The notes beneath the pieces are model-generated. The model made no database searches and was not told the origin of the DNA. It worked only from the letters and a program-made list of their open reading frames with translations. From NCBI GenBank assembly GCA_018340375.1, contig JAFFJZ010000007.1, positions 4,030,001 to 4,094,000 of the forward strand: a DNA stretch of 64,000 nucleotides, written 5' to 3'. The DNA comes from Gonatopus flavifemur. Its lineage: Eukaryota > Arthropoda > Insecta > Hymenoptera > Dryinidae. This document shows, piece by piece, positions 1 to 64,000 of the stretch (positions are counted from its first letter, which is position 1; each line of letters opens with the position of its first letter). The position numbers were made by a program, and so were the translations under genes.

Positions 1-399
1 CGTCTGGCTTCGGTAATACATGAAGATTGCATCGTAAGATTGTAAACAAAGTTCCGAAAAAAATTTTCAAAATCGTCTTTCCACTTCTTTTTCATCAACA
101 ATAAAGCGACGGATCCTGATGTGACTATGACTCGGAAAAAATTATTTGAGGTCAAAAACTACATGTCACATGAGTTACACTGCTTCTAAATACATCAATT
201 ATTCCAAATCATTCGGTATTTATTCCGTACGAATTCAGTATGAATTTGGTAAGAATCCTCCATACCCAATTATTACCGAAAATGTATCAAATTTCGATAT
301 GTTTTTAGTATAAATCCAGTTTGGTTTCTGTGACAGTATTATTTGAGTATAATTGAGGTATGGAAAATTCACAAACATACTGGATAATTTCAGTAGGAT

Positions 400-762
400 G
401 ACAGTATGATCAAATTCGCTAGGGTGTCTCCCATGTTAAACAGTTGATTGTGGGAGATAATCCAACACTGGCAAAATCAAACAATCGAAGGTGATCATCT
501 TACATTTAATAGTTCTCACATTAGCTTCTGATTGCGCATCCTCAAAAACTCTCAGAACCCATGGGTCATACGGAATAATTCATCCCAATAAACAAGAAGA
601 GATCTTTCAGATATCTGAAAGATGTCTTATGCAACAAATTTCGACAAGTTCAAGATATCTCAAAAAGGCCTTGCGGAAGATATGTTTTAGACGTATTTGA
701 TCAAGTCTCAAAAATGTCTTGAAGAATCCATAAACATATCTTAGGAAAATCTTGAATTCGTG
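400..762. repeat. Degenerate units of the CATCCTC-AAAACCC repeat family
   Basis: The stretch contains phrases such as GCATCCTCAAAAACTCTC and AACCCATGGGTCAT. These recur at 1800-2010, 3870-4290 and throughout 51480-53100. I read it as the decayed end of a tandem array whose units carry a GCCATCTTGAATT core. The first 400 bases hold nothing I recognise, and the short ORF at 491-700 runs through this repeat and is not a credible gene. Confidence 0.5.
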
Positions 763-1129
763 CACGGAGAGAAAAAATTTGCTGACGCAGTAAACCGAGG
801 TATTATATATAAAATAGCAAAAATTTTTGCTGACCTAGCTAAAAATTTGCTGTAACAGCAATCTTGTTAGCTACGACAGCAATTTTTTAGCTGTGGCAGC
901 AAAAAATGTTTGCTCCGCCAGCAAATTTTCAGTATATACAGAATAGCAAACAAATTTTGCTGGGATAGCAAACATTTTTTGCTGCCACAGCTAGAAATTC
1001 GTTGTCGCAGTTAACAAGATTGCTGGAACAGCAAATAGTTTGCTGTCACAGCAACAAATTTGCTGCTCTGGCAAAAGGAACCCAGCAAAAGTAGATCTCG
1101 CTGCCACAGCGAATTCCTTTTCCTACGTG
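763..1129. mobile_element. GCTG/CAGC-rich nonautonomous element
   Basis: This segment is packed with alternating TTTGCTG and CAGCAAA words, so it can fold on itself at many points. It begins CACGGAGAGAAAAAATTTGCTG-like (the first bases match the CACGGA ends of the elements at 4615 and 49432). The right end, near CCTACGTG, is only a weak inverted match. I infer a MITE with CACGGAG ends; the right boundary is uncertain. Confidence 0.45.
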
Positions 1130-1418
1130 TGCATGAAAGAAATCCTCCCCTCTTTCCCTCTCCTTCCTTTCCTGTTCCTTTATCCCTCTCCCACTACTCC
1201 CATATATCTCCCACTTGAGTTGAGTGACCACAACAGATTATGGATGCTTCCGACATTTGTGCAAATTCAAAATCGTGCATTCAATTCTGCAAATTTCTCA
1301 AACTTTGATACAGGTGTCCTCTTCTCATCGAGTTCGCAAATATTGCACAAATTTCGAAAGAATCCTATGATTCCGCATCCTGGAGAACATCTAAGTCCCA
1401 TCGATCATACGATTCGTT

Positions 1419-1733
1419 CCCAAGCAGCAACAGAAGTTCAAAGTATATACGAAATAGGAACCTTCGTAGAATGTATGGATGAGATACGAAGAACATATGA
1501 TGAAAGTTCATGAAATACCCGAATGAGACTTTTAAATACACTCAGAACATACATAGTACATTAAAAATGTACAATATTCTTTCAATCGACGTTCGATTGA
1601 CGTACCGTCGTATATTCGATTACATACGTTCGATGAATGTGCATAGCACCTATAAAACGGTCTCTTGGGATGTACATGTAACATATTTCGAATATTCTAA
1701 GAACGTTCATTGTATATTCTGGTACTACTTGGG
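1419..1733. mobile_element. CCCAAGCAGCA-type MITE, copy 1
   Basis: The element starts CCCAAGCAGCAACAG and ends ACTACTTGGG, an inverted pair. A second copy in the opposite orientation lies at 24345-24651 and shares the start, the GTATATACGAA segment and repeated GAACGTTC/TATTCGAA words. It has no coding capacity. The ORFs at 1040-1857 run through this and neighbouring repeats. Confidence 0.65.
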
Positions 1734-1759
1734 TTCTTGCACTGGCAGATTCACCCAGA

Positions 1760-2130
1760 CGAGGCCCGCAATCTTCGATTCGGTAATTCCTACAATAAAT
1801 TCTAATTCTGCATCCTTGAAAACCCTTAGACCCTTAGTCATGAGGTATAATCCATAACTATCACAACCTACCCATTGAGGAACGGCATTTTGAATTCTCT
1901 AATTCTCACAACAAATTGTGATTTCGCATCCTGAAAGAGCACTAGAACCCATGGGTTGTATGAAGTAATCAAACACACCCAAAATGTCACAATGGAGGTC
2001 CGCCATCTTGAATTCCATGGTTCCCACCAGAGCTGCCAGATGAGCATTGCCGTTGAAGGGAAGCGTGCTCCCACTACCGTCCCATGTATATAAGTTACAT
2101 GTGTGTATACGTTCCGTGTGGGAGTTAGAG
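1760..2130. repeat. Degenerate GCCATCTTGAATT array units
   Basis: At least two decayed units are visible here, containing GGCATTTTGAATTC and then CCGCCATCTTGAATTCC, each with CATCCT and AACCCATGGGT phrases around it. They are continuous in style with 400-762 and 3850-4290, which suggests one array broken by insertions. Confidence 0.6.
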
Positions 2131-2135
2131 TATGT

Positions 2136-3827
2136 ATATGGGTCATTCCACGTGGTTTTTACACTAAAATTTTAGAATTCAATGGGATAATTTTTTTTCG
2201 ATTCTTGGTCAAAAAATATTCGATACGTATTTTTTCTTTTTGTTTTTCGAAGCTTTTTTTCGAAAATATGATTTTTCGAAAATATGATTTTTTGAAAATC
2301 TAACGCACTTGAAATCTCCTAATTTTCGAGCACTCATTACTCGAAATCTGTTTATTGTATCAAAAACTTTCACAGACATGAAAGTTAGGATTTTTTCTCT
2401 AGTTTTCAATTCTTTGAGTTCCATAATCAGTATAATTAATGTTCATTAAGAATTTTCCAATTAAAGAACAAAAAGTGAAATTTCTCAATATAAGGTAGTT
2501 TTGATTTTGTTCATATTTGTACACATTGATCTGTGAACAATAACGAAAATTTGGCAATTTTTTTTATGATGGCAAGTATTATAGTTCCCGAGCTATGAAT
2601 TTTTTTGTGGCCGCGTTCGAGTCAGATACCGCGCGCGCGGAGCGATACCGTGCACCGTGTGTCGTGTGTCGTGCCGTGAAGCATCACGTCTTCCATCCTT
2701 GAAACAAGGCTAGCTAAAAGTTAATTGTACACTGAGAAAAATGAAATGTAAAAATCACCATGATTTCGTATATTTTTCACCCGTCAAATGATGAAAAATG
2801 AAGCCAGCCTTACACAGGTGAAAAATACTTTCTTTTACGGTAAACCTAACCTATTGATCTATTTTTCACCTCATCCTTTGGTTTTATTGAACAATCGAAT
2901 GGTATTTGTTACCTCCGTTACTATGACAACCTCGAAAATAATGTATATTCTACCGTAAAGTGCATTACCTTATCCAAAGGTAATTTCCACAATGTATAAT
3001 TTACTTTCACTACTACTATCTTACACTACTATTACAGTACTATCATACTGTATATTACTATTATTTTGTATGCTGAATAGCTTCAATCTATTCTTTTCAA
3101 AGATATGGTGCAATTTTCGTTATTAATTCTACCATTTTTCACGAATAAATGATACTGAAGTTGTGTTTGTGGCGAGTTATTTATGAATAATATGTTTCTA
3201 TATAAACGATTTAGTTTTCGATGATCATCCCTGATTTGATCATTGATCAATTGATTCTATTGATGCAAATTGAAATTAGAAGGATGGAAGACGTGATGCT
3301 TCACGGCACGGCACACGACACACGGTGCACGGTATCGCTCCGCGCGCGTGTCATCTGACTTGAACGCGGCTACAAAAAAATTTATAACTCGGGAACTATA
3401 ATACTTGCCATCATAAAAAAATTGCTAAATTTTCGTTATTGTTCACAGATCAATGTGTAAAAATATGAACAAAATCAAAACTACCTTATATTGAGAAATT
3501 TCACTTTTTGTTCTTTAATTGGAAAATTCTTAATGAACATTAATTATACTGATTATGGAACTCAAAGAATTGAAAACTAGAGAAAAAATCCTAACTTTCA
3601 TGTGTGTGAAAGGTTTTGATACAACAAACAGATTTCGAGTAATGAGTGCTCGAAAATTAGGAGATTTCAAGTGCGTTAGATTTTCAAAAAATCATATTTT
3701 CGAAAAAAAGCTTTGAAAAACAAAAAGAAAAAATACGTATCGAATATTTTTTGACCAAGAATCGAAAAAAAATTATCCCATTGAATTCTAAAATTTGAGT
3801 GTAAAAACCACGTGGAATGACCCATAT
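2136..3827. mobile_element. 1.7-kb foldback element with ~0.56-kb inverted arms
   Basis: The sequence from ATATGGGTCATTCCACGTGG at 2136 to about 2703 returns as its reverse complement from about 3281 to 3827. The two arms differ by few substitutions and small indels. The loop (2704-3280) is A+T-rich and codes for nothing recognisable. The inner tips of the arms are strikingly GC-rich and simple, with alternating CG, then GTGCACCGTGTGTCGTGTG. No transposase is present, so it must move or amplify in trans if at all. The ORFs at 2103-2424 are arm sequence. Confidence 0.8.
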
Positions 3828-3849
3828 GAACGATGGTGGGGGAACAATT

Positions 3850-4300
3850 TCCCCTCAGTAATCATGATTCCGGATCCTAAAGTCTCTAACACCTATGGGT
3901 CATGAGAAATAATCCATCATTGCCAAATCAACCAATTGTGTGCCGTCATTCTGAATGTTCTAATTCTCACAGCAGATTACGATTTCACATCGTAAAATAT
4001 ATCTAGAACCCATGAGTCATATCTAAGAAATCAATCACTGCCAAAATGTCTCAACGGAGGTGCACCATCTTGAACTTCGTAATCGTAACATGAGATTCTA
4101 ATCCCGCATCCTCAAAAACCCTTACCGCCCATACGAATCAATATGTGATTGGCGAAATCACTTCATTGAGGTTAATCACATTCAATCTCCTACGTCTGGC
4201 ATATGAGTTGGAATCAGTATCTTCAAAACCTCTAGAATGCTTATTTCATATGAACTCATCAGTATATTCCTACATGACCCAATGGAGGTTCGCTGCCCCT
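3850..4300. repeat. Degenerate GCCATCTTGAATT array units
   Basis: Units carry ATCCTAAAGTCTCTAACACC, GGTGCACCATCTTGAACTTC and CAATGGAGGTTCGCTGCC. They continue the array seen at 1760-2130 on the far side of the foldback element. Confidence 0.55.
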
Positions 4301-4467
4301 GGTGAAAATGGGAGCGAGAAGAAAGAGTAAACGGAGCGTATGCTGAATGGTAACAGAAACGTTAATGGAAAGTAAACGGAGCTTGAATGGAAAGGGTACA
4401 AAGAGTATGTGAAACGGTAATTGAAACAAAGAAAGCGGGGAAAATTCAAGAAATCTAGACAAAAAAA

Positions 4468-4536
4468 TTGAACCCTGTGGTGAGAATCGAACCGGTGACT
4501 TTCACTATGGTAGGGTCTTATCCACTGAGCCATGGA
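4468..4536 (-). mobile_element. tRNA-derived SINE head (pol III A and B boxes)
   Basis: Read on the - strand, the sequence has an A-box-like TGGCTCAGTGG (4532-4522), then about 30 bases, then a B-box GGTTCGATTCT (4493-4483). This is the internal promoter layout of a tRNA. The flanks do not form a clean acceptor stem, and the - strand runs on into a T-rich tail, so I call it a tRNA-derived SINE remnant rather than a functional tRNA gene. The - strand ORF beginning MAQWIRPYHS is the usual chance translation of such a head. Confidence 0.65.
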
Positions 4537-4614
4537 TCATCGTTGACATCGATTGCTGAAAGATGTTATTTGAAGTCAGAATAGGTATGACTCGCATACG
4601 CTCCATATAACCTA

Positions 4615-4865
4615 CACGGAAAAAAGAACACAGCAATAGTTACTGTGAATCGCAGTAATTCATTGAAAAATAATGAAAGATCAAATCCACGCCGTTCATT
4701 ACTGCGTCTCCCAGTAACCGTTAATGTCCAAGCAGCATTGACGAATTTCACTGCAGTACACATCACTGTGATCGCGCTAACCTCTATCATCCAAACGTGT
4801 TTTCATTTGTTTTTCAACTGATTGCTGTTATGGACAGTAACCAGTGCTGTTTTCTCCTTTCCGTG
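4615..4865. mobile_element. CACGGAAAAAAG-type MITE with TA duplication
   Basis: The ends are CACGGAAAAAAGAACAGCA-like on the left and TGCTG...CTTTCCGTG on the right, with TA on both sides. Internal words alternate CAGTAA and TTACTG. There is no coding capacity. Confidence 0.7.
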
Positions 4866-5105
4866 TACTATTACGTTACATGAAGCATATGCAGAACGGG
4901 ACGGGAGTTTATGAACGTATACAGAACGTATGATTTGATGACTTTCCAGCAAGTGGGTATCATACGCTCCAGAAAGAGGGAGTTGAAACGTTTTCCGCTT
5001 CGTACACGTTTCCTTCTCGCTTTGTGTATATGCTTTATTTTCACCAGGGGCATAGGATACGCCATCTTCAATTTTGAATTTTTGACATTAGATTCGAATT
5101 CTGCA

Positions 5106-5331
5106 CAGTGTTCCGATATTTGGTGAGCTGGGAAATCGCAGCTTGGTGACGTGATTGATTTTACGTCACAAACTACTACGTCGCGCACTATAGTGCACGT
5201 GCACACTAGTCGGTATCCGCTCACCGATTAAACCACTCAAATGTATTAGCGCGTGATGTAGTAATTTGTGACGTACAATCATTCACATGACCAAGCTGCG
5301 ATTTCCCGAGTCATCAAATATCGGAACACTG
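5106..5331. mobile_element. hAT-type MITE (CAGTGTTCCGATATTTG ends)
   Basis: The 226-bp segment starts CAGTGTTCCGATATTTG and ends in the inverse, CAAATATCGGAACACTG. CAGTGTT ends are typical of hAT elements. The flanking octamers (ATTCTGCA and ACTCGACA) agree at 5 of 8 positions, consistent with an old, diverged 8-bp duplication. Internal arms with ACGTCACAAA and TTTGTGACGT also pair. Confidence 0.65.
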
Positions 5332-5969
5332 ACTCGACATGTTCCTGAATTTTCAGAAACCATTATCCATAGAAATAATTCCATGGATTTCACAATTTCC
5401 TGATTGACGTATATCATCTCGCATATCTAGGCCGGCCCCACGATTTCCATTCATGTCGTTTCGAGACACTACCGTGTTTTTCCAATCATTATACACTGAA
5501 AAAACAATTTCTTCCAGTCAAATGAATATTCATTTAACCTGTACCAAAGCAATATTTATTAGAATCAATAGAATATTCTTTGCAACCAAAATAATTTATT
5601 TGAATCAAATAACTCGTTATAATCATTTATTTGATTCGAATAAGATATTCCAGTTGCAAAGAATATCTTGCTGATTCAAATAAATATTTGTTTGGAACAG
5701 AACAAATAAATATTTATTTAACGGAAAGAAATTTTTGCTTCCTCGTTAAAGGGAAACTTTGTGATCGTTTCGAGGGACCGAAAACTTTTTTCCCTTCAAA
5801 CTCAAAATTTCTTGGACCGAAATGTTCCTCGAAACTCGGGGAAAATTTTTGGTTCCGTGTCTGTCTGTGTGGATATAAACCTCCCTAGAATTGCGATCAC
5901 GGATATCTTCCGTTCCTGTTATCCGATCTCCACAAAATTTTTACCACAGTTATATTCGGTGTCGATAGT

Positions 5970-7436
5970 CGATAAAATTGTCTATTATAAATCACTAGAC
6001 TCGCTAGTATATTGCGGATATACTTGCATTTTGAAGTTATATACCAAACATTCTCTTCAAAAGTACCAGACTTTCTGGGAGTTAATGGTAGGATAATGAC
6101 ATTTTATAATAGAAAGTCTGATGCTTTTGATGAGAATGGTTGGTATATAACCTTAGAATGCTAGTATATCCTCAATATACTAGCGAGTCTAGTAATTTAT
6201 AATAGATAATTTCTTTCAGTGTATGTCTTGAATTGATTGATAATTATTATAAAATTTTATTACAGAATATTATTATTAGATTTAACAATGCATTTTCTGA
6301 TAAAAATTTTGTATTAAATTCAATAACTGTTACGAATTTTTGCCGAAATATAAAAAAAAACCAGATTGGAAATTTGATTTATCACCAAATTTCTTCACGC
6401 TTCGTGAATTTTATGTTCTTGACATTCCTCTAGAGTAAGTTTGTTATCATCAATGTAAGTCAAGCAATTGGAGCACAAAGTTTTGGGACCTAACGGGGAA
6501 TCGAACCTGCTTTCCTACCTAACCTAACCTATTACGACCTACCGCTTCAACCACCTCGACTACATCACGATTGAAGAAACTGATTGAGGAATACGATGTG
6601 GTTTTAGATAACATATATGCTGACGTCATGACATCATACATGTAATAGGATTCTATCACAAAAAATTCATGAAAAAGTGAAATTTCATAAAAAAAGTGGT
6701 AAATCCCAGAATATTATTGATTTTGAAATGCACTTATGAAATTTCATAAGAATTCTTATATTAAATTCAAGAAATTTTCCAACAGTGATTATAAAGTTGA
6801 ACAAACTGAATGGAAAGATATGGTGAAATATTTTAATAATTTTGTAGGAAAATTCAGCCTACAAGACTGTCTCTCATATTCTTTCCGGATAAAAAGGATT
6901 TCTTGAAACGCAAGAAAATTTTCAATGTTCCATGGTTATACATATATACAGAACTATATATTCTGCTGCAATATAGATCGAGAGTCGAATCGAATTCAAG
7001 GTGTTCACGTCAAATCAAATTTCTTAATTATTAACAAATCTGTGTTTGAAAGGAAAGAATCGCATACACATTGGGAAACTGAATTATTGTGTTGAAATAT
7101 AATTTGAAATTTGAGTCAATCAACCGTTCTTTTCTTCATATTCTTAGTTTACTAGTATTTATCTAATGAAAATCTTGTACTTATCAAACCGTCTATTTGT
7201 AAATGAGGAATCGTTTATTACTTGAGGGAAAAATGAAATCATTCACATGAAATAAATGGACTAAATGAACGATTTGTTTGTGCTGAATGTCACATAAAAT
7301 CAATCGTATGTATGCCAACTATGATATTTATTGACAATTACCATATTCATTCATAATCAATGAATATTTTCGAACAGACGCCAAATAAATATATTCATTT
7401 AATATAGGTAAACTCTTCTCTCAGTGTACAGACAAC
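5970..7436 (+). mobile_element. 1.45-kb nonautonomous element, left inverted copy
   Basis: This stretch is nearly identical to the reverse complement of 10726-12172. It starts with a 250-bp hairpin (5970-6222, containing ACTAGACTCGCTAGTATATTG in both arms) and ends TTCTCTCAGTGTA. It also carries a tRNA-like head. No transposase is present. ORF 6233-6433 recurs in the other copy and is repeat sequence. Confidence 0.8.
6486..6560 (-). mobile_element. tRNA-like head inside the left 1.45-kb copy
   Basis: On the - strand a perfect B-box GGTTCGATTCC (6507-6497) follows an A-box-like TGGTTGAAGCGG by an unusually long spacer containing repeated GGTTA. The same module lies in the other copy at 11578-11655. 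It is probably a SINE or tRNA pseudogene carried by the element. Confidence 0.5.
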
Positions 7437-10400
7437 TTAATCGAATTTCAACTATAGTTCATAAGAGCCGCAGTTACAGTATCTGTCGCCTTAGGCAGTG
7501 ATGTGCAATGCCGTCTGCTACTCAAAGACCACACGACACAATTTTTGTACTAATGCCAAGTGATCTAGAGAAACAAATCTCCCTATGTCTCAAATGATGC
7601 CATCGGCCTTTCGTTCAGACTAGTGAAATGAAATAGTCAATTAAGCTTCACTATCAAACATCTGACGAGTTGGATTGTTATCGGAATCCTGCACTGAGGA
7701 AAATTTATAGGTTAATTTACTATCTAATTATAGGAATGGGGGAACATACTGACTTCTGAAGGAATTTACTGTGATATAATGAAATTCACTATGGCATAAC
7801 AATAGAAACCTGATCAAATTTACAATGTTTTATAGTAGATTTCATTAGAAGTCAGTATGTTCCCCCATGCTTATAATTCCATATTGAATACATATTCACC
7901 AATGCCAGCATTTCACCGGCACTGCGAATGTTGGTCCTTCAAAGAACCTGACCACAGTGTTTGCTGGGTAAATTTAACTGGAAATTCCAAATTTGACGGG
8001 ATCCCTACTTCCATTTCCCATTAAATTCCCGGTGAAATGTAGTAAATCATTAACGCATGTATGTGTCAATCACTTCCGAACATTCATGTGAAATTTTAAG
8101 CCAATATCTCCAATGGAATATGACATGGGCCTTGAAGACTTGAAGATTTTCGAACGATTTTTGTTATTTGTTCTTTCGACTCTCCTAAAAAACATGCCAT
8201 TTTGATAGAAATAAATTCAGAAAAAATTCGACGTGCTGATGGACCTAATATCATATTAAATCAAAATTTTCTTGGTTTATGATTGTATCCTCAAATCTGC
8301 CAGAGTTATTTGTCCGGTCACGCAAAACAAGATGTGAATGAAAAAACACTGAGGAGTCGCCAGTTTGTTGCTTGTAGTTCTGATACAATTCAAAAAGACA
8401 CTCCAATACTCACATAATGAACAATTTTTGACCAAATTTCGATATGTTATTCATTAATTACATAGCAAACTCACACTTATTCTCTGAAATTCCAATGCTT
8501 TGATCATTAATGACGATTTTATGTAAGATTTTTGTTTATCCAGTCAAGAAAATTCCGTGAAAGAAGAGAATTCCTGGAGATTTTTATTGCTTTTCCATTA
8601 AAGCAAACTCATATCTGAGCATTCTACGGACTATAATCGACTACACAATAAACATAAATTGCACTGTAAGTAGGCTGAGTGTAGTAAGTAGAACATTCTC
8701 AAGTAGTACATGCTTTGTCATTGATCAGACATAATAGAAAGAATATCACGTGCTCCCATCGAACGTTGTGTTGTTTTGTAGGTATTGTTGGGTTGTAGTT
8801 ACGTGTTAGTTAAGGGTGCCAACTGATTATTTTTCTCAAGAGATCCACATTTTCTTAACTCAGTGAATAATCTGAAACAAAAGTATGTACCCTTAAATTT
8901 TTCCGAAGATTTTCGTGTTTTTCGAATAATGATTATGCTTACATCTGAAAAACTTTATTGAATATAAACTCCATCATACTCCACCTTCCTACGAATATGC
9001 ACAGTTGAAAGAAATTCGTCAAATATAACATATTTATCATGTCCAAAACGGTCCAAAACAGATTTTCCGTGTAATATGCAAGTAAGACATCAAGTGTATT
9101 TAATATGAATATTACTTCAAATTGGCAGTTTTTCTCTCCACCACATTCATTTGCTAGGTCAGAATTACTCACGTGAATGTGTTGTTTTCAACATCAATCC
9201 GATTACATATATTTTTTTACATTTACACAAATTATTTCCAACTGTGTGAGAATGCATTAAAAGTCACCTTATATAATAAATGTGATGAATTAAATCAAAA
9301 ACAAATTTGAGATGTACTTCAAAAGATTCATTATTCATGTATTCAATTCGTTTATGTTTGAATCATTCACTATCAAAATTCAAACTTGATTTGATGCAGT
9401 TGTTTTCTTCAAATGTGAGGAATTATGTTGAATTTTGAAGTACGTAGAAATTGTCAACACAGCTGGAATGGGATCATCCTTCTCACCAGATTGATTGTGA
9501 TCAATTACGAATAGAAAAAATCGCTGATTCCAAGCCTAGTTCCCATTACGAAATTTTCATCTTGTGTGTGAAGAATACCAATGGTGTTACTAAGGTTCTG
9601 TTGAAATATATAAACGGTAAGAAATGAAGTCAGGGGAAAGACCCTTTTCGGATGGTCAAATAATCGAGCATTGCAATTAACACCGCTGAATGTATTTTTC
9701 AACACTCCCCTGTATTCAGAACGTTTGGTATGAATTTCTCTCTTTTCGGTGTTGAATTTTATTCGCCCCAGTGTGAAATAATTGAAATACATACAAAAAC
9801 CTCAACACACAGAAGAGTGTGAAATACACTTGCCGTCCATGGGAGAAAAAAAGCAGTCCCGCGTGTGGACCTGCATGAACTACTCAGAATGTTACTTGAG
9901 TGTTAAATTTCACACTGAATTTTTCACTGTGTAAAAATCAAATCCAACAAGCGGAAATAGTGGAATTTGAGTTGCTTGATTCTACTACAAGCGTGTTTCT
10001 ACTACAAAATTTATGCGGTTCTGAATTTCCCTTCCATAAAAATCTCATTTGTTCTTCATGGAGGGTCACTTTCCCTATGCTACTTCCATCTTGGTTGATA
10101 AGAAGTCCATCCCATCAAACATAAGGATATGAATATGGGGATACTAGGATATGAAGAATGTTTTTTCATGTAGGCAAGTCATTTTTAATTAACGATGTCA
10201 TAACTGGTATTGAATATACCCCAAATGAGAAAAGGGTGCGTTGTAGTCTTTCAGAGTCTGGAATCCTACAAAAAGCCTACATACGTCAATTTACAGATAA
10301 TTATTATAATTTATGCATAACTATATTTGTGAAAGTATCGATATCACCCACACAGCAATATTCACCCTTGCTGCAATGTGGTCAGGGACAAGATTGACGT

Positions 10401-10725
10401 AAGCCTCCTAGTTGACACCCGACAAGGGTACAAGCTTACAAAACCTTTGCAACAGAGTTATAGCAACTTTAAATTGAGAAGATTGTGAATAACAAGTCCA
10501 AAACATTCGAATTACAAGTCTGACAAGCTTATGACAAGCTTAAATGCTATCTGGAAGAGCACTAATAATACAGTTTTATGGTGAAAAATTTTACATCAAA
10601 AATGCATAAGAATGAAGATTTTTTGAAACAAAAGAACACTATAAAAATGTTGCCAAATAATTTTATATCAGGAATGTATGATTCTAAGAACAGTATCCAA
10701 TTTTCTTAAGGAGTGAAGTACACTG
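7437..10725. other. Spacer between inverted copies; no gene recognised
   Basis: This 3.3-kb spacer holds a hairpin at about 7735-7870 whose arms share GGGGGAACATACTGACTTCT. It also holds decayed pieces of the CACAGTTGGAAA element (9150-9250 and 9770-9930; compare 54270-55096) and a decayed CCCAGATA-type MITE (about 10360-10554; compare 51763-51978). The ORFs at 8939-9172, 9505-9792 and 9900-10397 show no motif I know, and parts of them overlap these repeats. I looked for the missing TipE N-terminal membrane exon here and did not find it. Confidence 0.5.
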
Positions 10726-12172
10726 AGAGAAGAGTTTACTTATATTGAATGAATATATTTATTTGGCGTCTGTTCAAAAATATTCATTAATTATGAATAA
10801 ATATGGTAATTGTCAATAAATATCATAGTTGGCGATTGATTTTATGTGACATTCAGCACAAACAAATCGTTAATTTAGTCCATTTATTTCATGTGAATGA
10901 TTTTATTTTCCCCTCGAGTAATAAACGATTCCTCATTTACAAATAGACGGTTTGATAAGTACAAGATTTTCATTAGATAAATACTAGTAAACTAAGAATA
11001 TGAAGAAAAGAACGGTTGATTGACTCAAATTTCAAATTATATTTCAACACAATAATTCAGTTTCCCAATGTGTATGCGATTCTTTCCTTTCAAACACAGA
11101 TTTGTTAATAATGAGGAAATTTGATTTGACGGGAACACCTTGAATTTGATTCGACTCTCGATCTATATTGCAGCAGAATATATAGTTCTGTATATATGTA
11201 TAACCATGGAACATTGAAAATTTTCTTGCGTTTCAAGAAATCCTTTTTATCCGGAAAGAATATGAGGGACAGTCTTGTAGGCTGAATTTTCCTACAAAAT
11301 TATTAAAATATTTCACCATATCTTTCCATTCAGTTTGTTCAACTTTATAATCACTGTTGGAAAATTTCTTGAATTTAATATAAGAATTCTTATGAAATTT
11401 CATAAGTGCATTTCAAAATCAATAATATTCTGGGATTTACAACTTTTTTTATGAAATTTCACTTTTTCATGAATTTTTTGTGATAGAATCCTATTACATG
11501 TATGATGTCATGACGTCAGCATATATGTTATCTAAAACCACATCGTATTCCTCAATCAGTTTCTTCAATCGTGATGTAGTCGAGGTGGTTGAAGCGGTAG
11601 GTCGTAATAGGTTAGGTTAGGTAGGAAAGCAGGTTCGATTCCCCGTTAGGTCCCAAAACTTTGTGCTCCAATTGCTTGACTTACATTGATGATAACAAAC
11701 TTACTCTAGAGGAATGTCAAGAACATAAAATTCACGAAGCGTGAAGAAATTTGGCGATAAATCAAATTTCCAATCTGGTTTTTTTTTATATTTCGGCAAA
11801 AATTCGTAACAGTTATTGAATTTAATACAAAATTTTTATCAGAAAATGCATTGTTAAATCTAATAATAATATTCTGTAATAAAATTTTATAATAATTATC
11901 AATCAATTCAAGACATACACTGAAAGAAATTATCTATTATAAATTACTAGACTCGCTAGTATATTGAGGATATACTAGCATTCTAAGGTTATATACCAAC
12001 CATTCTCATCAAAAGCATCAGACTTTCTATTATAAAATGTCATTATCCTACCATTAACTCCCAGAAAGTCTGGTACTTTTGAAGAGAATGTTTGGTATAT
12101 AACTTCAAAATGCAAGTATATCCGCAATATACTAGCGAGTCTAGTAATTTATAATAGACAATTTTTCTCCGT
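10726..12172 (-). mobile_element. 1.45-kb nonautonomous element, right inverted copy
   Basis: This is the mirror of 5970-7436. It starts ACACTGAGAGAAGAG, carries the same tRNA-like head, and finishes with the 250-bp hairpin (11928-12172) ending TTCTCCGTGTA. Mismatches with the other copy are few in the parts I compared, so the duplication is fairly young. Confidence 0.8.
11578..11655 (+). mobile_element. tRNA-like head inside the right 1.45-kb copy
   Basis: The A-box-like TGGTTGAAGCGGTAGG and the exact B-box GGTTCGATTCC (11632-11642) are separated by repeated GGTTAGGTTAGG. It is the mirror of 6486-6560. Confidence 0.5.
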
Positions 12173-12628
12173 GTATTTTTCTAACAGTGATAATATTCTC
12201 CCGCATAATTCATCATTTCATTTGATTAATTCCAGAGTGTTATTCCAATTTTGTTTGATTTGACTTTATTCTCACGAATATTCAAAGCAAATTATGCGAC
12301 AATTTTCTCAACCTCATATCACATTCAGGCAATCTAATAATGCTTCGATGTACATTCCCAAGTTTTAGAAACATAAAACAGGAATTTCGCACAAAAACAC
12401 GGTTTGTTAATAGTTAACAAATATGGATTTGATACAAAAAATAATCTCAAATATGACGCTGGATGATAACAACTCAATATTTATTTCCCCATAAGCAAAT
12501 ATAGGATTTGTTAACTATTAACAAATCTTGTTCACTATAAATAAATACTTTTCTCAGTGTCGAGAAGCGGCAATAGATCTGCTTGGAAATAAAATCACGT
12601 CAATATGAAGGTTTATTGTTTCTCTTAG

Positions 12629-12805
12629 TTACATCTGCTGAATAATTGTCTTTCCATTTGTTGATATTTCGAAAGTATGGAATGGATGCGTGTTCAATGG
12701 ATTTTCTTCTTTCCACATTTCCTGCATGCACGGTTGTTTCTGACATATCTCGAGAATTTCCTTCAACGAATCGCTTAGTGTATCAATTTCTGTTGTTTGT
12801 TTCAT
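12629..12805 (-). CDS. Small 58-codon ORF, unknown
   Basis: A complete ATG-to-TAA frame on the - strand encodes a polar, mostly helical-looking 58-residue peptide starting MKQTTEIDTLSDSLKEILE and containing CQKQPCMQEMWKEE. It lies 88 bases upstream of the first visible tipE exon, on the opposite strand, so inside a tipE intron. I recognise no family. Its composition looks more protein-like than the surrounding chance ORFs, but it could still be chance or a repeat fragment. Confidence 0.2.
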   Translation of the reverse strand: MKQTTEIDTLSDSLKEILEICQKQPCMQEMWKEENPLNTHPFHTFEISTNGKTIIQQM

Positions 12806-12892
12806 AGCCTCCTACCGTTTAAATCTCTAAGGGATACCAGAGATTTATTTGTCGTTTTTCTCAGCTCAATTTTCAATTGGTTATTCGTTCAG

Positions 12893-15800
12893 GTACGAGC
12901 AATTGCTCATGGACCTCCTGTAGAGAGGGTTGCACAAGAGAACTGTACGATTGTACGCAAATACGCGTTAACTACAAACTACCAACAAACACATCCGATG
13001 AAGAACAGACACAGGATGAGGAAGACGATGAGGATAGTAGAGAAGGCAAGGTGGTAGGGGGTGTTGAGGAGGACGAGAACAGGATAATTCGAATGTCACC
13101 AAGGTACGAACGTGCTCTTAGGGATTATGATTATGTTGAGGATCTCGACGACGATTTCGCTGAGGAGGAAGATGAAACTGGACTGCCGAAAACATTTCCT
13201 ACAGGTATTTCATTCAGTTACGGTTTCTTTGCCATGAATTTGAATTACTTTCCCAATATTCACTTTCCAACTGTTCAAGTGTCGACCGGAACTTTGAAAT
13301 ATTATCAAAAGTTTTACCGCAGGTCTAATGGGCAATGACTCCGAATGGTACTTCACAGGAGCGAAGCTGTTCCCAAACGTAAAAGGCTGTGGTTACCCTC
13401 CAATGCTAAACTGCACTATTTTCTATCGCAAATATGCCAATATAGGGCATAATTTTAGCTGTTACTATTCGAAAGTGGATCCTGGGATAGTCATCAGCGA
13501 TCTCGACATGTGGCAGGTGGATGATTTTATCAATTTTAATTCAATGTTTATATAATATTGCTGTTTTGTATCGTCAAATATTTACTCCAGTGAATGCGTA
13601 CATCAATTACAAGGAATTACATTGAATTATAAGATCGCGTGTGCCGGTTATCCGGACAACTTTCCTACAAGTTTAATGAGGAAATTGGATCGCTTGGAGA
13701 ATCGATACTGCAGCTACTTTCCATTCCAGACATCAAAGTTCACATGAATTTGACTGGGTATCGTTCATTTGTGAAATGTGAAAGTTTTCAATCTCAATGG
13801 GATCGACTTGTTATAGTTTCATTAGTACATAGATTTGTGGATAGATAAATAAACCATAGTTTCTTTAACCTATTAGAGTTTATTATAGTTGCTGCATTCT
13901 AATGATTTATTTTCTGAGATCTCTTCCCTTCTATTTTGATTCTGAGAGAGATTTGAGGGAGAATTATTTTTATTATCAGAATTTGTTGGTATACCCACCC
14001 TAGCAGAAACGATTCTAGTCACCTTCTAGTTAAGGTCAAAAGCCTTTCTAGTAACTAGCTTCACTGCAAGCACCTGGTCAGGTGCTAGACAACCACTATA
14101 ATCATTTTATCAGAGTATCTTTATTCTTGAGCAATAATACAGGATGTCTAGTCCGGGAATTCCTCGATTTTTTCATTGGTTATCCCGTAAAACATGAAAT
14201 TGTGTTCGATCAATTCTGAATTCCCGACTGCTGGACACCTTGTAATAGTAGTCATGTTATACGAGCAGGAAGGAACTTACTTATAAGGAACTTACATGAG
14301 CAGGATGGAGTGATTGAAATATTACACTGACGTTGAAATGTCAAGTCTGGTGAAAATGAAGCATTGAAGCGTGACGAAAGCATATGCTAGGAGCCATCTG
14401 AGCATAATTTAGGAGGAAATATTAACATTTTCACGCTTCGTTTGTTTCGGTACCAGCTTCCTTCACTTCCGGATTTTCATCAGGGAAATCGGGGAGTCAA
14501 AAATACTTCAAGATAATGAAATACAATTGAGGATCCAACGATATTTACTTTTTGTACACGGAAAAACCGGGTCTATTAATATTTAGAAAAATGACTGTCA
14601 ATTTAGGGAAAACGAGGATCACTGAAGAATATTCGTAGTGAGTCTACTAAAAGTTCGTAGTCGATGTATTAACAATTGATAGTTCCACTGTGAAAAATAT
14701 CAATGAAACTATCAACTGTTAATATTTTGACTACGAATTTTCGGTAGACTTACTACGAATATTGTTCAGCGATTCTCTTTTTCCCTAAATTGACAGTCAT
14801 TTTTCTAAAGGTTGATAAATTCTTTCTGAATATTAATAGACCCGGCCTTTCCGTATAGTGCGAACATTTGGAATTGATTCCTTGTAATTTCTAAAAATTT
14901 CTTATAAATCGTTTTTGATTCTCCAAGAAGGAAGAAATGATCCATTCCACTGAATGAATCCAAGTTAGTTGTAAAAATCTGTTCCAAGTAATAAAAGAAT
15001 AGAAGCCGGTAATATAAGCTATAGTAAAGGCAACTTCGAATTGGTAACAGCAATCAGAATCAGAAGAATTAAATTTAGATTCAGTTGAGCCGGCACCCGT
15101 TCTAGTTATTCAAATATCAACAACTGGACCTATCTAGTTACTAGAACTAATGTTGAATAAGAGTGATTATATAATTATTTTTCTCGGTGTACATTATTAG
15201 CATTCCTCACGTTGATTTGCATATCAAATTCATCAGCACACGTGCAACTATAATTCTTCGCTTTGAGAATATGAAGTGCAAGAAACACTTACTATATTTT
15301 CACATTCGCATTGTCAAGAAATAAGTCGCACGTTAATGACAAAAGTAAAAGTCCATCGTGTACGAGAGGGTTTTGTTTTTGATCTTCTTATGTACATTCC
15401 TCTCGTACGTCTGAAATGGAAATGGTTTTTTTTCTTTCAAACATGAAATCGTTGAGGGGAATAGTTGAAAAGATTCGTATTCTCAAGAAGTGTCGAATAT
15501 GTATACCTGCTTTTTACAGTACACTTTTTACAGGAATCTTACATACCATTGAGAACGTGTTTGATTTGATTCCCATACTCCAAAGTAATAATACATTAGA
15601 CTTTTTTTGTGAAAATAATATCTCGTGTATTAAAATATTTTCATCCAATGCATCTGCAGGTATACATGAACTTAGTCTACGCGATGGCCATTCCAATACC
15701 ATCTTTTATAATTTCGGTGATATACCTCACCATCGCCTACTTCAAGATCTATAACGATGATAAAGAAGTTCTCGAGGGGAATGATGAAGACGTTGGAGAG

Positions 15801-16258
15801 GAGGACGCTGAAAATGATGGGAGCAATGCAACCCCGCTACCTCCAACCAGCGGAGCTTTGACTCCTGGAAGCGAAGCCTTCCGGGAGGATCTTGCGAGTT
15901 TCGGGCATCAACTCAAAGTCGCCATGGCTGATGAAGTTAGCAGAGAGAGTCTTGATGGTACACCTAATTCACTTTCCCATCATGGGTGAGTTTCAGATAT
16001 TAACATTAGATATTTTTTACTCTGAGAGCCATATTTTAGATTATTATACACCCAAATGAAGCAAATCCATAGAAATCCTTATGGTGGAAGTTCTCAAAAT
16101 GACTGAATCCTGTTTTTACGGCTTTATGATTGAATTCCAATGAAATGAGTTGAAGCAATTGAAAATATGACTAACCATACATGGAATGTCTGCTTTTTTC
16201 TTTCAGCGCACATCACATTTCATACAGAAATAGCATGAGTACATGGAAAAAGCTCTGA
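12893..16258 (+). CDS. tipE: TipE sodium-channel auxiliary subunit, 3' exons
   Basis: TipE is a two-pass membrane glycoprotein that raises functional expression of the insect voltage-gated sodium channel Para in neurons. Exons visible: 12893-13204, 13323-13516, 15660-15985 and probably 16207-16258. Splice sites are AG/GT throughout, with intron phases 1, 1, 0 and 2 in order. Exon one opens with the cysteine-rich extracellular motif NCSWTSCREGCTRELYDCTQ and continues through an acidic segment with RYERALRDYDY. Exon two carries KLFPNVKGCGYPPMLNCT and CYYSKVDPG...SDLDMWQ. Exon three starts with the second membrane segment (AMAIPIPSFIISVIYLT), followed by the cytoplasmic tail with FGHQLKVAMADEVSRESLD. 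N-glycosylation sites NCS, NDS, NCT and NFS are present. These blocks agree with Drosophila TipE as I remember it, more closely than with its Teh relatives. The start codon and first membrane segment lie in an exon upstream of, or missing from, the window. The last exon (18 codons to TGA) rests on splice signals alone. Confidence 0.92.
13517..15659 (+). other. tipE intron with nested MITEs
   Basis: This phase-0 intron of 2,143 bp begins GTGGAT and ends CTGCAG. It contains a CACGGAAAAACCGGG hairpin element (14557-14855) and decayed repeat with CTAGTAACTAG words near 13990-14100 and 15080-15170. ORFs inside it, such as 14805-15053 and 15416-15754, read through repeats or into exon sequence in the wrong frame. 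Confidence 0.8.
14557..14855. mobile_element. CACGGAAAAACCGGG hairpin MITE in tipE intron
   Basis: The ends are CACGGAAAAACCGGGTCTAT and its near-inverse ATAGACCCGGCCTTTCCGTA. Inside, ATGACTGTCAATTTAGGG pairs with CCCTAAATTGACAGTCAT. A related copy is recognisable at about 32160-32370, inside the RAG-like transposon. Confidence 0.75.
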
Positions 16259-16604
16259 AAATAATAGAAGACGAAGAAGCGAATGTCTTGCGCTACTATG
16301 TATCTTTACACATAAACCTAGATTTGATATAGTCAAAAAATCTTCAACTCATAATAATTCGTCACACATTGAATGTAACGAAAAAATAATTACACTTTCA
16401 TTGTATAATTCGACTGCACACTCTTTCCACACTAGGAGTGTTGATCGTTCCTGTTAGGTTATGAAAACCGTGTTGATGCGGAACACTTGGCGCGGCCAAT
16501 GAAGACTTTATTATCTCACTTTCTTGCGCATCGACATGGTCTTCAAAACCTTTCAGAAACGATCCACACGTTTGGGATGGAATTAGTCAGTACTGTTTCT
16601 AGTA
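16259..16604. other. tipE 3' flank and imperfect hairpin
   Basis: After the proposed tipE stop there is no clear AATAAA signal in the first 200 bases. An imperfect hairpin occupies roughly 16438-16575 (GATCGTTCCTG...CAGAAACGATC, with long partially paired arms). It is probably a decayed MITE. No further gene is seen. Confidence 0.4.
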
Positions 16605-16857
16605 CAGTAGAACCTTGATTATCCGAGGTAATGAGGGGAGAGCTCACCTCGGATAACTGAAACCTCGGATAATACAGAAAATATATATTTTTTGAGAAAT
16701 TTTAATCCCTCAAGTGTTTAAAATCTTTATTGTGCAGTTTGAATATATTACATAAATATTATTCAACATATTCCTGATATATTTATATTTTCATAATCTT
16801 CATAACATTAGAATATGAATGTTGAAAGAAAATAAATATGTCTTAATCTGTAATACA

Positions 16858-16992
16858 TCATTTGTACAAACATGCATCACTACAAATTTTTTCCACAGCG
16901 ACATTTCGGATAATTTTACCCTTATCCAAACTTTTTATGGCTCCCAACTTTTGTTCTACGCTGACTACAACCTTTTTGCGTTTCTTAGACAT
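16858..16992 (-). pseudogene. Tigger/CENP-B-like transposase N-terminus
   Basis: From ATG on the - strand the frame reads MSKKRKKVVVSVEQKLGAIK, continues SLDKGKIIRNVAVEKIC, and stops after 44 residues. This is the helix-turn-helix start of CENP-B/jerky/Tigger proteins: basic residues, then S-EQKL-I, then KG--IR--A. The rest of the DNA-binding domain and the whole DDE domain are gone, since the left element end lies only 250 bases further on. It is non-functional as a transposase. Confidence 0.75.
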
Positions 16993-17050
16993 TGCAATAT
17001 TCTACTGGAAGGGAATCATAGATGGAATTTGATCCAATGAATCGTCACTA

Positions 17051-17304
17051 CCCAATAAACATTTGATTTCTCAAGATATGTTTTAGATATGTTTAAGATG
17101 TTTTATGCGACACTTTTAGATATCTAAAAGATAACTTTTCGTATCATGAGATATCTTAAACATATCTTACGTCTCTTAAAACGTCCAAGACATGTTTAAG
17201 ATATCTCAAGATAAGAAAAGTTATCTTTTAGATATCTAAAAGTGTCACATAAGACATCTCAAACATATCTAAAACATATCTTGAGAAATCAAATGTTTAT
17301 TGGG
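17051..17304. mobile_element. CCCAATAAACATTTG hairpin MITE with TA duplication
   Basis: The 254-bp palindrome starts CCCAATAAACATTTGATTTC and ends in its exact inverse, with TA on each side. The interior repeats AGATATCT/AAGATATG words. Related AGATATCT-rich sequence occurs at about 600-750. Confidence 0.85.
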
Positions 17305-17337
17305 TAATTTCTGAATTCACAATTTTCCGTGATATTA

Positions 17338-17724
17338 CACTGAGAGAAATGAAAAGAGTTTCAATTCTTTTCTGCGTGCAATGAAGTATAGCTTCCATGT
17401 ATCTTAGAAATAATATCGAATGTATGATTATACAATTTTTATCAGAGCAATATTCATTCTTCCATAACCTAAAAAAAGTTTGGTTACAGTAACCAGGATT
17501 TGGTAATAATAATCAAATGATATAGTTGGATACCGCCAAACAAATATTTAATTATAGATACCAAATTGAATCTAACAACTAATATGTGTGGTTATAGTTA
17601 CTAAATCTGAGTGACAGTAAACATTTTCAATTCGAAGCGACCAAATCTTGGTTGTAGAAAACAAAGATTCCGAAAATAACAAACAAATCAATTTGGTAAA
17701 TATAACCAAACTCTTTTCTCAGTG
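17338..17724. mobile_element. CACTGAGAGAAA-type MITE with TA duplication
   Basis: The ends are CACTGAGAGAAATGAAAAGAG and CTCTTTTCTCAGTG, with TA at both flanks. The interior alternates GGTTA/TAACC and ACCAAA/TTTGGT words. Confidence 0.8.
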
Positions 17725-18113
17725 TAACCAGATACGTATATATTCAACAGTTATGAATTTCTTCTGCATTATAAATTCAAGATGAATTATTATGAAAGTT
17801 CAAGATGGGTTATTACGTAATTGAGGGTTTATATGATTATGAAAATAATTTTATACATCTGATAATGATACAATCTGAACCGTTCTGTGTAATTTTCAAG
17901 TTCAATCATTTTATTGAGATTAATGGACTTGCATCCAACTCTTACAATACATTTCTTCACGCAAATTTAGAGAATACAATTAAGGTATAGAAGATATACA
18001 AATGAGAGAATTATCATATATCACAAGTATATAGTTATTGTTAAGTTAAGTTGGCAGACAGTACTGCCGTCTATGATGAATTCGGTGGGTTACATTGGCG
18101 GTAAGTTCAAATA

Positions 18114-19172
18114 TCAGAAATAAAGGGTGGCATTTACAAAGAATCTGAATAAGGCATCTAATACATTAAGCTTTTCGCTTTTTAATAAATCAACAATATT
18201 ACTTGGATTTTTCAACCCAAGTCTATCAAGATCTGTGAATAGAGCAGATCTTTCTAGAGAATGTTTTGGACATTTGAAGACTACGTGATTAATGTCCTGT
18301 AATGATTCGTCGTCGCAATCACATCTAGGATCGTCTATATAATTTTGCCTCCATAATGAATGATTAAAATTATAATGATTTGCTCTAACTCTATTTATAA
18401 GAACTATGAATCTTCTAGACCTTTTAAGCTTCACAAACCAGGGATCTCCTTTTGTATTATAAAAATTTTCAAAATAAAAACTTCCTTTATTTTCATCCGA
18501 TGACATTTTCTTTAACTTTGGAAAAAATTCTGTCTTGATTTTACTGACCTTGATAGCACTTAAATTAGTGTGTGGTATTAGAACCTCCTTTTTTAAATCT
18601 ATAATACTATTAATATCACATTCTGCCATTACTGCAGCTTTTTTAGCTAGAAGGTCAGCAATATCATTTCCAATAATTCCTACGTGCGAGGGGATCCAGC
18701 AGAATAACAAAGTTCCATTATTTTCCTTAAGTTTATTTATCACAGTAACTGCTTTTTGTCTCACATTCAGATTGAATGGATGTAATTCTTTGTTGGATGA
18801 AAAAGATTCGAGAGCTTGTAGAGAAGAACGAGAATCCGAAAATATGATATAGTGTGATTTATAATTTTGTATCAAATCGAGTGCTCTTTCCAACGCATAA
18901 TTTTCAGCTGAAAAAATATCACAGGACTTTAGTAATGAGATACTTTGTTTAACATTTAACGAACTAGAGTAAATTGCAGCACCCGTGGCTTTGCCGTTTA
19001 ATATTACTGAACCATCAGTGAAAACTGTGATAGGTAATGCACTTAAATTAGTTAGTCTACTATAACGGTCTAGAAAGCTATCTAAATCTATTTGATTTTC
19101 AATTTCAAAACCAGAATCTATATCTATGGGAAGATTAGTGTAAAAGGAAAAATAATCGTGAGAAAAATGCAA
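18114..19172 (-). pseudogene. Non-LTR ORF2 C-terminal part: RNase H
   Basis: RNase H removes RNA from the cDNA hybrid during target-primed reverse transcription. Catalytic landmarks appear in order: ITVFTDGS (D), SAENYALERAL (E), IIFSDSRSSLQAL (D) and CWIPSHVGIIGNDIADLLA (H and D). Downstream is a CX-C-H-C-like tail (CDCDDESLQDINHVVFKC), common at the end of such ORF2 proteins. The frame matches 19881-21995 but is separated from it by a segment in another frame. Sequence upstream of the first Met still reads as protein (SSNSASRKDKYSSN), so the frame break is near 19205. Confidence 0.85.
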
Positions 19173-19218
19173 ATTAACATTTGAGGAGTATTTGTCTTTC
19201 CGTGAGGCAGAATTTGAA

Positions 19219-19851
19219 CTATATATGTAAGGAATGTATAGATTGATTGAAGTTCGGCTTAAGCATATTAGCTTTAGCTATCGAATTATTGAGCTTTTTT
19301 AACTCTTCGGTTACAGGATGAGATTCCAAACTAAAACATTTTAGTAAATATCTGTGTCCCAAAATCAGTGCTCTGTCTGTTAGAAAGAGTAATTTAGCTT
19401 CCTGATGCATTACGACAATTGGCGTAGAATTTCGGTAACCATATGCAATTCTTAAAGCATTATTTTGTACAATCTTTAGCTTTCTCACGTCTTTTTCTCG
19501 ACCAAATTTACAGAAAATAAAAATACCGTATTCCAAAACGCTTCTTACCAGGCCCTTGTAGATATTAAGAAGCGTGATGGGATCACCTCCCCACCATGTT
19601 TTCGTCAGATATCTTAATATATTGATACGGGATTCTGATTTATCACATATATATTTAATATGATAATTATATGTTGAATGACAGTCCAAATAAAGGCCTA
19701 GAAACTTGACTACATCATTTGAGGTTTTCAAGATATTTTTTAAAGATATCGAGTCTTTACAGCTAACGCATCCGTACTGAGAACTAATTTTCTTATGAAA
19801 ATTGATATAGAAAGTTTTTTCAATAGAAAGTTCCAAATCTAAATTTTTCAA
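19219..19851 (-). pseudogene. Non-LTR ORF2 middle part: RT thumb and connection
   Basis: This frame continues the reverse transcriptase past the YADD motif: DLELSIEKTFYINFHKK, then KFLGLYLDCHSTYNYHIKY, then LLNIYKGLVRSVLEYGIFIF. These are the usual thumb-region blocks of I/Jockey-type reverse transcriptases. It is offset by one base from the flanking parts: the break near 19890 puts a TAA after NSTLNKYF in the upstream frame, and the break near 19205 returns to the original frame. Two opposite single-base changes explain the pattern. Confidence 0.8.
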
Positions 19852-19880
19852 GAAATCATAGACCGCATGAAAATCTCTTA

Positions 19881-21995
19881 TTAGAAATATTTATTTAGTG
19901 TTGAGTTTAAAAGTGATTTTGGGACTAACATACAATCATCAGCGTATTCGATTAAGTTGATTTCCTCAGGAATATTTTTTGCTATTTCTCTAATATAAAA
20001 GTTAAAAAGAATTGGGCTGGGAACACCTCCCTGGGGTACTCCTTTAGTAACAGTTTTTTTGCAGGGTTCTTCATGTTTTCTGAATAAAATGTTTGTTCTT
20101 TTTAGAACACACTTTTGTATAAACACGGTCATTTTCGACGGGCAGTTTCTGGTAATCATATTATTTATTAATTTACTAGGATTTATATTATCAAATGCAC
20201 CTTTTATATCAAGAAAAAGAGTTGGTAATTCTTTTCCTTCTAACATGAAAGTTTCAATTCTAGCAGTGAGGAGAGCCAAGTTATCTATACAAGAAAAACC
20301 TTTCCGAAAGCCGAATTGTAGTTTATAATTTATTTTTTCTTTTTCAGTCCAGTGGTTGAATCTTAAGGCTATTAATTTTTCAAAAACTTTACAAACAGAA
20401 GAAGATATAGAAATTGGTCTTAAGCCCTTACCATTACCTTTTTCAATAAAAAAGGTAAGGTATTCATTCCATGAGTTTGGATATAACTCTTGCTCATAGA
20501 ATGCATTGAAGATATCCAGAAGAGTTAAATGAAAGTCCATCGGTAAATTTCTAAGTATTACGTTATCGAATTTATCAAGACCTGGAATTTTTTTAGCTTT
20601 CAAAGCAGTAATTATTGATGAATATTCGCTTAAGTCAAATGGTTTGTTATATATTGAGTTTTTACTTTCTGTGCTATAATTTGAGATTGACTCTTTATTA
20701 GATTCCTTTGATATATTATCGATCAGCACCCTCTCCATGTCGGATCTCACTTTGTGGTCAAATGACTGATTACTGAGAGACGAAAAAGCATTTGCCTTAT
20801 TTTTAAAATATTTCATTGTTTTCCAAACAACAGATAGATTTGAAAATCTGTTAAGTCTTTCGGTGTATTTCACAAAGGCTTCTTTCTTTTTAGCTTCAAG
20901 TGTTTTCTTTGTCAACGCAACCAACCTCCTCCATTCATACCAATTTTCAGGTGAAAAGTTACATAAAGCTGTTCTCATTGCTTTTTCTCTTTTTTTTATA
21001 AGTGGAGTGCAATCATCATCCCACCAGGGGGCTGGAGTTTTTTTGTATGCTTGAAAATAATTATTGCCATTGTTAGTATTCTTTTGATTTTTTTTGATCG
21101 ACTTCTCTTCTGAGTTTCGCGAATTGGCATATTCTAAAGCATCAGATATTATACCCCCAAAAAGATCATATTTTTCTAAACAGTTCAAATTAAAGTACGC
21201 TGGAGAGTAGAAAGTATCTTTGATTGAGAACAGATATTGATAAAATAGAGACCAATTCGTTTTCTTATTGTGGAGAGACTGGTTAAGTTTTATAAATTTC
21301 GAGGAGCTTTTACTGAAGAGTCTAATTTCAAAAAAAACTGGAAAGTGATCTGAACCCCAAGAATCAGAGCATGTTTCATATGAAATTAAATCTAAAACCT
21401 TGTTATTTCCTATAATTAGGTCTAAATTAGAAGTGGAGTTGTCCGAAAAGTGAGTTATAGTATCATGATTCAAGACGAATAGATCTTCAGATGATATGGC
21501 ATTCGATAATTGTATTCCATTATTGTTTGTATCCAAACAATTCCATTGTCTGTGATGAGAATTAAAATCCCCAACAAAAATATTATGCTCACTCGGATCA
21601 AAAATATTGAAAATCCTTTGCCATTCATCTATATTATTGTTAAGACCTGGAGATCTATAAATTGCGAAGAAATTGATAACAGGGTTAGTGTTAAGAACAG
21701 AAAAACATACATGTTCAATGTTATATTTGATGTTTCGAATGATCAAATTGTTCTCAGTACGGATTGACAAATTTGTTTTGAAATATATAACAATTCCACC
21801 TCCCTGACGGCCTATTCTAGGCCTATTGATATAATTATAACCATTAATAGTGGGAACATAAGTATCATCAAACCAAGATTCAGTCACTATCATAATGTCG
21901 AAACGATTCCTCGCATGGAACTTAAATTCTTCTAATTTCATACGAAGAGATCTAGCATTCCACAAAACAATTTTTAGTTTAGATGGTTGAGACAA
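19881..21995 (-). pseudogene. Non-LTR ORF2 N-terminal part: endonuclease and RT
   Basis: The first about 230 residues are an AP-type endonuclease that nicks target DNA: IVLWNARSL (N), IVTESWF (E), AIYRSPG, FVGDFNSHH and WGSDHFPVF. The reverse transcriptase follows, with SISSSVCKVFEKLIA, QFGFRKGFSC, FLDIKGAFDNI, KGVPQGGVPSPILFN and LIEYADDCMLVP. The frame closes soon after YADD because of a frameshift. The start MSQPSKLKIVLWN places the endonuclease at the very N-terminus, as usual. ORF1 ends 110 bases upstream. Confidence 0.88.
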
Positions 21996-22104
21996 AGTAT
22001 AAAGAAATATTCGAAATTTATGATGTAGATATGTAATGAGAATAAGAAAAGGTGAAAATAGTTAGTTAGGTTAACAAATAATAAATACTACCAGAAATTT
22101 AAGT

Positions 22105-23781
22105 TTAAGACTTTACTTCTTTGTCTTCTTCTGGATAACGATGAATTAAGGATTTAGCATTGCAATGAGCGCTGCAAAATTCATTTCTAAGTTCCTCAGC
22201 AGCCATTAGAGTAAGTCCTCCTTTGTGTCTGCTTTTCAAGATATTACAAAGTTCTTTCAAAGCTTCGTCCGTGTAAGGTGGTGAAGGTTTTCGTCCTTTT
22301 TGAGTTTTGAAGTTCGATAAGTCGATGAGATAATCCGTGGACTCTTCAAACTCTCTTATAAGAGGAACAGCTTTTTCTTCAGGTAATTTGCGATATTTAT
22401 TTAGAATTTCATGTTGAAGATCAACAAATTCGCTTCCTCTGATTAGTGGAAGCGAATTATTTTTCTGTTCTTCAATTATCACTTGGTTTGTGACGATAGG
22501 TGCTATTTTAGATGATGACGATGATGAAGGTTCTTTACTTGCATTTATTTTAGTTTCTTGAGACAAGATTTTATTATTGCTTTTGTTCACGTTGACTATA
22601 CTTGAAGATGATGTTGTATTTGGTTCTTTAATTGCTGGGAAGTTTTTGTTGTAGTTCAGATTTAGACTATCCGATCCATTTGCATTTTTTGGAACATTCG
22701 TATATCTTGCGCAATCTTTAAATAATTTAAATTGTTTTTCAGCTTCATAAGGTGAGATATTATGAATTGCGCTTTTTTCCATTACTAATTCATCTGCTTT
22801 GTATTCTACGCAATTGAAAGAAGTAGGAATATGTTTATCCCCACAGTTAACGCATTTTGTTTCTTTACGGCATCGTTCTCTGGGGACTTTGGGATCTACG
22901 TTATTTCCAAGATGGTATCTTTCCCCACAATTTATACATAGTGTTTCCTTGTTACAAAATTTCTTGGAATGACCAAAATTGTAACATTTAAAACAGATTT
23001 TGACATTTTGTACACATTCTTTGACTTTATAAGGCGTGAGACCAAACAAGAACACATCTTCTGGGATAAATTCACCTTCAAAAGTAATTACGACGCTTTC
23101 AGTTGGTATTTTAACCCAACCATTCTCAGCTTTATCAGATCTGATGAATTTATGTAATCTGTATGCAACTAATATTTTAAACTCACTGGTTTTCTTGTAT
23201 TTGAAAAGATTTAATAAATTGAAGCTCGTTAAGACTCCATGGATAATTCCTTTTCTACTCAAGTTTCGATATGGTATATGTGCAGTCAGACCTTCTGTTT
23301 TCAAATTTGGGTTTGCAATAAGCTCATTAGCTTTTTTAAAGTCATTGAAATCTATACCTATCTTCTTGAAGCCTAGATCCACAATTTTACAGTCTCTAAG
23401 ATCCATTTCCGCGAGTTTACAGCATATTTCCATATGGTTTTGTTTTTTTAACCTTTTTGTCTTATTGTTATCTAAAACAACTGCCACTCTATGTAAGCTG
23501 TTCTTGTACTGATATTTATAAAGATTTACGCTTTTTCTGTCTTCCATTTTATTTTTTTTAGGTTCTTCAACTTCAATCTTATCTTCAGGTTTTCTTTTGT
23601 TTTTATTTTCTATATTATTGATTTCCTTGTCATTATGTAAAGTTTCATCCATTAAATAGTTCAAACCGTAGTATGTCATTTCTTTATTTAAATTTTCATT
23701 CGTATCCATGTTGTCGTCTCCTTGAATCGCATGTTCTCCGCTTATATTATTAGAATCATTTCTTGTCTCCACTTCCGACAC
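22105..23781 (-). CDS. Non-LTR ORF1, Gag-like zinc-knuckle protein
   Basis: The 558-residue open frame encodes a nucleic-acid-binding protein that packages element RNA. The N-terminal 90 residues are acidic and Asn-rich with a basic patch. A globular region follows, then CCHC knuckles: CFKCYNFGHSKKFC at about 263-276, then a cysteine cluster starting CINCGERYH, then CVNCGDKHIP with a later cysteine. A Ser-rich linker (SSSSSKIAP) precedes the C-terminal part. The frame is intact, unlike ORF2 of the same element. The ATG at 23781 is the first in frame, close to the presumed 5' UTR. Confidence 0.82.
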   Translation of the reverse strand: MSEVETRNDSNNISGEHAIQGDDNMDTNENLNKEMTYYGLNYLMDETLHNDKEINNIENKNKRKPEDKIEVEEPKKNKMEDRKSVNLYKYQYKNSLHRVAVVLDNNKTKRLKKQNHMEICCKLAEMDLRDCKIVDLGFKKIGIDFNDFKKANELIANPNLKTEGLTAHIPYRNLSRKGIIHGVLTSFNLLNLFKYKKTSEFKILVAYRLHKFIRSDKAENGWVKIPTESVVITFEGEFIPEDVFLFGLTPYKVKECVQNVKICFKCYNFGHSKKFCNKETLCINCGERYHLGNNVDPKVPRERCRKETKCVNCGDKHIPTSFNCVEYKADELVMEKSAIHNISPYEAEKQFKLFKDCARYTNVPKNANGSDSLNLNYNKNFPAIKEPNTTSSSSIVNVNKSNNKILSQETKINASKEPSSSSSSKIAPIVTNQVIIEEQKNNSLPLIRGSEFVDLQHEILNKYRKLPEEKAVPLIREFEESTDYLIDLSNFKTQKGRKPSPPYTDEALKELCNILKSRHKGGLTLMAAEELRNEFCSAHCNAKSLIHRYPEEDKEVKS

Positions 23782-24344
23782 TAACCTCTAAGAGGTTATG
23801 TCCTAAAATACTGTTGTATTTTTAAGCGAGTAGAGATTCATCTTACACTATGTTAAATTAAACAGTTTGCAAATTTTTAGGAGATTATATCTATTAACTT
23901 TTTATATTATTGGCAGTTTATATCAAGGAAATCAATTGAAAAATGACGCTTGATTTTTTCACGTGTTGCCTCCTTTCCTTCTAACACAGAACTCCCTATA
24001 ATTTTAAGAAGCACAATACGAACTCGTACACGTCAAAACAAATGAACTGAGATGAATTCATATGCACATATTTTCCGTATTATCTGAGGATCCAGCTCGG
24101 TTAATCTAAAGCGGTCCAGGCCTCGGATAACGCGGAGCGTCGGTTGATCGGAGCTCGGATAATCGAGGTTCTACTGTATATGGAATGGGAGAATTTGAAT
24201 GTTGCTCTATTCTACTCCGTACTTTGGAGACGAAGATATTTTTGAAAAATAATGAAATACTTTGAATACAGTTCAGACACATTGGAGTTACAATATATTA
24301 AAAATCGTTGGAATACCATGCGAATAACCAAATGTACATGGTAA

Positions 24345-24651
24345 CCCAAGCAGCACCAGAATATACTATGAACGTTCTTCGAATATTCGAAATATGTTCT
24401 ATGGACATTCGAATGAGACCGTTTCATAGGTGCTATGCATATTCATCGAATGTACGTAATCGAATATACGGCGATACGTTAATTGAATGAATATCGTACA
24501 TTTCGAATGTACTATGTACGTTCTAAGTATATTCGAAACGGTCTCATTCGAACATTCTATGAACGTTCATTATATGTTCTTTGTATCTCATTCGTACATT
24601 CTACGAACGTTTCTAATTCGTATATATTTTGAAATTCTGTTGCTGCTTGGG
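24345..24651. mobile_element. CCCAAGCAGCA-type MITE, copy 2
   Basis: Ends CCCAAGCAGCACCAG and CTGTTGCTGCTTGGG are inverted. It is the opposite-orientation relative of 1419-1733, with the same GAACGTTC and TATTCGAAA words. Confidence 0.75.
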
Positions 24652-25308
24652 AACTCACATTGATTTCACATCTTTCTTTCAAATAAGATACATACTATTG
24701 TATGTTTTTCTCAATTTTGTTCGCAAGTTTTGATTAAATTTTCATGTGCTTGACGTTGATTTTTCCACACTTTTAGAGATTTTTTTTTATAGGGATTCAA
24801 GTATCTCGATTGTTTCGAGTCGATGGACAAGAAATACTTTCATCTGCGATATGAAGGGCACACTGAGGAAAAATGTGCGGTTATACTAATTATCTGAAAT
24901 ACGTTCAGGGGAGATAGCTACAGTAGCGACAATCACATCGTTCTTAGAACGATCCATTTGACTGTGATAGCCATATTGATGTTCGTATGTTTCAGATAGC
25001 TAGTATAGGTGTACAGTACTGGTATGAGGTCAATACATTCTCTTCAGTGCATTGTAGATGTTGGAACACAGTGTTATATGCGTAGGAGATCTTTAATTTC
25101 ATGTAATCAAGAAACATATGAGAAAAAATGAAAAATATATCAAAATCGAAACCCGAAAGGAGAATTAAATGAGGCGAAATAAATATGATTACGAAGGGAA
25201 TGCTTCATTACTAGAACATTTACAAGAACAATTTCTGATCAATCATTCGGCAATCTATCCGGTTGATCCGATTCTCGACAAATTTCAGTATATTCCCCAA
25301 AACTGTGT

Positions 25309-25545
25309 TTACGCTGTGTGGTTCTCAAGACAGTTTTTGTTTGAATGCAAGTTGTTTTCGATCCATTGAATCGAATCTTCGAAAAGTTGATTCAAATTGT
25401 CCGGAATATGAATTTCAGATCTTGGTTGATGATGATGAGAGTAAAAATAAGTAACCACTATAATGAAAATAATCGAATTGATCGAACATGGAGGAACATT
25501 GATAAAACCGCTTTGAGAGCTCAAGTATTTCAAACACCTTACCAC
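25309..25545 (-). CDS. Possible exon on either strand, unknown
   Basis: A 270-bp stretch is open in several frames on both strands. On the - strand, after a possible acceptor (CAACCAAG), a frame reads EIHIPDNLNQLFEDSIQWIE and stops 39 codons later. On the + strand a frame after TTTCAG reads CGSQDSFCLNASCFRSIES and ends in an acidic run with a possible GTAAAA donor. Neither matches a family I know. One of the two may be a small host exon; both may be chance. Confidence 0.2.
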   Translation of the reverse strand: MVRCLKYLSSQSGFINVPPCSINSIIFIIVVTYFYSHHHQPRSEIHIPDNLNQLFEDSIQWIENNLHSNKNCLENHTA

Positions 25546-25679
25546 AGTAATATCTGTCGTTTGAAAGCATACATTGAAGACAAGCTAGCACTTTGGTGGC
25601 TTGAAGAGAAACATAGTTCTTCTTTCACAATTACATTGACTCCCTTCACTTGTTCGAAGGCTTCCGGTTAATCTGAATA

Positions 25680-26280
25680 CAATAGAAAGAGATTTTGTGT
25701 GAGAAATTAACCGTGAGTGCTTCGTTCGTGTAATCTTCTTAAGTAAAAACTATGACCGCTTGTGTAATGTACGATTGAATCATTTCCCTTCATCATAAAT
25801 ATCATAAATTTCATGCAGGTAGAAAAAAATCGCCCAAAACATTACTATACTCAATAGTTATCTAAGGATTAACTTGCATTGTGAGTTTATGTGTCATATC
25901 TTATTATTGAGAGTATTGTATGACGAGTAATAACAGGGGCCTGTTGTTGATTGATGGAGGGTACCGCAATTTTTGATCACAAGATATAAATCTATCAGTT
26001 CATAATTCTGTTCAACGTTTTTTGACTTTTTACAAACGTCTGTATGTTTATGGTGTGATATGTTTAGAACTTCGGCAAGAGTTCATTAGAAATCTCTCAA
26101 CACTTTATCATATAATTCACTCAACCCTTTTCCCATCAACTGTCATGAATTTGTGGTCAATCCCCACACACCCCACAATGTCGCAGTAATATTCTCAAAA
26201 TATCACAAATATCCCGCTCAGAACTTTCTATGTAGAATATTTCCACGATATTCCATGGATCTCGCGGATAAAATATTCTA
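25680..26280. other. No gene seen
   Basis: A+T-rich sequence with no long frame. Between about 26165 and 26275 there are GATATTCC and AATATTC words like those of the CCCACATAGCA-type elements, but no paired ends. Confidence 0.4.
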
Positions 26281-26526
26281 CACTGAGAGAAATAATGATG
26301 AATATCAAGAATTTTAATTCATGAATACTGCCATGAATAAAAATTCTTGATTACAGTTAATATGTTATTGGCCCAAAAGAAATTTTCTTAGATCAAGGAA
26401 ATATTTCTCGATTCAGGGAAATTTCTTTTGGGCCAATAACATATTAGCTATAATCAAGAATAATTTGTATTTTTTGCAGTAGTCATGAATTTAAATTCTT
26501 GATATTAATCATTATTTCTCTCAGTG
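26281..26526. mobile_element. CACTGAGAGAAA-type MITE, near-perfect hairpin
   Basis: The 246-bp element starts CACTGAGAGAAATAATGATG and ends in the inverse, flanked by TA. The arms pair almost base for base (AAATTTCTTTTGGGCCAAT against its complement), so its RNA would form a long hairpin. Confidence 0.88.
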
Positions 26527-27089
26527 TAAGGTGAATATTGCACACAGAGAGACAAAAAGAACAAAAATTACAATCTTTATTCACATAACGAGGAAATCGC
26601 TGTGAAAAGTAAACAATCACCAACAAAAATCTACGAAATTAAAATGCGATGTTTGAAGATAGTAAACATCGTTTATATAAATTACAATCTATATTTATTG
26701 AAAAATATATAAATGAATCCAATAAATTACCAGTTCCAATCAGAATATTGTATTGATTCCAACCATTCTTCAAATAAAGGATATTTGAAATTTGAACTTT
26801 TAAACTGTATTTTTTTTATCAAATTTCTGATGTTTCATTATTGATAGTATTTTCAACACAATTCATTATCATAGATTGTTATTTTCAGTGACTCGCGTGT
26901 GATTGGTCGACTCTCAGATTCCATTCAAATGAGCGCAACAAAATGTTTAATGCCTCACATGGTGCTCAATCGTAGTTTATTGTTTTCGACTTGTTACCGG
27001 CGAGATCTACATATGGCAAGAATGGAAGAGTTAGAAGACATTGGACACATGATAAATCAATCCTCTTTGAAAACTCATTATCATATCTT

Positions 27090-27337
27090 CACTGTAAGAA
27101 AAATTTGTTGAATACCAAACAAAAATGCTTGGAAATTTACAAACTTGGTTTGGGAAAATAATTTCCGAACCTTTTTTGTAAATTGCCGAACAAAAGTTTG
27201 TGAATTCTCAAAAATCTTCGTGAAATCACAAAATTTTTTGAATGTTTACAAACTTTTGTTTGGTAATTTACAAAAAAAGTTTGTGTAAAAAACTGCCAAA
27301 CTTCTTCGGCAGTTTAGGAAGTATATTTTTCACAGTG
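27090..27337. mobile_element. CACTGTAAGAAAA / TTTTTCACAGTG MITE
   Basis: The ends are inverted, and the interior alternates AAACTTTTGTTTGG and CCAAACAAAA words. There is no coding capacity. The ORF at 26899-27111 just before it has no recognisable motif. Confidence 0.55.
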
Positions 27338-28009
27338 TTCATGGGACGATTTTTAAACTTAGATACAGCCACGAAATACTTGTTAGGATTGATTCAATTA
27401 AAGATTTTTCATGTGATAATAACATATTGTAATCGCTAAATGTATTTTAAAATATTACATCTCAGGTTATTATAAGTATTCTGTTCTGAAAGATAGTTAA
27501 GGGCACTTCATCAGAAGAAGCGGGTAAAATTTGCGTTGATTTTTTTCATCAATTACTTGATAAATCCGAATTTAAAATAGGTGGTCATTTCAGGAACTTG
27601 CACACCTAACATTGAACTTCAAATGTAAAATCAGGTTTCCTCTTGTTTTGCAGGTATTAGAAAACAAATTTATAAACATTTGTAGGTTATTACTCTTGAA
27701 CCCCTCTTATACTCGCCAGGAATCAGTAAAAGACAAAAACTTATATTTAGATACTGATCTTCATCGTGGATTTCATTGTTATGTAGTTGAAATTTCCCGT
27801 AAAAGCATAACTTATGGAAAAAGTTGGCGCAACATTTGACTCGCTTCTTCTGATGCTTGAATGCCTTCAAGTGTCGTCCAAAACTCCCCAATCTCACAGT
27901 GGTGAATTGGCTCAGCGCACAGTGGGGCCAAATGCCAAAAAGCTGGACAAAATTATAAGGGGCTCTCAAATTCGCTTGCGACTTCGTACTCGGGAAGCTT
28001 ATGGGCTCA

Positions 28010-28925
28010 CTGATTACGAATCCGTTGTCACAATTTCAAAATTCAAAATGGCGGATCCAATATGGCGGACGAAAATTGAAAGAAACCATCGGATTTTCTT
28101 CAAACTTGGTGATCAGGGGTTTTTGGGGTCGCTGATTACGAATCTGCTGTTTGAGTTCCGAAATTCAAAATGGCGAATCCAATATGGCGGACGAAAATTT
28201 TAAAAATCATCGGATTCTCCTCAAATTGGGTACCCAACGGTTTTTGGGGTCGCTGATTACGGATCCGTTGTTTTCATTTCGAAATTCAAAATGGCGGATC
28301 CAATATGGTGGACGAAAATTGGAAGAAATCATCGGATTTTTTTCAAATTTGGTGATCAGGGGTTTTCGGGGTCGCTGATTACGAATCCGCTGTCTGAGTT
28401 GCCAAATTCAGAATGGGGAATCCAATATGGCGGACGAAAATTGAAAAAATTATCGGTTTCTTTTCAAATTGGGTACCCAGGGATTTTTGGGGTCGCTGAT
28501 TACGAATCCGTTGTCTGCATTTCGAAATTCAAAATGGCGGATCCAATATGGTGGAATGAAATCGAGAAGATCATCGGATTTTCTTCAAACTCGGCATCCA
28601 GGAGTTTTTGGGGTCACCAATTACGAATCCGTTGTCAAAATTTTGAAATTCAGAATGGCGGATCCAATATGGTGGACAAAAATTAAGGAAATCATCGCAT
28701 TTTCTTCAAACTTGGTACTCAGGGGTTTCTGTGGTCGCTGATTACGAATCCACGGTCTGAAATTCAAAATTCAAAATAACGGACCCAATATAGCGGACGA
28801 AAATTGTAAAAATCATCGGATTCCCTTCAAACTCGGTACCCAGGGGTTTTCGGGATCGCTGATCACGAATCCGTTGTCAGAATTCCGAAATTCAGGATGG
28901 CGGATGCCAAAAATCAAAACTTCAT
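28010..28925 (+). repeat. Subterminal array, eight ~121-bp units
   Basis: The core ATGGCGGATCCAATATGGCG recurs with its ATG at 28048, 28170, 28291, 28413, 28534, 28655, 28777 and 28897, a spacing of 120-122 bases. Each unit also contains ATCATCGGATTTTCTTCAAA, GGGGTCGCTGATTACGAATC and GAAATTCAAA. The overlapping ORFs here (27814-28741) are translations of the repeat: a 121-bp unit changes frame each time, so no frame crosses the array. Confidence 0.92.
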
Positions 28926-29151
28926 TCATAACTTAATATTAAACAAGAACTAAACGGCCCATTTTGTTGTTCCTATTATGATCATTATTATTATTATTTC
29001 CAACATTGAATCATCATTAATATAATTATCGAATAATATTAACACACCAAATGTGTTAAATCGAAAGATATATACATTCAGAATATATACAATAATATAA
29101 AAAACTGAAATCGTAATGGTTTTCACTTTTGCCACACTTTTTTTACTCAGA

Positions 29152-31772
29152 TCAGTCTTCTCCTTCACTCTCAGAGGAAGATAATGGGAAAGTTACGTTG
29201 TCTTTATCAAGTATATCCGGAGTTTTGATCAGTCTTAACACGTCTCTAGGGAGGAACTTTAGTTTTTTCTTGGGCAACTGTCTTTTACTCGATAACATTG
29301 GATCAGAACTCGGAAGGAACCATTTAAAAATGTCTCCATTCGTTTTTTCTCTACTGCATTTCCTGGAGTGATGCTCTCGGTACCTTTGGAAATGAATGTT
29401 GTTAAGATATTTGAATATAATTATGTATTCATCGACACCGTTAAAGCTTTTGATCTCAACATGACAAGCAAAATCAAGGAAAAACAAAAAGCAGCTGCAC
29501 TTTGGGGTCATCAGTATAAAGTTTTGAATAAATCCTCTAATTCATAAGTTTACTTGATTCTCAAAATTGTTTTCTAGTCTATGAATTTATGTTTCCAGAG
29601 GATGAACAATGTGGCTTATTAATAAAAAAAAGTATATGAATATTCATAATTCCCCGAATTCCTTACCAGAACAAAACAATCTTCGCGAACATATATTCTC
29701 GTGGTTACCATAAATATATAGTTTGCCTAGTAGTCAAAAACGTATTGTGCAATGTATCAAACTGATTGCAGTACTTGAGAAGTCAAATTTTTCCCTTCAA
29801 AGTGTCGAGTCCACTGTGACAAATATAGACTATTATTAAGTGATATACATCATTTTCACCTCTTAAAATCTTTGTTACAAGCCTCTTGTGCTTCCTCAGT
29901 CAATTGGCCTATAGGTAGAAAGAAGAGCAGATGCAATGATTTCAGGTCCGTGGATCAAAAACTTGTGCATCGTAGGTGACATTGGGTACCACGGATAATT
30001 TGTCGCATAGTAGCGTGCCGACCAAAGCGTAACTCCGAAACTTTTCAACGTCTATTTCATGGCCACTTGAAACGGTAGCTAATACTACATGAAGTCGTTG
30101 TATTAGGTTGACATCCACCCCTGTGATTCCGGCAGAAACTTCGGGTTGTGCGAAAAATCGCCTAGCGGTATTCCCATCATTTGAGTTCCCAAACCCTGGC
30201 TTAGGAACATCGACAATGAGGCCACATTTTTCTTTAAAACTTTTCTGTACAACCTTTTTTCGTTCTTCCACCAAAGCTTTATCTTGTTTTCGTGCTTGCC
30301 ACTTCTGAATAGGTAGCTTATAAGACAAATGCAGGAGGCCCTCAAAAAATCGTATCCAGCCGTGTAGACAAGACAAACCAAACTGGAGGTTTTCGGTTTT
30401 GACCGGCCTGGATACTATATCATCAATTTTGTTGAATTCCTTAGATGTGGCACCACATATATAGCACTTCTGGGTATAGGTTGTCTCAGTTATGGCATTG
30501 CATACCTTCCCATCCACCATAGAAAAAATCATCTCATGTTTCACTGAAACATATTTTTCATCAGTTCTGAAAGAAGTAGCCCTCAGATTTTCTATTTCAT
30601 TATCAACCCGTAGCTTCTCTGCAACCGAAACTTCAGTTGATTCTTTCACAAACTCTATTTTGATTGGCCTACAAAATCTGGTTGATGATGGCCTTGGATT
30701 CTGCCAAATTATTTTTGAATTGCAGTGTAGGCGGAGAGGCACAAGTGAAGTAATGCACACAGCGGAATCACTAGCTTCCGAACTTTGATATGCTTGTTTG
30801 TATGAGGAGTGGCCAGAGCTCCCATCAAACCCCCATTTGGAAATAAGTACCAGGTTTCGTAACTCTTCATCAGATAAAGTTGACAAAACCGAATTCTGTA
30901 GCTTTAAAATACGTGTAGCTGTGTGATCAAGAAGTGCTTGTAGTTGCACAACAGCGCAGGTTTCTGTTATTTGAATAAATTCCTTGTCAGGGAAACACAT
31001 GCGTTTGGCCAGTTGAATTTTTTTATAAGGTGGAAATTTCTGCGGATCAGCTTCACGCAATAAGCAGTACTGATGTTTTGAGAGCTCGGCATCTACTAGG
31101 AGAGCTAGAGCATCTTCATCATTCAACATCTTTGGCTCATTTCGCTTGAAAGTTTGATAACCTTTTATATACATTTTGGCAAGCTCAGGATCAGAAGATG
31201 TAACATCCTTTACAATTTTTGCGGCTTCGATCTGTCCAGACGCTCTCAAACACATTTGTGTGGCGTAAGACAGCTCTGAGATAGGAGTATTTACTCTGAT
31301 ATTCTCCGTTTTCCTACGTTTCGTTCTTTCTGAACATTCGTTGAATTCAACAAGAGGTCTTCCCACTTGCGTGTGAACAGTTACAGAATGGGAATTCCTG
31401 AAAGTACAAAACACTACCTTTTGTTTTAACCATTCTTCATTATTTTTAAGAAATCGTTCTTCGGTCCTTTGAGAAGATTCCCATCTCTTTTTAAATACAC
31501 ATTTAAAAGTAGATAAAAGGTTAGAGATCTCTGTAGTTTTGTTATCCGGACAACACGTTATCTCGATGATTTTTCCGTGAAGGAAAGTGAACTTTTCATC
31601 CAACGTAGGTAGAGGACTGCTCCTTAGAATATTGTACATCTCTCTCCGAGTCATAGATATTGAATCATCTTTGAAATCTACAAACGTTGTAGAATTCGAT
31701 AAAATTCGCTACAGAAACCCCATGTGTTTCTAAAAATTTTCCTAATTTTCTTGGGTTGGATTCAACCCTCTT
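29152..31772 (-). pseudogene. RAG1/Transib-like transposase, frameshifted
   Basis: The main open frame (31654-29942, 570 codons) contains KWGFDGSSGHSSYKQ with a candidate catalytic D277, PRPSSTRFCRPIKIEF, a zinc-type CYICGAT at 397-403, CLHGWIRFFEG and NDGNTARRFF. These parallel RAG1 CxxCxAT, LHxxI and GNxARxF. The protein then continues in other frames: near 29998 a +1 change gives YPWYPMSPTMHKFLIHG, and near 29920 another gives LPIGQLTEEAQEACNKDFKR, the expected site of the catalytic glutamate. An intron follows (29859-29384, GTGAAA to AAAG), and the last exon (29383-29152) starts YREHHSRKCSREKTNGDIFK and ends in an acidic tail. Upstream, KFLETHGVSVANFIEFYN (31772-31688) joins by a third frame change. 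The residue matching RAG1's second catalytic aspartate looks like lysine or glutamate. Family assignment is from memory of motifs. Confidence 0.82.
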
Positions 31773-32159
31773 AAGCTAATTTTTTTTGCAGTCAACTGTT
31801 CAAATTAAACTACTAAGAAAATATAGGTTGTTGAAACACTCACCTATGGCAGCGGAATCCATCTCATTTGGAATTGTACGTTAACATTGAATGATTTTAA
31901 AAAACGAAAAATATTCACCAAGCTCCAAACTTGCACGCGGAAAAAAGTTTACGGTAACGATTACTAGCAAGAGTAAGAATTCGGTGAAAGCTATTGCACA
32001 ATTGTGATAAGCACCATTTGAAATCAGACCGATTACAACCAACTATTTACGTTGCCATGGAAACGATAGGTTAACATAAGAACGATCACCAAATCGCGAG
32101 TCATGATTCAGTTCACGAAAAGAAAAGAGATATCAATACTTGAATAACATTTATAAACA

Positions 32160-32370
32160 TTTAGGAAAATGACGGTTACTTTAGGGAAAAGAGCATCGCT
32201 GAAGAATGTTAGCAGTGAAGTTACCAAAAATTCGTAGTAATAATACTAAATGTTGGTAGTTTTATTGTCATTTCCATAGTGAATTCATCAACTCATAGTA
32301 AATTCACTACGAATATTCTCCAGCAATACTGTTTTTCTCTCAATGGTCCATCATCTTCCTAAATATCAAT
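32160..32370. mobile_element. CACGGAAAA-type hairpin nested in RAG-like element
   Basis: AAATGACGGTTACTTTAGGG and its partial inverse with CTTCCTAAATAT bracket a segment with ACTACGAATATTCT. It is closely related in layout to 14557-14855. A possible outer end CACGCGGAAAAAAG lies near 31935. Confidence 0.5.
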
Positions 32371-32529
32371 GATTTCTGGCTTTTGTGTACCCTAAGCCCG
32401 CGATGAGAAGAAAAACGAATGGTAATCAATCTCATACAGTTTTCCTCGTGCAGCAAATGTACACTGGAAATAAAACACATACTAACGTTGAGATAAAATT
32501 CAAAGCGAATCTACTGAATTCTGAGTTTT

Positions 32530-33000
32530 GTGTCCACCATATTAGATGCGCTATCTTTGATTCTTGGAATTTGACAACTGATTCGTAATCAATGACCCCA
32601 CAAAACCCTGGATACCGAGTTTGAAGGAAATCTGATGATTTTTTCAATTTTTTTCTGCCAAACTGGATCCGCCATTCTGAATTCCGGAATTCAGACACCG
32701 GATTCGGAATCAGCGACCTTAAAAACCTCAGGGTACCGAGTTTGAAGGCAATCCGATGATTTTTTCAATTTTCATCCGCCATATTGGATCCGCCATTTTG
32801 AATTTTGAAATTCAAACAACGGATTTGTAATCAGCGACCTCAGAAACCCCTGGGTCACGGATTTGAAGAAAATCCGATGATTTCTTTCAATTTTCGTCCG
32901 CCATATTGGATCCGCCATTTTGAATTCCGAAATGAAGACAACGGATTCATAATCAGCGACCCCACAAACTTCTGCATATCAAGTTTCAGACGGATCTAAG
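32530..33000 (-). repeat. Subterminal array, about four ~121-bp units, inverted
   Basis: The core appears as CCGCCATATTGGATCCGCCA at about 32770 and 32895, with weaker versions near 32534 and 32652. It is the reverse complement of the unit at 28010-28925, so both arrays point inward from the nearest end of the transposon. Confidence 0.9.
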
Positions 33001-33593
33001 GACTCCTCATCACTCCGTCTAATTTTTTGTGATTTCCTGCACAAAAACATGGCGGAATTGCTTAGGGGCAGACATGGGCAGCCGTTTTTTTTTCTGATGT
33101 TTAGGTAAGAGTCCCATCTACCACCTCCAATAAGTTAAACGACGTAATTTTGCGTAATTCCCTACTATTCCTTCAAAAACCAAACACATTTTCTCATTTA
33201 TAGATATAGAAATTACATCCAATCATTGCTCTGTCAGTATTTTCCACTCATCAAATTGATATTCTCTTAATTTTTAGTGTATTCTACATAGTTTCAGTAA
33301 TAGACTCCAATTTGAAAAAGTTAAATCGGTTCATTTTTCGAGACGCAACGTCTTTTTGAACATGCTCGTTATTTTACTGTCTTTCAATCACGCGGATTAT
33401 ACTCCAAGGAGGGTATTTTGCAACTGGTACATAAGGGCAAGGGGAGGGGATCAGATCTTCTTATATCAGAATTCCAATACTTGGGACATCACCTAACTTA
33501 TCCCAAGGGTCAAATATCCCCAACTACAAACTTCATTTTTGGGGTTTTGGCCAGCTTTTTGGCATTTGGCCCCACTGTGCAGCGGTTCGCGTG

Positions 33594-33727
33594 TTATGGT
33601 CTAGACACACAAGCTACGTAAACGTGAACGTAAGAAACGGAAAGATGCGCAGAAATTGTATACAAGATCTGCGCATCCTTTCGTTCGTTACGTTCACGTT
33701 TACGTAGCTTGTGTGTCTAGACCATAA
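33594..33727. mobile_element. TTATGGTCTAGACACAC hairpin MITE
   Basis: The palindrome has arms TGGTCTAGACACACAAGC and the exact inverse, with TA at both sides. The GCGTAAACGTGAACGTAA-like inner parts also pair. It lies ten bases outside the right target duplication of the RAG-like transposon. Confidence 0.8.
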
Positions 33728-34154
33728 TATTTCAATCCCTTGCGTGGAACCACAGTTCGTGTCCCCCTGCACGGAAAGAACTCTGAAGCTACCGTAGTAT
33801 GCAGTGTTACCAGACGATTTTCACGTAAAGCGGTAGATGGCACTTTAAAAAAGCGGTAGATTTGAAAAAAAGCGGTAGATTTAAGAATTATCAGTTTTAT
33901 TATTCAACCACAAGTATGACTAAATTTGAGACATAACATCTTCAATCAACATCAAAATGATATAATTAGAAACAAAAAACTCGCATATTTTATCAATAAA
34001 TTATGAAAAATTGGTTAATAACTGATTGCCACAAACATAAATTAGAATTTGTACACTTTATAACAATTTTCCATAAATAGTATACTTCTTATTCCTCTTA
34101 TTATTATTGCTTATGTATGTCTCCCATTGTCATCATTGATCCTCAGTATCATTA

Positions 34155-36194
34155 TTATTCTCCATTATTGGTATCAACAATGCTTTTGACATATAGATTG
34201 CCATTCAGTCTTGTTCGTGAAGATTTTTCAATTTTGAAATCAAAACCGGTACTATTTTCTAAGAATCTCTTGGTATGCATACAACCATTCACGGTTTCGG
34301 TGGAAAGACGGTTACGCTGATCAGTTATTATATTATTGATCGAGGAAAAAATTCTTTCCACGTTAGCACTGGAATGAGGTAAGCTGAGCATCGCAAAAAC
34401 AAATTTTGTGAGCAGAGGAAACATTTGATTTGAATCAGCAAATTTTAATTCACGTACTTTTTTCCAGAAGTTTGTGACGTTTTGTTCTTCCAAATCTAAT
34501 TCCGTATTCCTAAACATCCTCCATTCCGTATCCAAAGGCTGGAGATCTTCTTCGTCGATGATGTTAGGAAATCTCAACGCAATATGAGTAATCGTAGGTA
34601 TTTTATTGATGAACGTAGGATTTAAAAAATTTAAATATTCGAAAATAACATCATCCAATGGTATTCGATGGTGAATTTGCTGTACTCCTTCAATATAAAA
34701 ATCCAAACAACGTAATCTGAAAAATTGAATCATTTTTGGGTCCAAAGAAGTGTTGGTATTGATCGTTACTATTACTTTTGCTCCAAAATACATTTTTTCT
34801 AACGGCAAAAAATTTCTTGGGTCTTTATAGCTTATGTCTTTCAAAGGCCGTGAGTGCAAGTAATCTGGATCTAAATAACACTCCATCAATGTTTTCAATA
34901 CGGTGTTGATGTGACCATAAAATTTATGAATTTGTGGTTCCTCTGATTGCATCAGTGAATTCAAATCATTGGAAATTGGCAAAGCAAAGGATAAAAACTC
35001 TAAAAATAGCTTCGTTTGTGGGTCTGATAATTGTTTCAGAATTTCTTCAGTGATAAGTAAACGATCATTTGTCACTGCGCCTATAAAATAAAGTTTCAGC
35101 GCTGCATACTGTTCCAGTAATCTGTCGACAACTTGCCCTAAAGAGAGCCAACGGGTTTGTGCGGGATGGAGTAATTTATGGGGTTTCACTCCAACGAAAT
35201 GTTGGAACTCTTCTAAAACTGATCGGCGTTTGTAACTGTTGCCAAAATAATTATAAATATTCCGAGCAACATCTTCTATTCCTCGAGGTAATTTTTGACA
35301 TGCGTTTGAAGCACACAAATGAAAACTGTGACAAATGCACTTCATTACAAATAAATTTGGGATTTTTTCTCGAAATAATGATTGTAATGAATGATGTTTT
35401 CCCATCATCGTATGAGCTCCATCAGCAGCGAAACTAATCATATTTCTTTGCCAAGGGATTTCGAAATTTTCCATGGTGGAAGTGATGGCGGCATATAAAG
35501 AATCTGCCGATGCGTTAGAGACTGGTAAGAGGATGAAAAAGTTATCCCCAATTTTGGAATAATTGTCAGATGCAAGTCGTACGACTATACACAAATGCTT
35601 AGTGGTTGATACATCTGTTGATTCATTAACAATAACACTGAAAAACTTCTCTTTCATCTCGTCGATCAATAACGATTGACCCTCTGCACCAAGAACGTGT
35701 TTGACTAATGCAGTCGTTTTTGTTCTTGCAGAAACTAGACCTTTTGCAATGTTAGAATCAGGGCAAATTGATCGAATCAAAGATGGCAAGTGATCCATAG
35801 TTTGAAAAGATAAATTATGTTCAGCTATGAAGGCTGCTAAGCGAGTTTCTCCATCTTTTATCTGCGTGGAAAGCTGATTTGAAGAGCTCACAGAAGGAAG
35901 AGAGGTTAATGTTGGTTGTTTATGTACCGATTTGCATTGTGTGAATTGTTTTTTTGATAAGAGGTGTCTTTCCAATTGCATTTTCCCAGCTTTGACAGAA
36001 ATATGATTATCACATGGCTTACAAAAAGCGTATGAATTTCCTTTTTTACTAGCACATAACCATCCTTTGAATTTCGGATCTGTTTCCCAAACTTTATGAT
36101 ATTTTTGGCTATATGTAAGCTTTTTTTTTGAAGGTTTACTATCATTATCAGATTCACTAGTTCCGTTACTCTCCTCGTAATTCAAGTCACTCAT
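34155..36194 (-). CDS. hAT-family transposase, 679 aa
   Basis: It catalyses cut-and-paste movement of the hAT element in which it lies. After an acidic start there is a BED-like zinc finger (CKPC at 58-61, H76 in ERHLLSKKQ). The RNase H-like core has NESTDVSTTKHL at 190-201, SFAADGAHTMMGKHHS at 254-269 and CICHSFHLC at 287-294. The C-terminal dimerisation region reads FAMLSLPHSSANVERIFSSI followed by TDQRNRLS. The frame is complete, has no introns, and is of the usual length. Oddity: relatives normally have an aspartate in the position of N190 (DESTD), so this copy may have lost a catalytic acid although it is open. No other hAT gene is present in the window. Confidence 0.9.
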   Translation of the reverse strand: MSDLNYEESNGTSESDNDSKPSKKKLTYSQKYHKVWETDPKFKGWLCASKKGNSYAFCKPCDNHISVKAGKMQLERHLLSKKQFTQCKSVHKQPTLTSLPSVSSSNQLSTQIKDGETRLAAFIAEHNLSFQTMDHLPSLIRSICPDSNIAKGLVSARTKTTALVKHVLGAEGQSLLIDEMKEKFFSVIVNESTDVSTTKHLCIVVRLASDNYSKIGDNFFILLPVSNASADSLYAAITSTMENFEIPWQRNMISFAADGAHTMMGKHHSLQSLFREKIPNLFVMKCICHSFHLCASNACQKLPRGIEDVARNIYNYFGNSYKRRSVLEEFQHFVGVKPHKLLHPAQTRWLSLGQVVDRLLEQYAALKLYFIGAVTNDRLLITEEILKQLSDPQTKLFLEFLSFALPISNDLNSLMQSEEPQIHKFYGHINTVLKTLMECYLDPDYLHSRPLKDISYKDPRNFLPLEKMYFGAKVIVTINTNTSLDPKMIQFFRLRCLDFYIEGVQQIHHRIPLDDVIFEYLNFLNPTFINKIPTITHIALRFPNIIDEEDLQPLDTEWRMFRNTELDLEEQNVTNFWKKVRELKFADSNQMFPLLTKFVFAMLSLPHSSANVERIFSSINNIITDQRNRLSTETVNGCMHTKRFLENSTGFDFKIEKSSRTRLNGNLYVKSIVDTNNGE

Positions 36195-36633
36195 TTTAGT
36201 GAATTGTCCGAAAAAACTGCAAAGTCAAACGATATTGGTTATGTAAGTCAAGTGTACACAATTCTATCTGTATATTCATCTGTAGTATATATCATTATTT
36301 GGATAAATATAATTGAGACTGTATATGAATACACTCACCTGTGCACTCATATTGAGAATAAATAAAGTTAATTGTAGGAATTCAAACGCTGAGAGCTTTG
36401 AACAGTTCCAACATAACATTTCATACACCACAACCAACTTGAGAACATGAAATGATTTTGAGACTACATATGTAGGATTGGTACGATTCTTTTTGATGGA
36501 GACATTCAAAAAGTTAGGCTGGCCTCACGTGAACCGGAATTCGTTCCGGCGACTTTGAACCAATCACATTTACAATTGCTTCTAAGCAATCTACAAGAAA
36601 CCTATAAGCGATTTTGCATTGGTTAAATTTTTC

Positions 36634-37014
36634 GGTAGAGTATCGTAAACCCGAAAATTCACATGCCCGAAAAACCATGCGCCCGAATTTCAGAAACCCG
36701 AAAGGATATATGCCCGAATGTCCGTAAACCCGAAGTTGTATAACCCCGAATTGAAAAAATCAATTTTAATATAAATCAACTATTAGATACTTTCATACCA
36801 TTCAAATGTGAATTTTGCTTCTATTGATGGTTCATCAACGCTTCAAATCATACAACAGTATCGAATAGTTGAGTCATATTAAAATTTATTTTTTCAATTC
36901 GGGGTTATACAATTTCGGGCTTACGGACATTCGGGCATATATCCTTTCGGGTTTCTGAAATTCGGGCGCATGGTTTTCCGGGCATGTGAATTTTCGGGTT
37001 TACGATACTCTACC
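36634..37014. mobile_element. CCCGAA-periodic hairpin element
   Basis: The ends are GGTAGAGTATCGTAAACCCG and its inverse. Each arm holds seven CCCGAA hexamers separated by ten bases (one gap of nine), giving a 16-base period. The arms are almost perfectly complementary, with a loop of about 130 bases. It lies in the 5' part of the hAT element. Confidence 0.85.
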
Positions 37015-37094
37015 AAATTTTTCTATTCCGGGTCATGAGAGGCATGCCTTAGTGCATTCTACGACCAAGTGGACATGGTACTAAACTTTCATCA

Positions 37095-37265
37095 TTGGCT
37101 GGAAGCATCGAGTTCAATGTATACTGGAGTGAGCGCGGCAATGGAATTGCGTTTGATGAGAGAGAGCTGCGATTGGGTGTGCACTTTTGTCTTTGTCCAT
37201 TCCATCAATACGACGAGAAAGAGGATCGATTGCCACACTCACTCCAGTATGCATTGAGCTCAATG
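37095..37265. repeat. Partial inverted repeat
   Basis: ATACTGGAGTGAG near 37130 pairs with CTCACTCCAGTAT near 37240, and GAGTTCAAT with ATTGAGCTC. The arms are imperfect. It is probably an old MITE within the hAT 5' region. Confidence 0.5.
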
Positions 37266-37329
37266 GCTGGAAGTCAGTCATTTTCAGTTATTTCATTAGA
37301 ATCTACTAGACCTTCACTAATGACCAACA

Positions 37330-37512
37330 CCCAGATAGCGAAAAAAGAGTCCTTGAAATGTCAGTGAAATTGGACTCTTGGAGAATTCATTTCGAGCTAT
37401 GTAGTTCTTATTGGATTCTCCAAGAACTCTATTTCACTGACATTTCGAGAATTCTTTTTTGGATTCTTGAATAATTCGCAAAGGATGCTTTTTCTAAAAT
37501 TCTGCAATCTGG
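37330..37512 (+). mobile_element. CCCAGATAGC-type MITE, direct copy 1
   Basis: It starts CCCAGATAGCGAAAAAAGAG and ends TCTGCAATCTGG. Inside, CTTGAAATGTCAGTGAAAT pairs with ATTTCACTGACATTTCGAG. A direct copy lies at 38033-38225. Confidence 0.7.
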
Positions 37513-38032
37513 CAACATATATATGATTAGAAACGGCAATGGTTCAGTAAAGATGGCTGCTAAATGCGATGAGATGCGCATTAAAATCAAATTAGGAAAT
37601 AAAGGTATTGTGGTCTTTGAAAAGGTTAATTACATTCAATTTTCTGTTATAACTCATGTTATTCATTTTTCGGTTATATGCAGGTTAGGTTATGTTAGCA
37701 AACAATTCTTATTGGATATTTCAATAAAACCCCTAATACTAGGTCCATTAGATGGGTTCGTCCGATTCTCTACATTTCAGTAAATTACTAAGAAGGCTCC
37801 TTCCCGACACTCTTACTTCTTCGGGAACTATCTCTATTCGGTTTTATGACACGCTGCCATTTCAAGACATTGTCGAGGTCACGTTCCAAAATTTGTCTTG
37901 TGGTGATATTGTTTCGAATAAAGTTGAAGCCCTCTGCACCGCAGTCGGATATATTTTATGTAAATATTTCGAATTCGTCATCTTGGAAGTAGGAAAAAAC
38001 ACTGGATAATTTTGTTCAGGCTTTCAATGAAA

Positions 38033-38225
38033 CCCAGATGGGAAAAAAAGAATCCTTGAAATGTTAATGAAGTAGGACTCTTGGGAAGTAGAATTCATTT
38101 CAAGCTATGCGTAGTACTTATTGGATTCTTCAAGAACAATACTTCACTGACATTTCGATTATATTCTCTTTTAAATTCGTAAATTATTCGACAAGGATAC
38201 TTTTTCCGAAGTTTTGCTATCTGGG
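38033..38225 (+). mobile_element. CCCAGATAGC-type MITE, direct copy 2
   Basis: It starts CCCAGATGGGAAAAAAAGAA and ends TTTGCTATCTGGG. It resembles copy 1 along its length with many substitutions, so the two inserted separately or are an old duplication. Confidence 0.7.
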
Positions 38226-38627
38226 GAAAAAACGGTAGATTTGATACAAAAAACGGTTGAGCGGTAGATTTTGTGAAAAAACGGTAGATCTACCGCTAAA
38301 GTGGTAGGTATGGCAACACTGGTAGTATGTGAGCCTGTCGCACTATAGTAGCTTGGCGCCCACATACGAGCGTAGTGCCGCTGTGTACCAAAGTTGATTC
38401 GACAGTCAGCCAATGTGGTATGACGAAGCGCCGAACTGAATTTGCTCCCGTGTAATACCACGATGGTATGGCTCAGGAGCAAATTCAATTCGGCGCTTCG
38501 TCATACCATATTGGCTGACTGTCGAATCAACTTTAGTACACAGCGGCACTACGCTCGTATGTGGGCAGCCAAGCTACTATAGTGCGACGGGCTCACATAC
38601 TACGGTAGCTTCAGAGTTCTTTCCGTG

Positions 38628-41423
38628 TGGGAAGCAAAATTTTCTACGAAATGTAAGTGTCCAAATTCCGTCAATAATACAGGTTAACTCAATAGTATAA
38701 TTGGGAAACGTATAGTTTGTGAGACTTTGAATCCGTGAATATGGTGTACTGAGTAGGTGTTGAGGCGTTGTCTGTGAGCTGATGTGAATTTCCGATTAAT
38801 TAGATTCCAGTAGGATAATTGCAACAAGTTCGCTTTTTTACATCATTTTTTGAATCCCTGTGATGAAACGAAAATTAAAATCTTCGGTTTCAAAATCTCA
38901 ACCCTCTGAAGTTGACTCAATTGAATAAAAATAACTATCTACAATTACAAAATGTCAATCTTCTTCTAATAAAAATCCTGTATTATGAATTCTGCGGTCA
39001 GAAATTCAGATTCCTACTATTATGACTGTAATTTTCAGAGTTGTTCCGCGATGTCTCTCTTTTGGAAACAAAAATAATAATTTTTCATCCATACTTTGAA
39101 TGGAAATTATTGTTTTTTTCTCTCAGTGTAATGTTTTGAGAATCTATGATAGGGAATATTTCAAGTTTGTCGCAAATGGAATATTCTGAAAATATTTCAG
39201 TTGCGATATTTTATATGGCACTAAGAATTTCCGTCCACTTGCACCAGTACTTAGTGAAATTCACAAGTCGAGGTTGAAAAAACCCATCTCCTACATTTTA
39301 TTCAATTTTCCTGTCACATAATTCTGAATCAATTGGTCTGTATTTCATGGAAATGAATTTTTCAAAAACCCATCGTCATAATAACGATAAATACCACTTT
39401 GAGAGCATTGCCGTTATCTCGGTGATCAACTGATATGATAGAGCAGCCTGATCATGAATTTGGTTGGGACCACCACAGGGTCTTATGCTAAGGCCACGAC
39501 CTTCACTTCACTAAATTTCTGATCGGGAGGGTATCTAATCCTTCTCCTCTCATTCGTCAGCCTATTTAACAAAAATGTATGATTGATGAATTCCATTGAA
39601 TCTCCATGACCGTTAAACCCCCTTTAGAGGGTTCGTCTCTGAACACTGGGATTCAATCCTCACTAAGGGAACTTTTCTAATCACCGACTTTCAATGTGGA
39701 TTTCTCTCTCAAATTCATCCAAATCAAACTTCATACAACATTTGTTAAGGAATTCATTCTGCAGAGAAATGTGTTCACAACCAAAAGTAATATATTGTAC
39801 TATTGTTAGTACGAGTAGGTACTTATTGAATGTTTTTTATATAAAATATCGCTGAGATGATCTTAGCAATATTTCAGAATGTCTCCAGAATATTACCATC
39901 ATCTCAGTGATATTTTAGAATATCTCCAGGGTGTCACAAGGATAGTGACATGAGACATTCTGGAGACATTCTGACAATATTCTTGAGATATTCGCGAGAA
40001 TATTGCATATTCCAAATGTAATATTCTGGCAATGTCGTTGAGACATTCTGTGCTACGTGGGTTAGTGACTGTGTACCTTTTTGTGAAAAAATCATGGAAT
40101 AAAATTGAGATATGGCGTTTCCAATTGTTTGAAACTTCCTCTTTCGAACGCTGCAGATATTTCCAATCTTGAATTTAATCGGGAAAATGATGACCTACTT
40201 TCAGAAACAAGTGCAAAATTGTTCATGATTTTTTTCTACCAAATATACGTTTTTGGCGTGAAGAAATTTGGACACATCACTGAATTGGCCTTGATTGGTG
40301 GCATACATGTCTGCTCTCTCAAATCCGATTAGATTATTTCCGAAAATCAAGATGGCAAATTCAATGTGACGGCCAACATTTAAAAAAACTGTGAGAGAAC
40401 CAATTTTGAAGTATCAATCCTATGGACTTGAGTCTGAAATTGTAGGGAAATGTGAAAAGTGAATCATTCATTCAAAAATTGTGACACAGTAGGCCAGACA
40501 GATTAGCTCATGGAATGCCTTTTGGTGGAACAAATTAAAGAATAGGTCGGACTTCTAGATGAAGGGAAAGAATAATTTGCAACTGGCAGCTGTTGTGAGG
40601 GATAAACTGGGAGTAATGAACAATTCACGGAGCCTATTTTTCCCCTTATGTCGATGAATATCTTCGGAACATTGGAAGATATCAAAAAAATTAAAAGAAC
40701 ATTTTATAGACAATAAAATTTCACACAAAATGTGTGTCAATAATTTTGTCAAAAAGTGTATCGTTTCAACCCTAGTACAAATTTTCTCCAGTGGCTTATG
40801 AGGCACTAGCGAGTTTGGTCTCTTCACTGGTGAGGGACTGTTGGGGGAAACTCACGGGATACTTGCTAGAATGTAATATTTCAACTAGCTATATATTAGT
40901 TTAAATAACTGATGAGCTGCTTACTAGTAACTGACGAAGCACTTATGAAGAACTCATTCAATACTGATGAGGGATAAGGTGTCCCATATAGCTTAGGGAA
41001 TTCGTATGTTTAGAAAATTCCTTCAAAGTATCTGTGATATTCTGTATGCAACTACTAAAACAACGTTTAATCGCAAATCACATTAAAGATACTGAAGATA
41101 TTTCCGAAAAACTTTCAAAAATATTCACTGCGAAATTTCCCATTATTTAACGGAATGTGGTTGAATTTTTGAATACAATTGTTTATGCACATGGAATTTG
41201 TAAATATAAGAAATAGAATAGGATAGGCGATAGAAGATATGAATCATGTATTCATGTTCTCGTGAAATTTTTTTGCAACATGTACGCATTTATTCATTTC
41301 CATAAATATGAATATAGATAAAAACATGTATTTATGTATTCGCTTTCGTTATATATTTGTATTTTGTTATATGGATATATTTATATTCTGTTTGAACTAT
41401 ATTCATATTTCACACTTTTTATC

Positions 41424-41461
<38 letters not shown>

Positions 41462-42232
41462 TTCTTGATTCGGATGAACTAATATCACATAAATAAAAAA
41501 AAATCGTCATCAACATAATGACATCACGAAATTCATAAGAAGAATTGAACATAAAATATGATTATAATTCAAGCAAAACAGTTGGCTCATGAAGAAAAAT
41601 CTCTATTCCAGCAGAAAAAATAAAAAAAGTTTTTCCACCAAGCAGGATTTGCTGGTTGATTTTCAATAGGATTTCTTTTTCCCCGCATCCCATCCCAATC
41701 CTCACTGTTGGGGAGCACATTAGTTAATCCCTTTGTGTAAACAGCTTTCAGTGAGGGTTCTCGACTTTCAGCTGCATATCGGCTGACTCAAAAAGCTGTG
41801 ATTCATTGAATGTTAGTCATGTACATCGAGAGTGTTCGTTGAAGTATCGCAGCAAAAACTTCCAACAGGTTCAAAATACATTCTAATTATATTCTTAAAA
41901 AAAAGTTCAATTTTGAAGAAACGTTTCAAAAATTTCTCTGTGTCGTGTGACCGCTCATTGATTTACCTTGTAGAACTGCAGTGAATTTTGTTTCCGAGAG
42001 TATTTTCTCGTTTTTTGACTGTCTTTTGGCTGTAAAGTTTAGAACTACTTCTCGCTTCATAAAAGACTTGATAATGTTTTTCAAGTTTTTTGTTCAATTC
42101 TCAGATTTGTTGTGAATACTTGACAATACAAGTTCCTGAAGAATTAATATTCAAATAGAACACTTGAAATGAATCGAAGTCGTAACATTATTTATGTTCC
42201 GGTTCAAAAGACATGAGTACCATACCACCATA
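38628..42232. other. Long stretch without a recognised gene
   Basis: A piece ending TTTTTTTCTCTCAGTGTAAT at about 39131 is a CACTGAGAGAAA-type end. At 39860-40060 there are repeated GAATATTCTGGAGACATTC words and a CTACGTGGG end, as in 51981-52086. About 40340-40400 is one decayed AAGATGGC-type unit. A TA microsatellite lies at 41428-41460. The overlapping - strand ORFs at 40503-40827 and the + ORF at 40105-40332 show no domain. Any downstream exons of the 42263-42589 gene would lie here, but I cannot place one. Confidence 0.5.
41428..41460. repeat. TA microsatellite
   Basis: An uninterrupted alternation of T and A for about 33 bases. Confidence 0.95.
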
Positions 42233-42262
42233 CTAACCATAACTACCAACCGAGTAACTTAC

Positions 42263-42589
42263 CATATCTTGCAATTTTTCTCCTCCAAGCCGCAATCCAT
42301 TATCAAAACCTGTGAATTCATTCATTGAAGCGATTGGCAAGCATTCATGTTTTTCATTGAAAGTATCAGTGTTGATCACTTCCGTTGCAAGAACGTGTTG
42401 GTTTTCATTAAGGAGTAAGGTACCTGGTTTGTTATTTATGCTCCTCAACATCCCACTGAATTGATTCTTAAGACACTTACAATGGGTTCCGATAATCGTA
42501 TTCATTGTACCCAATACTGGTTTCCACTCTTGTGGAAAAATGATTGAAAAACACGAGAGGAAAATTAAAGAAATTGTTATCCAAATCAA
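42263..42589 (-). CDS. First coding exon of a putative secreted protein
   Basis: The frame opens with a textbook signal peptide (MIWITISLIFLSCFSIIFPQ), followed by about 89 residues of soluble-looking sequence with three cysteines (THCKCLKN and NEKHECLP). It reaches CAAGATATG joined to GTAAGT, a perfect splice donor at 42262. Beyond the donor the frame soon stops. I therefore read it as a 109-codon 5' exon ending in phase 0, with the rest of the gene to the left on the - strand. I do not recognise the family. No repeat overlaps it, unlike nearly every other long frame in the region. Confidence 0.5.
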
Positions 42590-43461
42590 TTTTCAAATGA
42601 TACATCACCTCCAAGTCATACCGAAATACAATATGATTGTTCAGCAAGTATACGATATATTTCGCATATACGATTAAAATTATTTTATATATTTCTATGA
42701 ACATCCCATAAAGTATACAAAACCCGAATATCCGATAACAAATCAATCAAAGGTTCATCAAATGAACATGAAATATTTTGAATATGCTATACATATGTTG
42801 AATATATTCAGAAGGGTTGCAGCATAAAATGTTTCACGTATGCATACAATATAGATACTATATTATTTAAATACAAATATTGATAAAATATTCGAACATA
42901 AGAGTATGTAGTATGCTTCTGAATGAAATATACAGTGCTGTTTGTATATCTGGAAGGGGATCCGGGTTTGATTCATGAAGAAATGTGCTTTTCTTAGAAA
43001 ATACACTATTGGAACAAGCATACTGGATGTCAGAAATATAAAATTAATACCCGATTTGTGCTCCCGGAGAAGGCGATAAAAGTGAGAACGATCGCTCTTT
43101 CTAGCTATTTTGGATTGATAATAATTAAAATTTCAATTGTTTTGCGCTGACACATTCAATCAAGGAGAATCAGGAAATCAAATTCAAGTACATTATTCCA
43201 CGAAGGTGGATTACAGGATTTCATATTTTTCACGTTTCTACTTTGCTTCTTTCCCCTCTCTAGAATGTTGGAATGTTTGTGAAATAATGAGATCAACAAA
43301 ATAAAAGGAATTGATTTGTCATAATACTGGTACTCACGCGTTGAAGGAGGTGTTAGTTGCTTATTTTGATCACTGCTTGAAGGTACTGGCTTACGTACAT
43401 CTGTAAAGATTTCAATATTGATATCAGGAAATCAAACCAAGTTGAATGATTGATTGATGGA

Positions 43462-43760
43462 TTACATTTGGAAGTTTACGTTTTGTATTATCAAGGAGAA
43501 ATTCTTCTGACGAAGTATGCGGACAATTTTTTTTGAAATTGGCGTGATCGGGAACAGAGTGTTCTGGAACAAAATTGAAATACGAAATGAAATTCCTTCA
43601 ACATTTTCTCCCTGAATCTGTAATTTCAATTGCACTTGCTCCTCCACTTTATTCATCGCTTCTTTCATATATAAATTGGAAATCAATGGTGATAGTGAGC
43701 ATCCTTGTCTCACCCCTCTCTTAATTTGTGCTTCCCCTCCTTGACCTTCTACACTGTAAA
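43462..43760 (-). pseudogene. Non-LTR reverse transcriptase fragment (GVRQGC block)
   Basis: On the - strand the frame contains GGEAQIKRGVRQGCSLSPLI, then NLYMKEAMNKVEEQ and ENVEGISFRI. This is the segment just before the YADD motif in RTE/CR1-like reverse transcriptases. It decays soon after. The preceding part of the domain is absent, and a repeat element (43745-44165) sits in its place. Confidence 0.75.
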
Positions 43761-44165
43761 AAATTTTATGGGAAATTTCCCATAAAAAGATGTGAAGTAA
43801 TTAACACATACAGGTGTTATGAGAATTCCCATAGGTCCTGATAGGGAAAATTCCAACCAGGAAACATCAATATTCCCAATGTTTCAGCAAATTTCCCATA
43901 TAATGTGATGGGAAAAATCCTACCATTCTTCATTAATACTCTCAATATTTTTAGGAATATTCCTACATATTGTCATGGTAAAAATACTAAATACTTGGGA
44001 TCATTCATAATATAAGTTGGTATTTTTACCATGACAACATATAGGAATATTCCCACAAATATTGGGATCATTCATGATGTAGGTTGGTATTTTCACCATG
44101 CCAACATATAGGAATATTCCCGAAAATATTGGGATCATTCATAATATAGGTTAGTATTTTTACCA
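43745..44165. mobile_element. CACTGTAAAAAATTTTATGGG repeat element in RT fragment
   Basis: It starts within ACACTGTAAAAAATTTTATG. Its right half is three to four direct copies of a roughly 67-base unit with GGGATCATTCAT (about 43998, 44064 and 44131) and GGTATTTTTACCATGAC. The left half has inverted GGGAAATTTCCCAT words. It interrupts the reverse transcriptase scraps, with loss of about 100 codons between them. Confidence 0.65.
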
Positions 44166-44690
44166 TGACCATTTGACAAGGTCCGCACTCATGCCATCTA
44201 CCCCTGGCGCTTTATTATTTCTCAATTCTTCTAAAGCACTGTTGAATTCTGATCTCAAAATCAAATCTCCCAATTCTTCTTCATCAACATCTTCCTCCCT
44301 CTCTGAGAATCCTATATTGTCGCTTCTTTTATAGAGATCTTCTGAATGATTAATCCTTTGTTTCATCTTTCCCTCCGTTCTTATCAATTGTGTTCCGAGA
44401 GAATTTTTTATCTCATTGCTTCTAGATTCCATTTGTCCAAGAAATCTCTCAACAATCCTATATGCCTCATCTATTTTCCCTAAATGTACCCTCAGTATAA
44501 AGAGCCAATGTACCCCATCCTTTCAATAAGTAATACTTGCCTTATAAAACTAAATATTCCTTCCAGATGATAGTGTTGATCATCCGTGGGCATGTATAAC
44601 TTCTTCACAAAAAGGAGCAACTCTCCCAAATTTGGTTCACTCATTTTGAATGAATGGTAGCCCAGATATGCTCGCTTCGCTCGCATCTTG
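44160..44690 (-). pseudogene. Non-LTR reverse transcriptase fragment (N-terminal blocks)
   Basis: The frame 44432-44160 reads KQRINHSEDLYKRSD, then EFNSALEELRNNKAPGVDG and MSADLVKW. This is the first conserved block of the reverse transcriptase and its linker. Upstream frame pieces (44686-44492, and GTFREIDEAYRIVERFLGQ just downstream of it) continue the same protein with breaks. Together with 43462-43760 it is one truncated, internally deleted retrotransposon. Confidence 0.7.
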
Positions 44691-45624
44691 AACGATTTAG
44701 ATATCCGGGGATATGTGGAAAGGTACTCATCGGTTTTCCACTCGACTAAAAAAATTTTTAAGTGTAGTATTCAGAAAGCTCGAAACCATTCTTTATACCA
44801 TCTTCAAATGATTTAGAAACATGTTTCCATACAACTGCAGAATTTAGACAACTGTCCTGGTAAAAATGAAGCCTGGAAGTACGATGAAAGGGTGGGCTAA
44901 GAGCCATTTGAGCGTACCGAAGAGTCGTTTAAGGTAGTTCTCTAGCGATATTCAAAATCAAATTCAGAGATTATGGCCAAGCAGAGGACCAAGACCGAAG
45001 GAATTCGATAATCATATTCGTTGGGGCTTATATTCGTATTTATGATAAAAGAAGACCCCCCTCGAAATATCAACAAACAACTTTGTAACAACCACACGGA
45101 ATTCCTCATAATCTTTTTTGTTAGAAAAATCTTTATTTTCAATCCGTCTATAACTCATGGGGACTCATTTTATTCTTAATGGGATTTGAAAAACCTTCAC
45201 CGTCGGAATTTTTCATGTATGTAATTTTTACGAAGATTACTTGCATTTGCTGATAATTAGTCAAATACATTCGCATGAACCAAGGTGTGTGACAGTGTCC
45301 TGATGATAAAATATGAAGAATCTGCACGGAAAAGGTTCTTCAAATCTCACGAGGAACAAAATGGGCTCTCATAAGTCATGAGCGGATTGAAAATAAAAAT
45401 TTTTCAAGAAACGAACCGTGCAAGAGTTCCTGTGGTTTTTACAAAGTTGTTTGTTCAAATTTTGAGTTGGTTGTTGTTTCATCAGAAGTACGAATAGAAG
45501 TCCCAACGAATATGATGATTGAATCCCTCCAACTTTGGTCCACTACTGAATAATGATTCTCCGCATTTGATTCTGGATATTGCTACAGAACTACTTTGAG
45601 CGTAACGGAGAATCATTCAGGCGT
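44691..45624. other. No gene seen
   Basis: A segment near 44855-44935 (GTAAAAATGAAGCCTGGAAG, then GAGCCATTTGAGCGTA) resembles 14335-14400, so it is a dispersed repeat. The - strand frame 44942-45142 has no motif. Confidence 0.4.
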
Positions 45625-46767
45625 AATTGAACCCACGGGAAGAAGAACTCGATGAGCGCTCGAACCGCGATAAAAGTATTGTCCAAGCGGTCACGCGGGG
45701 GACCGAAAAAAAAGTCGGAATTTTGGAAAACTAAAAATACTGGGTGATAGGGCTTGAAAAATCAATACGAGTGTTCGTTTACAATGTTTTTCTATGATCA
45801 ATAGTTTTCGAGAAAAAAATTAAAAAGTACCTCTTTTTCTCGGACTAAGAATGAATGTTTTTTCATCTTAAACTCGTTATAACTCGATCAGTTTTCAACG
45901 TATCAAGATGAGTCTTGCAGATTCTGATTCGGAACACTCCCCCGAAGATGACGATCTCGACAAAATTTTCAAAAATTGATGCAAAATTAATGAATTTTCA
46001 ATTTGAAGTGAAAACTTGGTTTTCAACGAAGAGGAAAACTTTGCATTGAAAAAGTGTCAGGGTAAGTATGAGCTACGAAAAACTTCCAGCGACAAAGTTG
46101 TTCGCTAGTGTGCGGACAAACTTTATGGGAAGTTTCAGATCAATTGGACTATTAGTTCGAAAGATACAGCGATTTATCCATCAGCTCGCAACGGAAATTT
46201 CTCATGACTCTACGTCGTTTACCTGCTGAATATGAGGATCCGAATGGAAGGTTGCATTCACTCGATTTCTCAACGTAGATTCATGTTTTTTTGGTCGAAG
46301 CATCCAAATATCCAACTATGTTTGCAAAATTCGTTATACATTGTTTTTTTTATAAACAATTTTCATTCAACGCATCATTGTTCAATCCTTATTCTGCAAG
46401 ATGAAAATTAAAGATTGGACATTTGTGTGCTCTCTCGAACTCAATAGTTTCCGAAACTTATTTCACGATTACTTGGCCAAATCTTATCGGAATGATATAA
46501 ACATTGATATCCAGATTCGATGTGTATTGCCGAAGCTTGTAAAATGATTCGAATGATGAAAACATTTCGTTTTTCAATAATATTTGATAACGAATTAGTG
46601 GCTCTCAGGCTCGTGTTTTCCGAGTTTCAACGACACAAAGTGTCGAGCGAAATGTGAAATTAAGAAAACTTCGAACAATAAAGTTATGCTCTTATGTTTG
46701 AGGAAGTTTTTCTGGAAATTTGAAATTAATCGAACAAAAAATATGGGGTTTATGATTTATGTAAAAC
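45625..46767. repeat. Left 1,143-bp terminal inverted repeat
   Basis: It runs from AATTGAACCC to TTTATGTAAAAC and mirrors 50090-51232. It is rich in short frames but without a recognisable protein. Confidence 0.9.
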
Positions 46768-46965
46768 AAGCGGAGCCGCCGAGCACGCAGGACTTCGGTG
46801 TTGACGAATGGAGACACGTAACATCAAATAAAAACAAATGCCTATATAGTAATTGCAACCGTAAGAATAGAAAACATCGCTCCCTCCGATGTGAGAAAAA
46901 GTGCATAATTCCACATTTTGAACAATTTTATTATTGAATTTATTTTCCGGGTTAGTGTAATAATA

Positions 46966-49061
46966 ATGTCTGATGAAAACAGTTCAAAAACTGGTCGAAA
47001 ACGTACAAGAAATCCGAACAACTGGATAAAGAACAAAAATAAAAAGGCTCAAAATGAGGTTTGTATATTCCGTATATATATTTAGTATAATACAGTGTGC
47101 AATGGAATGGTGCTGTCAACAAATTTCTTAATTTTCCATGCATAACTGAGACATAATACATTTGTATTCTCGCAGTCATCGATGTATAAATATTTCTGTA
47201 TCTAACAGTCATCCAACCCATAGAGCATCGAAGATTTCATTACGACCGCAGAAATCTAACGTTTGAAATATTGGAATATTCTTGTAATATTGCTGCATGC
47301 CGTACTGAGATTTCAAAGTCCTTTCACAAATATTGCAACGTCCGCTAATCTTACATTGCAATACAAGATTTCTGGATTATTTTTGGAATATTTCAAGAAC
47401 ATTTATGAAATATTTCATTGTAATCTTTCTTTTGTAATATATTTGAAACATTGCAAATAGGTAACATTTCAGTTGAAGGATTTTCCATATATTCTTGTGG
47501 AACAATATTGAAATGTAATGAAGATGAAAGAATGAAATACAATCGATACATTTTACTGAAATAATTTTTAAATAGTGTGTTACAGTCGATACAAAATTAT
47601 TACTTAAAAATAATTATTCAATGTTGAGAACTTGGATAGTGTTTGGAATATCGAATTGTATAACGCGATCATTTGGTATTACAGGGACGAGAATATGTTT
47701 CGACTTCTGGGAAATCTATTGCAGCTGAGCAACTCAAACCCGTAAATTCGTGCTGCGTAAAACAGTGTTTCCAAAATATTCCTGTTCAACAACAACAAAA
47801 ATTCCATGACACATTTTGGAACTATGGCAAATATGATTCTCAAAATATTTTCCTCGCTGGATTAATGAAAAAGAGAGCGCCAAATGTTACAGGAAATGCG
47901 CAGAATAAAGTTGTTTTGTGGAATTATTTTTTGCATGCTGAATTCGGTGACATAAAGACTTGTCAAAAATTTTTATGTAATTTATTGAACATAGGACAAG
48001 GGCGATTTACAACTATACAGAAAAAGATATTACATAATGAAACTATCGAAGATAGTCGAGGAAAACATAGAAATCACGTAGTGCGATTGACCGGAGATGT
48101 AAAACAAATGATCCATCAACACTGTTTGTTAATCCCACACTCTGAGTCGCATTATAAACGTCAAGCCGGTCAAACGTCTAGTTTACAATATTTTGATCAT
48201 CCTAATTTAACACTGAAAAAAATATACGCTTCGTTTTTGGAATATTATACAGCGAAAACAGGTTGTGAAAATCCTCCGATTGATTTATCAACCTACTCTC
48301 AATATTTTAATCGTCATTTGAATGCTTCTTTCTCAATACCACGCACTGATGTTTGTAACATGTGTTTTGAACAAGAGCGGCAAAACAATCCTGGTGATGA
48401 GTTCAAACAGCATAAAAAAAGTATAGAAGAGTACAAAATATTGAAGAAGAAAATGTTGGCAGAAGAAAATGTGTTATGTCTTGAATTTGATTTCGGTCAA
48501 AATTTACCTTTGCCGAAAATTCCTGTATCAGATCAGTTCTACAAGAGATTGCTTTGGCTACACGTTTTTGACGTGCATGTCTTCGGTGAACATGGCAGAA
48601 GTCACATGTTCTTTTTTTTAGAAGGAAATTTTGAGAAAGGTGGTAATACTGTGTGCAATTTTATCTTACATGCAATGAAGAAAGAATTGGAGCTTAATTA
48701 TTACAATAAAATTTATTTATTTTCGGATGGTTGCGGTGGTCAGAATGAAAACCGTTTCCTCGTCTCTTTCTTATCATCGTTGGCTCAAGAATTGCAACTT
48801 GAATTTGAACATGTGTATCCAGTTCGTGGACATTCATACTGCTTTTGCGATCGGAATTTCGGAGTATATGGCAAAAAAAAGAAACAACTTGAAACTATTG
48901 AAACGGATGAAGACTACATTGATCTCATAGAAAGTGCAAGAAATCCACCATTTAAAATTGTCAGAGAAGTAGATTGCCCAGTCCGAGATTATGAGGTTCT
49001 GTTACAGGAAAATGTCAAAGATATTAAGAATCTGCAAATCAGCGAAGCAGTGCGGATTTAA
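46966..49061 (+). CDS. DDE-like transposase of the long-TIR element, two exons
   Basis: Exon 1 (46966-47058) starts MSDENSSKTGRKRTRNPNNW and ends at a GAG/GTTTGT donor. Exon 2 (47685-49061) follows a TTACAG acceptor in phase 0 with GREYVSTSGK. Together they give 489 residues. A basic N-terminus leads to a Cys pair (VCNMCFEQE), then LEFDFGQNLPLPKIP, LFSDGCGGQNENRF and PVRGHSYCFCDRNFG. The two aspartates with GCGGQN and the H-S-Y-x-x-x-D block match a transposon-associated domain of insect and cnidarian proteins that I recall as DUF7869. The frame ends at a TAA (49059), yet the same frame continues as coding-like sequence for 81 codons to 49307 (YFPNGQINIFQSYNGEPKIH onward), so the TAA is probably a nonsense mutation. 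Position between equal terminal repeats makes it the element's transposase. Confidence 0.8.
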
Positions 49062-49307
49062 TATTTTCCTAACGGTCAAATCAATATATTCCAAAGTTAC
49101 AATGGAGAACCAAAAATTCATATCATCAAATCATCAGTGAGTTTGGATGCATTATGCAAATCACCACCAGCTGCTCCAACTGGCATAAGTGCAGAGAAGA
49201 TGGAAGATTTACAAACTTTATTAAAATATTTGAGTTCAAGAGGTGTAAAATTTTTTGAAAGCTTATTTTCGAAAATATCAATTAGAAAACCTAAAAATAA
49301 AGAATAA
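49062..49307 (+). pseudogene. Transposase C-terminus beyond a nonsense codon
   Basis: This is in frame with 46966-49061 and separated only by TAA. The 81 codons end KISIRKPKNKE and a natural-looking TAA, followed by A+T-rich sequence. Coding-like composition and continuity of frame support its having been part of the same protein. Confidence 0.65.
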
Positions 49308-49431
49308 TTATTCACTCTAATGATATAATTTATTTTTTTTGTTCAAAATATATTGTATGCAGTTTGAATCGTTTATTCACATGAATTTTTGACAGTGTAT
49401 TGTGTCCAAGGGGGGCAATTTTGGTTCATTA

Positions 49432-49720
49432 CACGGAGAAAAAAGATTTCGCTATCTGAATGAATCCGTCTTCGCTAAGTGGATTGAATAGAAAGTCGCT
49501 GTATTAACGAACCAATGCGCTGGATTCACGAACTGATTCGCTGTTTTTACGTATTGATTCGTTATAATTATCAGTCCTTCGCAGGTCTTGCGAAGCTTGA
49601 TTCGTTGAGAATATCATTGGCGTTTATTTCAGCAAACTTGCTTGCTGTCCGTATAATAACGAGCGAATTTCGCTGGAACAGTGAAATTCTTGCTATTCCA
49701 GCGAATCTTTTTTCTCCGTG
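49432..49720. mobile_element. CACGGAGAAAAAAGATT MITE with TA duplication
   Basis: The ends are CACGGAGAAAAAAGATTTCG and CGAATCTTTTTTCTCCGTG, with TA at both sides. The interior repeats AGCGAA/TTCGCT words. It is nested in the long-TIR transposon, between the gene and the right arm. Confidence 0.85.
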
Positions 49721-49832
49721 TACCCTCACAACACAACTGCTTTCAGTTACCTTTCGATACCTTTCTGAAACGTGTAACACTTTTCAGAAAGGTATCGAAA
49801 GGTAACGGAAAGCAGTTGTGCTGTTAGGGTAA
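49721..49832. mobile_element. Short hairpin MITE (TACCCTCACAACAC ends)
   Basis: A 112-bp palindrome with arms ACAACTGCTTTC and CCTTTCGATACCTTTCTGAA pairing with their inverses. It abuts the previous element. Confidence 0.75.
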
Positions 49833-50089
49833 CATTGAATTCGAATTAAATGTGTCCGAATTCAATTCGACAATCATGTCTATAAACAATTCAAAGTTCA
49901 CTAGCATTTCCAAATCATTTATGACTGAAGAAAAAGTACAGATAATGAACTTTTATCACGAGGTTTGTATGTGTCATATATGATGTGAATGATATCCAAA
50001 CACGTTGCATGAGACATTTTAAACTTGTCTGAAATATATTTCAAGACATGAATATGATGTTATACAGGACCCGTTCATAAGACGAGATC

Positions 50090-51232
50090 GTTTTACATAA
50101 ATCATAAACCCCATATTTTTTGTTCGATTAATTTCAAATTTCCAGAAAAACTTCCTCAAACATAAGAGCATAACTTTATCGTTCGAAGTTTTCTTAATTT
50201 CACATTTCGCTCGACACTTTGTGTCGTTGAAACTCGGAAAACACGAGCCTGAGAGCCACTAATTCGTTATCAAATATTATTGAAAAACGAAATGTTTTCA
50301 TCATTCGAATCATTTTACAAGCTTCGGCAATACACATCGAATCTGGATATCAATGTTTATATCATTCCGATAAGATTTGGCCAAGTAATCGTGAAATAAG
50401 TTTCGGAAACTATTGAGTTCGAGAGAGCACACAAATGTCCAATCTTTAATTTTCATCTTGCAGAATAAGGATTGAACAATGATGCGTTGAATGAAAATTG
50501 TTTATAAAAAAAACAATGTATAACGAATTTTGCAAACATAGTTGGATATTTGGATGCTTCGACCAAAAAAACATGAATCCACGTTGAGAAATCGAGTGAA
50601 TGCAACCTTTCATTCGGATCCTCATATTCAGCAGGTAAACGACGTAGAGTCATGAGAAATTTCCGTTGCGATCTGATGGATAAATTGCTGTATCTTTCGA
50701 ACTAATAGTCCAATTGATCTGAAACTTCCCATAAAGTTTGTCCGCACACTAGCGAACAACTTTGTCGCTGGAAGTTTTTCGTAGCTCATACTTACCCTGA
50801 CACTTTTTCAATGCAAAGTTTTCCTCTTCGTTGAAAACCAAGTTTTCACTTCAAATTGAAAATTCATTAATTTTGCATCAATTTTTGAAAATTTTGTCGA
50901 GATCGTCATCTTCGGGGGAGTGTTCCGAATCAGAATCTGCAAGACTCATCTTGATACGTTGAAAACTGATCGAGTTATAACGAGTTTAAGATGAAAAAAC
51001 ATTCATTTTTAGTCCGAGAAAAAGAGGTACTTTTTAATTTTTTTCTCGAAAACTATTGATCATAGAAAAACATTGTAAACGAACACTCGTATTGATTTTT
51101 CAAGCCCTATCACCCAGTATTTTTAGTTTTCCAAAATTCCGACTTTTTTTTCGGTCCCCCACGTGACCGCTTGGACAATACTTTTACCGCGGTTCGAGCG
51201 CTCGTCGAGTTCTTCTTCCCGTGGGTTCAATT
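50090..51232. repeat. Right 1,143-bp terminal inverted repeat
   Basis: It runs from GTTTTACATAAA to GGGTTCAATT and is the reverse complement of 45625-46767. Confidence 0.9.
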
Positions 51233-51762
51233 TAGGGATGGACAGCAATATTTCCACGCTCCATTCGTGTTCAATAATGACTCCCTACTGTTTTGGATTC
51301 TCACTGGTGTGCAGTTGTCATATCGTCGACCAGCTTCTGCAGTGTTCGAAGGCAAAAAGCTCACACGAGAAGATAGAAATTCTAATTTTTTCCAACATTT
51401 GATCCCAGATTTTGATTCAGCACCCCCTAAAAACCTATAGAATCTATGTTTCGTATAAATCTGTCTACAAATGTGAAGATGACCCAATTCACGCCCGCGA
51501 TATTGGTTCCGCCGTCTTGGATTAGTTTTCTGACTCCGGATTTGGATTCACCACTCTCGAAAACATCTCAAACTCGTGTTTGATATGAATCTGTCCATAA
51601 ATGCGGAAACGATTGAATTCACGTTCGCTTTATTGGAACCGCCATCTTGAATGCTTCGTTTGACATCAGATTCGGGTTCAGCATCCTCGATAACCGCTGG
51701 AACTCATCTTCCATATGAATCTGAGCACAATTGCAAAAATGATAAATTCATTTTCGCTATAT

Positions 51763-51978
51763 CCCAGATAACATGTAGGCTTGCCATAACCCTGTCACAC
51801 TTGTCATTCGATTGTTTTTGGCTTGTTATTGACAACCTTGTCAGTGTAAGGTTGCTACAGCCCTGCTGCAAAGGTTTTGTAAGCTTGTACCCTTGTCGTG
51901 TGTCAACTAGGAGGCTCATATCAACCTTGTCACAAGCTTGCCTGACAACATTGCAGCAAGGTTAAATTGCTATCTGGG
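51763..51978. mobile_element. CCCAGATA-type MITE
   Basis: The ends are CCCAGATAACATG and GCTATCTGGG. The interior holds ACCTTGTCA/TGACAAGG words. A decayed relative lies at about 10360-10554. Confidence 0.75.
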
Positions 51979-51980
51979 AT

Positions 51981-52086
51981 CCCACATAGCACAAATGTCT
52001 CAGTAATATCTCCAGAATATTCTGGAGACATTGTAATATTGTCAGAATGTTCTGGAGATATTACTGAGACATTTGTGCTATATGGG
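51981..52086. mobile_element. CCCACATAGC-type short hairpin MITE
   Basis: A 106-bp palindrome: CCCACATAGCACAAATGTCT at the left and AGACATTTGTGCTATATGGG at the right, with GTAATATCTCCAGAA paired inside. It abuts the preceding element. Confidence 0.85.
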
Positions 52087-53100
52087 ATTGGATCCGTCAT
52101 CTCGAATTCGTTTTCTGACGTCAAATTTGAATCCCGCACCCTCGAAAACCCCTAAAACCGATGTTCCATATACATCTGTCTATAAATGCAAAAATCTCTG
52201 AATTCACGTCCGCGATATTGAGATCCACCACGATGGATTTGTTCTCTGACTTTAGATTTTGATTCAGCACCCTTGGAAATCCCTAAAACCTGTGTTCCAT
52301 AAGGACCCAGCCATGAATGCCAAAACTGCTGAATACACGTCCGGCATTTTGAATCCGCCATTCTAAGTTCGTTTCATGACATCAGATTTGTTTTCCTCAT
52401 CCTCAAAAACACCTAGAACTCATGTTCCATAAAAATATGCCCATGAATTCCAACACGACCAAACTCACGTCCGCTGCATTGGGTCCGTAATTTTGAATTC
52501 ATTTTTCGACGTCAGATTCGGATCACGCATCCTCGAAAATCTCTAGACTCCATTTTCCATGATAATCTGTCCATGAATCTCAAAATGATTAAATTTACGT
52601 CCACCATATTGAATTCGCCATCTTGGATTCTTTTTTTACTCTAGATTTGTATTCTACACCCTCGAAAACCTCCAGGACCCATGTTTCATGAAAATCCGTT
52701 CATAAACACAATCATGCTTTTATTCAAGTCCACCATATTGGACCCGCCATTTTGAATGAATTCTTTGACGTCACATTTGGATTCCTCATCCTCAAGAACC
52801 CCTAGGATTCGTGTTTCCTAAAAATCTGCCCATGAATGCCAAAACGACTAAATCAATCTCTCCATATTGGATCTGCTATCTTGAATCCATTTTTTAACGT
52901 CATATTCGGATCACGCATCCTCGAAAATCTCTAGACTCCATTTTCCATGATAATCTGTCCATGAATCTCAAAATGATTAAATTTACGTCCAGCATATTGG
53001 ATCCACCATCTTGAATCCGTTTCTGGACATTAGATTTGGATTCATATTCCTCAAAAACCCCTAGAACCCATGTTTCATAAAAATCCGTGTATGCAAGCCA

Positions 53101-54269
53101 GAATAACAAAGGTGTAAATATCGCGGAGGAAACGAGTTACATATATATGTATACAGCGGAGAAAATCTCCGAGATCGCCTGTTATCACAAAAAAATGATG
53201 AAAAAATATAAGGACCCGTCCGATTGCAATAAGAATCAAATGGTCGTCGGGAAAGGGTTTGAAGAAGGTTCTGTATAAATTCAATCCAACTTGGTCCACT
53301 CGGTCCACATATATCCCAAATACAGACAAAGCGACAAACAGACACACAAACAACCCCGCAGATTATCAATCAGTATTGCATGAAATGAATAACTATCCAA
53401 CTCCCAATTAGATTACTCAAATATTTCAGAAAATACGGTCAGAGGGTACGATAGCGGGTACAATAGACACTCCGTGCTTGGTACACTACGTATACCGATG
53501 AGTGCCTCAAAATCAGGAAAAAATTGCAAGAAATGTTCCACAAGTATACAAAACTCAAATACTTTCCGGAGATTTTGTGAAGCGTGATTGGTTTTCTTTC
53601 ATGTCAGACGAAAGAATTAAGCGTGTAACTATGTTTCAACTGTGCTAGAAAAAACAAGCAAGAGCAGACCAAAAAGAGCGTGAATGAGGTTGGGAGTTGG
53701 CGCAGGAATAAAACCTTTCATGAGCAGTGGTTCTCTTTTGATTATATGAAGAAGGGCAGAAGCGGATTCGTAATAGAATGAATTCCAACCGCAAGAGTTG
53801 AGTTCTTGAACGAACGAGCCATGAAAAGATGTGAAGGAGGGGTAGTTGTAGGTGGTTGGTGGCTCATGAATCGATGTCTACGTTCTTGCCTTGTTTTTTA
53901 CTCACTCACTCGTTCTTTCGTTCACGCATTCATTTGCAATATGAAACCGGCACATTCGCACCACCCTCCAATGAGCGACCTGGTGAATTATCACGGAGGA
54001 AGAAATAGACAAATCGATTGATTCAGTGACAGATATATTAAAAAAATTGTCAATCATCTGTAAACTCATTGCCACTCAATGTTTTGTATGAAATATAAAA
54101 AAAAGAAGAGGAGAGTGATCAGGAGAAGAGAAACTGTCATGAAGATTATTCTCAATAACATTCTGTAAAATGGAATATGTTTCGAGATTTATAATTGATC
54201 CTCAATCATAAGGATCCTGGATGAAATAATGTTCAAGAACTAGAGAGCTGTAGCTAAAATTGAATTCTA
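53101..54269. other. No gene recognised
   Basis: Short overlapping frames occur on both strands (53061-53369 and 53806-54021), with no domain or splice pattern I can defend. There are no paired element ends. Confidence 0.4.
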
Positions 54270-55096
54270 CACAGTTGGAAATTTTGTGTTAAATTCAACA
54301 CATTTCACATGTCCCAAACGATCCACACATATTTTTGTGTCGATATCACATAATGTATTTGTGTTAGCTAATAACTCAAGCTCGATGTAAATAATATAAC
54401 ACAAAAGGATGTTGATAAAATTTTGATTGGAATTTCCGATCGTGTAAATTCAACAGATAAGTACTGTCAAATGAAATCCAAAATAAGGAATAAATCAACA
54501 GTTTACAAGTGTAATTTATGGATTTTTTTACATTAATCAAATGTGAAAATCACACTTCTTTCGTGTTGAAACAATGCATAAGAATAAATTGAAAAAAAAC
54601 AGTACTCAAATGAGCATTGAACATGGATCGTCGGAACTAAATGTTGAAGCTGTATCACTCAAGCCACTGCCGGTCCTTTGATTGAGTGTACTTTCTTTGC
54701 GTATATCGACTCGCACTCTACCTTCAAATTCACATATCTAGAAAACGAATTTCCATTACAATGAAAGCTAAAACCAAAATGCATGAACAGTTCTTCCGAC
54801 GACTACTAAAGTTACACGTACATAGAAGTTTCATACAAAAATAGCTCCCACCACTGGCGATCTCCCCTTGGTAGTTGAGAACAACACAATTTTTATGTTC
54901 AATCTTGAGTTGAATAACATTTGTGTCATTTTGACACTTTTTTTCACTTGTTTGAATGATTTCACATTATAAATCAGTTGAGACCTGATTACACAAGGAC
55001 TGTCTGTAGAAGTTACACGTGGTTGTGTTGAATATTTAACAGAAAATTCATGACACACGGATTTTTTAACACATTTACACAAAATTTTCAACTGTG
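54270..55096. mobile_element. CACAGTTGGAAATTTTGTG element with TA duplication
   Basis: The ends are CACAGTTGGAAATTTTGTGT and ACACAAAATTTTCAACTGTG, flanked by TA. The interior repeats TGTGTTGAA/TTCAACACA words. There is no transposase. Fragments of the same family are at about 9150-9250 and 9770-9930. Confidence 0.82.
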
Positions 55097-55348
55097 TATG
55101 GAAACATCCATGGGATGGGTTGGGAATCCCAAAGCATGCAGACAATGGAAATTTTATTGAACACATGCGCCGATGTTAACGACACATTCTTCTTGAGTCA
55201 ATCTTTTATATTCCATGATCACATGCGTTATGGAAATATTTTATCTTTAGCGTGTGAAGAGCAGGAGTATTTTTTTATGTATGTATGTGAATATCATGGA
55301 AAAAATTTGTTCAAGATTGCTAAGGCTTAACTCAGGGAATGAAAGACA

Positions 55349-55604
55349 CACTGTAAAAAAAAACTGGAAATTTACTGCGCAACTGGACTGGAAGTTTCCA
55401 GTGCTAGTATTGGAATATAGATATTCCAGTACATGTACAGAGATGAGGGTGGTTCTTATCTTATATATAAATAGTGTTTTTTTGTTGTCAACAAACAAGT
55501 TTTCTGTACGGCCCACCCTATCATTTTGTTCTACATCATGAAGGAGTGCTACAATATTTTTTACATAATTTTCAAAAGAGATTTGGGGGGTCCTCACGGC
55601 GTTT
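55349..55604 (-). repeat. Inverted copy of the loop segment 56530-56830
   Basis: It begins CACTGTAAAAAAAAACTGG and includes CAACAAACAAGTTTTCTGTA, AAGGAGTGCTACAATATTTT and GGGGGGTCCTCACGGCG. All recur in reverse at 56530-56830. It sits directly outside the left arm of the palindromic element. Confidence 0.8.
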
Positions 55605-55944
55605 CACTGTAAAAAAATTTCACCGGAAAATTCCAGTACATGTACTGGAAGTCATTAACCTGTACATGTACCGGAAAATTTCAGCACATTTGTACTGCAA
55701 AAATTCAGTGCAAACGTTATGGAATTCCCGCATCAAAACTGGAAATTTTCTGAGCCTCGGTACTGGAATTTTTCAGTACACGAGCTGGACTTTTCCAGGA
55801 CATGTACTGGAAAATTAATGCTGAAAATATCCATGAAAATTGAAAAAAAATTGCTCACGCAAAGTGACTTTGCAGGGTCCTTGTGTTCCAAGATGATTGA
55901 GAAACTTTTGATCGTTCATTTGGATGGACAGAAACTCATGTCTA

Positions 55945-56030
55945 CCTAACAGGATTTGAACCCACACTTTTCTACCTGCCTACCAACTGAAACCTAAGAC
56001 CTAACCGATGAGCTATAGCGCGACATGTTG
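55945..56030 (-). mobile_element. tRNA-like head in left arm
   Basis: On the - strand TATAGCTCATCGGTTAG (A box) is followed by GGGTTCAAATCC (B box, 55963-55952). The same module is at 59150-59240 in the right arm. This is a tRNA-derived segment captured by the element, not a working tRNA gene, since no acceptor stem is evident. Confidence 0.6.
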
Positions 56031-57418
56031 GAAGGCCAGCTTGGGTTACTACATATGCTTCATATCTAGAACACAAGAGGATAAGTCTTGGAAAAACCTC
56101 ATATATCAATTTCATTGGCTACAATTACAATTGTTATTCAAAATCTCAATCAGGAAATTTTTAATATAAAGACTTGAAATTTTTCCTGCCAGAAATGACG
56201 AAGTCCAATAGAAGTGGAAAATTCCATCACACGACCTGAAAATTGCAGTTCAAAACCTGTATAATTCAATTGCATAGTAACTGGAAAATTCCATCACAAA
56301 ACCTGAGAATTGCAGTTAAAAACCTGTATAATTCCAGTATACCAACGATTAGGTTTTTTTTTCTAAATTCCAAATTTTTTCTCAAGTCCTTTTTGAGGGA
56401 ATATTTTTTTTTGGTGCACAAGAACTATAAAATTGTAGTACGAGCCGGTAAAATTTTCGCGAAATCATGGCAAAATTTCAGTACATCATCTCAAACTTGA
56501 AAATTCCAGTACAATGACTGAATTTTCAGTTATGCTTGGTAAATTTTCAGTAACGTAACAACAAAATCTCTGTACATGTACTGGAATATCCATATTCCAG
56601 TACTAGCACTGGAAATTTCCAGTCCAGTTGCACAGTAAATTTCCAGTTTTTTTTTACAGTGTTTAAACTGGCGTTTCAAAACGCCGTGAGGACCCCCCAA
56701 ATCTCTTTTGAAAATTATGTAAAAAATATTGTAGCACTCCTTCATGATGTAGAACAAAATGATAGGGTGGGCCGTACAGAAAACTTGTTTGTTGACAACA
56801 AAAAAATCAAAAAGCACTATTTATATATAAAATAAGAGGCACCCTAACAGAGATTTTGTTGGTACGGTACTGAAAATTCACCAAGCATAACTGAAAATTC
56901 AGCCCTTGTACTGGAATTTTCAAGTTTGGGATTTTATACTGAAATTTTGCCATGATTTCGCGGAAATTGTACTGGCTTGTACTACAATTTTATAGTTCTT
57001 GTGCACCAGAAAAAAGTATCCCCTCAAAAAGGACTTGGGAAAAATTTCGACTTCAGAAAAAAAACATAATCGTCGATATATTGGAATTATACAGGTTTTC
57101 AACTGCAATTCTCAGGTTTTGTGATGGAATTTTCCAGTTGCTGTGCAATTGAATTATACAGGTTTTGAACTGCAATTTTCAGGTTGTGTGATGGAATTTT
57201 CCAGTTGCTATGCAATGGAATTTCCCAGTTATGCTGGAATTTAATCACTGTTGTACTGAAATTTTCCACTTCTATTGGACTTCGTCATTTCTGGCAGGGA
57301 AAATTTCAAGTCTTTATATTAAAAATTTCCTGATTGAGATTTTGAATAATAATTGTAATTGTAGCGAATATAATTGATATATGAGGTTTTTCGAAGACTT
57401 ATTTTCTTGTGTATTCTA

Positions 57419-59106
57419 CACTGAGAGAAATGGATTGGTGAAATACAGCATTGATTTTCATATTATTCAGTAAACTTATCAATCGCTGAAATATTATCAA
57501 TAGATCTTATAAGTTCATCCAAATTTACCCAACTTATGCAAAACTTTAATAAAATGTTCAATAAATATTATCATACGTTCAGTTTTGTAATCATTAGATA
57601 TTCACAAAGGATGTACAACGATATTTCTTATAAACTACAGTAAACACTTCATCAATTGATAGTCTTATGATGTGAGAAATCATAGTGCCACATAACTACG
57701 AATAATAACTCCATCAGAAAGTAAAATATTTGAATACCTTGTAGCTTTCATTCCATCTTGTGAAATTATTTTTCCCAAGTTACTGAGCAACGTTCAATAT
57801 AAACATCATATATTCATGTAGCTTTGTTGTGCGTACCTCTATCGTATATAAATATGTATTGTCTACGACACGTATTTTGGAAACATTACTGAATTTTCAA
57901 GAACATTCTTGTTTTCATATTTTCCAGTGATTGGTTCGTAACCTTTTGAATACTGATTACTGTCTAGTTCACTAAAATCTGCGCTCATCCCCACTACGAC
58001 CTACTTTAGATCAACGCTTGTGCGTGCAGTGCGTGCTTCTAATTCATTTCTCATCGACTTGTGTTGAACTTTAAGAATATTTCCCTCTCATTCTCAGATC
58101 TTCATTTTGAACTGACAGCATATTCTTAATGTTTTAGTGTAGTATATAAATTTTTGGCATATTTTAGATGCAATCTATGTCAAAAGTAGAGGGTAGTCTT
58201 GATTTTAAAATTTAATTTTCTCGTTGAAATTTATTTTGCTTATAACTTGAAGACGAAGCCTCCCACAGTATTTCGCCAAAGGAAGATTCGCTTAATTTTG
58301 CTTTGACAATCACGTACCGAAAGAATAGAGTTGATGTAACATCTTATTGAAACTTGAGCCAATTGTTTCATTACATATCGCGCAATATTAGGTTTATTTA
58401 AAACCCATACAACACAAAAATCCCACCTGTATTCATATAGAATCCTTTATGAATTCTCAGAATCCAAAGAGTATTGAATGTGAATTCTCTCTGAACTGTA
58501 TTGCTGTCTAGGGGTTTTTAGAACATGATTTGAAACACTGAAAAAATGCTGTACGGAGAGATATTTTAGATAAACTCACGCATTTTTGCGTACATCATTC
58601 ACAAAAAATTGATTTGAGTCCTAGCGCTTGTGTCACATTAATGCAATTATTATTATTTGTGTTAGGAAATCGATCTTTTGAAATTGATATTCAATCACTG
58701 AATCCATTAGAATTTCACCTTTCTTACTGCATGATATTGGTTGATCAAATATGCCGCAAAAATCAACAAGTAGACCATTATATTTCAATAAATAGGGATC
58801 GAAATATTTGACAGGCATAATGGTGAAATTTTACTAAACTACTTAGTGAGGATTCGTTCAACCGAATTCACATACTTCTCTATATTGTAAAGTGATGGAC
58901 AATATTTTATTGCGTAGTTTATACTCCAATGTATATAAAATAATCCTTTTTTCTCTTAATATCGCGTGGCATATTAGATATGGGATGATTATAATTGAGA
59001 AGAAAGGAACGTTCATCTAAAATCCCCATGTGTCACTCAATTATCATACTTTTCAATAACTATAACTGGAATTTTGGTAATGTTTATATAATCTCTTCTC
59101 TCAGTG
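57419..59106. mobile_element. CACTGAGAGAAA-type element, 1,688 bp, TA duplication
   Basis: It starts CACTGAGAGAAATGG and ends CTCTTCTCTCAGTG, with TA on both sides. The other arm of the surrounding palindrome shows the empty site (TTCTAGATATG with a single TA, near 56070), so the ends are exact. It is much longer than the MITEs with the same ends. The frames at 58614-58818 have no recognisable motif, so it is either nonautonomous or carries an unknown sequence. Confidence 0.88.
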
Positions 59107-59149
59107 TAGATATGAAGCATATGTAGCAACTCAAGCTAGCCTCCCAACA

Positions 59150-59240
59150 TGTCGCGCTATAGCTCATCGGTTAGGTCTTAGGTTTCAGTTGATGGGCAGG
59201 TAGAAAAGTGTAGGTTCAAATCCCGTTAGGTAGACATGAG
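59150..59240 (+). mobile_element. tRNA-like head in right arm
   Basis: TATAGCTCATCGG (59157 onward) and GGTTCAAATCC (59213-59223). It is the mirror of 55945-56030. Confidence 0.6.
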
Positions 59241-59680
59241 TTCCTGTCCATCCAAATGAACGATCAAGTTTCTCAATCATCTTGAAACACAAGGACCCTG
59301 CAAAATCACTTTGCGTACGCAAATTTTTTTTCAATTTTCATGGATATCTTCAGCATTAATTCTCCAGTACATGTCCTGGAAAAGTCCAGTTCGTGTACTG
59401 AAAAATTCCAGTACTGAGGCTCAGAAAATTTCCAGTTTGGATGCTGAAATTCCATAACGTTTGTACTGAATTCTTGCAGTACAAATGTGCTAAAATTTTC
59501 CGGTACATGGATAGGTTAATTGCTTCTAGTACATGTACTGGAATTTTCCGGTGAAATTTTTTTACAGTGCAACAGAGAGAAACATGTCTAGAATATGAGA
59601 CGGAAGAATTTCTCATCTAAAAAATTTGATAACATTGTATTGCTTACTTTTGTCAGTTCTTAGAGTTTTACGCTGTAGTA

Positions 59681-59840
59681 CCCGAGTAAAAATTTTTATT
59701 TCTGGTTCGCCAAGCGGACCTGGTGCGGTATAGTTGCAGACGTGATGCGCCCGCACTATGCCCATAACAGTACCGTACAAGGACGCAACACGTCCGTACC
59801 AAGTCCGTTTGGCGAACCGAAATGAAAATTTTCACTAGGG
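59681..59840. mobile_element. CCCGAGTAAAAATTTT hairpin MITE with TA duplication
   Basis: The ends are CCCGAGTAAAAATTTT and AAAATTTTCACTAGGG, with TA at both flanks. GGTTCGCCAAGCGGACC pairs with its partner GTCCGTTTGGCGAACC. It is GC-rich compared with its surroundings. Confidence 0.82.
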
Positions 59841-59841
59841 T

Positions 59842-61611
59842 ATGTGCCATGAAAAACTGTTGGAAGAAAATTGATATTTTCTCGCAACAATAGAAATTTC
59901 ATTCTGGTTGTCGCGGATAAAATGATAAGGGTATTGCAAAATTTTCTATATTTTGATAGACACATTTTGGATCAAACTGCATATTAGTGTTGATTGTTCA
60001 TCCAATTCATCAATCCTACGGTCATCGCCCATATAAAACGACCTGACAATTAATATTGTAATTCTTGTTTGAAATTCCAGAGTGAGGGAACAACTCAATT
60101 CTTAACGTTCGTCATGAAATTGTTTTCCACCGTTTCAAGAAATTCAATTATGAAAAAGAAGAACGGAGAAACTATCAACTAACCCGCATAAAAAAATGGT
60201 AGGGGGTCTTTTGGCCGAAAAAGTTTTTTGCCGAATTTTCTGCATTGGAGAATAACTAGTGATTCCTCGGAATTTGTAGTTACTTCTATTAGATCTGCCA
60301 ATGAACAAATTTTCGGCGAAATGACCTCCTACCAAAAAAAAATAATGTTTGAGTCACCTTTCAATTTGAATTAAATGTATGTCTCTATGCATCCATGAAC
60401 GAATGGCCCTGTTTCAGCCTCAGATCTCTTCGGACGGGTTCGTAACTACCCGAACACGGGTCGGGTTCAGGGTGTCTACCGATTCTTGAGATCCTTGCGA
60501 AATCCTTGAAATGAAAATCACTTCCTGAAATCCTTGAAATATTCTTGAGTTTTTCTCAAGTTTCTTGAGATGATTCCAGCTGAATGTTATGAATTTGTGC
60601 TCAGAATGTCCTAGTCAACAATGATTGCTCAACTGACAATAACTCAAGATGTCCCAAGTACGTGATTGAAAATGATTATTTGAATGACAAATTTATTCAG
60701 CGGAATGAATTATAATTTTGTATTGAAAAGAATGGAAATGAATGCCCGGAATGCAGTTATATTCCATTATGTTTTTCAAATTCATTCTGAGAATATTTCG
60801 CTGAAAAATTTCTGCTTAAGCATGAATACCATGTTCCATGGATTGCCACAGCCTGGAAATTCAATGCATCTCATTGATCATTCTGTGGAACGCGGATTTG
60901 TGGTTCATCAATTCCTTTAGAATTTGAAAATTGTAGCAACCATGAATTATCTCTGAAAAACATCGTTTTTGTTCGCAAAAATTTGACAGATTTCGAGAAC
61001 ATCTGAAATTTCTATGAAAAATCTAATAAATTTCGCACATTCTGTACAGACTATTTTCAGATTTTTCCAGAGTTTAGAAGAGTTTCTTTGTTGTTTTTTG
61101 GACAAACAGAAACAGAATTGCGTTCTGAAAAATTCTGACGGAACTCTAATGAATTGCTTATATTTTTCTGACTATTGAAAAAAAATTCCATAAGTATCCA
61201 AAACTTTTCCACACGTGATATTAAAGAATTCTATGAATAACATATGAATGCATTTATAAAGTTTAAAAATTTTCAAACAATCACAAAAATATCAGCGATT
61301 CATTAGAGTTTTGTCAGAATTCTTTGAGAGCACAAGTTCCTTCCTTTGTCTGGGAAAAAATGAAAAAACTCTCACAAACTCTGAAGAAAGTCTAAAAAAA
61401 GTATGTACAGAATATCCCACATTAATTAGCTCCTTCATTAAAATTTCACAGATTCTCAGAGTTTTTTTGGTGTTTTGCAGCTCTTCGTAGAAGAAATTTG
61501 ATGTCTTTCAGAAATTATTCATGGTTTTGGAGGAATTTTCCAGTGAAATATTTCTATACAGGAAATCACTTGTTATTTTGAATTATTTTATCAATAACAA
61601 TCGGACTCACT
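59842..61611. other. No gene recognised; one hairpin and ATCCTTGAAA repeats
   Basis: A hairpin at 60198-60333 begins GTAGGGGGTCTTTTGGCCG and ends CGAAATGACCTCCTACC. At 60480-60580 ATCCTTGAAA/TTCTTGAG words recur. The + frame 60684-60920 shows no domain. Confidence 0.45.
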
Positions 61612-61762
61612 GTAGGGGGTCTTTCCGCCAAAAAAGCTTTCTGCTGAATGGACAGAATTTGACAATCGCTAATCGCTCTCCAAGATCCCTAGGAAACGAC
61701 TAGCGATTGTTAAATTATGTCCATTCAGCAAAAAGCTTCCTCGGCGAAAAAGCCCCTTACCC
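61612..61762. mobile_element. GTAGGGGGTCTTTCCGCC hairpin MITE
   Basis: Arms with GTAGGGGGTCTTTCCGCC and GGCGAAAAAGCCCCTTAC. The AGCTTTCTGCTGAATGGAC segment pairs with GTCCATTCAGCAAAAAGCT. It is the same family as 60198-60333. Confidence 0.75.
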
Positions 61763-63247
61763 TTACTGTTAGATGGTGTTCGCATTTCCATTGGAGTCAC
61801 TGTTTCATCCCTGTATCGCATCCGATTACTGTATATGTGTGTGTTCAATGTGCATGCTCGAGACACTAACACACTTTCGACCTATTTATCTCGGTTCACG
61901 ATCTTTTTTTGTGTAATTTTTCTGGGTTAGTGGTTGTGTCAAAAATATTCCAAATTTGTGAACAAAAAGAAGAGAGAAAAGATGTGATTGATGCCAGTAG
62001 TGGACTGAGAACTTCTATATCTTTCTCCAACATACGCGAAATGAAGGACAAAAAGCGGGGGATTTCTCGCCTCTTATCCTCTTTTTCGCGCGAGTTGAAG
62101 AAGGATAGAGATATTCTCAGTTTGTCACTGATTGGTGCAAAAATACTACTTCAAAATACTACTGTTTGGAGTTCTTTAAAATATTGGCATTTCACAAAAG
62201 TTCTTAGTTATCTCATGAATTCTCTTTGATTTTCAGGATTCTTAACCTGTAATTGTTCCACGCCAATAAAATGAACTTGATGTTTATGATCGAAAATAGA
62301 GTGATATGAAACGATTGAATGAGTTGAGACAAATTTTGTAATAATTATGGAACGTTGGTTTGATTATGCCGTATGTTCGATTGATGATAATGTGTCAGAA
62401 TTGATAGGATTGTGGCTGACGATGGAATTGATAATCGACTGACGTTGAAATCATACTCTTTAGAACTTGGCTTTTATGGTCAGTCGAAGTCGTGCCAGCA
62501 TGAAGCCACAGTTGGTATGATCATTTGATATGTTCGATATATGATGATGTGCCAGTATTGATTGAGCTTTGTTCCACTACGGAATCTATGATGAGTTGAA
62601 TGACTTTAACGGAATTATTAAAATAAATGGCAATTTGAGTGATTCGTTGTCAACTCGGAGTTTCGCTGAAGTGATCAAGAAATCACCCATATATCGAATA
62701 GTAGTAATCCCATCTCTGACACCCTGCTACATCTAACCCTTATGAATATATCAAGAACATGGAAGTAATATAATGTATGGTTCTCCATACTGATTTTTTT
62801 TCCATGTGCGACATATCCAAATTTTTTTCTCAAAATTCACTGTTTCTCTTATCGGACAATAATGTTGTTCCATATTATAATATAATGGCATTCCAATTAC
62901 AACACTGGAAGAAATGTGTGATTATGATGACCATCTGAAGCATGCATATGACAGATAGCTGCAGTACCGATACGCAGATCACTCTGATAACGGTCTAGAT
63001 TGTTTCATAGAGCAGAATGGGGACACTTGCACCATTTGTTTTCACATTGTTGTAACTTTCATGGTTGAATTCCTTCGATGAATTATTTATAGGATTCTCA
63101 CTGAGCAAACATTCCTCCCTAAGTCGCAAATGATTGCGAGGTAAAATCCAACATTCTATCACTGATATGAGTGTTCTCCAGAAACATTGCGATTGGTGCA
63201 ATACCCCCACATGACGGTAGATTTGCACCACCATGCGAATCAGCTCT

Positions 63248-63251
<4 letters not shown>
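61763..63251. other. No gene recognised
   Basis: The + frame at 61909-62229 (106 codons, start MCNFSGLVVV) is basic and Ser-rich with no motif I know and no clear splice context. Nothing else is seen. Confidence 0.4.

Positions 63252-63290
<39 letters not shown>
63252..63290. repeat. CT microsatellite
   Basis: About 20 uninterrupted CT dinucleotides. Confidence 0.95.
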
Positions 63291-63295
<5 letters not shown>

Positions 63296-63565
63296 TACTC
63301 CCTGCAAGTAACTGATCCCTCAATTCGAATGATAATCACTATTTCCAAAGCGATTTATGAATATTTGAAATGAATAATTAGACACGAATGATACAAAAAT
63401 GAAGCGATTTTGGGAGTGCCAAAGCTTTTGCTATAAATGAAAAAAAAAATGAAATCATCTCACATTCCTGTAAGCTTGTGTGGAGTTAGGGCACCTATAC
63501 AGGTAGTGGCCTATACAGGTAATTTTTGTAAGATCAAGAGATATCTGCTCGATGCGCATGTCAAC

Positions 63566-63773
63566 CAGGGTACCCAAGCTACAATAGACAGAAGAGTTTC
63601 ATGTTTACCAGCCGAGATTGTAGGGGGCGATGCCTATAGCCACTAACACATATCCCAGTTTATATTCATGTACACAGAGAAAGGGTTGTGTGTTAGTGGC
63701 CATAGGTATCGCCCCCTACAATCTCGGATGGTGAACATGAAACTTTTCTGTCCATTGTAGCTTGGGTACCCTG
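63566..63773. mobile_element. hAT-type MITE with perfect 8-bp duplication
   Basis: The ends are CAGGGTACCCAAGCTACAAT and the inverse. ATGTCAAC is duplicated exactly at 63558-63565 and 63774-63781. The arms pair almost throughout, including GATTGTAGGGGGCGAT. An 8-bp duplication with CAGGG ends is the hAT signature. Confidence 0.88.
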
Positions 63774-64000
63774 ATGTCAACCCCTTGCGCAAGTGTCCCC
63801 ACTCTCCCCTATTAACCAGGATCGTTCCTGGCACGATCCATTCAGTATGTGGTAGTAATATCGACATCCCTCTACTTCAGATAGCTATGATAGCTGAATA
63901 GTATTGTTATGGAAGCAAAATTTTTTTCAAGGAACTCAGACTTTGCTGGCTGCTATATCAAAAGAATATTATTTTATAACTTTTCATATAAAGTAAATTT

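Follow-up and report, generated by a model that had tools for sequence, protein, structure and literature searches.

The element at positions 27918-33579 of the window, the whole 64,000-nucleotide stretch of DNA that was analysed, is almost certainly a decayed member of a Transib family that is young and present in many copies in the dryinid wasp Gonatopus flavifemur. This reading is carried by what was observed of the ends, the target-site duplication, the empty site and the preferred target, by the alignment of the DDE residues, by copies whose frames are open and by the number of exact ends in the genome. The family is a new one of a known kind. Its features in the window are listed in Table 1.

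Table 1. Positions in the window of the Transib element and its parts
Feature	Position	Strand	Basis or remark
Left target-site duplication CAGCG	27913..27917	.	single copy in empty sites
Left terminal inverted repeat, 29 bp; heptamer CACAGTG at 27918-27924	27918..27946	+	repeat search
Left subterminal tandem array, 121-bp unit, 7.5 copies	28002..28910	+	
Last exon of transposase, C-terminal part (YREHHSRKCSR...), stop 29152-29154	29152..29383	-	
Putative intron, AG/GTGAAA ... CCAAAG/G	29384..29859	-	inference
Main transposase exon, from first Met used; two frame breaks	29860..31654	-	
DDE codons	D 30824-30826, D 30512-30514, E 29883-29885 (E in shifted frame)	-	
Right subterminal array, same 121-bp unit inverted, 3.3 copies (4 units by motif count)	32573..32969	-	
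Right terminal inverted repeat, 29 bp; heptamer CACAGTG at 33573-33579	33551..33579	-	repeat search
Right target-site duplication CAGCG	33580..33584	.	

Both termini consist of CACAGTGGGGCCAAATGCCAAAAAGCTGG, an exact 29-bp inverted repeat, and CAGCG flanks the element on either side, as the initial annotation, made from the sequence alone, had described. It had also named a RAG1-like gene as the only gene between the ends, and the sole ORF of at least 150 aa inside the element is indeed Transib/RAG1-like. Since the heptamer CACAGTG is common in the window on its own (11 occurrences versus 4.43 expected), the weight of the case lies on the full 29-bp repeat together with the duplication. Insertion into a host repeat was directly demonstrated through empty sites. 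Of 1418 candidate copies of this repeat 40 were scored in an alignment of 41 rows, three of which are the window itself, and all 38 other scored copies run uninterrupted over the junction. A single CAGCG was present at the junction in each of the five host-repeat copies that were fetched.

A genome-wide search for intact copies, as proposed in the initial annotation, yielded 606 exact 29-bp ends (both ends counted), while the reversed control gave none. Twenty bounded copies were examined, taken from 40 listed places at which the left 69 bp are matched exactly, so that the sample leans towards young copies; one locus, L015, was left out of the copy counts, its right end being absent within the fetched stretch. 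Exact 5-bp duplications flank 14 of the 20, compared with 29 of 380 cross-copy pairs. They are GC-rich and resemble CGNCG, with C at position 1 in 12, G at position 2 in 10, C at position 4 in 12 and G at position 5 in 12 of the 14; CGNCG is the target named for Transib in the part of PMC4735498 that was available. The expected duplication was thus recovered in most copies, but the remaining six lack an exact one, for which recombination between copies may well be a cause. Duplications of another size, which would have spoken against the assignment, were sought in the same 20 copies, and none recurs beyond a 2-bp CG match. Different ends, likewise named as contrary evidence, appear as rare variants only: CACAGTA at one of 19 fetched right ends, and changes at positions 4-7 in 28 of 634 ends. 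A frame of 616 codons is open in seven of the 19 other bounded copies, and the median pairwise distance of the interiors is 2.0% (190 pairs) in this young-leaning sample. Judged by sequence, the family probably has autonomous, possibly still active, copies. In viral contigs, a search for the 19-bp end was negative, and none of six pattern-matching stretches encodes a relative of P0001.

The window copy itself is dead: two frame breaks, one near 30023 and one near 29920, disrupt its gene ahead of the catalytic Glu codon. An intron is predicted between the main and the last exon; insect homologues have no interruption at this position. The gene matches the HzTransib transposase of Helicoverpa zea (PDB 6pqn) with an E value of 3.7e-92 and is 42% identical to it over 31060-30026, and the protein of an open copy (L011) reaches 1.6e-113. 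Chain residues 8 to 427 of HzTransib are homologous to the main exon of L011, with the DDE triad aligned: D277, D381 and E590 correspond to the published D126, D225 and E436, whose numbers differ by a uniform 17 from those of the chain. The ends of HzTransib, according to a portion of PMC8289069, are symmetric, with clear likeness to the RSS heptamer and little to the nonamer, and symmetric, heptamer-like ends are thus common to both. The putative intron before the C-terminal exon and the 121-bp subterminal arrays belong to the wasp family, HzTransib having been compared by protein only.

Transib-like proteins of Sitophilus, Macrosiphum, Uroleucon, Amyelois, Rhagoletis and Eupeodes match 74-95% of the window ORF at 50-56% identity and form one clade with the wasp family (support 99/98, 16-row tree without RAG1L). 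These relatives are known here as proteins, so that ends and copies belong to the wasp side of the comparison. A profile built from seven relatives, six of them from named insects (the source alignment also had a stray 2-base first row), matches RAG1L at 2.5e-8 and RAG1 at 1.7e-6. No family reached the cut-off in a Pfam search of the family protein; Pfam RAG1 reached it for the Osmia relative P0061. The protein searches pointed to no superfamily other than that of HzTransib. The proposal of a Transib-type transposon in an insect was therefore borne out: the host is hymenopteran, the transposase is homologous with its DDE triad aligned in L011 (the Glu codon of the window copy is out of frame), the terminal inverted repeats start with CAC and are RSS-heptamer-like, and the 5-bp duplications are GC-rich and CGNCG-like (exact in 14 of 20, not in six).

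By homology, a mechanism can be outlined. The two CACAGTG ends would be brought together and nicked by the DDE transposase, a homologue of HzTransib and a remote one of RAG1, and hairpins would form on the flanking DNA; chemistry and hairpin step are taken from HzTransib, for which hairpins on flanking DNA during cut-and-paste are known (PMC6941560, in part). Joining of the freed ends to a CGNCG-like target, at positions separated by 5 bp, would then leave the 5-bp duplication.

Other explanations were weighed. Transib shares CAC- or heptamer-like ends, 5-bp duplications and homology to RAG1 with RAGL/ProtoRAG transposons, which carry a RAG2L gene besides RAG1L. Assignment to the latter is nevertheless highly improbable, because the family protein scores 383 bits to HzTransib versus 16 bits (E 0.019) to amphioxus RAG1L. 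The initial annotation had also suggested looking for a RAG2-like gene in the copies, and none was seen: beyond the transposase no ORF of more than 174 aa from Met is present in the six copies listed, window included, although an intron-split gene could escape. The search of the genome with the RAG2 Pfam family was empty as well, a weak indication given that its control was silent too.

Open frames kept in some copies would also fit a domesticated RAG1-like host gene lying between remnant ends. Such a gene is hard to reconcile with 606 exact ends, with separate 5-bp duplications at 14 of 20 examined copies, and with a window copy that is broken and has an empty site, and it is considered extremely unlikely. 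Nor is there much reason to think of chance repeats or an assembly artefact. The frequency of CACAGTG alone in the window could suggest this, but the 19-bp end has two sites only in the window at up to three mismatches and no match in 100 shuffles (mean 0.00), and together with the empty sites and many independent copies this makes such an origin barely conceivable.

With the Transib assignment, the relation to RAG can be described more closely. RAG1/RAG2 and RAGL/ProtoRAG share with the wasp family a DDE enzyme and 5-bp duplications, and its CACAGTG is the RSS consensus heptamer; the wasp family differs by symmetric ends, no 12/23 pair and no RAG2 found, and sequence similarity is remote only. 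The exact heptamer had been regarded as closer to the vertebrate signal than is usual for Transib. This view was not upheld, since heptamers and nonamers that match the RSS consensus exactly occur at some Transib ends, according to parts of the review PMC6941560 and of PMC8355894, and both further families described below also have CACAGTG; the heptamer itself is thus not new. A 12/23 RSS pair with the nonamer ACAAAAACC was considered, and no such pair is found at the element ends. With a spacer of 22 bp, each end has a nonamer-like block (6/9 on one, 7/9 on the other), and a 7/9 match also occurs at spacer 10 on both ends. The joint chance of blocks of at least 6/9 at one shared spacer is 0.005 (8 allowed spacers); the tests of single ends are weak, with 0.10 and 0.02 for spacers 20-24, and 0.47 and 0.12 for spacers 8-35.

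Two further Transib families were detected in the same genome, F2 (L037, L038, L039 and L042) and F3 (L040 and L041). Both have the DDE motifs and are 44-48% identical in protein to the window family. All four F2 copies have CACAGTG at both ends; the two F3 copies have it at one end and CACACTG at the other. Exact 5-bp duplications flank three of four F2 and two of two F3 copies. One 24-bp end of F2 has 19 exact copies, versus the 606 exact 29-bp ends (both ends counted) of the window family. For L035 and L036, no end pair was found within 4.9 kb.

A young, high-copy Transib with open frames and exact RSS heptamers provides a new natural subject for how RAG-like transposases read ends, and with three coexisting families, end sequence, protein and subterminal arrays can be compared within one host. 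In the part available, the published genome paper attributes the main expansions of DNA transposons to CACTA, hAT and Mutator. Since the word Transib has no occurrence in the main text of that paper, the family may be filed there under other transposon classes.

The least expected feature is a related subterminal array of period 121/122 bp in all three families, located near one end in F2 and F3. Units of the left 121-bp array in the window contain a paired ATGGCGG-like motif, which is altered in some. This motif presumably resembles the YY1/Pho site. It is conceivable, but rather unlikely, that a tandem array of 121/122-bp units, with ATGGCGG-like sites paired at a distance of 14 bp, is a conserved subterminal module of Transibs. 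On this view it would have been retained across families whose proteins share no more than 44-52% identity because a protein binds it, either the transposase or a host factor (YY1/Pho, for example), and so assists transposition or expression. Transib ends would in that case comprise more than the RSS-like terminal repeat. An array at 52 kb, near which Transib coding sequence was not found, is as similar to the left units of the window family (58%) as F3 is (59%), and such arrays may therefore not be a Transib feature. When 21-bp windows of the unit were ranked by conservation, the paired ATGGCGG core came 8th of 100 in the window family, 8th of 101 in the 52-kb array and 62nd of 101 in F3, so that the core does not stand out as the best-conserved part of the unit in every array.

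The transposon of the window is an insertion into another repeat, accompanied by a duplication of 5 bp. Both flanks were fused around a single CAGCG, with the junction at position 150, and the whole genome was searched with this query. Scoring of 40 of 1418 candidates yielded 41 rows, three of which represent the window itself, and all 38 others cross the junction, extending from query position 1-5 to 161-166 with 94-97% identity. A single CAGCG is present at the junction in all five empty-site copies fetched. Since these copies of the host repeat are uninterrupted, the element must have inserted here and duplicated 5 bp, and the CAGCG duplication of the initial annotation, a copy of which is carried by both flanks, is confirmed. 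Within the window, the only two matches to the 19-bp end are the element's own termini, and 100 shuffles yielded none; bare CACAGTG is frequent (11 in the window versus 4.43 expected). An extra CACAGTG in the left flank (27895-27901) arose by chance; the five fetched empty-site copies have CACAGCG instead. The host repeat of the window is interrupted a second time about 13 bp further to the right. Here, next to the right-hand duplication, a palindrome (33594-33727) was detected, whose two arms of 67 bp are 91% complementary. It is missing from all five fetched empty-site copies and is another insertion or rearrangement within the same host repeat.

Features of the Transib element (window positions)
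Feature	Position	Strand	Remarks
Transib element	27918-33579		exact 29-bp inverted repeats starting CACAGTG, CAGCG flanking each side
Left tandem array	28002-28910		121-bp unit
Last transposase exon	29152-29383		frame open
Transposase ORF	29942-31654	(-)	570 aa; sole ORF of at least 150 aa inside element
Right array	32573-32969		121-bp unit of left array, inverted

The assignment to RAG1/Transib-type transposons was also correct. The 570-aa ORF matches the solved Helicoverpa zea transposase (HzTransib) with an E value of 3.7e-92, and a profile built from seven relatives, six of them from named insects, plus one erroneous 2-base row, finds RAG1L, the RAG1-like protein of RAG-like transposons, at 2.5e-8 and RAG1 at 1.7e-6. 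Pfam searches with the window ORF and with L011, an open-frame copy of the same family, revealed no family above cut-off; a relative from Osmia exceeds the Pfam RAG1 cut-off. In a midpoint-rooted tree of 16 proteins, RAG1 left out, strong support was obtained on four of 13 inner branches. The family falls within a 10-row clade (support 99/98) together with Sitophilus, two aphids, Amyelois, Rhagoletis, Eupeodes, and three further sequences, while Osmia, Temnothorax, Psylliodes, and Scirpophaga are placed outside.

Conserved C-terminal segments of the window copy lie outside the frame of the ORF, with YPWYPMSP in one alternative frame and LPIGQLTEEAQE in a second, so that the frame is broken twice, close to 30023 and close to 29920. 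A coding-like piece is located upstream of the ORF in a different frame, and the N-terminal gene boundary is thus provisional. The gap before the last exon, AG/GTGAAA to CCAAAG/G, appears to resemble an intron, because insect homologues continue through this point without a gap; the putative acceptor is altered in one of four copies shown (L025). L011 matches HzTransib from residue 177 to the exon end (E 1.6e-113), and its residues D277, D381, and E590 align to HzTransib residues that are equivalent, at a constant numbering offset of 17, to D126, D225, and E436, the catalytic residues of HzTransib according to PMC6941560.

An abundant, recently active Transib family in this dryinid wasp is well supported. 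COX1 of the assembly has its best match, at 82% identity, in Dryinus sp., another dryinid. The search for ends and duplications suggested in the initial annotation recovered the exact 29-bp end, which starts with CACAGTG as claimed, 606 times genome-wide versus none in a reversed control. With positions 4-7 free and the following 22 bp fixed, 634 places were found, 606 with CACAGTG. A left 69-bp query gave 951 candidates (40 scored, all 100% identical), and a right-end query of 551 bp gave 669 (40 scored, 98-100%). Twenty copies were fetched out of 40 listed left-end places. The right end, allowing up to four mismatches, is present in 19, and lengths are 4.1-7.4 kb. Among 20 bounded copies, including that of the window, 14 have an exact 5-bp duplication and six do not; flanks of different copies, taken as control, match over 5 bp in 29 of 380 pairs. 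The duplications tend toward CGNCG, given as Transib target in PMC4735498. A 616-codon exon frame is intact in seven of the 19 other bounded copies, six of which contain the exact motif QLTEEAQ. Interior pairwise distances have a median of 2.0% (range 0.6-4.0%, 190 pairs) in this sample, which selection by the exact left end skews toward young copies. Right ends, selected without exact match, carry CACAGTG in 18 of 19 cases. Transib is already known from parasitoid wasps, being abundant in Leptopilina boulardi according to PMC6035795. Our literature search found Transib and Dryinidae together in no single paper; the family is probably new.

The initial annotation considered CACAGTG unusually close to the vertebrate signal, but this heptamer is neither special nor new for Transib. 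Some Transib ends possess heptamers and nonamers identical to those recognized by RAG, as described in PMC6941560, and PMC8355894 reports that some 12/23-like Transib ends are likewise identical in heptamer and nonamer, others having symmetric spacers of 20-22 bp. Nonamer-like blocks of our family follow a 22-bp spacer at both ends (6/9 and 7/9 matches, joint chance 0.005), which fits the symmetric class. A search with the Osmia protein, in which 68 of 2561 candidates were scored, located two further families, F2 and F3. CACAGTG is present at both ends in all four fetched, bounded F2 copies, three with an exact 5-bp duplication; the two bounded F3 copies have CACAGTG at one end, CACACTG at the other, and exact 5-bp duplications. 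No ends were found in two other fetched stretches, L035 and L036. Protein identity among the three families is 44-52%, and their six ends share CACAGTGG....AAATGCC.AAAA..TGG, each position in at least five of six.

By motif count, 20 bounded copies of the main family contain 3 to 12 left and 2 to 4 right array units. In F2 and F3 (two copies tested each), an array of period 121/122 is located close to one end. Left units show 81% DNA identity to F2 units (14 pairs) and 59% to F3 units (42 pairs), the units having been picked by motif search, which favours likeness of the core. Beyond the motif, F3 units match at 17-23 of 25 positions (shuffle p ≤2e-5, reference chosen by eye). From this identity, including the F3 parts beyond the motif, the arrays look homologous across families whose proteins are weakly similar. 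They could constitute a Transib-specific module, but a second tandem array at 52087-53085, with a period of about 130 bp and the paired ATGGCGG core of the Transib units, is 58% identical to the left units, and tblastn of the window with Transib proteins gave no match outside 29000-32000, hence none near this array. Conservation of the paired core in F3, ranking only 62 of 101 21-bp segments of the unit, also argues against such a module. The arrays may be an old retained module or may have been swapped between elements.

Other features were noted. Among the non-LTR retrotransposon pieces at 18114-23781, one ORF codes for both an endonuclease and a reverse transcriptase, and a second for RNase H. 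A hAT-type transposase ORF (34155-36194, 679 aa) is open and includes a dimerisation domain. A 5.6-kb unit (45625-51232) has inverted ends of 1143 bp, 99.2% identical, enclosing a DUF7869 ORF (47673-49061). Elsewhere in the genome, COX1-like copies within megabase-long contigs (L030, L031, L032) are likely nuclear copies of mitochondrial DNA.
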